33,381 nucleotides of DNA from Patescibacteria group bacterium. GTDB lineage: Bacteria > Patescibacteriota > Patescibacteriia > UBA9934 > GWF2-40-263. Each line of letters starts with the position of its first letter. Within the stretch, counting starts at the first letter, position 1. A model generated the notes under the pieces. That model was not told the DNA's origin. It made no database searches and was given only the letters and a program-made list of their open reading frames with translations. Where the stretch lies: contig JAHJAM010000015.1 of assembly GCA_018814025.1 (NCBI GenBank), positions 1 through 33,381 of the forward strand. Direction: 5' to 3'. Of this stretch, positions 1-33,381 are shown in pieces. The translations under genes and the position numbers were made by a program.

Positions 1-3000
1 GGACTTAAGATGCCGAGGTCCAGAGTATAGGGAGCAGAGGAAGTATCCGTGGAAGCCGTGCCAAGATTGAGGTCAAAAACCATGGTTTGTTCCACATTGG
101 CGTTGATGGTGACTTGGTCATCATCCACGATGTAGACTTCGCCGGATCCGTTGTCGTTGGACCAGGTGATGGTGTAGGAGCCCACGGAACCGGGGTTAGT
201 GACTGGAACATTGGTCACAGACACTGTGCCGGCCTGACAGCCCACTTTCTGGGCTTGAATGTCTGTGGTGGAGATGCGGGTAATGCCGGAAACCGTGCCG
301 CCAGCGCAAGAGCCGATGGGCGTGGTAGCGCCAAAGTCGCCTAAAATGAAACCGGCCGGGAAATGCACATCCAACGTGGCCGTGGAAGTACCGGAGAGAT
401 CAAAGGAAAGATTGAAAATGGTGGGTTCGTTGATCTTCAGGCGTTCCAGACCAACCGAGTTGGAAGAAGTTTGATCCGCTACGCGGAAAGAGTAAGTGGT
501 GTCGTCGGAGGCCACAGTGGAGACAGTGTCATAGACTTCAATCTTAATGGCGTGGGGAACAGTGTCGGTTCGAGAATATGTTTGTGATGGGGTATTGCAT
601 GTGGCTGGAGAGACGGAAGCAAAGTTACAAGTGGCTTTTAGTTCCCCGGCGGTGATGAAATCACCGTCCAAATCCTCATCCACCCAAATCTTGATTTGAT
701 CAACACCGTTATCATCTGTTCCTTGAACTGAAACCGAAACCGGAGTACCAACCGCGACCGAAGTTGAGGGATTGATGTTGACTGAAGAAATAACCGGCGG
801 GTCATCTAAAGCTACGGGGTTGCAAGTCCCTACTCCGCCAGATGCATAACCAGTACCGCCAGTAACAATACAACTGCCACTGAAAGATGATGACAAGAAG
901 CCATAATACACACGCCCACCACCACCGCCGCCCGGATCATTACTACCGGCCGTATAACCGTTTCCGCCGATTGATGACAAAATACCATTTCCAGAAAAGG
1001 CTCCGTTCACACTGATATTAATACTGCCGCCAGACCCACCGGCTGTACCGCTGCCATTACTATCTGATTGACCGTTGCCACCATTTGTACTTAAGGTTCC
1101 GTTGTGAACAAACGGACCGGAAATTGCCAGTTTGATTAACCCGCCGCCAGCACCACCAACCGGTGAATAACGCCCATTACCGCCTGAGGCTCCGAACAAG
1201 ACCGGGGTTGCCGGCGGGACATCATAAACAGCATTAACACTTGATGTGTCTTGGCCTTGCCCCCCCAAACCGCCGTGCGAAGCACCCGAACCTGAACCAC
1301 TGCAACTGCCGTAACCCCAGCCATAGTAGCCGCCGCCGGTGCCGCAGACATTACTGGTATTCGGTCCCTTTCCATTGGCACAATCGGTGGCCGTACCCTG
1401 ACAACCAAGAGTATTAGCAATAACTGAAGTTCCATTATTTAGCGTAAGGCTGTCTAGGCCGGACCAGTCAATATTAGCGTTAACCGTAGCTCCGTTGGAA
1501 AGAGTCACGGCACCGCTCGTGATAGTGAAAGTTTTCTGGCTCGGTAAGGTAATATCAGTTCCATCAAAGTCAAGGTTGCCGCCAACACTAACGGTAAACG
1601 ATGTTAAGCTAGTGGGAGTGCATTGTAAGGTACCGGGCCAGGCCAAATTTCCGGTAACGCTTAAAGAAGGAGTGGTGGCCGAGGCTCGACAAAATTGATC
1701 TGTGGCCGAAGCATCAAAAGTCCAATCGCCAGTGGTGCTGAATGCGGTATTATCAAAATCGAAAGCGTGATAGATAGTGACATCGTTGGTCGTTAAATCC
1801 TTGATATAGACCGAGCCCTTGCTGCCGTCGCCGGAATCACCGGGCGTACCGACCAACCAACCATCACCGCCAGAAGTATCAAAATCGGTTGAGGCAAAAG
1901 TAAATGGGTTAACACCATCATTGGTGGTATATATAATGGAAATACGGCCACCACCGCCACCGCCGCCATCGGCACCGGTGCTGCCGCCGTCCCCGCCAGC
2001 GGCGGCAAAGCTACCTTCAGTATTTCCTCCATCGGAGATGGTATCCGTAGTGATATAAATCGAACCGCCCGCGCCACCGCCGGCACTACCATTACTAACG
2101 TTCATGACACCGCCAGTACCGCCATTAACGCTAATTGTTCCATTGTGTACGTATGTTCCGTTAACATCCAAACGAACCGCGCCACCACCATTGCCTAAAG
2201 CGGCAACGCGATACCAATTTTCATTACCGCTGGTTGCACCAAAGAGTGTTGGGGCAGTTAAGGTATCGACAAAATCCGTAATGGTAGCGAAACCCTGACC
2301 ACGACCGCCGCGGCCACCGTGACTCGCGCCGGGTGTGCCCACACCATCCCCACTGGTTCCATAACCCCAGCCGTAATATCCTGAACCTGTACCGCAAACA
2401 TTCGAAGAATTTGGCCCGTTTCCATTAGCCACTCCGGTTCCACTACCGTACGGAGGAATGCAGCCTTTTTCATTAGCGGCAATGCTTGTTCCGGAATTGA
2501 TAGTGAGATTATCAAGATTAGTCCAATTTACATTGGCGTTGATGCTGGTGCTATTAGATAAGGTTATATCTCCACCAGAAACATTGAAAAACTCTTCCGG
2601 ATCCAAAGTAAAAGTTAAACCATCAAAACTAATCGTTCCTGTAGCAGTGACATCAAAAGAGTTTAAACTTGTGGGTTGAGTACAATCAAGATTGCCGCGC
2701 AGAGTGATATTAGATGCGGTGATTGAGGGTGTTGTAGTGGTGGTGAAACAGAATTGATTTTCCACGGATGAATCATTGGTCCAAGTAGTGACCGAGTGAT
2801 CAGTGTCATCGAAATTGAATCCGTAATAAATCGTGGCACTGCTATTGGTGGTGTCTTTCACAAAGACAGTGCCCTTGTCGCCGTCCCCGGAATCGCTGGG
2901 CGTGCCGACTTCATAACCATCGCCGCCAGTAACAACAAAGTCGCCGGAATCAAAATTGAAAGGGTTGGTACCATCATTGGTGGTATAGATAATGGCAATA

Positions 3001-3893
3001 CTGCCGCCCGCGCCAGCGCCGCCGTCATAGCCGCCGCCAACACCGTTACCGCCGCCGTTACCGCCAACTGCAGTAAAAGTCCCTTCAGCATTTCCACCAT
3101 CGGAAACAATGTTAGCAGTAATGTAAATACTGCCTCCGCCGGCACCGGAAGAATAGTTGCCGTTTGAATCTGAACCGCCGTTACCGCCATCTGCGGAAAT
3201 TGAACCGTTATTTCTGAACGTGCCACCGACATCTAAACGAACTTTGCCGCCGCCGGCACCTGTACCACTATTACCATAACGACCATTGCCACCGGTCGCA
3301 CCAAAGAGCACCGGAGCAGTAGAGTCGTCATAAATCTCATTTACACCAGCCTGAGCTTGTCCACGACCAGCAAAACCACCATGCGAACCGCCGCTGCTGC
3401 CGCCGCTGTAATCACCATAGCCCCAGCCGAAATATCCACTGCCGGTACCACAGGAATTGGACACGTTTGGCCCAAAGCCGTTTCCCCCATCAACAGCAGG
3501 GGGCTGACAACCTTTGGAGTCGACATTGATTGATGCACTGGAATTGATGGTGAAATTTCCGCTGGTAGTAATGGTTACACCCGTGGCATCGGCGTTGGCG
3601 TGGGTCAGGGTAACCCCGTTTTGAACCGTGACTGAAGCCACATTGAAAGAGCCAGATAGGATACAGATGTCAGTGGTGCCATTGATAAAATTCAAATTAT
3701 CAGATGCACCATAGCTGGCGGCCGTGACAGTCTGGCTATTACAGGAAATATTATAATCAGCCGCGGACGATTCCGGGGTGTAAAAACCGAAAAACTCCGT
3801 GACCGTGAAAACGGAAATTAATAAAACCAGGGACAGGGCTAATCCGATCCCGATGAAAATCCCTTTATGGGCGCGCGGTGTGGTGGCCAGCAT
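1..3893 (-). CDS. Giant secreted glycine-rich repeat protein, N-terminal part (runs off left edge)
   Basis: One frame stays open from an ATG at 3893 to the window edge: 1297 codons, no stop. The N-terminus has a basic start followed by a hydrophobic stretch (about residues 12-32), so the protein is exported or membrane anchored. Three imperfect modules of about 350 aa follow (DNA starts near 3510, 2465 and 1405; the third is shortened). Each carries, in order, a KGC or LGC turn, NGxGPNxSN, CGTGSGYYGWGYG, a SHGG(R)G segment, LFGATGGNGRY, several GGNGG loops, an IIYTTNDGxNPF strand in the first two, and a Thr/Asn-rich block. A non-repeat part (below about 830) has an Ig/cadherin-like domain with an acidic DEDLDGD loop and another beta-rich domain. 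I recognise no catalytic motif; a surface adhesin or fibre is inferred. No Shine-Dalgarno is visible. The C-terminus is missing, so anchoring is unknown. Confidence 0.85.
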   Translation of the reverse strand, partial: MLATTPRAHKGIFIGIGLALSLVLLISVFTVTEFFGFYTPESSAADYNISCNSQTVTAASYGASDNLNFINGTTDICILSGSFNVASVTVQNGVTLTHANADATGVTITTSGNFTINSSASINVDSKGCQPPAVDGGNGFGPNVSNSCGTGSGYFGWGYGDYSGGSSGGSHGGFAGRGQAQAGVNEIYDDSTAPVLFGATGGNGRYGNSGTGAGGGKVRLDVGGTFRNNGSISADGGNGGSDSNGNYSSGAGGGSIYITANIVSDGGNAEGTFTAVGGNGGGNGVGGGYDGGAGAGGSIAIIYTTNDGTNPFNFDSGDFVVTGGDGYEVGTPSDSGDGDKGTVFVKDTTNSSATIYYGFNFDDTDHSVTTWTNDSSVENQFCFTTTTTPSITASNITLRGNLDCTQPTSLNSFDVTATGTISFDGLTFTLDPEEFFNVSGGDITLSNSTSINANVNWTNLDNLTINSGTSIAANEKGCIPPYGSGTGVANGNGPNSSNVCGTGSGYYGWGYGTSGDGVGTPGASHGGRGGRGQGFATITDFVDTLTAPTLFGATSGNENWYRVAALGNGGGAVRLDVNGTYVHNGTISVNGGTGGVMNVSNGSAGGGAGGSIYITTDTISDGGNTEGSFAAAGGDGGSTGADGGGGGGGRISIIYTTNDGVNPFTFASTDFDTSGGDGWLVGTPGDSGDGSKGSVYIKDLTTNDVTIYHAFDFDNTAFSTTGDWTFDASATDQFCRASATTPSLSVTGNLAWPGTLQCTPTSLTSFTVSVGGNLDFDGTDITLPSQKTFTITSGAVTLSNGATVNANIDWSGLDSLTLNNGTSVIANTLGCQGTATDCANGKGPNTSNVCGTGGGYYGWGYGSCSGSGSGASHGGLGGQGQDTSSVNAVYDVPPATPVLFGASGGNGRYSPVGGAGGGLIKLAISGPFVHNGTLSTNGGNGQSDSNGSGTAGGSGGSINISVNGAFSGNGILSSIGGNGYTAGSNDPGGGGGGRVYYGFLSSSFSGSCIVTGGTGYASGGVGTCNPVALDDPPVISSVNINPSTSVAVGTPVSVSVQGTDDNGVDQIKIWVDEDLDGDFITAGELKATCNFASVSPATCNTPSQTYSRTDTVPHAIKIEVYDTVSTVASDDTTYSFRVADQTSSNSVGLERLKINEPTIFNLSFDLSGTSTATLDVHFPAGFILGDFGATTPIGSCAGGTVSGITRISTTDIQAQKVGCQAGTVSVTNVPVTNPGSVGSYTITWSNDNGSGEVYIVDDDQVTINANVEQTMVFDLNLGTASTDTSSAPYTLDLGILS
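830..3520 (-). repeat. Three tandem ~1.05-kb repeat modules inside the giant surface protein gene
   Basis: The translated landmark KGC(Q/I)PP or LGCQGT, followed by GPNxSNxCGTG and YxGWGYG, occurs near 3510, 2465 and 1405, giving periods of about 1046 and 1059 bp. The copies have diverged considerably at DNA level but keep module order. The third copy ends early near 830, where an Ig-like region replaces the IIYTTNDG and Thr-rich parts. This pattern fits duplication of a structural module and later divergence. Confidence 0.75.
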
Positions 3894-3967
3894 ATATATT
3901 TTTGGCGCAAAAGCGCTGTCGTGAAATTTACGCCCGAAGGCGGCACGGGTAATAATTGGTTGTGAAT

Positions 3968-3976
3968 ATTATAGCA
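3968..3976 (-). promoter_or_regulatory. TG-extended -10 for the giant repeat protein
   Basis: On the minus strand, TGCTATAAT begins directly after the T-run of the hairpin at 3976-4012. No good -35 lies 17 bp upstream, where the hairpin itself sits, so the extended -10 would have to do the work. The predicted 5' UTR is about 70 nt. Confidence 0.45.
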
Positions 3977-4012
3977 AAAAACGAACCTTTCCGTTAGGTT
4001 CGTTTTTTTTTT
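3976..4012. terminator. Bidirectional intrinsic terminator
   Basis: The stem ACGAACCT / AGGTTCGT (3981-3988 and 3996-4003) is flanked by an A-run on the left and a T-run on the right. Read on the minus strand it ends the rmlA transcript (stop at 4086). The minus-strand T-tract leads directly into a TATAAT. Confidence 0.75.
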
Positions 4013-4033
4013 GCGCTTGGGGATAACTGGCGA

Positions 4034-4066
4034 CTAGAGATCCCTCACGTTCGTTCGGGATGACAC
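4034..4066. repeat. Half-copy of the GTCAT-type palindromic repeat
   Basis: Read on the minus strand, GTGTCATCCCGAACG, a short variable stretch and GAGGGATCTCTA closely match the left arm of the larger repeat at 23687-23807. It lies just downstream of the rmlA stop. It looks like a decayed or solo arm of a dispersed non-autonomous repeat. Confidence 0.6.
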
Positions 4067-4085
4067 ACGAGCCAATAGAGACAAA

Positions 4086-5168
4086 CTAAAGTTCAACAAA
4101 ACTGTTGTCGCCGACGATGAGCTGGTGGCCGGTGCGGGGGTGGGATTGCTTCACATCGCGGAGCGTGGCGTTCAGACCGATCAAACTGTTGACGATGCGG
4201 CGAGTGGTGTCGATTTGCGCGCCATCAAACACGATTGAATGCTCGACTTCGGTGTTAGTGATTTTGACATTGTTGCCAATGGCCGTGTACGGGCCAATGT
4301 AGGTGTCCGTGATGGCGCAATTGTCGCCAATAATGACCGGGCCGCGAATCAAACAATCAGAAGAAATGCGCGTGTTCTCCCCCACCTGCACCATGCCTTG
4401 CAGGCGGGCGCCGTCCGGAACATCGGACTTGATGCGGAAAGTATCGCGCGGCAGATCATCCATGACCAAGGCATTGCCTTCAAGCAGAGCCTCGGGCGTG
4501 CCAGTATCTTTCCACCAGCCGGTAATTTCCTCATAACCAGTCTTGCGGTTCTCAATATACCAAGTGTTGATGTCGGAAATTTCAAATTCGCCGCGCGCGG
4601 ACGGGGTGAGGGTACGGAAAGCGTCGAAATACTCCTCGTTGTACAGATAGATGCCGGTCACTGCATAATCTGAGGGCGGGACTTCGGGTTTTTCAATGAT
4701 GCGCAGCAAATCGCCATTCCCGGCAAACTCGGGCACGCCAAAGCGGTGCGGATCTTTGACTTTGGAAAAAGCCAGCATGCAATCCAGGTTTTCGTTTTGG
4801 AAACGCTCCACAAAACGGTTGATACTGCCGAGGATAATGTTGTCGCCCAGAAAAAATAAAAATTTGTGGCCGCGCAAATGTTCTTCAGCATTGGCCACCA
4901 CATGCGCGACGCCCAAGGCCCCGCCTTTTTGTTCCAAGTAAGTAATTTGCGCGCCCCAATAAGCCCCGTCGCCCAGAGCCTTTTGCATCATTTCCAACTC
5001 GCCTTGATTGACGTTCACGATGATGTCTTTAATGCCCGCGGCCACGATTTTATCAATCACATGCCAAAGCATGGGCCGGTTAGCCAGCGGAATGAGGTGC
5101 TTGTTGGTGGTCCAGGTGATGGGGCGCAAGCGCGTGGCGCGCCCGCCCGCGGCGATGAGAGCTTTCAT
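4086..5168 (-). CDS. rmlA: Glucose-1-phosphate thymidylyltransferase, long form
   Basis: A 360-aa sugar nucleotidyltransferase that would join glucose-1-phosphate to dTTP, giving dTDP-glucose for the RmlB in this window. The signature GGRATRLRP is at residues 8-16, with a downstream KHLIPLANRPM, FFLGDN (about 105), DPHRFGVPEF, IEKP, GIYLYN and WWKDTGTPEALL. After about residue 240 come hexapeptide-like turns (VGENTRISSDCLIRGPVIIGDN) typical of a left-handed beta-helix, as in the long RmlA subfamily (StrD-like and archaeal), whereas classical RmlA is about 290 aa. A different dTDP-hexose end product cannot be excluded. It is divergent from the cupin gene and separated from rmlB by three genes. 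Confidence 0.93.
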   Translation of the reverse strand: MKALIAAGGRATRLRPITWTTNKHLIPLANRPMLWHVIDKIVAAGIKDIIVNVNQGELEMMQKALGDGAYWGAQITYLEQKGGALGVAHVVANAEEHLRGHKFLFFLGDNIILGSINRFVERFQNENLDCMLAFSKVKDPHRFGVPEFAGNGDLLRIIEKPEVPPSDYAVTGIYLYNEEYFDAFRTLTPSARGEFEISDINTWYIENRKTGYEEITGWWKDTGTPEALLEGNALVMDDLPRDTFRIKSDVPDGARLQGMVQVGENTRISSDCLIRGPVIIGDNCAITDTYIGPYTAIGNNVKITNTEVEHSIVFDGAQIDTTRRIVNSLIGLNATLRDVKQSHPRTGHQLIVGDNSFVEL

Positions 5169-5177
5169 AATGAGGGC

Positions 5178-5206
5178 ACTTTACGATAGCAACCCAATCT
5201 CGTCAA
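5178..5206 (-). promoter_or_regulatory. Promoter of rmlA, leaderless
   Basis: On the minus strand, a TTGACG -35 (5206-5201), 17-bp spacer and TAAAGT -10 (5183-5178) are followed by 9 nt and the ATG at 5168. Transcription would start within 2-3 nt of the start codon. No Shine-Dalgarno is present. Confidence 0.6.
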
Positions 5207-5226
5207 TGCGGATTATGGGCTAATTC

Positions 5227-5255
5227 TTGACAAAAATCAGAAAACTTGGCAGAAT
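5227..5255 (+). promoter_or_regulatory. Sigma70-type promoter of the cupin gene
   Basis: A perfect TTGACA (5227-5232), 17-bp spacer and CAGAAT (5250-5255) with TG at the extended -10 position. Unlike its neighbours, this gene also has a strong Shine-Dalgarno, AAGGAGG at 5268-5274, 5 nt before the ATG. Confidence 0.7.
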
Positions 5256-5279
5256 ACTGAGTCAGTCAAGGAGGACATC

Positions 5280-5768
5280 ATGACCAAGCGCCAGCTGATC
5301 CAGCAAGTGATCGAGCTTAAGCCTGATACAACTCAGATCGGATGCGTGATCCAGACTCAGGTTTTAGATGATCTGATCGGCCAAACCGGCGGTCTGGCTG
5401 CCAAAACCATTCAGACCGTGCAATTGACTGAAGATGGTCGGTATGGCAATCACTATCACGTGAAGGGTTTGGAGTTGATTCTTTGCTTAAGCGGCCAGGT
5501 CAATGTATATCTGGTGGATCCGGAAGATCTGAAAAACCAGACGGTCATGATCTTGAATCCAGGACAAGGCTTGGTCGTGCCGGCCGGAATCGCGCATGCG
5601 ATTGAAAATCTTCCCAAGAGCCGCCAACCGTCGGATCAGGCTTGCGCTTGTCGTCAGGCCGATCAGAATAGCACTCACGCCATGTTGCTCATTTTTTCCT
5701 CAAGCTTTCCGCGCGAGGATGACAATCGTGACTTTGACGCGGCCTCATCCAATCAGTCCGTGATGTGA
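5280..5768 (+). CDS. Small metal-binding cupin protein
   Basis: A 162-aa single-domain cupin. Motif 1 is intact (H58, H60, E65, G72 in NHYHVKGLELILCLSG) and so is motif 2 (G95, P101, G103, H106, N110 in GQGLVVPAGIAHAIEN). The four usual metal ligands, H58, H60, E65 and H106, are therefore all present. RmlC-type epimerases lack this HxH triad, so this is unlikely to be RmlC. A role in nucleotide-sugar metabolism is suggested only by the neighbouring rmlA. The C-terminal third is atypical: a CACR stretch followed by a polar tail with no recognisable fold. Start choice is firm: AAGGAGG lies 5 nt upstream. Substrate unknown. Confidence 0.8.
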   Translation: MTKRQLIQQVIELKPDTTQIGCVIQTQVLDDLIGQTGGLAAKTIQTVQLTEDGRYGNHYHVKGLELILCLSGQVNVYLVDPEDLKNQTVMILNPGQGLVVPAGIAHAIENLPKSRQPSDQACACRQADQNSTHAMLLIFSSSFPREDDNRDFDAASSNQSVM

Positions 5769-5774
5769 AACCTT

Positions 5775-5804
5775 AACACCCCAGCGTTAGCCGGGGTGTT
5801 TTTT
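5775..5804 (+). terminator. Intrinsic terminator of the cupin gene
   Basis: AACACCCC (5775-5782) pairs with GGGGTGTT (5793-5800), followed by a T-run. It begins 6 nt after the UGA stop. A near copy stands at 6080-6110. Confidence 0.85.
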
Positions 5805-5805
5805 A

Positions 5806-5834
5806 TTTACATCTGACAAAACGGCTGTTAAGAT
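5806..5834 (+). promoter_or_regulatory. Promoter of the small coiled-coil gene, leaderless
   Basis: TTTACA (5806-5811), 17-bp spacer and TAAGAT (5829-5834) with TG at 5826-5827. Only 8 nt separate the -10 from the ATG at 5843. The -35 overlaps the tail of the preceding terminator. Confidence 0.55.
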
Positions 5835-5842
5835 GAAATTGT

Positions 5843-6069
5843 ATGGATATTCAAGATAAAATCTTAGATGCGGTTCTGGATACACAAGCTGATGTAAAGC
5901 ATTTGAATGATCGTGTCGAGCATGTTGAGGAAGTGCAAGTGAAGACTTACGATAAGTTGGATGGTTTTTGACTTTGATTGATCGTCACGAAGCTGAAATC
6001 GCATCATTAAGATCAAGATGTGAGAGGTTGGAAGAAAGAATCTTGAAGCTTGAAGGTTCGGCTGGTTAG
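5843..6069 (+). pseudogene. Small coiled-coil protein gene with an internal frameshift
   Basis: From the ATG at 5843, 42 codons encode an amphipathic helix (MDIQDKILDAVLDTQADVKH...) ending at UGA 5969-5971. In the -1 frame the helix continues with the same heptad character to UAG 6067-6069 (LIDRHEAEIASLRSRCERL, then EERILKLEG). The junction is a run of five T (5965-5969): GGT TTT TGA would read GGT TTT TTG with one more T. The joined product would be about 75 aa and wholly coiled-coil. Either the run has lost a base, or TTT slips by -1 in front of the stop. A promoter and terminator bound the gene, so it looks like a real transcription unit. Function unknown; short coiled-coil proteins of this kind are common in CPR genomes. 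Confidence 0.6.
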
Positions 6070-6079
6070 TTACAAATTT

Positions 6080-6110
6080 AAACACCTCAGCGCCAGCCGG
6101 GGTGTTTTTT
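6080..6110. terminator. Terminator shared by the coiled-coil gene and the NRS/ER gene
   Basis: AACACC and GGTGTT arms around CAGCGCCAGCCGG, then six T. Nearly identical to the terminator at 5775-5804. A weaker T-tract on the minus strand could end the transcript stopping at 6122. Confidence 0.75.
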
Positions 6111-6121
6111 ATTTTCCCAAC

Positions 6122-6967
6122 CTACTTCTTTTCTATTTCCCTCGCGTACTTCTCCATGGTATCGCGGATGGCTTCTGCCACCGGCCGCATGTGGATGCCG
6201 TATTCGGCCAAACGATCCGAGGCCAGGAAATTGTTTGAGCGTTTCTTTTTGGCCAAACCGCAAGTGACCAGTTCGCCTTCGTCAATAAATTCGCAAGCGT
6301 GGTTGGGATCGACCAGCTCTTTATACAAAGCAAGAGTCTCACGGTGGCGGAGCGTGCCCGGATTGGTGACATGGAAAATTCCGGGAGCTTTTTTAGATAA
6401 CAGCTGATAGAAAACATCAATCATGTCGTCGATGACAGTGACGGAGTTCTCCACATCAATTACTTTCGGATAAGAAGCTAATTTATCGATGAGATTGCCG
6501 GGTGACGGCTGCCAATCAATGGGCATTCTGATTCGGGCGATGCCCACGTTGGGCAAAGTGGACAAAATCAAATCCGCGGCCCATTTGCTGCGGGAGTAAA
6601 CCGCGCTGGGGTTGCCAAAGTCGTGTTCGCGCCAGGCTTTATCTTCGTGAGGAGAATCACCATAAAAAATACAGCCCGAGCCCATGTGCAAAAGATAAAC
6701 GCCGGCTTCTTGAGCCGCATCCGCTAAATTGAGCGGCAAAATCGTGTTGCCGCGCATGGTGGCGATTTGATTGTCTTCGCACCAATCCACATTGGGCCGG
6801 CCTTTGATGCCGGCGGCATTTAAAATCGCGTCCGGATTATGCAAACGGATTTCTTCAAGCGCCTCAGCCGGAGTATTTACAATTTTGTCAGTGATGATGG
6901 CTTCGTCTCCCCAGACCTCTTTGCACCGATTGCCCAGGTAGCCGTTGCCGAAGATTAGGATTTTCAT
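6122..6967 (-). CDS. NRS/ER-like dTDP-4-keto-6-deoxyglucose epimerase-reductase
   Basis: A 281-aa extended short-chain dehydrogenase. It has GNGYLG for NAD(P)H at residues 7-12, GIKGRPNVDWCE at 54-64, GSGCIF at 96-101 and the YSRSK catalytic pair (Y124, K128). The later MPIDWQPSP, NSVTVIDDM, FHVTNPG and KRSNNF segments match the plant RHM C-terminal/UER and NRS/ER family, not typical RmlD. That family carries out both the 3,5-epimerisation and the 4-keto reduction that RmlC and RmlD perform elsewhere. With RmlA and RmlB here, the route to dTDP-L-rhamnose would be complete. Function is inferred from motifs; a plain RmlD-like reductase is the alternative. It is the last gene of the minus-strand cluster, separated from rmlB by a palindromic repeat. 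The start has no Shine-Dalgarno. Confidence 0.85.
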   Translation of the reverse strand: MKILIFGNGYLGNRCKEVWGDEAIITDKIVNTPAEALEEIRLHNPDAILNAAGIKGRPNVDWCEDNQIATMRGNTILPLNLADAAQEAGVYLLHMGSGCIFYGDSPHEDKAWREHDFGNPSAVYSRSKWAADLILSTLPNVGIARIRMPIDWQPSPGNLIDKLASYPKVIDVENSVTVIDDMIDVFYQLLSKKAPGIFHVTNPGTLRHRETLALYKELVDPNHACEFIDEGELVTCGLAKKKRSNNFLASDRLAEYGIHMRPVAEAIRDTMEKYAREIEKK

Positions 6968-6978
6968 AAATTACTATT

Positions 6979-7059
6979 GTCATTCTGATCCGGCAAAGCC
7001 GGAGAAGAATCCTCATGATGAAGATCCTTCACCCGCCGTTGGCGGGTTCAGGATGACAC
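6979..7059. repeat. GTCAT-ended mosaic palindrome between rmlB and NRS/ER
   Basis: Ends are TGTCAT and ATGACA. Inside are the mini-hairpins CCGGC-aaa-GCCGG and CCCGCC-gtt-GGCGGG and the inverted arms GAATCCT and AGATCCTTC. It fills almost the whole 92-bp gap and abuts the rmlB stop. Same family as 4034, 23687, 24061 and 33121. Confidence 0.75.
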
Positions 7060-8064
7060 TTATTTGTTTGAATAATTCTTCACATAATACTCTTGATACT
7101 CCCCGCTTTTGCAGCGGTCAACCCAGTCTTGATTCTTCTGATACCAATCAATGGTCTTTTGCAGACCTTCTTCAAGCTTGATGCGGGGTTCCCAGCTAAG
7201 TTCGTTGCGGGCTTTGGTGAAATTGATGGCGTAACGGCGATCGTGCCCGGGCCGATCCTTAACATATTCGATTAATGTTTCGTCTTTGCCCATGAGCGCA
7301 ATCAGGCCGCGGATGAGTTCCAGATTGGGAATTTCGCAATTGCCGCCCAGGCAATAGGTTTCGCCAAGCCGGCCGCGGTGCAAAATTAAATCCACGCCCC
7401 GGGCATGATCTTCGACGTGAATCCAGTCGCGAATTTGCTGACCGTCACCGTAGACCGGTACGCGTTCATCATTTAACAATTTGGAAATAAACAGCGGAAT
7501 GAGTTTTTCCGGAAACTGATAAGGACCGTAATTATTAGAACAATTGGAAATCGTGGCCGCGATTTTGTGGGTGTGAATATAGCTGCGCACCAAATGATCA
7601 GCCGCGGCTTTGGATGCGGAATAGGGATTTTTCGGATTGTAAGGTGTGTGTTCGTTGAAGGGCGGATCGTTGGGTCCGAGTGCGCCAAATACTTCATCCG
7701 TGGAAATATGGTGAAAGCGCTTTTTGAATTCCTTGGCCGCGTCCAGCAAATTCAAGGTCCCCAGTACGTTGGTTTTCACAAAATCAGCCGCACCCAGGAT
7801 AGCACGGTCCACGTGAGTTTCGGCCGCGAAGTGGACAATGGCGTCGACGTCTTTAACCAAGTCGAAAACTAAATCCCGGTCGCAGATATCGCCTTTGACG
7901 AACTGGTAGCGAGGATCCTGATCCAAACTTTTTAAATTTTCCAAATTCCCGGCGTAGGTCAGCTTGTCCAAATTAACAATGTCGTATTCCGGATGAACAC
8001 GACGCAAGTAATGGATAAAGTTAGAACCGATAAAACCGGCACCGCCGGTGACCAGAAGTTTCAT
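7060..8064 (-). CDS. rmlB: dTDP-glucose 4,6-dehydratase
   Basis: A 334-aa enzyme that would convert dTDP-glucose to dTDP-4-keto-6-deoxyglucose. Rossmann motif GGAGFIGSN begins at residue 7; DKLTYAGN follows at 33-40; the catalytic TDE triad is T122-D123-E124; YSASK gives Y148 and K152. SNNYGPYQFPEKLIP, DWIHVEDHARGV and DRPGHDRRYAI are hallmark RmlB segments. Start chosen at 8064 because MKLLVTGGAGF is the family N-terminus; the 20 codons upstream overlap a palindromic repeat. Neighbours are the NRS/ER enzyme downstream and a HIT protein upstream, with a 133-bp gap holding two palindromes. Confidence 0.96.
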   Translation of the reverse strand: MKLLVTGGAGFIGSNFIHYLRRVHPEYDIVNLDKLTYAGNLENLKSLDQDPRYQFVKGDICDRDLVFDLVKDVDAIVHFAAETHVDRAILGAADFVKTNVLGTLNLLDAAKEFKKRFHHISTDEVFGALGPNDPPFNEHTPYNPKNPYSASKAAADHLVRSYIHTHKIAATISNCSNNYGPYQFPEKLIPLFISKLLNDERVPVYGDGQQIRDWIHVEDHARGVDLILHRGRLGETYCLGGNCEIPNLELIRGLIALMGKDETLIEYVKDRPGHDRRYAINFTKARNELSWEPRIKLEEGLQKTIDWYQKNQDWVDRCKSGEYQEYYVKNYSNK

Positions 8065-8082
8065 AGGACAATGGAATCTAAT

Positions 8083-8140
8083 ACCACAACCCGGTTGTGG
8101 TTTTGTGGTTGTACCATACCACAACCGGGTTGTGGTATGG
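8083..8140. repeat. Pair of ACCACAACC / GGTTGTGGT palindromes
   Basis: Two perfect odd-length palindromes with the same core: 8083-8101 (9+1+9) and 8114-8140 (13+1+13, arm CCATACCACAACC). A partial arm (TTGTGGTTGTACC) lies between them. A third copy is at 31810-31834. No T-run follows, so simple terminator function is unlikely. They sit 20 nt upstream of the rmlB start. Confidence 0.85.
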
Positions 8141-8197
8141 ATTCACAAAGAGCTTAATATTTTCAGCTTATTTCAGCAAATATGCGGGATCAGATGG

Positions 8198-8602
8198 TCA
8201 AAGCCTTTGCTTGATCTGATCCGCGATAGCTTGAAAGTCCGGGTGTTCATCCGAACCTTGCCAAATTTCATGTCCGTCCGCGGGAAAGCGCGGCATGATG
8301 TGCAGGTGGGTGTGAAAAATCACTTGGCCGGCGCCGCGGCCGACGTTGAAGCCGAGGTTGAAGGATTCCGCGCCCACGGCTTTCAGGATGCCGGGCGCGA
8401 TTTTTTGCGCGACTTTGATTAAGTGGCACATATCCGCTTCCGAGGACTTCAGAAAATTTTCCTGGTGCGCTTTGGGAATGACCAAAGTATGGCCAGGATT
8501 GATGGGTCGGATATCCAAAAAGGCGAAAGCCAAATCGTCTTCGTAGATTTTATGAGCCGGCATTTGGCCGGCAATGATTTTGCAGAAGATGCAGTCATTC
8601 AT
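8198..8602 (-). CDS. HIT-family nucleotide-binding hydrolase
   Basis: A 134-aa histidine triad protein. The triad HTHLHIMPR is at residues 97-105 (H97, H99, H101), with the family's NPGHTLVIPKAH at 35-46. C4 and C7 form the N-terminal CxxC seen in zinc-binding Hint proteins. The family hydrolyses purine-nucleoside phosphoramidates or dinucleoside polyphosphates in the cytoplasm. It lies in a cluster of sugar-nucleotide and membrane genes, but a functional link is not evident. The start is preceded by a C/T-rich tract on its coding strand and no Shine-Dalgarno. Confidence 0.95.
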   Translation of the reverse strand: MNDCIFCKIIAGQMPAHKIYEDDLAFAFLDIRPINPGHTLVIPKAHQENFLKSSEADMCHLIKVAQKIAPGILKAVGAESFNLGFNVGRGAGQVIFHTHLHIMPRFPADGHEIWQGSDEHPDFQAIADQIKQRL

Positions 8603-8638
8603 AGGGGTAGGTAGGGTAATAGTAGGTAGGGTTAGGGG
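8603..8638 (-). promoter_or_regulatory. Pyrimidine-rich start-proximal spacer (ACCCTACCTAC repeats)
   Basis: On the coding strand, two copies of ACCCTACCTAC precede the HIT ATG. The 14-mer GGTAGGTAGGGTAA (plus strand 8606-8619) recurs exactly at 19588-19601, before the DPM-like gene. Role unknown. Confidence 0.5.
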
Positions 8639-9001
8639 CTAGGTTCTGATAATTCTTAAGAAGATGAGGGGCGCGGCCGCGGCCAGCAAAGACATCAGGA
8701 TGCGGTATTCGGCAAAGCCCGCGCCCAGCCGCCAAGTCAAGACAAAAAGTACAACACCGAAGATGATCGCGCAAACATGCTGAATCAGCCAGTGATCGTT
8801 AAAGTCTTTCAGGCGGCCGGCCCACCAAAACCCGAAAATGATGGCCGCAAGCAGGAACAGATGAATGGAAAAATAGCGCGAGGCAAAACCCGGACGCAGA
8901 ACTTCGGCCAAGGCGAACAATAGATAAGAAATCAGACTGGTGAGAAAACCGGTTTTGGCCAGAGTCGATTGCCAAGCGGATCCATGGCTGAAAATATGCA
9001 T
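8639..9001 (-). CDS. Small polytopic membrane protein of unknown function
   Basis: A 120-aa hydrophobic protein with about four predicted membrane segments (residues about 18-37, 44-61, 73-90 and 99-116) and a short N-terminal region (MHIFSHGSAWQ). I recognise no family. Its ATG lies 1 nt after the stop of the gene ending at 9003, so translation is probably coupled to that extracytoplasmic protein. It may form a complex with it or assist export. Confidence 0.7.
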   Translation of the reverse strand: MHIFSHGSAWQSTLAKTGFLTSLISYLLFALAEVLRPGFASRYFSIHLFLLAAIIFGFWWAGRLKDFNDHWLIQHVCAIIFGVVLFVLTWRLGAGFAEYRILMSLLAAAAPLIFLRIIRT

Positions 9002-9002
9002 A

Positions 9003-10454
9003 TTATTTGAGGAAATAATTGAAGATGTCGCGCAAACTGAAAGGCTCGCGGGTCAAAGTGAGATTGATCCGGCCGATGTCCACGCGGCCGCCGGATTCGC
9101 GAATGCCGGGAATGGAAAAGGCCAGCTTCCAAGTGCCGTCAGCCACGTAGACGAGTTTTTGCGTGTCGAACACCGCGCGCGCCACATACCAATCCCCCGC
9201 TTGCGCCGGGGGCGCGTAACGGGCGATGACATAATTGATATCCAATTTATCCAAATCCGTGCTCGGACTAAGACGCACCGGGTCGGGATTGAAAAACTGA
9301 TCCGGCGAAAAGGCAACATGGCCGTTGGATTGATAGATCACGTCGCTCTTGGGCAAAGTAATTTTCACCACGCCCGGATCCTTAACCAAATGCCGATACT
9401 GCTCATAAGGCGCGCTCAAATCCACCCTTTGCTGATTAACCAAAATGGTTTGCAAACCCTCAACATGATGAGTCTGAAAACCCAAATCCTTGGCTTCAGT
9501 CCAAAGATTAACCGGCCGAGGCGCGGGCTGATAGCCGACTTCGTCGGCCAGATACAAGTTGTTCAGAAAAACGATTTTCTGCTGGGGGGTGGTAAACGAA
9601 CGGAAAAAGATATCGCGCGGGGCGCGCAATTCAATTTTGTAAACGCCTTCGGGCAAATTCGGCACATTGAGGTTGAGCTGCTGGCGTTCGCCGGGCCGGG
9701 CGTCATCGGACAGATTGCCGTCATCAGCCGCGCGCACTTCGGCCACGGGCCGGCCTTGCTCGTTAAAAACCAAAGCCATGACCGGATCCGCGCCCGCTTC
9801 CCGATTCATGTCCATGAAAATAAAATCAAAATTCAGAGTTTCGTCTTTCAGATAAGTCTTGATCTCATGAAAACCGCGCAGGCTGACCTCGACGGTTTGC
9901 GGGACGCTTGAGGGCCGATAGTTTTTGATCAGATAGGGCTGATCCAGCTGGAATTGATAAGCCGCGATTTCGTGGCGCGGCGGCGGGTCAGCCAAAAAAT
10001 CCGCCAGGCTGGCGTAAACGGGTTGGCGCTGGAGCAAAATCAAATCGCCATCAACCAGGCGCGGCCAAGCCAGATCATCGATAATTTTATTTTGCAACGG
10101 CTGCAGATCATAAACTTCCTGATTGATTTGGGCCAAGCCGCCCAGTTCCACAATCGGATTATCTTCGTTCTTGAACCAGACCTCGGCTTCGAGCGTATTG
10201 AAACCGCGATGCGGGTGCACGAAAAAGAAAACCGGGTCATCGATAATGGGCTGAACCGGGTCGCCGGCTGAGTCGGGCTGAACGATTTGGACGCGCGCAT
10301 CCGGCAGGAGCCGATCAATAAACGGCGAGGGCTGGTCAATCCGGTGCTCAATCACAAACCGGCCATCCGGCACGATTTCTTGATTCAAAAGCCAGCCGAA
10401 GAGGGCGATCGGAATGGCGATGATGAGAAGTTGAAGGAGACGGGTGAGGAACAT
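9003..10454 (-). CDS. Membrane-anchored extracytoplasmic protein of unknown function
   Basis: A 483-aa protein with one N-terminal membrane segment (about residues 6-24, LLQLLIIAIPIALFGWLL) and a large soluble outer domain. The domain is beta-rich with many acidic and aromatic residues and almost no cysteine. Recurring blocks such as VEVSLRGFHEIKTYL, VYKIELRAP and LAFSIPG suggest stacked beta-sandwich domains. I see no catalytic motif. It sits between the GT-C glycosyltransferase (53-nt gap) and the small membrane protein (1-nt gap), so a role in surface polymer transfer or assembly is possible but unproven. The ATG is preceded by CCCCCTCAACCCC rather than a Shine-Dalgarno. Confidence 0.75.
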   Translation of the reverse strand: MFLTRLLQLLIIAIPIALFGWLLNQEIVPDGRFVIEHRIDQPSPFIDRLLPDARVQIVQPDSAGDPVQPIIDDPVFFFVHPHRGFNTLEAEVWFKNEDNPIVELGGLAQINQEVYDLQPLQNKIIDDLAWPRLVDGDLILLQRQPVYASLADFLADPPPRHEIAAYQFQLDQPYLIKNYRPSSVPQTVEVSLRGFHEIKTYLKDETLNFDFIFMDMNREAGADPVMALVFNEQGRPVAEVRAADDGNLSDDARPGERQQLNLNVPNLPEGVYKIELRAPRDIFFRSFTTPQQKIVFLNNLYLADEVGYQPAPRPVNLWTEAKDLGFQTHHVEGLQTILVNQQRVDLSAPYEQYRHLVKDPGVVKITLPKSDVIYQSNGHVAFSPDQFFNPDPVRLSPSTDLDKLDINYVIARYAPPAQAGDWYVARAVFDTQKLVYVADGTWKLAFSIPGIRESGGRVDIGRINLTLTREPFSLRDIFNYFLK

Positions 10455-10507
10455 GGGGTTGAGGGGGTTAGGCCTCGACTGGCGACTCGGCCAGGTGGTT
10501 AAGGGGT

Positions 10508-12175
10508 TTATCGACTGATTCGGTACAATGATTCGGCGTCGAAAGTCTTGACGAGTTCAATCTGCAGGCCGTCTTTTAATTTTACTTCATTTAAATATTC
10601 GAGGTCTTTATCCGGCAAAGTCACGCCGTAATAATACAGCGGGGCTTGTTTTAGCATGGCCGGCATAAATTGATACGTCACTTCGCTGCGCAAAGGCACG
10701 CGCACGCGGCGCTCGGGAAAGAAAATCTTGTCCGCATAATCGACAATGACAATCGAATCCGGTTCGGTCAGGGCCAGCACTTGCTGTTTGATTTGGGCGG
10801 ATCGCTCCAAAGTCGCGGCCGCGGCCAGCAAGCCGTCGCCCGGGGTATAAAAAACTTGATGCAGGCTTAAAGCAAAACTCATGGCCAGAAAAAGAATCAC
10901 GGCCAGATTTTGCACGCGAACGCCTTTGAGCTTTTGGACCAGCCAGAGAATGCCCAAGGCCGAAAACGGCGTGGAAAATAGATAAATGGGCAGCCAATAG
11001 CGCACGTAGGAATTGGCCAAAGTAATGGAGTTGGGATCCGGATTATCATGAAAGGCCCAGCTGCCGTAAAGCAAAATCAGCCAAGCGGAAATGGCCAAAC
11101 CGGTCCACAAATAGGTTTTAGCCGGGAGCTGTTTTCTTTCGGCGCGAGTGAGAAAACTCAATAAGCCGAGCACGGCGAAAATGGTCAGCCACCAAAATAA
11201 CGACAAGCCGTATGAGCTGAGATGGCGCAAGATGTTCCGCGGATGCAGGCCAAAAGGCAGAACCGGTGAAAGCGCGGCTTGCAGCTGCTCCCAGGTTTGG
11301 TTCAAAGCGGCATTGGCAAAAGCCGGCGGCTCGGGCGGGACTGATTCGACAATTTCCGGACCAACTGGCTCGACCGTGTAACCGGTCAGAAAAACGTGGC
11401 CATAGGTTTGATGGTTAAAATAGAGCATGGGCAGCAGGGCCAAGACCACGCCCAGGGCGGCCGTGACCCAGACGCGCCAGGAAACAGTCCGACGATAAAA
11501 CAAGTAGGCCACGGCCAAACCCAAGGCCAGCCAGATAACTTCGGAGCTGCGAACAAACACGGCCAAGCCCAAACACAGACCGGCCAAGAAAGGATCGACC
11601 AAGCTGATCAAAGCGGATGGGTTTTTTCGAAACCAGGTTTTCAAAGGCCGGGCCGTGAACAAATACAGGCCGAAGATCAGCAAGCTCACAAACAAGACAT
11701 TGTGCATAAACGGCCGAGCCGAGTAATACCACCAGGCCGGATGGCAGGCCAAAAGCAAGCTGGAAATTAAAGCAATCTGCGGGCTGAATATGCGGCGCAC
11801 AATGCCAAACCAAGCCAGGACAGCGAGAAAAGCGAAAAAAGCCGTGAGGTAAGGCAAGATATTGGGAGTGGAAACCGCGGCCAGGGCGCCATATAACACG
11901 GGCAGGCCCAGAAAGCTGCCGGGCAAGAGCCGGCCATTGAGGGAAAGCAGGCTGCGCGGATGCAAAATATCAGACAAGACCAGGTTCAGAGGCTCGGCCG
12001 CGGCTAATTGTCCGGACTCGGCGAATTGCCGGGTGAAAAAAACGTTCGCTGATTCGTCCGGGGACAAATGCAAGTTTGATGACCAAATCAAGGTCAGAGA
12101 ACCCAAAAAGACCGCGCCGGCGAACACGGCGAGAACCAACAGGTGCGAGAACAATGGTTTTGAAGTTTTTGACAT
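10508..12175 (-). CDS. GT-C type membrane glycosyltransferase (PMT/ArnT-like)
   Basis: A 555-aa protein with about a dozen hydrophobic segments. The first (about residues 10-30) is followed by a loop with LSPDESANVFFTRQF, the acidic D-E pair typical of the first outer loop of GT-C enzymes, which take sugars from polyprenyl phosphates. About 100 residues at the C-terminus form a soluble outer domain. Start set at 12175 (MSKTSKPLF) because upstream codons overlap the phosphatidyltransferase gene, whose stop is 1 nt away. It could glycosylate surface proteins or lipids with sugars supplied by the neighbouring pathway; the acceptor is unknown. Confidence 0.8.
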   Translation of the reverse strand: MSKTSKPLFSHLLVLAVFAGAVFLGSLTLIWSSNLHLSPDESANVFFTRQFAESGQLAAAEPLNLVLSDILHPRSLLSLNGRLLPGSFLGLPVLYGALAAVSTPNILPYLTAFFAFLAVLAWFGIVRRIFSPQIALISSLLLACHPAWWYYSARPFMHNVLFVSLLIFGLYLFTARPLKTWFRKNPSALISLVDPFLAGLCLGLAVFVRSSEVIWLALGLAVAYLFYRRTVSWRVWVTAALGVVLALLPMLYFNHQTYGHVFLTGYTVEPVGPEIVESVPPEPPAFANAALNQTWEQLQAALSPVLPFGLHPRNILRHLSSYGLSLFWWLTIFAVLGLLSFLTRAERKQLPAKTYLWTGLAISAWLILLYGSWAFHDNPDPNSITLANSYVRYWLPIYLFSTPFSALGILWLVQKLKGVRVQNLAVILFLAMSFALSLHQVFYTPGDGLLAAAATLERSAQIKQQVLALTEPDSIVIVDYADKIFFPERRVRVPLRSEVTYQFMPAMLKQAPLYYYGVTLPDKDLEYLNEVKLKDGLQIELVKTFDAESLYRISR

Positions 12176-12176
12176 G

Positions 12177-12758
12177 TTAGAAACCGTAGGTGAACAGGCT
12201 GATGACCGCAAAGAGGATGGCCAGAGACAAAGTGCCGACGGAAACCGGAATAAATAAATCAAACCCGGACCAGACCGCGAGCAAGAGGATAAACACCCCG
12301 GCCACTTGCAAGCACATCTTGGTTTTACCAAATATGTTGGCGCTGACAATCCCGCCGCGCAGTTTGTGCCGATAAGCGCCGACCACAATCAACACTTCCA
12401 GAAAAATGATAATGATGCTGAAAATCGGATTAATGTATTTGATGACAATAAACAGGATTAAGGAGCTGATTAACAATTTGTCGGCAATGGGATCGTAAAG
12501 CGTGCCCCACTCGGTGATCTGGGAGCGCAAGCGCGCCAAGGATCCGTCTAAGGCATCGGAAAAAGACACGATCAAAAATAAAATCACGCCCACGGAGTAA
12601 TGCTCGTACAATAGAAAATAGATGACAAAAGGCGTGCTTAAGAAACGGAAAATCGTGAGCGCGTTGGGCGTGACGCAGGCGGGAACCAAGGGCACGATGG
12701 TGTACTTGAGCAAATAATCGTGCCAAAAGAGCTGTTTGGGGTCGCGCTTGAAAAGCAT
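12177..12758 (-). CDS. CDP-alcohol phosphatidyltransferase family protein
   Basis: A 193-aa integral membrane enzyme. The full signature is present: D68, D71-G72, A75-R76, G85, D89 and D93 in SDALDGSLARLRSQITEWG and TLYDPIAD. About five or six membrane segments surround it. The family swaps CMP of a CDP-linked lipid for an alcohol; PgsA, which makes phosphatidylglycerophosphate, is the commonest bacterial member, but other polar heads are possible. Start at 12758 is chosen because upstream codons overlap the divergent promoter. First gene of a run of seven minus-strand genes ending at 6122, and transcribed away from the membrane protein at 12789. Confidence 0.9.
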   Translation of the reverse strand: MLFKRDPKQLFWHDYLLKYTIVPLVPACVTPNALTIFRFLSTPFVIYFLLYEHYSVGVILFLIVSFSDALDGSLARLRSQITEWGTLYDPIADKLLISSLILFIVIKYINPIFSIIIIFLEVLIVVGAYRHKLRGGIVSANIFGKTKMCLQVAGVFILLLAVWSGFDLFIPVSVGTLSLAILFAVISLFTYGF

Positions 12759-12763
12759 ATTTG

Positions 12764-12772
12764 TGCTATAAT
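12764..12772 (+). promoter_or_regulatory. TG-extended -10 of the 12789 gene, overlapping a divergent start region
   Basis: TGCTATAAT on the plus strand (TATAAT at 12767-12772) lies 16 nt before the ATG at 12789, predicting a leader of about 10 nt. The same bases read TAATTATAG on the minus strand, about 12 nt before the start at 12758. Only 30 bp separate the two start codons, so both directions share one core. Confidence 0.55.
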
Positions 12773-12788
12773 TACCCAAGAATTTCCT

Positions 12789-14939
12789 ATGATCAAAGTG
12801 ATATCTAAGCTTCAGTCTAGCATTTTTACGCTCATTTTCCTAGCGCTTTTGGTCGCGAATGTTTATCTGTGGCAAATCGCCTGGCTCGGGGTCATTTTGC
12901 TGATTTGGTACGCGATTTATTTTGGTGCGCAATTGGGCCGAGCTTTGGCTCCGGATGAACATCCTTTTTTGCAATGGTGGCTGGGCGGATTTTGGCTGAT
13001 TTCGGGCTTAATGCTAGCGGGCAGCGGAATTTACTATTTGGCTGAGATTTCCCAGCTGACCTCGATGGTGACGGCGCTGTTAAGCGTGCCCGTGGTTTTA
13101 TGGCTGGGCGGACGGAGCCAAACCAGTTTTTGGCACCGGTTCCATAATTTATGGCAAGCGAAAGCCCATCGCATCCCGTCCTCGACTTGGCTGGCCACGG
13201 TGGTGATCATCTTTTGCTTGTACTTGGGTTTCTACTTGGCCGCGGCCGGGCAAGTCACCGAGGCGGTGCGCACGACCTGGATCAATCTGCCCACGGCTTT
13301 TTTCGTGGCGTTCGGCTTAGCCGGACTGATGCTGGGCGCGCAATTATGGCGCGGGCAAGAGCGAGCCATAAATATAGCGCTGGTCATGGCCCTGCTGTTC
13401 TTAGCCGTGTCCGTGGCGGCTTTCGTTTATCCGCTGGGTTTCGGTTTCGACTCATTCATTCATCAAATCACGGAAGAATACATCGCGGCTTTCGGCAGCG
13501 TCAGTCCCAAACCGCTTTATTACATCGGGCAATACAGCCTGGTGCTATTCAGCCACCAAGTTTTCGGACTGCCGGTGGCGCAGATTGATACTTGGTTATT
13601 GCCGATTTTAACCGCGGCCCTGCTGCCCGCGGCTTGGTACGGGGCGGCCGCGCATCTGCTGCGGGATCGGCGCGCGGCCACGGCCACGCTCTTGGGCATA
13701 TTTCTCATGCCCTTGTCCGCGTTGATCGTGACCACGCCGCAAGGCTTGGCCAATTTGTGGATTCTGTTAACCGTGCTGGCCGCGGTCCCCTACCTGGTCA
13801 ATCAAGAAAAACCGCGCGTGTTTTGGTTGTTGATCCCGGCTTTGGCCACTTTGGCCACGCATCCGATTGCGGGTTTGCCAATCTTATTGTTCGTGGTGCT
13901 CATTGCGGCCGAGCCGGCCAAAACTCATCCCAAACTTCAAGCCTGGGCGAAAATTTTATTTTGGCTGATTTTGATCCTGGGCAGCGTGGTTTTGCCGGCC
14001 AGCTTCGTGGCCAATTCTCTGCGCACCGCCGGCACTTGGGGTTTGGATTTATCAGCTTTGAATTTCAACTCCTTGGCCGCGGCTTTGCACTGGGATTTAT
14101 TTTTGGAAAATCGTTTTGAACCTTGGCTGGATTTTGCTTACTTGTACGGCTACAACTTGGCCGCGATCATCGGCTTGGTGGCGATTTTGGCTTGGTGGCG
14201 GCGGCGCGGCGCGGAGGGAAAATCACTACGGGTCTTGCTGGCCATGGCCGTGATTCTGCTGATTAATTATGTGTTCTTGATGACGGTGGTGGATTTTTCC
14301 TTCCTAATCGATTATGAGCGGCAGAATTACGCGGCGCGCCTGATCCCGATTATGACTTTCTTCTTGATCCCGCTGTTTATTTTGGGGCTGGGCCTGATGA
14401 TGAAGGCGCTGCAAACAAAACCCGTAGTTTTGAGAGTCGGGGTGATAGTTTTGCTGGCACTGCTGGCGACCGCATCCTTGTATGTCGCTTATCCGCGCGA
14501 TGACGCTTATGAGCGCGGGCACGGGTTCAACGTGGCGCAAAGCGATATCAACGCAGTGTACGCCATTGATCGAGAAGCCGCGGGCCAGCCTTACGCGGTT
14601 TTAGCCAATCAATCCGTGTCCGCGGCCGCGATCCGCTATCTGGGTTTCGAACACTATTACGGCGAGCTGTATTTCTACCCGATTCCGACCGGCGGCGAAC
14701 TGTACCAATTCTTTTTGGAGATGAATGTCAAACCGGATAAAAAAATAGCCCAAGGCGCCTTGGACTTAATTGCGGAACGCTGCGGTAACTGCGCGAGGCC
14801 GAAAATTTTATTTTACGTGGTCAACGATTATTGGTGGCAAGCGCCGCGCCTGATTGAAACCGGCAAGAGCACGGCGGACGCCTGGTTTTCCTTGGATCAA
14901 GGGCGCATCCATGTTTTCCGCTACCAGGCCGCGGAATAG
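12789..14939 (+). CDS. Large polytopic membrane protein, probable GT-C-like glycosyltransferase
   Basis: A 716-aa protein with about 14-16 hydrophobic segments and a C-terminal soluble region of about 120 residues. A conserved-looking GFDSFIHQITEEY segment sits in a loop around residue 220, similar to the acidic loops of GT-C enzymes, and SALIVTTPQGLANLW and ATHPIAGLP follow between helices. I cannot assign a family with certainty; a flippase or polymerase is also possible. An in-frame GTG at 12720 would place the promoter inside the gene, so the ATG at 12789 is preferred. Its stop lies 1 nt from the stop of the converging glycosyltransferase at 14941. Confidence 0.75.
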   Translation: MIKVISKLQSSIFTLIFLALLVANVYLWQIAWLGVILLIWYAIYFGAQLGRALAPDEHPFLQWWLGGFWLISGLMLAGSGIYYLAEISQLTSMVTALLSVPVVLWLGGRSQTSFWHRFHNLWQAKAHRIPSSTWLATVVIIFCLYLGFYLAAAGQVTEAVRTTWINLPTAFFVAFGLAGLMLGAQLWRGQERAINIALVMALLFLAVSVAAFVYPLGFGFDSFIHQITEEYIAAFGSVSPKPLYYIGQYSLVLFSHQVFGLPVAQIDTWLLPILTAALLPAAWYGAAAHLLRDRRAATATLLGIFLMPLSALIVTTPQGLANLWILLTVLAAVPYLVNQEKPRVFWLLIPALATLATHPIAGLPILLFVVLIAAEPAKTHPKLQAWAKILFWLILILGSVVLPASFVANSLRTAGTWGLDLSALNFNSLAAALHWDLFLENRFEPWLDFAYLYGYNLAAIIGLVAILAWWRRRGAEGKSLRVLLAMAVILLINYVFLMTVVDFSFLIDYERQNYAARLIPIMTFFLIPLFILGLGLMMKALQTKPVVLRVGVIVLLALLATASLYVAYPRDDAYERGHGFNVAQSDINAVYAIDREAAGQPYAVLANQSVSAAAIRYLGFEHYYGELYFYPIPTGGELYQFFLEMNVKPDKKIAQGALDLIAERCGNCARPKILFYVVNDYWWQAPRLIETGKSTADAWFSLDQGRIHVFRYQAAE

Positions 14940-14940
14940 C

Positions 14941-16164
14941 TTACGAGCAAGTTTCTTTGATCAAATTTTCCAAGCGCGCCAAATAGCGATCCACTCGATA
15001 TAACTCAACCGTGGCTTTAATTTCTTCACTGCGCCCCTGAAAGTTGTCGACATCATCGGCGACTTTTTTTAAGGCCGAAAGCAAGGACTCAACATTGCCA
15101 GTGTCCACCAAATAACCGTTTTTCCCATACTGAACCAGCTCCCCGACCCCGCCGAGGCGCGAAGCCACCACGGGAATGCCGGCTTGAAAACTTTCGTAAA
15201 TAATCGAAGGCGAACCTTCGTAACAGAGCGAGGGTACGACAATCACATCGGAAATCTCAAATAAATGAACCAGATTTTCAAAAGAGACATAACCGTGATA
15301 GACCACGCGCGGGTCCTGCTCGGCCCACTGCGCGGCCAGTTGGCTTAAAACGCCTTCGCCGGCAATATGCAATTTGAACGGCCGATCGAATTTTTCCAAA
15401 GCGGATTTCAAAAACAAAAAGCCTTTAGCTGATTCAATTTGGCTGGCGTACAAAATATTTAAAATCTTGGGATCATAAGGCTTGCGCTGCACAAATTTCA
15501 TTTTCGGCGCGGGGTTGGGCAAAACTTCAACTCGGCTGTGTTGGAAAAATCCGCGCTCGCGGTGAAAACGAGCTAAAAACATGGAAGGACAGAGCACTAA
15601 ATTCGGCCGGCCAATGGCCCGCTTAACCAGAACTTCATAAAAATATCGAAACGGCGAACGATTAATCCAGCTTCTTTCTTGCCCGAAAATCAGCAGACCG
15701 CTGGGAATGGACAACTGCACATCATGCACGGTGTGGATGTGCTTGTAGCCCTGCTTTTGCACATCCCGGGCAATGGGCAGGCCCAACCCCTTGAGATTGT
15801 GGGTGATGACTAGATCCGGCCGTTCTTGCTTGAGAATTTTGCGCACTTCCCAGGCCGGCAAAGGACTGAGCAAATCAATCACATGCCAAAGCAGACGGAC
15901 AATGACGGGAAAACGGTGGCTATTGAGCAGGTGATAGAGATTCCAGGGACCGAAGCGATAAACCGGGACCGGCTCGTGTTCGGTTAAGTGCGCGCGCCAG
16001 CCGCGGCTTTTTAAGAAGGCGCGCCAGCCGCGATAAGGAACCGTGGAAATAACAAAAACCTGATGGCCGCCGAGGGTCATTTCATTCACTAAGCGGCGCG
16101 CCACTTGTTCGGCGCCGCCGCGAGCATACGGGGGATATAAATTGGTGATAACCGCGATCTTCAT
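14941..16164 (-). CDS. GT4-family glycosyltransferase
   Basis: A 407-aa GT-B enzyme. It has the N-terminal YPPYARGGAEQVARRL loop (residues 10-25) and HTVHDVQLS at the domain interface. The EX7E motif is EGSPSIIYE at 316-324, followed by GIPVVASRLGGVGELV. It would transfer a sugar from a nucleotide donor on the cytoplasmic face. Last gene of the minus-strand surface-glycan operon, 12 nt after its neighbour, with a modest Shine-Dalgarno (AAGGTGG) before the ATG. Sugar and acceptor are unknown. Confidence 0.93.
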   Translation of the reverse strand: MKIAVITNLYPPYARGGAEQVARRLVNEMTLGGHQVFVISTVPYRGWRAFLKSRGWRAHLTEHEPVPVYRFGPWNLYHLLNSHRFPVIVRLLWHVIDLLSPLPAWEVRKILKQERPDLVITHNLKGLGLPIARDVQKQGYKHIHTVHDVQLSIPSGLLIFGQERSWINRSPFRYFYEVLVKRAIGRPNLVLCPSMFLARFHRERGFFQHSRVEVLPNPAPKMKFVQRKPYDPKILNILYASQIESAKGFLFLKSALEKFDRPFKLHIAGEGVLSQLAAQWAEQDPRVVYHGYVSFENLVHLFEISDVIVVPSLCYEGSPSIIYESFQAGIPVVASRLGGVGELVQYGKNGYLVDTGNVESLLSALKKVADDVDNFQGRSEEIKATVELYRVDRYLARLENLIKETCS

Positions 16165-16176
16165 ACAATATCCACC

Positions 16177-17322
16177 TTATTCTTTTTGTTTTGACTGCGC
16201 AACTGAACGATAGGTTTGCTCCAGTTTGCTGATTAATGGCTCCCAGGCAAAATCAGCTTGGGCGCGAGCGCGCGCGGCTTGGCCTAAGCGCTCGCGCAAA
16301 TCAACTTGTTCCAGCAAAAGCAAGATGGCTTTTTTCAATTCGGCAACATTGTTGGGCGGAACCAGGAGCCCGGTTTGGCCATCAAGCACCACGGAGCTGA
16401 CGCCGGGCAAATCCGAGGCGATGCTGGGCAGGCCGGAAGCCGCGGCCTCGAGCGCCACTAAGCCGAAAGCTTCGGCCCGAGCCGTGGATGGAAAACAATG
16501 AATGTCCGCGGCGCGAAAATACTTTGGCAGCTCTTCATCGGAAACGCTGCCCAAAAAGCGAAAGCGATCAGCCAAGCCCAACGCAGTCACTTGGGCTTCG
16601 TAAGTTTCTTTTAGACTCCCCTGTCCGATAATCAAAATGGTCCACGGATATTGCTTGAGTCCGGCCAGCGCTTCGATTAAGACTGACAAGCCTTTGAAGT
16701 GGTGGGCCGGATCCAAACCGCCCACAAAAATTAAAACCGGCTGGCCTTGATCCAGATTTTGCACGGATTTAAGCTCGGGTTCGTCGCCGGGATGAAATTT
16801 TTCCAAATCAATGCCAAAAGGATGGATCTCTAAGCGGTTCATGGCCTCAGCATGCTCGGCCAGGGCGGAAGTGGCCGCATATTCTTTGGTGCTGACCAAA
16901 ATCCGATCCGCGCGATTAATCAACCAAGGAAACAGCACGCGCCGATGCGCTTCAAACAAAGCGCCTTTGAGGCCTTGAGCCACGGCGTCCATGTGATAAG
17001 TCATGACCAAGCCTTGATCCGGCCGAATGGCTTTGCGCACGACCACGGGTTCGGCGCCGCCGAAAAACGGATAATGCAGATGCACGATGTCAAAACCTTT
17101 GAGGCGCCAATACAAAGACGGCACCAGGCCGGCGTTGCCAAAATGCACGGGCGACGGGATGCGGTGCACGTACTTGGGATCATCAGGCACGTTTCGATAA
17201 CGAGGCGTGAACACGTGCACCCGGTGGCCGCGCACGCGCAAGCGCTCCACATATTCGCGGGCCACATTGCCCATGCCGCCTTGATAAGGCGGATAAGTTG
17301 AAACCACGTGGGCGATTTTCAT
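16177..17322 (-). CDS. GT4-family glycosyltransferase
   Basis: A 381-aa retaining GT-B enzyme, a paralogue of the next gene downstream. Landmarks are the N-terminal STYPPYQGGMGNVAREY (8-24), VFVGGLDPAHHFKG, and the EX7E motif EAFGLVALE at 284-292 followed by ASGLPSIASDLPGV. The KG in HHFKG fits the phosphate-binding site of the family. The coding-strand leader is pyrimidine-rich (ACCTTCCCCT) with no Shine-Dalgarno. Likely one of several sequential sugar-adding steps in this operon. Confidence 0.93.
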   Translation of the reverse strand: MKIAHVVSTYPPYQGGMGNVAREYVERLRVRGHRVHVFTPRYRNVPDDPKYVHRIPSPVHFGNAGLVPSLYWRLKGFDIVHLHYPFFGGAEPVVVRKAIRPDQGLVMTYHMDAVAQGLKGALFEAHRRVLFPWLINRADRILVSTKEYAATSALAEHAEAMNRLEIHPFGIDLEKFHPGDEPELKSVQNLDQGQPVLIFVGGLDPAHHFKGLSVLIEALAGLKQYPWTILIIGQGSLKETYEAQVTALGLADRFRFLGSVSDEELPKYFRAADIHCFPSTARAEAFGLVALEAAASGLPSIASDLPGVSSVVLDGQTGLLVPPNNVAELKKAILLLLEQVDLRERLGQAARARAQADFAWEPLISKLEQTYRSVAQSKQKE

Positions 17323-17359
17323 AGGGGAAGGTAGAAGATAGAAAGTTGAGAGTAGAAAG

Positions 17360-18439
17360 TTACCAAAAGATTATTTTTTTCATCAGCCACCAAACCGCGG
17401 ACAGAAGCGGGTTGCCAAGATAATTTACCACAAAATTGGAAGTGGCTTGATGTTCAACTTTGGCCGTGAACAAACGCAGGATTTCGCGGTCAGACGCTTG
17501 ACGGGTTTCTTGGATTTCTTTTCTGGTTTTGATGATGTATTTCCAGGTTTTGGGCTGAATCAATTCCCACCAAACTAATAATTTATCTTTAACCCAATGG
17601 CCTTTGAGGCCGAAGAAGAATAGGGTGATTTCGAGCAGCAAGAGAAAGGGTATTAAGAGAATAAGGGTCGCGAGCTTCAAGCAGGCAAAGTGCACCAGAA
17701 TCCGGTTGCGCTCCATCCAGAAAAACTTGCTGACCGAGCGCTTGAATTCGTAAAGATGATAAACGACCGCCACCGAGCATAAAACATTTTTGTACCCGGC
17801 CAAGTGTAAGCGCCAACCCAACTGCAGATCTTCGTGATAGAGAAAGAGATAAGGATCCAGCAGGCCGACCGCTCTTAGTGCCGAGGCCCGATACAAAACC
17901 GCGGCCCCGCTTGAGTAAGCAATCTCTTCCCCGTTGGTAATTTTTACCTTGGATAATTGTCGGCCATTGTCGCGCACAAAGCCGAAGCCCAGAAAATGGA
18001 TCATGCCGCCCGTGGAATTGATTATATTTTCATCCTGCCAAAGCATGATGAGGGGCTGAACCGAGCCGATTTTCGCATCCGACTCAGCCAGTTTGACCGC
18101 CTCCATGATTGAATCCGGATGCAGTTTCGCATCGTTGTTGAGTAAGAAGACGTAATCCGCGCCCTCAGACAAGGCATGTTCGAGGCCAAGATTATTACCT
18201 TCAGCAAAGCCCAGGTTTTCGCCGGACGGAAAGAAAGTCACTTCGGGCAAGGACTGGCCGGATTTGGGCAAGACAGTCTCACGGATCAAGTCCGTGGAGT
18301 TATCCGGCGAGGCATTATCAACAATAATCAAATCGAGTTGGTCTTTGGGATAATTTAGCTGCTCCAGAGACAAAACAACATCGTCCAGATATGGACGGCT
18401 GTTGTAGGATAAATATATTATCGCGACTTTTGGCAGCAT
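17360..18439 (-). CDS. GT2-family glycosyltransferase (WbbL/rhamnosyltransferase-like)
   Basis: A 359-aa inverting GT-A enzyme. It has IIYLSYNSRPYL (7-18), VDNASPDNSTD (40-50), GENLGFAEGNN (73-83) and LLNNDAKL around D103, which stands in for the metal-binding DxD. A hydrophobic stretch around 255-280 suggests membrane association. This subgroup often transfers rhamnose, which suits the dTDP-rhamnose genes at 4086-8064, though the donor is not proven. Start at 18439 (MLPKVAIIYLSYN) is preferred to a GTG at 18457 that lies inside the 34-bp palindrome. Confidence 0.92.
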   Translation of the reverse strand: MLPKVAIIYLSYNSRPYLDDVVLSLEQLNYPKDQLDLIIVDNASPDNSTDLIRETVLPKSGQSLPEVTFFPSGENLGFAEGNNLGLEHALSEGADYVFLLNNDAKLHPDSIMEAVKLAESDAKIGSVQPLIMLWQDENIINSTGGMIHFLGFGFVRDNGRQLSKVKITNGEEIAYSSGAAVLYRASALRAVGLLDPYLFLYHEDLQLGWRLHLAGYKNVLCSVAVVYHLYEFKRSVSKFFWMERNRILVHFACLKLATLILLIPFLLLLEITLFFFGLKGHWVKDKLLVWWELIQPKTWKYIIKTRKEIQETRQASDREILRLFTAKVEHQATSNFVVNYLGNPLLSAVWWLMKKIIFW

Positions 18440-18451
18440 GATGGCAAAATA

Positions 18452-18485
18452 CTTCACATAAGATGCGATCGCATCTTATGTGAAG
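18452..18485. repeat. 34-bp perfect palindrome
   Basis: CTTCACATAAGATGCGA (18452-18468) is followed directly by its exact reverse complement TCGCATCTTATGTGAAG (18469-18485), with no spacer and a GCGATCGC centre. It fills most of the 46-bp gap between two genes of one operon and abuts the upstream stop codon. No T-run follows on either strand. It could be an operator, a processing hairpin or a recombination target. Confidence 0.95.
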
Positions 18486-18881
18486 CTAAATATTGAATTT
18501 TTCTTGATTTTCAACGGATTTGGTCACGCGGACGCGCGGGTTTTCATCTTTGGTTTTGGCAAAATCATCCAAAGCCAGTTTGCGGACCAGGCGCGTGAGC
18601 TGGCGCTCCCCTTCCTCAATTTTGATGAACAAACGGAAAACTAAATAGAAAAGCAAAACAATGGATAAGTAGATGATCAAATCCACGCCCCGGCCCACGC
18701 CGGTTAAGCGGGCGGCGAATTCCGAAGTTTCCGGCAAAATGACGACAATGATGGCAAACAGCCAGAACACCAGCCAAAAAGCCAGCCACTGACGGGTCAA
18801 ACGGCCTTGGCGAAATTGATGCAGGGCGCGCAGGATGGCAAAAACCGCAAACGCAACAATGAGGATTTGAATTAATAACAT
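18486..18881 (-). CDS. DUF2304-family membrane protein
   Basis: A 131-aa protein with three membrane segments (about residues 3-20, 33-50 and 67-87) and a basic cytoplasmic tail (about 90-131). Size, topology and the EEGERQLTRLVRKLAL region fit DUF2304, which is usually encoded beside DPM-like GT2 enzymes, as here (16-nt gap). It may anchor the GT2 at the membrane or present a polyprenyl-phosphate sugar. A clear Shine-Dalgarno (GGAGG) precedes the ATG, unlike the leaderless first genes. Confidence 0.85.
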   Translation of the reverse strand: MLLIQILIVAFAVFAILRALHQFRQGRLTRQWLAFWLVFWLFAIIVVILPETSEFAARLTGVGRGVDLIIYLSIVLLFYLVFRLFIKIEEGERQLTRLVRKLALDDFAKTKDENPRVRVTKSVENQEKFNI

Positions 18882-18897
18882 AAAATTTTCCTCCGGC

Positions 18898-19563
18898 TTA
18901 ATCAGTTAAGCGGCGCAAGATAAGTTTAATCAAAGTCCGAAGGCCTTCGAAAAAATTTTGGCCTTTGGATAAAGAGTATTCGGTGTAAATGGCTTTGATG
19001 GGGATTTCCACCAAAGTTAATTGCTGGGCTTTGGCTTCGGCGATGATTTCGGAAGAAACTTCCATGCGATTGGTGCGCAGGCGAATGCGCCGCGCCGCCG
19101 AGGCGTTGAAAGCCCGAAAGCCGGACTGGCTGTCAGTGACCCAGGCGCCGAACAGAATAAAGGTGACCACATTGCCGATGACTTGGGCAATTTGGCGGAT
19201 GAACGGCATGCCGGTGCGCGTGAGCATGCGCGAGCCGATCACCACATCAGCTCCATGGTTTAAAGCGGCAATAAAATCAGGGATTTCCGCCGGGTCATGC
19301 TGGCCGTCCGCATCCAAAGTAATAATGGCGTCCGCGCCTCGCTCCAGGGCCGCGATCAGGCCGCTGCCCAAAGACGCGCCCAAACCGCGATTGACGGCGT
19401 GGCTCAAGCACAAAACTTTTTTTCCGGCCGCGATTTGCCTGGTGCGGTCGCGGGAGCCGTCATTGACCACAATGATTTCATCCACAAAAGGCCGAGTGCG
19501 ATCAAGCGTGTCGGCCAGGGTGGTTTCCTCGTTATAGGCGGGGATGACGGCGATGGTTTTCAT
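18898..19563 (-). CDS. DPM1-like polyprenyl-phosphate glycosyltransferase (GT2)
   Basis: A 221-aa enzyme with VIPAYNEETTL (6-16), VVNDGSRDRT (32-41), the metal-binding LDADGQHD (83-90, D84 and D86) and the VIGSRM segment. It would transfer a hexose from a nucleotide donor to polyprenyl phosphate. There are no long C-terminal membrane segments, so membrane attachment may come from the adjacent DUF2304 protein. A lipid-linked product could serve the GT-C enzyme at 10508. Its leader contains the 14-mer GGTAGGTAGGGTAA (plus strand) shared with the HIT gene. Confidence 0.93.
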   Translation of the reverse strand: MKTIAVIPAYNEETTLADTLDRTRPFVDEIIVVNDGSRDRTRQIAAGKKVLCLSHAVNRGLGASLGSGLIAALERGADAIITLDADGQHDPAEIPDFIAALNHGADVVIGSRMLTRTGMPFIRQIAQVIGNVVTFILFGAWVTDSQSGFRAFNASAARRIRLRTNRMEVSSEIIAEAKAQQLTLVEIPIKAIYTEYSLSKGQNFFEGLRTLIKLILRRLTD

Positions 19564-19611
19564 AAAACGTAAGTAGGGGAAAAAGGAGGTAGGTAGGGTA
19601 AAATTAACGGA
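19564..19611 (-). promoter_or_regulatory. Pyrimidine-rich start-proximal spacer
   Basis: The coding strand before the DPM-like ATG reads as C/T-rich blocks (ACCCTACCTACC, then CCTTTTTCCCC). The 14-mer at 19588-19601 is identical to 8606-8619. No usable Shine-Dalgarno is present close to the ATG. Confidence 0.45.
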
Positions 19612-20649
19612 TTATTCTGCCGGAACGGTTGGGGTCCAAGCCGCTTCCATGAGCAAACGGTTGGCTTTCAAATAATCAATGGTATTGCTTAAGCCGTCTT
19701 CCAGGCGGACCAAGGGCAGCCAGCCTAATTCTTTGGCCTTGGCGATGCGCGGCAGAGCTAATTCGGACAGGAAAGGCAGTTCGGCTTCGTGCACGATTTT
19801 GGAGGTGGAACCGGTCATGGCAATAATCTTTTTGGCCACGGTATCAACCTGCAGATCCACGTCCGAGCCGATGTTGACCGGACCCAAGCCAGCAGGCGCG
19901 CCCATCAAGCGGATCAGGCCGTCCACCACGTCGGCGACATAGACCAAAGAAGTGCGAAACTCCTCTTTTCCATATATTACCAAATCCTTATTGTCAAGGG
20001 CGTTTAAGATGAAATCCGGGATCAAATGGCCGTCAAACAAAGGCATTTTCGGACCGTAGGTTCGGAAGATGCGCGCAATTTTTGCATCCACGCCATGGGC
20101 CTGGCGATAAGTCTCAAACATGGTTTCGGAAAAGCGCTTGCCCTCGTCGTAGCAGGCGCGCGGCGAAAGATGATTAACCACGCCCTGATCGGTTTCGGCT
20201 ACATAGTGGTCGTCGCCTTGGCGCGTGCCGTAAACCACGGAACTGGAACCGAGCAAAATTTTGGATTTATATTTTTTGGCGATTTCCAGCACGTGATAAT
20301 TGCCCACGGAATTGGCCAGCAGGGTTTGAATCTTGAAATCATCGAATTTTTTGATGGTGGTGGGACAAGCCAGGTGATAGATTTCTTGAATGCCTTGAAA
20401 AGGAATTTTAAAAGCCGAAAGCTCGCTGTAGCGTTCCAAATCAAAGGGCTGGGTGACATCCAAGCGCAAAAATTGAAATTCCGGATTAGCCAGCAGCGGA
20501 TCAATGTTGCGCACCTGGCTGGTGGAAAAATTATCCAGACAAATGATGTGATGGCCGTCTTTGAGCAAGCGCTCGCAAAGGTGGGCGCCAATGAAGCCGG
20601 CGCCGCCGGTGATCAAAATGTTTTTCTTAACAAAGTTTTGTTCGGGCAT
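19612..20649 (-). CDS. UDP-glucuronate decarboxylase-like epimerase/dehydratase (UXS-like)
   Basis: A 345-aa extended SDR. NAD-binding GGAGFIGAH is at 15-23, SSSVVYG at 135-141 and the catalytic pair Y167/K171 in CYDEGKR. The IYHLACP segment, RIFRTYGPKM and NIGSD resemble UXS, which forms UDP-xylose. Sequence resemblance also extends to other dTDP/UDP-sugar dehydratases, so the donor nucleotide is not settled. The ATG at 20649 lies 5 nt after the subtilase stop. It probably supplies an activated pentose or a related sugar to the operon's transferases. Confidence 0.85.
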   Translation of the reverse strand: MPEQNFVKKNILITGGAGFIGAHLCERLLKDGHHIICLDNFSTSQVRNIDPLLANPEFQFLRLDVTQPFDLERYSELSAFKIPFQGIQEIYHLACPTTIKKFDDFKIQTLLANSVGNYHVLEIAKKYKSKILLGSSSVVYGTRQGDDHYVAETDQGVVNHLSPRACYDEGKRFSETMFETYRQAHGVDAKIARIFRTYGPKMPLFDGHLIPDFILNALDNKDLVIYGKEEFRTSLVYVADVVDGLIRLMGAPAGLGPVNIGSDVDLQVDTVAKKIIAMTGSTSKIVHEAELPFLSELALPRIAKAKELGWLPLVRLEDGLSNTIDYLKANRLLMEAAWTPTVPAE

Positions 20650-20654
20650 ACTGG

Positions 20655-22637
20655 TTATGGAGACCAAAGGGCCAGATTTGGTCCGGTTAATTGAGTGGGA
20701 TTAAATTCTTTGATTAAGGAGCCGGAGAGATTAAATAAACGAACCGGAGCTGAACCGCCGACGGCGGTCAGAATAACCTTTTGTCCGCCAAGACGGCCGG
20801 CCGCGACTTTGACGCCGCGCCGCCAAGACGGATCATAAGCGAAGAAAGCGGCTTGTTGCGCACCCGCGCTATCGAACATGCGCACATGAGCGCCGCCGCC
20901 GGCTTCCGTGCCGGTCACGATTTCGGCCAGGCCATTGCCGGTTAAATCCGCGGCGCTGACGAAAATTCCGTTGGTAAAATTTTGATCGTAGGCGAGAAAC
21001 TGACCCAATTCTTGCAAATCGACTTGAATGATTTTGACTTGGGGAGCGGGGCCGGCGCCGGTGGCGGCAATTATTTCCGCTTGATGATTGCCGTCCAAAT
21101 CAGCCAGGCTGGTGCGAATGCCAAAATTAACATCACCATAAGGCTGAAGACTGATCAGATTTTCCCCCGCGAGATTAAAAACTTTGACTTGGCCGGATCC
21201 GCCCGCATCAGCGCTGACGGAAATATCAGCCCGGCCGTCCGCATCCACATCGCCGGCGCTGACAAACACGCCAAAGCGAGTTGATTCGGAAAAAGCGAAA
21301 AATTGACTGAGCAAAGCGCCGTCGGGCTCAAAGATTCGCACATGCGGACCGCCGCCCGGGCCGGCGCCGGTGATGATTTCCGGTGAACCATCGCCATCCA
21401 CGTCGCCCAGAGCCACGCGCACCCCGCCCTTAAAATTCGGATGGTAGGCGTTAAATTCGTGCAGAAGATTACCTTGAGCATCATAAACTTGAACCAAGGG
21501 CGGCGAGCCGGCGGCCGCGGCCAAAACAAAAATGTCGGAGGGGGTTGAGGGGGTTGGGGTTTGACGCGAAGACATTTCTGGAACGAATTGCGAAGCAATG
21601 GCCAAAGCCCGGCCAAGGTTGAGCCGGCCAGCGCCCAGCTGGCCGGCCGCGGGTGTGTTGCGCTCAAGCACCGGATCAACCGAGAGCTTAAGAATAATTT
21701 CGATTTGCGCGGGTGAAAGCCCGGGTTCTTGGGCGCGCAGCAAGGCGGCCGCGCCCGCGACCATGGGCGAGGCAATGGAAGTGCCGTTCCAGCCGCCGCG
21801 ATAAAAAGCCTGCAGATCCGGTTGGCCGGCGTCTTGATAAAAGGTGCTGTAAATATCATAACCGGGCGCGGAAAGATCAACACAATTCGAACCGTAATTG
21901 GAAAAATCAGCTTTGGTATCATCAGCTTTCAAGGCGGCCACGCCAAGCACCCAGTCCGCGCCGTCATCACCTTGAAAACAGGCCGGATAAACCGGCTTCT
22001 CATTCATGTTCACGCCGCCGCCGTTTTGGTTGCCCACGGCCGCGACCACGACTACGCCCTCTTGGTAAGCTTCTTGAATGGCGCTGCGAAACGAAGGATC
22101 AACATCAAAACCGGTAAAACTCAAGTTGATGACAGCCGCGCCGTTGTTCAGGGCATAGCGCACGGCGTCGCGCGCGTGATTTGATTTGCCTCCGCCGTAA
22201 TTATCTAAAATGCGCAGCGGCATAATCTTCACCCGCCAATTCAAGCCCGCAATCCCCTGCCCGTTGTTGCCGATGGCGCCAATGACCCCGGCAATGGCCG
22301 TGCCATGAGAAACCGCGTCGTCGTTATAAGCTTCGGCCACGTCCGGAATAGGCTGAGGGTCATCGTTGACAAAATCCCAGCCGTGATCGTCGTCGATGTA
22401 GCCGTTGCCATCATTATCAATTCCATCCCCGGGCACCTCGCCCGGGTTGGTCCAAAGATTGCCGGCCAGGTCCGGATGGTCCAAATCCAAGCCGCTATCT
22501 AAAACCGCGACCACGACTTCGGGTGAGCCTTGAATAATATCCCAAGCTGAATAAGCGTTAATTTGGCTTAAGTAACCCTGTTTATTAAGCAGCGGGTCAT
22601 CGGGTGTGAACGCCAAAACCGCCTGAGGCATAATCAA
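20655..22637 (-). CDS. Secreted subtilisin-like serine protease with FG-GAP repeats
   Basis: An S8 peptidase of 660 aa from the TTG at 22637. The catalytic triad is D47 (AVLDSGLDLDHPDL), H111 (SHGTAIAGV) and S287 (NGTSIASPMVAGAAALL); N203 fits the oxyanion site. Acidic loops (DNDGNGYIDDD) probably bind calcium. Residues about 370-640 form five or six FG-GAP/VCBS-like repeats with DVDGDG-type calcium loops. There is no long propeptide. The signal peptide is only complete if translation starts upstream of all usual start codons: the frame is open to an ATC at 22685, and ATC or CTG (22670) starts give K-NFF..IFVFAIACLIM..AVLA. It heads the glycan operon and may mature surface proteins. Confidence 0.9.
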   Translation of the reverse strand: MIMPQAVLAFTPDDPLLNKQGYLSQINAYSAWDIIQGSPEVVVAVLDSGLDLDHPDLAGNLWTNPGEVPGDGIDNDGNGYIDDDHGWDFVNDDPQPIPDVAEAYNDDAVSHGTAIAGVIGAIGNNGQGIAGLNWRVKIMPLRILDNYGGGKSNHARDAVRYALNNGAAVINLSFTGFDVDPSFRSAIQEAYQEGVVVVAAVGNQNGGGVNMNEKPVYPACFQGDDGADWVLGVAALKADDTKADFSNYGSNCVDLSAPGYDIYSTFYQDAGQPDLQAFYRGGWNGTSIASPMVAGAAALLRAQEPGLSPAQIEIILKLSVDPVLERNTPAAGQLGAGRLNLGRALAIASQFVPEMSSRQTPTPSTPSDIFVLAAAAGSPPLVQVYDAQGNLLHEFNAYHPNFKGGVRVALGDVDGDGSPEIITGAGPGGGPHVRIFEPDGALLSQFFAFSESTRFGVFVSAGDVDADGRADISVSADAGGSGQVKVFNLAGENLISLQPYGDVNFGIRTSLADLDGNHQAEIIAATGAGPAPQVKIIQVDLQELGQFLAYDQNFTNGIFVSAADLTGNGLAEIVTGTEAGGGAHVRMFDSAGAQQAAFFAYDPSWRRGVKVAAGRLGGQKVILTAVGGSAPVRLFNLSGSLIKEFNPTQLTGPNLALWSP

Positions 22638-22670
22638 GCAAGCTATGGCAAATACAAAAATTGATTTCAG

Positions 22671-22846
22671 GAAGAAGTTCTTGATATGCCCGGTAGTACA
22701 ACTTCGATCTTTTTACATCCCGTTTAGAAGGAAGTTGTATCCTGATTAGACTGAATAATTAACGAGATAGATTAAGACCTCATATCTCAACCCAGTGTGG
22801 GTAAAAAGGGCAACTTCATCGAAGTTGAACTACTGGGTATGACCTT
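22671..22846 (-). promoter_or_regulatory. Structured 5' leader of the subtilase operon
   Basis: About 175 nt of leader precedes the protease. On the minus strand CAACTTC-gat-GAAGTTG forms a hairpin nested inside ACCCAGT...ACTGGGT. Further down, ACAACTTC pairs with GAAGTTGT. The two hairpins share sequence, so an arm from one can pair with the other (CAACTTCGAT with ATCGAAGTTG), as in a switch or attenuator. No known riboswitch class is recognised. Confidence 0.5.
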
Positions 22847-22855
22847 ATTTTAGCA
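22847..22855 (-). promoter_or_regulatory. TG-extended -10 of the subtilase operon
   Basis: TGCTAAAAT on the minus strand starts about 10 nt after the terminator hairpin at 22866-22887. The -35 site would fall in the hairpin and reads TCGCGT, so the extended -10 is the main element. Confidence 0.45.
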
Positions 22856-22865
22856 AGAAAACAAA

Positions 22866-22887
22866 AAAGACGCGATATCGCGTCTTT
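22866..22887 (-). terminator. Terminator of the TPR gene (22-bp perfect palindrome)
   Basis: AAAGACGCGAT and ATCGCGTCTTT are exactly complementary, followed on the minus strand by TTTTGTTTTC. It begins 6 nt after the stop of the gene ending at 22893. Confidence 0.8.
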
Positions 22888-22892
22888 GGAGT

Positions 22893-23606
22893 TTAGTCTT
22901 TAATCTGCCTTTGCAATTCTCGGTTTTTTTGCTCACGGAGCCGGTCAATTTCTTTTTGGACATCCTTGTTGCCCGGATCCAGCTTCAAGACAATTTCATA
23001 ATGGGAAATGGCTTCATCCACATAGCCGTTGTCCCGGTACCAATGGCCAAGAATTAACAATAAGGACTTTTGCTGGCCCAGATTGACAATGGCGGTTTCC
23101 ATTAAATCTTTAACTTCGGCTTGGCGTTCGGGAAGATCTTCGTTATAGATTTTGGCCAGGCGGATATAGGTTAATTCATATTGATTGGATTCCAAGGCTT
23201 TGAGCCAATTCTGTTCCGCGCCCGCAAAATCACCCATCTCATAAAGCGATTGGCCTTTGTTTTCCAAAGCCGGAGCGTCGGTGGAGTGGTCTTTGAGGAT
23301 TCGATCGTAATACTCGATGGAGGTGGCTAATTCGCCCATTTGATAATACAGGTTGCCGAGTTGAAGAATGATGCTGATATCCGCCTGGCCCGCGGCCTCG
23401 GAATCGGTTAGGGCCTGTTTTTGCGTTTCAATCTCGTCCAAAAAGTATTGTTTAACATCATCATCCAAGCCACGATCGACCCAAGTGACGATTTCGCGCT
23501 GGCCGTAGGGATTAATTTGGCTTTGCTGCCACCAAAAATAGCCGACCGCCGCGATGACGATAACCGCAATCAGTGTGATGAGAAATCGAGTTCTGGATTT
23601 GTTCAT
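22893..23606 (-). CDS. Membrane-anchored TPR protein
   Basis: A 237-aa protein. One N-terminal membrane segment (about residues 8-26) is followed by an outer helical region. At least three TPR-like units are visible: around 80-110 (LGNLYYQMGELATSIEYYDRIL), 113-142 (NKGQSLYEMGDFAGAEQNWL) and 190-220 (WYRDNGYVDEAISHYEIVL...LDP). TPRs bind partner proteins, so a scaffold for surface assembly is plausible. The promoter leaves only 9 nt between -10 and ATG. Confidence 0.85.
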   Translation of the reverse strand: MNKSRTRFLITLIAVIVIAAVGYFWWQQSQINPYGQREIVTWVDRGLDDDVKQYFLDEIETQKQALTDSEAAGQADISIILQLGNLYYQMGELATSIEYYDRILKDHSTDAPALENKGQSLYEMGDFAGAEQNWLKALESNQYELTYIRLAKIYNEDLPERQAEVKDLMETAIVNLGQQKSLLLILGHWYRDNGYVDEAISHYEIVLKLDPGNKDVQKEIDRLREQKNRELQRQIKD

Positions 23607-23615
23607 AGTGTGGGA

Positions 23616-23644
23616 AGTTTACGAAAAATGGGGTGAGTTGTCTA
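23616..23644 (-). promoter_or_regulatory. Promoter of the TPR gene, leaderless
   Basis: On the minus strand TAGACA (23644-23639), 17-bp spacer and TAAACT (23621-23616), then 9 nt to the ATG at 23606. Confidence 0.55.
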
Positions 23645-23660
23645 GTGGATAGATTGTGAG

Positions 23661-23838
23661 TTCCATCATCCGGCTATGGAAAATAATGTGTCATCCCGAA
23701 CGGAGTGAGGGATCTCTAATCGTAAGATAGCGAGATTCCTCGTCCGCATCCGGCGAAGCCGGACCCGGCTCTGCCGGGCTGCGAGATTGCTCCGTCGAAA
23801 TGACACAAATCTTATTTTTCCATAGCCGGATGATGGAA
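23661..23838. mobile_element. Nested MITE-like element with 26/27-bp terminal inverted repeats
   Basis: The ends TTCCATCATCCGGCTATGG (23661-23679) and its reverse complement CCATAGCCGGATGATGGAA (23820-23838) extend to 26 and 27 bp with one indel. Each end also folds on itself (TTCCAT...ATGGAA). Inside lies a GTCAT-type unit from TGTGTCAT (23687) to ATGACACA (23807) with CCGGC-gaa-GCCGG and CCCGGC-tct-GCCGGG mini-hairpins. No reading frame for a transposase is present, so it would depend on one elsewhere. Confidence 0.65.
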
Positions 23839-23873
23839 AATGGCTTGCTTGACAGGGCGGCGGTCAGACAACC

Positions 23874-23900
23874 AAAAAACCGAGCTAGGCTCGGTTTTTT
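23874..23900. terminator. Symmetrical bidirectional terminator
   Basis: AAAAAACCGAGC (23874-23885) and GCTCGGTTTTTT (23889-23900) pair perfectly around TAG, with a U-tract on both strands. It is about 430 bp beyond the S-layer stop on the minus strand, and no gene ends nearby on the plus strand. Confidence 0.8.
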
Positions 23901-24060
23901 GAATCCTCGGCATCCCGGCCTTGGTTCGACCAAGGTCCTTGGCATCAGCCACGAACCGAATCCGGAAACTAAGACAAGTCTTAGGGGTCATCCGGAAAAA
24001 TGTCGAGATAAGGCGTATGGATGGGTGAAGATATTTCTAAACGGAAATTATTTATCAACT

Positions 24061-24157
24061 CGTCATTGCGAGGAATGAGTTACTCATCGAATGACGAAGC
24101 AATCTCAAGTGACTCGAGATTGCCGCGCGTCGACTAGTGACTCCGCTCGCAATAACG
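24061..24157. repeat. GTCAT-type palindromic repeat (CGTCATTGCGAG family)
   Basis: Ends CGTCATTGCGAG (24061-24072) and CTCGCAATAACG (24146-24157) are inverted. Inside, GCAATCTC (24099-24106) pairs with GAGATTGC (24116-24123). The same CGTCATTGCGAG start, followed by GAAGCAATCTC, recurs at 33121. Confidence 0.75.
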
Positions 24158-24331
24158 AAATAAATTAATCCGTTGAATGTTGAGTTGACTAATCTGATCA
24201 AAGGAACGTCTGTTGATCAGACTATTTCAGCTTAGGTTTCCCCCGAAGGGGCCCGCCGCGCAGGCCAAAGGCCAGCGCAGGCGGGTTTGCTAATTAAGCA
24301 TTAAGCTTTTTAGCAGATCCGAGTACTAGAA

Positions 24332-27300
24332 TTAGTACTGGATGGTTCCACCGCGAACCGGGAGGTTCTTCAGGTAGGAACCGTCGACATCATCAGCTTC
24401 GGCATCGTCATCCCAGAGGACGGCGGAGTAGCCGGTAGCGGCGAAAGTCGTGTCTTCGGTGCGGATTTCAATGCGGATAGCATCGTCATCAGCGGCACCG
24501 GCGCCATTGGTGTCAACTTCTAACACGTAGGTGTTGGTTGAACCGGCACCGATTTCAACCGGACCCATAGTGGTGTCGCCGGTGAAATCAAGGATCGCGT
24601 AGTCGACATAAACGCCGGTACCGCAGGCATCGTCACCGGCTTCGTCAACGAAGATCCAGTCGCCGTCATCGTCAATTAAGGTTGACGAATCAGCGGCATC
24701 GTAGAAGTCCCACAATGAAGCGTCATCGAAGGATCCACAAGCATTGAAGCTGTTGTCAGCGTCAGTGGCCACGACCTTGAACGCGATTTGGTTCAAAGCC
24801 ACATAACCACGGGAGTCAGCTGAAACATTGAAGCGGAAGACTTCATCCATGCCAGGAATACCGGCGCCCGAGGGGCTGCCAGCGGCCAGGCTGATGGTGG
24901 GCTTGGTCTTGCGGATGGTCATGGGAGCGCCTTCACATGCATTCAAAGTACAGGTGTTGGCTTCCAAATCAGCCGCGGTCAAGCGTTCACCGGAAGAAGC
25001 ACCGACTGCTTCGAACTCAACGGTCACGGCTTCGGCTTCGTCGCTTGAGAGCGCGAGACCGAACTCATCGCCAGAGGTGGCACCGGTGGAGGAAACTGTG
25101 TTGGTGTTCACGGTAACCGCCAAAGTGCGGGAACCAGTGGTCGGGACATAGAAGTCCAATGAGCTGTAAGCCGCGCGGCCGCCTGAGAAGTAGGCAGTCT
25201 TGGACTTGTCAACGCCGGCTGAGTCCTTGTAAGAGATTTGCGCACTGGCAATGGCACTGTCTTCACCGAAGGTGTCGCAGAGGTCATCGCCGTTGTAATC
25301 GATACAGTTCAAGAGGGTCAGCTTCTGAACCGTGAAAGGCTCGTCAGTGGCCTCGAACTTGAACAAGGAAACAGTAACGCCGGTTGAGGAACCAAGAACG
25401 ATGGTCGAGGTTGGGGTTGAGCCATCAAGGCTGACCATCAAGTCGCCATTGTTGGTGAGAACAATCGTGGTGGTGTCACCATCAACGTTGTCATCGCCCA
25501 AGTCGGCATCGACGGAATCGCCATCTTCATTTTCCGCGGTGATATCATCAGCGGAATCAATGTAGAAGGCATAAGCATCGTCATCACCGCCTTCGGTGTC
25601 TTGGTTGGAGAAGTTACAGCGTACGACGTTCTTCATGGTTTCTCCGCCTGGAACGGTCCAGAGGAAGCTTTCGAAGAGCAATTCGTCGTTGGTGTTTGGC
25701 GATTCCGGGCCATCGATCAAGTCACCTGACAAAGAGTCATAGAGTGAGCAGGAAGTGACATGGTCGCCCACATCAACGTCCGCATCGGTGTCCACGGTGA
25801 ATTCGCCGTCGTCATCACCCACAGAGCTGATGGTGAAATCGGTGATGGAAACATCAGAGGTATCACCAGCTTCCCATGAGAAGCCGACTACATCCACGGC
25901 TGAAGCACCCTTAACATAGGTGGCATCAGACGGAGGAGTGGTGGCGTTCACGGCCAATGAAGCATCGGCCAAAGTGAACTCGTTACCAACTAAATCAGAA
26001 CCAGGAACGATGTCAGTAACGGCATCGCCGTTGCTATCTTCAGCTGAGACATCGCCCATGACCAAAGTGGCCTGGAAGACATCGTCAACCACGGCACCGC
26101 TGTAAACATCAACGGTCAGCATGAGATCTAAGCTCTGGCCGGCGTTAATGGTTTGGGTGTCGTTGAAAGTGACATCTTGAGTGATGTCATCAGCAGAAAC
26201 AGCGCCGGCATTGGTGGTATCCAATTCTTCCGGACCCATCCAGGTGCCGCCGGAGGCGGTGCGGATAGTGATGTCTTGAAGGTTGGCTTCGTCATCGCCA
26301 TTATGCAATAAGTCTTCATCATCAGCACCGGTATCAGCACCGGCGCCAACGCTTTCCAAAGTGAAGACTAATTCTTGCATTTCAACCCAGTTCTCGGCCG
26401 TGATGGCAAAGGAGAACAGGACTTGGTCCTTACCGTCGATTTGGATGTCATCGGAGGTCGGGCCATTGAAAGCGAAGGTTAAGTCACCGCCTTGAACTTC
26501 GGAATAGGAACACTCATCGGCCGCACTGGCACATTGTCCGCCAGTGTCGCCCATGTTGTTGGTAACACCCATGTTGAAGCCGAAATCAGTGCCAACGGCA
26601 GTGACATCGGTATTTTCTTCAAGACCAACAGCGATAGCATCGCCGTTTTCGCCGCCGATGTCAGCGGAGAGCTTGAAGGTTGAGGAGTTGCCTTCTTCGA
26701 GGAAGAAGGGGTTGGTCAAACCGCAGGTAACCAGGTCGTTGCCAACGGATTCACAACTTGAGAGCAAATCTGAACCTTCCCAGAGCTTGTAGTCTGAGTG
26801 GTCAGCCGCTTTGTCAACGTTCAAAGTGATCTCATGGAGATAACCATCTTCATCAGCGGTCACAGCCGTAAATTTGGCAATGACAGCGTCTTGAGCACCA
26901 ACGGTCGGATCAGCAATGCTGCCGGTTTCGTTGATGGTAATGGTGCCAGCTTCAACGGTACTGAAAGTCATGGAGTTGCCCACGATTGGGAAACTGCCGG
27001 ACACAGTAGCGGAACTGGAAACATCAGCCGCGGCCATTAAACCAAAGTTGGCGGTGTCGCCAGCATTCGGGGCAGCAGCGATATCACCTTTGACAGTGAC
27101 ATAAGAAGAGTTGCCGGTACCCAAATCGATTCCCAAAGCGCTAAAAGTAACTTTGCGGGTTGAGGAATTGATTGAGCGGCCATTGGTCAAACGAGCGCTG
27201 CCTTCGTAAAGGTAAGCGTTATCGATATTACCAACCGCGCCCACGCCGCCAAGCTTCCAGATCATCTGATCGACAGCCGCGCTGCCGGATGAAGCCATCA

Positions 27301-28105
27301 ACTTGACTTTGGTGAAGGGAACGGAAGCCGCACCACCCGGAAGAGTGGCGGAGGCCGGGGTGTCAGAAGCTAAGCTGACGGAAAGACCGCCAGTCACGAC
27401 AGTGCCGGTTTGGGCAGTGTCGGTTAAGGCACCGAGCGCGCCGGTGATTTCAGCACCGGCGGAAATGCCGGCGAGGTTAACGCCAGTGCCCGGAAGGACA
27501 AAACGATCTTGGAAGCGGTTGGCGGTGAAGCCAGCGGTGCTAACCAAGCGTTTGACACCATCCCACAAGAGGTAGGTGGAGCCTTCGAGCAACATGCCGT
27601 TATAACCGGAAGCGGCACTGACTAAGGACGGACCAACGGTGTAGTCAACGAAGAATACATCCGGAACGTCATCAATGAATGTATTCCAGCTGGCGCCGGC
27701 GAGTCCGGTTGCCACAGCCTCGGTTTCAATCCAGCGGATTTGGCCTTGAGGAGTGACGGCATAGGTCTTGGGATCAGATTGGATTTTGATCCAACGTGAA
27801 CCTGGGCGGTAAACAATGTTTCCGGCTAACGAAATGCTTGCAAGCTCGCTATCGGAAATTGTTCGAACGCCTGAAAAGTCTGAATACCAAGTAAAGTATG
27901 ACTTTTCGTTGGGGAAAGCATAGCGCATACCATCAGCAGCGTAGTAATACACGGTGGAGAGGGTAGTTCCTTTGATGAGATCGCCAGGGCTAGCAGCGCG
28001 AGCGGTCAAAGGAGCAACGATTGAAGCGAAACCGGCAGCCCATAAAATGGTAGCAGCGGCCACGGCAATCGTGAGCGAACGCTTAAGAGTTAATGAATGA
28101 TTCAT
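24332..28105 (-). CDS. Large acidic S-layer-like surface protein
   Basis: A 1257-aa secreted protein. The signal peptide spans about residues 1-37 (basic start, then LTIAVAAATILWAAGFASIVAPLTARA). Residues about 40-165 hold a domain I recall from CPR S-layer proteins: GDLIKG, VYYYAADGMRYAFPNEKSY, FTWYSDF, YRPGSRWIKI, DPKTYAVTPQGQIRWIETE, and IDDVPDVFF. The rest is a chain of beta-sandwich-like segments very rich in Asp and Glu, with many DxDxD runs, implying calcium binding and a low pI. No membrane segment or cell-wall sorting signal is seen at the C-terminus, which ends in GGTIQY. It probably forms the outer protein lattice. Start at 28105 is fixed by the signal peptide; earlier codons in the same frame overlap leader hairpins. 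The sigma/DUF5667 pair lies directly upstream. Confidence 0.9.
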   Translation of the reverse strand: MNHSLTLKRSLTIAVAAATILWAAGFASIVAPLTARAASPGDLIKGTTLSTVYYYAADGMRYAFPNEKSYFTWYSDFSGVRTISDSELASISLAGNIVYRPGSRWIKIQSDPKTYAVTPQGQIRWIETEAVATGLAGASWNTFIDDVPDVFFVDYTVGPSLVSAASGYNGMLLEGSTYLLWDGVKRLVSTAGFTANRFQDRFVLPGTGVNLAGISAGAEITGALGALTDTAQTGTVVTGGLSVSLASDTPASATLPGGAASVPFTKVKLMASSGSAAVDQMIWKLGGVGAVGNIDNAYLYEGSARLTNGRSINSSTRKVTFSALGIDLGTGNSSYVTVKGDIAAAPNAGDTANFGLMAAADVSSSATVSGSFPIVGNSMTFSTVEAGTITINETGSIADPTVGAQDAVIAKFTAVTADEDGYLHEITLNVDKAADHSDYKLWEGSDLLSSCESVGNDLVTCGLTNPFFLEEGNSSTFKLSADIGGENGDAIAVGLEENTDVTAVGTDFGFNMGVTNNMGDTGGQCASAADECSYSEVQGGDLTFAFNGPTSDDIQIDGKDQVLFSFAITAENWVEMQELVFTLESVGAGADTGADDEDLLHNGDDEANLQDITIRTASGGTWMGPEELDTTNAGAVSADDITQDVTFNDTQTINAGQSLDLMLTVDVYSGAVVDDVFQATLVMGDVSAEDSNGDAVTDIVPGSDLVGNEFTLADASLAVNATTPPSDATYVKGASAVDVVGFSWEAGDTSDVSITDFTISSVGDDDGEFTVDTDADVDVGDHVTSCSLYDSLSGDLIDGPESPNTNDELLFESFLWTVPGGETMKNVVRCNFSNQDTEGGDDDAYAFYIDSADDITAENEDGDSVDADLGDDNVDGDTTTIVLTNNGDLMVSLDGSTPTSTIVLGSSTGVTVSLFKFEATDEPFTVQKLTLLNCIDYNGDDLCDTFGEDSAIASAQISYKDSAGVDKSKTAYFSGGRAAYSSLDFYVPTTGSRTLAVTVNTNTVSSTGATSGDEFGLALSSDEAEAVTVEFEAVGASSGERLTAADLEANTCTLNACEGAPMTIRKTKPTISLAAGSPSGAGIPGMDEVFRFNVSADSRGYVALNQIAFKVVATDADNSFNACGSFDDASLWDFYDAADSSTLIDDDGDWIFVDEAGDDACGTGVYVDYAILDFTGDTTMGPVEIGAGSTNTYVLEVDTNGAGAADDDAIRIEIRTEDTTFAATGYSAVLWDDDAEADDVDGSYLKNLPVRGGTIQY

Positions 28106-28362
28106 AAAGGATTTCGTATATCCCCGCTTTAAGCGGGCAACGTTACCCCGCTTAATCGGGTAACAGAATCTTGATTTTAAGATTAAGTTGCAGCAGGCGA
28201 CCAATTGGTCTCGACCTTTAAACCTTTTGCAAGGAGCTCCTTACTTCTTAAGAAAGAAGGAGTTAAGGGGATTAATCCCCAAACCGGATGCTCGATGATT
28301 CAAGACATCCGGTTTGAGGGAGGAAAGGGTCCCCACAGAAGCTTTCCTCGCTCATCCAAGAG
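28106..28362 (-). promoter_or_regulatory. Structured leader of the S-layer gene
   Basis: The 257-bp gap holds several hairpins: GTTACCC...GGGTAAC and CCCCGCTTTAAGCGGG close to the start, GGGGATTAATCCCC, and CAAACCGGATG...CATCCGGTTTG near 28290-28317. Candidate -10 elements exist (TAAAAT near 28174-28179, minus strand) but none has a convincing -35. A long folded leader is usual for abundant S-layer mRNAs, where it adds stability. Confidence 0.5.
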
Positions 28363-29454
28363 CTAAAAGCTCTCGGGTACAACAACCTCTTCAAAAGAAT
28401 TGTTGACAGGGTTGGCTGGTTCAGTCGGCTCAACCGGAACAGGTGCGGTGATGGTGATTTCTAATTCGGTAATTTGGTTTTCAGACAGGCGCAAATCAAG
28501 ATCAATCCGTTTCAAGATATCAAAAGCGCTGCGGTAACCGCCGTCGGCCAAAGTGTCCATGGCCAAACGCAAGGCTTGATCGACATCCAAAATTTGTTCG
28601 CGAGCAGAACGGATTTGCGCCAGATAAACATTCAATTGTCCATCGTCTTCCAAGACTCCTTCCACGACTTGAAGGCGGCCTAAGGACAGAGCGATGCGAC
28701 CGCGCAACAAGCGGTACTTGTTTTGGAAATTTTGCTGAAGCATTTCCCCACTTTCGCTGGCGCCGGTGTTTTCATGACTGGTCACGATAGTGTCTAGCGC
28801 ATTGGTGTCAGCCGCGACCACGGATTCAAGCGCGGAGGCGACTTCCTGATTCCCTTCTTGGTTTTGACCCAAAGTGGCTTCATACTCGTTGGCCTTTTGG
28901 CCGACCATGACAGCCAAGGCCAGGGCCGCATCCGGATTTTCGTTCTTCACATCGGATAATTCTTTATTCACCAAGTTCATTTGGTTGTTAAAATTACTGA
29001 CCGCCATGTTAACCAGAGTGGCATCCGAACCTTTAATTTCAGAAATTTCTTTTAAGCGGCGGCCGGCAAACTCGACGTGAAGTTCGGCGCGGGCTTGAGC
29101 CGTGGAAGCCATGGTCAGGCGCACGCGCTCGGTGGCCAGCTTAACCGGATAAAGCATGTCGCCGGGCACGGAGAAAGAAGCATTGACCGTGGCGGTCCAA
29201 CCACCCATGAGCAAAACCAAAGCCACAAAAGTCACGGCCGCGGGCTGGAGAATGGTGCGAGAAAGTTCATGACCGGCAAATTGAGCATAATCAAAAAGAG
29301 AAAAATGGCGCTGACTAACATGTTGCGCATCCCAACCCAGTTCGGTGCAAACTTTGGACCAGGAATTTTCCCAGTTAAAATCAGAAGCACCACCGCCGAG
29401 TTCCGGGGTGTCTTTATACTTCTTTAATAACTTGACGAGTTCCTTATCGGTCAT
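28363..29454 (-). CDS. DUF5667-type membrane protein, probable anti-sigma factor
   Basis: A 363-aa protein with a cytoplasmic N-terminus (about 1-68), one membrane segment (about 69-90, AAVTFVALVLLMGGW) and an outer helical domain. PGDMLYPVKLATERVRL followed by ARAELHVEFAGRRL (about 97-132) is the DUF5667 signature. The tail is Pro/Glu-rich. Its ATG overlaps the sigma factor gene by 11 nt. Topology and coupling fit a transmembrane anti-sigma factor that reads the envelope state, although no ZAS-type zinc motif is visible in the N-terminus. Confidence 0.85.
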   Translation of the reverse strand: MTDKELVKLLKKYKDTPELGGGASDFNWENSWSKVCTELGWDAQHVSQRHFSLFDYAQFAGHELSRTILQPAAVTFVALVLLMGGWTATVNASFSVPGDMLYPVKLATERVRLTMASTAQARAELHVEFAGRRLKEISEIKGSDATLVNMAVSNFNNQMNLVNKELSDVKNENPDAALALAVMVGQKANEYEATLGQNQEGNQEVASALESVVAADTNALDTIVTSHENTGASESGEMLQQNFQNKYRLLRGRIALSLGRLQVVEGVLEDDGQLNVYLAQIRSAREQILDVDQALRLAMDTLADGGYRSAFDILKRIDLDLRLSENQITELEITITAPVPVEPTEPANPVNNSFEEVVVPESF

Positions 29455-30001
29455 GTTGTTTGAGGATAAGTTCCTTGAGCTTGAGGCGGGATCGGTAAAT
29501 GGCCGTGGCGGTCGCGCCTTCTGACTTATTTAAAAGTTTGGCAATTTCTTTGACTGACAGCCCATCCAGATATCGCCACCGGATGCTGTTGGCATCTTGT
29601 TCCGGCAAGGAATTGATGAGCTGGCGAAGGATTGATTGATCGATTTCTTGAACTATGCCTTCGGCCCCGGATCCGCTGTCACTGGCATAATCGACCACGG
29701 CTTCGTCTTGATCGTAGGAAACGGTGGCCAACTTTTGATTGCGATAGAATTCAGCCACCACGGCCCGAGCAATGGTGAAGATCAGTCCGGAAACACTTTC
29801 CACCCTGGCCGAGCACAGATAGTTCCAAACCCGAAGCGCGGTGGTGGAAAAGGCGTCTTCAGCATCTTGAACGCTGGGCAGCTTCATGATGAGGAAGCGC
29901 TTGACCGCGGGGAAATGCGATCTCATGATCTCTTCGTAGGCTTTTTCATCCTGAAACATCCGGATGCGGGTCAGCAGAAATTGTTCCTTCAGAGATGGCA
30001 C
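29444..30001 (-). CDS. ECF-type RNA polymerase sigma factor
   Basis: A 185-aa sigma-70 family protein. Region 2 covers about residues 20-95 (HFPAVKRFLIMKLPSVQDAEDAFSTTALRVW). Region 4 covers about 130-180, with the helix-turn-helix DGLSVKEIAKLLNKSEGAT and the RSRLKLKEL end typical of ECF factors. Regions 1 and 3 are absent. Start is a GTG at 30001. It overlaps the DUF5667 gene by 11 nt, the usual sigma/anti-sigma arrangement, and sits one gene upstream of the S-layer protein. The upstream region shares a 12-13-bp motif with the S-layer leader. Confidence 0.92.
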   Translation of the reverse strand: MPSLKEQFLLTRIRMFQDEKAYEEIMRSHFPAVKRFLIMKLPSVQDAEDAFSTTALRVWNYLCSARVESVSGLIFTIARAVVAEFYRNQKLATVSYDQDEAVVDYASDSGSGAEGIVQEIDQSILRQLINSLPEQDANSIRWRYLDGLSVKEIAKLLNKSEGATATAIYRSRLKLKELILKQHDR

Positions 30002-30053
30002 AAAAGCGTTGATTACAAGGTTGAATAAATGAGAGGAAATCTCACAAAGTATA

Positions 30054-30065
30054 GGGCACGTTACC
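30054..30065. promoter_or_regulatory. GGGCACGTTACC motif upstream of the sigma operon
   Basis: The same motif with one extra A (GGGCAACGTTACC) is at 28135-28147, 30 nt upstream of the S-layer start, and both sites are near a GTATA. Distances to the nearby TATAC differ, so it is not a simple shared -35. It could be an operator or chance. Confidence 0.3.
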
Positions 30066-30106
30066 TTAGATTAGCGAAAAAATCAAGGTCCGGGAGACTT
30101 ATCCAC

Positions 30107-30135
30107 TTGACTTATGTACTGTCTCTGGCTACACT
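30107..30135 (+). promoter_or_regulatory. Promoter of the HTH gene with overlapping palindrome
   Basis: TTGACT (30107-30112), 17-bp spacer and TACACT (30130-30135). The palindrome ACACTAGTGT (30131-30140) overlaps the -10, a typical place for a repressor site. The leader is about 80 nt. Confidence 0.6.
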
Positions 30136-30220
30136 AGTGTGGACAAATGATTAGTTATCACTACTCTAGCCAAAGGTTCAGAGTTTACAAAAACCTAACT
30201 TTCCCACTAAGATCCTCAAT

Positions 30221-30517
30221 ATGCCACTAGACTCGATCATCAGACTGTCAGTTTCCGAAGCGGCCCGCTTATTCGGTGTTAGCCAACGCACGGTGCGCCG
30301 AGCCATTGCCGAGGAGCTGGTGACTTACGTGGTGGTTCAGGGTCGGTATAAGATCAATTTTGAGTCTTTGCTGCGCTGGTCCCAGGATACGACTACGGTC
30401 AGAAATAAGCGCGATAAGAAGGGTATGGGCCAATATGTTGAGCAATGGCGCATGAAAAACCGCATGTTCTCCCCTAACCCAGGCTCTATTCAGACCGAGG
30501 AAAAAGGCGCGGAATAA
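30221..30517 (+). CDS. MerR/excisionase-type HTH DNA-binding protein
   Basis: A 98-aa protein. Residues about 8-55 form a winged helix-turn-helix of the HTH_17 type: LSVSEAARLFGVSQRTVRRAI, then a wing-like YVVVQGRYKINFESLLRW. The basic C-terminus (about 58-80) could add DNA contacts; no ligand-binding domain follows. It could regulate the divergent sigma operon, the GT4 gene downstream or itself through the palindrome in its promoter. A terminator follows its stop. Confidence 0.85.
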   Translation: MPLDSIIRLSVSEAARLFGVSQRTVRRAIAEELVTYVVVQGRYKINFESLLRWSQDTTTVRNKRDKKGMGQYVEQWRMKNRMFSPNPGSIQTEEKGAE

Positions 30518-30533
30518 GCTGAAAAATTGAATC

Positions 30534-30561
30534 AATCCCAGGAGGTATTCCTGGGATTTTT
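30534..30561 (+). terminator. Terminator of the HTH gene
   Basis: AATCCCAGGA (30534-30543) pairs with TCCTGGGATT (30549-30558), then a T-run. It starts about 17 nt after the stop. Confidence 0.85.
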
Positions 30562-30576
30562 GATTGCTGAAGAGTC

Positions 30577-30605
30577 TTGACAAAAACATGATTTTCCGCT
30601 AATAT
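30577..30605 (+). promoter_or_regulatory. Promoter of the 30616 glycosyltransferase, leaderless
   Basis: TTGACA (30577-30582), 17-bp spacer and TAATAT (30600-30605). The ATG at 30616 is 10 nt after the -10, so the transcript would start about 4 nt before it. Confidence 0.7.
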
Positions 30606-30615
30606 AGGCGGTTCT

Positions 30616-31773
30616 ATGAAAATTGCCATGATCGGACAAAAAGGCGTTCCGGCCCGGGCCGGCGGCATCGAGCGACACGTGGAAGAGCTCTCGGCCGAAT
30701 TAGTTAAGCAAGGACATCAGGTCCTTGTGTTTTCGCGTTCATGGTATGTGGAAAAAATTGAGGATCATCGCGGCGTAAAGTGCGTGGCCGCGCCTTCAAT
30801 CTTTAGCAAGCATTTGGATGCCATCACCCATACTCTTACTTCCATCATTAAAGCTTGGCGCTTGGGCGTGGATGTTTATCATTTCCATGGCGTGGGTCCG
30901 GCTATCTTATGTTGGCTGCCCAAGCTCCTGAGTCCGGGTGCGTATGTGATTGTTACCTTCCATTGCATTGACCGCCACCATCAAAAATGGAATTGGTTTG
31001 CCCGCCTCATGCTGCATATCGGCGAATGGTGCGCTTGTCATTTTCCAAACGAAACTATCGCAGTCTCGAAAACTCTGCAAACTTACTGCCACCTCTCTTA
31101 CAGTCGAGAAGCGGTTTATATTCCCAATGGCACGCACATCCCCATTCATGCTTCGGATCAAAATCTCTTAAAACAATTCGAATTGCAGCCGAATAAGTAT
31201 TTTATGATGTGTGCGCGTTTGGTGCGCCACAAAGGAGCCCATACTTTAATCAAGGCCTGGAAAAAACTGCAAAAGACTCATCCAAAATTAGTTAAGGATA
31301 TGAAATTGGCGATTGTGGGCGGTTCGGCCTTTACTGATGATTATGAGCAAGAATTACGAGACATGATCAAGCGCGATGATTCGATTGTCATGACCGGCGT
31401 GCAAACCGATGAAGCTCTGCATGCTTTGTTTGCCAATGCTTACGCCGTGGTGCACCCGTCTGAATCCGAGGGCTTGCCGATTGCGATCTTGGAAGCCATG
31501 GGTTATGGCAAATGCGTATTGTCGTCCGATATTCCAGAAAGCCTGGAAATTGTGGCCGAACACGGGATGACTTTTGAAACCAATAACGAAAAGGATTTGG
31601 CCGAGAAAATGACTATGCTGATCGAGCAGCCGGAATTGGTCGCGGCCGTGGGCAAGGAGGCCCGTGGGTTCGTGGCCAAGAACTATGATTGGGCGGACAT
31701 TGCGCAAACTACCGGATATTTATACGAGTTTCTAGATTATGATCCAAAGCTGAAGGAAGCAATACTGGAGTAA
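30616..31773 (+). CDS. GT4-family glycosyltransferase
   Basis: A 385-aa GT-B enzyme. It has GQKGVPARAGGIERHVEEL (7-25), the VYHFHGVGP loop, TFHCIDRHHQKW, ARLVRHKGAH, and the EX7E motif EGLPIAILE at 285-293 followed by MGYGKCVLSSDIPE. The N-terminal GxPARxGGIER pattern is like that of rhamnosyl-type GT4s (DUF1972 group). It is a single-gene unit with its own promoter and a palindromic terminator overlapping its stop, so it is regulated apart from the main glycan operon. Confidence 0.94.
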   Translation: MKIAMIGQKGVPARAGGIERHVEELSAELVKQGHQVLVFSRSWYVEKIEDHRGVKCVAAPSIFSKHLDAITHTLTSIIKAWRLGVDVYHFHGVGPAILCWLPKLLSPGAYVIVTFHCIDRHHQKWNWFARLMLHIGEWCACHFPNETIAVSKTLQTYCHLSYSREAVYIPNGTHIPIHASDQNLLKQFELQPNKYFMMCARLVRHKGAHTLIKAWKKLQKTHPKLVKDMKLAIVGGSAFTDDYEQELRDMIKRDDSIVMTGVQTDEALHALFANAYAVVHPSESEGLPIAILEAMGYGKCVLSSDIPESLEIVAEHGMTFETNNEKDLAEKMTMLIEQPELVAAVGKEARGFVAKNYDWADIAQTTGYLYEFLDYDPKLKEAILE

Positions 31774-31803
31774 CAAAAAACGGGGTGACACCCCGTTTTT
31801 TGT
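31773..31803. terminator. Bidirectional terminator, 31-bp perfect palindrome
   Basis: ACAAAAAACGGGGTG, a single A, and CACCCCGTTTTTTGT are exactly complementary. The left arm begins within the TAA stop of the 30616 gene. It serves converging transcripts, the other being the gene ending at 31846. Confidence 0.85.
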
Positions 31804-31809
31804 TTTCCC

Positions 31810-31834
31810 AATACCACAACCGGGTTGTGGTATT
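31810..31834. repeat. Third ACCACAACC / GGTTGTGGT palindrome
   Basis: AATACCACAACC, G, GGTTGTGGTATT: perfect 12+1+12. It has the same core as 8083-8101 and 8114-8140. It lies between converging genes, immediately after a complete terminator, so termination is not its likely role. Confidence 0.85.
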
Positions 31835-31845
31835 GGTTGCCGATT

Positions 31846-33066
31846 TTATTGATTCTCCCGAAGGGCTTCGGCATAGATCTGCCTTAAACCCTGATAGTGG
31901 CGGTTGATGTTAAAGGTTGTTTCAGCCGCGGCGCGGGCATATTTGCTCATGTCCGTGCGCAGATAATCATCATACGCCAAGCGCATAACCGCTTCGGTCC
32001 AGCCGTGCAGATCCGTGGGCTGAACCAGAAAGCCGGTGCGGCCGTCCTCGATCATTTCCGGCACCCCGCCCACATGCGAGCCGATGACGGGTTTACCGGC
32101 GGCAAAAGCCTCCAACACCGTGAGTGGAAAAACATCTTCGACTTGGCTGGGCAAAAGCACGGCTTGGGCGCCGCGAAATAAATCCTTCAATTCATCTCCT
32201 TGTTTAAAACCCAGAAGTTTAATGTTTTCGTGGCCGTGCGCCAAAAGATGCAAACGCGCTTCAGCCGGGCCCACGCCCACGATTTTGAAATTAATATCAG
32301 GCAAAAGCCGAGCCAAGCGAATAATGGTTTCCACGCCCTTTTCCGGCACCAAGCGGCCGACGAATAACATGTAGTTATCATGATCGTAACGCGGTTCAAT
32401 GATTCCGGGATCAACCCCGTGCGGCAAATGGCGCAGTTTTTCTTCGGGAAAGCCGCCAACCGCCAACTGTTTCATTAAATATTTTGAGGGAACAATAAAA
32501 AGATTAACGTAACGCTCATAGAACTGGCGGGCCCGGATGAACTTATAAGCAGTCATTTGCGCAAAACTGGCGGCAAAAGATTGTTTGTGAAAACGAGACA
32601 GCGTGCCGCTGACAATCCCGGACCGGCGATAATCCGGCCCACAGCCTTTGGCCCAAACATTGTATTGCGGCGAAATCAAGTGATGATCATGCACGGTCAT
32701 GACCATGGGGATATTGTTTTGATAAAGCGGATGCAAGATTGAAGGGGAAAGCTGGGTGTAGATGTTGTGCAAATGGCACAGGTTGGGCCGAACATCGGTA
32801 ATTAAATCCCCCATTTTTCGGCGCGCTTCGAACGAATAAAACATCCGAGCCAAAACCTTCAGGGCGTGCGGGCGCAAGCGCACATCTTCGGTGTGAACAT
32901 AACTGGGGAAAAATCGCCGGTACGGGGTTTCGAGATTATTGGGATGATCCATGGCAAACGGCACGACTTGATCCCCTTCCGATTCCAGCCAATTTTGCAA
33001 ATTCAAAACATAGCGCTCAACGCCCCCGCGCAAGTAGTAGTATTTGTTGGCTTGGATGATAGTCAT
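31846..33066 (-). CDS. GT4-family glycosyltransferase with Asp in the EX7E motif
   Basis: A 406-aa GT-B enzyme. It has KYYYLRGGVERYVLNLQ (8-24), LHNIYTQLSP, MTVHDHHLISP, FVGRLVPEKGVET and the C-terminal AGKPVIGSHVGGVPEMIEDGRTGFLV. The EX7E position reads DVFPLTVLE (311-319), so the first acid is Asp rather than Glu; the E just before it may compensate. The fold and other motifs are intact, so it is probably active. Single-gene unit with a leaderless-type promoter and no Shine-Dalgarno. Confidence 0.92.
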   Translation of the reverse strand: MTIIQANKYYYLRGGVERYVLNLQNWLESEGDQVVPFAMDHPNNLETPYRRFFPSYVHTEDVRLRPHALKVLARMFYSFEARRKMGDLITDVRPNLCHLHNIYTQLSPSILHPLYQNNIPMVMTVHDHHLISPQYNVWAKGCGPDYRRSGIVSGTLSRFHKQSFAASFAQMTAYKFIRARQFYERYVNLFIVPSKYLMKQLAVGGFPEEKLRHLPHGVDPGIIEPRYDHDNYMLFVGRLVPEKGVETIIRLARLLPDINFKIVGVGPAEARLHLLAHGHENIKLLGFKQGDELKDLFRGAQAVLLPSQVEDVFPLTVLEAFAAGKPVIGSHVGGVPEMIEDGRTGFLVQPTDLHGWTEAVMRLAYDDYLRTDMSKYARAAAETTFNINRHYQGLRQIYAEALRENQ

Positions 33067-33077
33067 AAGATGAGTTA

Positions 33078-33086
33078 ATTATAACA
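33078..33086 (-). promoter_or_regulatory. TG-extended -10, leaderless, behind a terminator
   Basis: TGTTATAAT on the minus strand, directly after the T-tract of the hairpin at 33086-33112. The ATG at 33066 is 11 nt downstream of the -10. Confidence 0.55.
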
Positions 33087-33112
33087 AAAAACGAGCCGGA
33101 TGGCTCGTTTTT
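33086..33112. terminator. Bidirectional terminator upstream of the 33066 gene
   Basis: AAAAACGAGCC (33087-33097) pairs with GGCTCGTTTTT (33102-33112). On the minus strand it would end the transcript of the gene stopping at 33262. Confidence 0.8.
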
Positions 33113-33120
33113 ATTGTCTT

Positions 33121-33246
33121 CGTCATTGCGAGAAACGAAGTGACGAAGCAATCTCGCGTACTGGCGTCATTCCCGTCCGGCTAAGCCGGAGGAATCCAGC
33201 GTCACATGGTAATGCTGGATCCTCCAATCAGGTTGGAGGATGACGG
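33121..33246. repeat. Two adjacent GTCAT-type palindromic repeats
   Basis: The first unit starts CGTCATTGCGAG and contains GAAGCAATCTCGCG (33121-33158). The second runs from GCGTCAT (about 33164) to ATGACG (about 33245), with CCGGC-taa-GCCGG and the arms GGAATCCAGC and GCTGGATCC. They fill nearly the whole gap between two genes. Confidence 0.75.
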
Positions 33247-33261
33247 CTTTTTTGGTTCTCG

Positions 33262-33381
33262 TTAATACGTCGCCGTAGCAATGAAAGTTAAAGTATCCGC
33301 GTAATCATCGTGGGCCGGGGTGGTGGAAGAGATGGAAGCGGCCACGCGGATTTGGGCTTGGCCTTCAAAGATGGGAGCGGA
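33262..33381 (-). CDS. C-terminal end of another secreted surface protein (runs off right edge)
   Basis: The last 39 codons before a TAA at 33264-33262. They read SAPIFEGQAQIRVAASISS, then a short turn and YADTLTFIATATY. A C-terminal TDTLTF.ATxTY strand is typical of the last beta-domain of many CPR secreted proteins. The giant protein at 1-3893 reaches a Thr/Ser-rich beta region of similar character where it leaves the window, so the two may be paralogues, but no overlapping region is available to test this. Confidence 0.7.
   Translation of the reverse strand, partial: SAPIFEGQAQIRVAASISSTTPAHDDYADTLTFIATATY

Follow-up and report, generated by a model that had tools for sequence, protein, structure and literature searches.

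A gene at the edge of the 33,381-nucleotide stretch analyzed here (the window, which is the entire contig) encodes a very large protein built from three tandem Gly-rich modules, which belong to a family found in Patescibacteria, DPANN archaea, and other bacterial phyla. The bacterium that carries the gene is tiny and uncultured and probably lives attached to cells of other microbes. Our results suggest that this unnamed module is widespread as a surface-attachment device. The explanation that we favor, with reasonable confidence, is that the window protein is a secreted, modular surface protein in which a beta-helix rod carries Gly-rich lobes and loops that likely bind a partner cell or surface sugars. 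Its likely candidate role is that of an adhesin or surface fiber.

Gene, modules, and genomic surroundings

An open reading frame scan read 1297 residues from an ATG start on the minus strand, and no stop codon occurs before the contig end (Table 1). A full-length homolog, L017, aligns up to the last residue but two of the window protein and then continues for ~150 more residues to end in ...TFIATATY; ~150 amino acids (aa) are therefore missing from the window protein's C terminus. In relatives, the C-terminal domain ends in ...TFIATATY, ...LIATGTY, or ...TFIATGTF, and this domain is common to a second secreted-type protein in the same genome. The Ig-like stretch has a counterpart in homologs L015 (the same contig as L023) and L017 that is assigned to Pfam Big_7, and the partner domains in the relatives' module proteins are Big_7, Calx-beta, and Big_5. 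Hydropathy reaches 2.6 across residues 11 to 29, with no other such peak in the protein, and the composition is strongly negative (net charge of −72) and rich in Gly, Thr, and Ser.

Table 1. Positions of the features described in the text, with residue numbers of the window protein
Feature	Positions	Strand	Residues	Remarks
Giant secreted protein open reading frame	3..3893	-	1297 aa	C terminus missing at contig edge
Signal peptide or membrane anchor (candidate)	3759..3893	-	1-45	Hydrophobic core ~11-29; hydropathy
Module 1	2778..3758	-	46-372	Cys 51/77 and 129/148; landmarks, alignment, model
Module 2	1719..2777	-	373-725	Cys 382/404 and 478/500; landmarks, alignment, model
Module 3	828..1718	-	726-1022	Cys 735/758 and 831/850; without IIYTTNDG and Thr-rich tail; landmarks, alignment, model
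Gly-rich core of module 1	2904..3515	-	127-330	32% Gly; profile match
Gly-rich core of module 2	1839..2468	-	476-685	Holds most of the four inter-strand Gly-rich excursions
Gly-rich core of module 3	849..1409	-	829-1015	30% Gly; profile match
Ig-like domain	504..806	-	~1030-1130	Ig-type structural matches of the model
Conserved C-terminal domain (first part)	3..503	-	1131-1297	Comparison with relatives
Terminator-like hairpin and TATAAT	3968..4003	-		Upstream of start; hairpin ACGAACCT/AGGTTCGT then T run, 4003-3976; TATAAT, 3973-3968; read by eye, absent from the consensus-scan list

The three modules are ~300 to 355 aa long, with 51% (module 2) and 43% (module 3) identity to module 1. The preliminary description of this DNA had claimed a fixed order of landmarks in all three, and the landmarks could all be located by residue in the order claimed. 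In modules 1, 2, and 3, respectively, KGC, KGC, and LGC lie at residues 127, 476, and 829; GPNxSNxCGTG lies at residues 141, 493, and 843; Y/FGWGYG lies at residues 155, 507, and 857; SHGG lies at residues 170, 524, and 872; and LFGA lies at residues 196, 550, and 899. Individual motifs were less uniform than that description implied. The conserved core CGTGSGYYGWGYG is exact in module 2 only (F replaces Y in module 1, and G replaces S in module 3), LFGATGGNG is exact in module 1 only, and IIYTTNDG with its Thr-rich block is present in modules 1 and 2 but absent from module 3.

Genes for a nucleotidyltransferase, for a cupin (encoded in the opposite orientation), and for RmlD-like and GDP-mannose dehydratase/epimerase-type proteins lie upstream of the module gene and together make up a deoxysugar set. 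The hairpin and TATAAT hexamer in front of the start suggest that the module gene may form its own transcription unit, separate from this set. Neighboring genes were unrelated in the three relatives that we compared, and thus no conserved operon partner emerged among them.

The module family: conservation, cysteines, and distribution

The core profile A2, built from 18 module sequences, matched all three window modules with E values of 1.6e-63 to 3e-78, the window modules being part of its training set. The family profile found 390 domains in 142 real open reading frames of the fetched loci and none in reversed, shuffled, or 20-residue-block-shuffled versions of them, which rules out an artefact of chance or composition.

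Across 262 module instances, the Gly motifs had a mean entropy of 1.16 bits with 2% gaps, the stretches between them differed in length as well as in sequence (3.13 bits, 27% gaps), and the strands were intermediate (2.14 bits, 2% gaps); because segment borders were chosen after conservation had been inspected, this contrast is descriptive. Strongly conserved columns were nearly all Gly; the remainder were S, P, Y, A, T, and one R/I, none of them acidic.

Each window module has four cysteines, namely, the KGC-type pair and a second pair upstream (51/77, 382/404, and 735/758). Among the 262 modules, a second Cys followed shortly downstream in 39/39 members with the KGC Cys versus 11/223 of the others, and an upstream pair of the form C-x(14-32)-C accompanied the first pair in 28/38 versus 42/225 cases, both contrasts being inflated by relatedness among modules. 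Modules without the KGC Cys usually have Tyr or Phe at that position. The cysteine pattern would fit two disulfides per module. The pairing of cysteines proposed in the preliminary description thus holds up by co-variation across the family, although with two pairs per module instead of one.

A scan of public genomes with the three window modules alone as the query returned zero loci; a scan with a broader alignment returned 79. These loci came from CPR bacteria (Uhrbacteria, Kerfeldbacteria, Peregrinibacteria, and other CPR lineages), from archaea (Woesearchaeota, Nanoarchaeota, and Nanohaloarchaea), and from other bacteria, including Verrucomicrobiota, Lentisphaerota, Planctomycetota, Bdellovibrionota, Myxococcota, Chloroflexota, and Omnitrophota. 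In its own genome, the module is restricted to the window protein, which is present as a single copy. Among genomes from that family and order, 11/40 carried the module, its own genome counted. Within the phylum Patescibacteria, 45/380 sampled genomes (12%) carried it at an E value of up to 1e-8. At the same threshold, and in samples each picked around one carrier that was itself counted, the module occurred in 23/144 Bdellovibrionota (16%), 15/145 Verrucomicrobiota (10%), 11/148 genomes of a DPANN phylum (that of a Woesearchaeota record; 7%), 6/247 Bacteroidota (2%), and 2/299 Pseudomonadota (<1%), with phylum names as given in the carriers' records. An occurrence in CPR surface-type proteins, for which a profile search had been proposed, was therefore found, but the module is not confined to CPR and extends to DPANN and other phyla. 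The notion that only host-dependent lineages carry the module is too simple, because Verrucomicrobiota are carriers about as often as Patescibacteria. Since the carriers include phyla with free-living members (Verrucomicrobiota and Chloroflexota), host binding cannot be the sole use of the module. A quick tree placed the window modules in a 14-row clade with those of Uhrbacteria, Kerfeldbacteria, and Peregrinibacteria (SH-aLRT of 99); modules from one protein often paired together, which points to growth by internal duplication.

Predicted fold and named relatives

AlphaFold2 gave compact, high-confidence models both for one module (56-sequence alignment; pLDDT of 86.6, pTM of 0.88) and for modules 1 to 3 with the Ig-like domain (18-sequence alignment; pLDDT of 84.2, pTM of 0.79 over 1085 residues). 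In the tandem model, beta strands continue across the module junctions. The predicted fold, which these models support well, is a parallel beta-helix that runs through the modules with Gly-rich excursions projecting from it. In module 2, four such excursions of 97, 22, 19, and 21 residues leave between strands; their Gly content is 36% overall and 29 to 63% individually. The Gly-rich parts are nearly devoid of DSSP strands and have mostly high pLDDT. The models agree with the preliminary description in predicting a defined fold instead of disorder, and its suggestion of a Gly-rich beta-helix is likewise borne out at the level of prediction by these models and their beta-helix structural neighbors.

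Foldseek searches of the PDB with the single-module and tandem models returned nothing below an E value of 1e-3. When Foldseek candidates were structurally aligned, the EtpA secretion domain matched the single-module model with a Z score of 13.7 (root mean square deviation of 2.8, 192 residues aligned), and the neighbors of the tandem model were HxuA (Z of 13.7), FHA (Z of 13.6), tapirins (Z of 12 to 13), and autotransporters, the beta-helix Z scores reflecting a common fold. Structural matches in BFVD were to giant-virus and Bathycoccus-virus proteins, with E values down to 4.6e-7, and offer a lead. By sequence, a viral origin was rejected, as phage records, viral contigs, and PHROGs gave no match.

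Pfam yielded no credible domain in the modules of the window protein or its relatives at E values up to 10; an ML-domain match with a value of 0.022 coincides with the Ig-like region and was rejected as an identity for the module. In sequence searches of the PDB, the window protein had no match and the family profile had only a chance match (E value of 1.9). The closest named relative is NCBIfam NF047640 (gliding_AgmC_N), which relatives match weakly (best E value of 1.5e-6, at most 27 bits) and which reaches at most 119 bits in genomes of a myxobacterial class, all scores being far below the curated cutoff of 275 bits; the window protein itself did not match it. Conversely, AgmC-like proteins of a myxobacterial class matched the family profile (1.8e-14 and 1.9e-10). 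They share a similar landmark order (DASGLGFRGG, Gly-rich block, LGSGGG, GGAGGG, A.G, GGGG, and GGxGxxR) but have Phe where the window modules have the KGC Cys, and a reading of the module as AgmC is not supported. The earlier statement that the modules match no named domain thus stands for Pfam, with this remote, below-cutoff NCBIfam relative as a qualification. Plant glycine-rich proteins may also bear some similarity to the module. No relevant open-access account was found of a polyglycine-II domain among the surface proteins of CPR bacteria.

Function and known beta-helix proteins

In the arrangement that we envisage, the hydrophobic N terminus would act as a signal peptide or anchor, and the protein would be secreted and surface exposed. 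Each module would form a right-handed parallel beta-helix from which the Gly-rich excursions exit between strands; the excursions would pack together as a lobe, in which polyglycine-II helices are the most likely structure. The beta-helix seems to continue through the three modules, which would produce a rigid rod with three lobes. After the rod would come an Ig-like spacer and then the conserved C-terminal domain, which probably keeps the protein attached to the cell. The likely binding surface would be made up of the variable loops at the tips of the lobes.

Loop variability may also reflect relaxed constraint instead of selection, and a structural protein of the cell envelope or matrix is the main alternative to an adhesin. 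The modules would then serve as spacing or lattice units in an extracellular matrix or a surface layer, with unconstrained loops and no specific binding. The wide range of the carriers' lifestyles, the negative and Gly/Thr/Ser-rich composition, and the sharing of the C-terminal domain with another secreted-type protein of the genome are in keeping with such a role, and the beta-helix S-layer protein RsaA was among the tandem model's Foldseek matches, although not significantly. We nevertheless consider it unlikely, given that a single copy of the module protein here and an occurrence in only 11 of the 40 close relatives are unlike a main surface-layer protein and that the loop/motif pattern parallels a receptor-binding fold.

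A motility or adhesion component, with the module acting as it does in the myxobacterial adventurous gliding motility protein AgmC, is improbable. The matches of relatives to NF047640 and of AgmC-like proteins to the family profile speak for it, but every NF047640 score is far under the cutoff, a common domain does not mean a common role, and we found no functional description of AgmC in the open-access literature. Also improbable is a polysaccharide-acting enzyme, namely, a glycoside hydrolase or lyase of the beta-helix type that is decorated with Gly-rich parts: beta-helix hydrolases and lyases do align with the model (Z of 8 to 11) and deoxysugar synthesis genes adjoin, yet the conserved columns lack any acidic residue and no Pfam enzyme family was found.

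The adhesin reading bears on a broader question. A published account describes all cultivated Patescibacteria as obligate episymbionts and treats host recognition and holding by ultrasmall bacterial episymbionts as largely unknown (PMC12206443). The module matters because the way in which Patescibacteria and DPANN cells recognize and hold hosts is largely unknown, and it offers a concrete candidate for testing, with a confident predicted fold, a clear division into scaffold and variable loops, and an occurrence in several host-dependent lineages. A module profile would also annotate very large proteins of many phyla that now have no Pfam domain in the module region.

The top structural neighbors, EtpA, FHA, HxuA, and the autotransporter passengers (Ag43, Fap2, and Hbp), are, like the window protein as modeled, parallel beta-helix surface proteins. 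Pfam did not recognize a two-partner-secretion domain in either the window protein or its relatives, and neither two-partner-secretion domains nor autotransporter passengers are known to have Gly-rich excursions. Tapirins, the adhesins of Caldicellulosiruptor, share the beta-helix adhesin fold (Z of 9 to 13) but have only 8 to 10% identity to the model; they are not known to have repeated modules or Gly lobes.

A parallel in plan is offered by the phage adhesin gp38. In S16 gp38, beta-helix turns extend into ten Gly motifs that form a polyglycine-II sandwich, and hypervariable segments separate these motifs, with distal loops setting the host range (PMC6851490). PP01 gp38 is a further adhesin of the same plan (PMC12892980), and tail proteins of Bxb1 reportedly have polyglycine-II bundles (PMC13243192). 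As modeled, the modules have the same layout of beta-helix turns extended into Gly-rich motifs with hypervariable loops between them. Alignments of gp38 to the single-module model (Z of 5.4 for PP01 and 4.1 for S16) and of a Bxb1 tail-tip chain to its Gly-rich part (Z of 2.6, 28% identity) were below the level that the tool calls meaningful. The window protein differs from gp38 in its tandem modules, its cellular and secreted nature, its larger beta-helix, its Cys pairs, and a lobe Gly content of 36%, compared with >50% reported for gp38; no gp37-binding part was seen, and sequence homology to phage adhesins was not detected. A reading of the protein as a gp38 is thus not supported. What is supported is the idea that each module would work in the manner of a gp38-type lobe mounted on a beta-helix rod. 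More tentatively, the modules may constitute a superfamily, not described before, of adhesion units that combine a beta-helix with polyglycine-II and are displayed in tandem on Patescibacteria, DPANN, Bdellovibrionota, and PVC cells. In these units, conserved Gly motifs would hold the variable loops, and the loops would decide the partner cell; such a superfamily would be for cells what the gp38 host-range determinant is for phages.

The C-terminal domain and its recurring 3' end

The C-terminal domain of the main protein also occurs apart from the modules: a 444-aa secreted-type protein in the same genome has no modules yet has this domain in common with the main protein. The final ~40 codons of the domain are present in three copies in the genome. 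Two of these lie at contig ends and have 98% identity over 127 nt, with similarity stopping directly past the stop codon, while the third (93% identity) is a 62-codon stub in mid-contig. Several surface genes appear to carry this segment as a homogenised 3' end, which may be why contigs break at that point.

Coordinates of features in the genome (G000; C, contig)
Feature	Location	Strand	Basis
Secreted-type protein, 444 aa, same C-terminal domain (locus L002)	G000:C4:9782-10816	+	
C-terminal domain end, ~last 40 codons	window 33265-33381	-	own-genome comparison
C-terminal domain end	G000:C18:5428-5552	-	own-genome comparison
C-terminal domain end	G000:C54:8531-8713	+	own-genome comparison
Second very large window protein, 1290 aa	24332-28204	-	zero Pfam matches

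Module genes in other genomes

Two Uhrbacteria assemblies assigned to separate families (loci L024 and L025) have 2,119 nt of a module gene in common at 95.4% DNA identity, a stretch extending up to one contig's end. This points to either recent transfer or a binning error. Module-bearing open frames of 14,110 codons (G473:C107) and 14,967 codons (G1409:C1) were among the largest encountered in the analysis.

Structural matches among viral proteins

Sequence searches of phages returned zero module matches. In contrast, comparison of model maa7df3c70139 with BFVD matched the module fold to predicted proteins of Bathycoccus virus, Orpheovirus, Pandoravirus, and uncultured phages (E values of 4.6e-7 to 1e-3).
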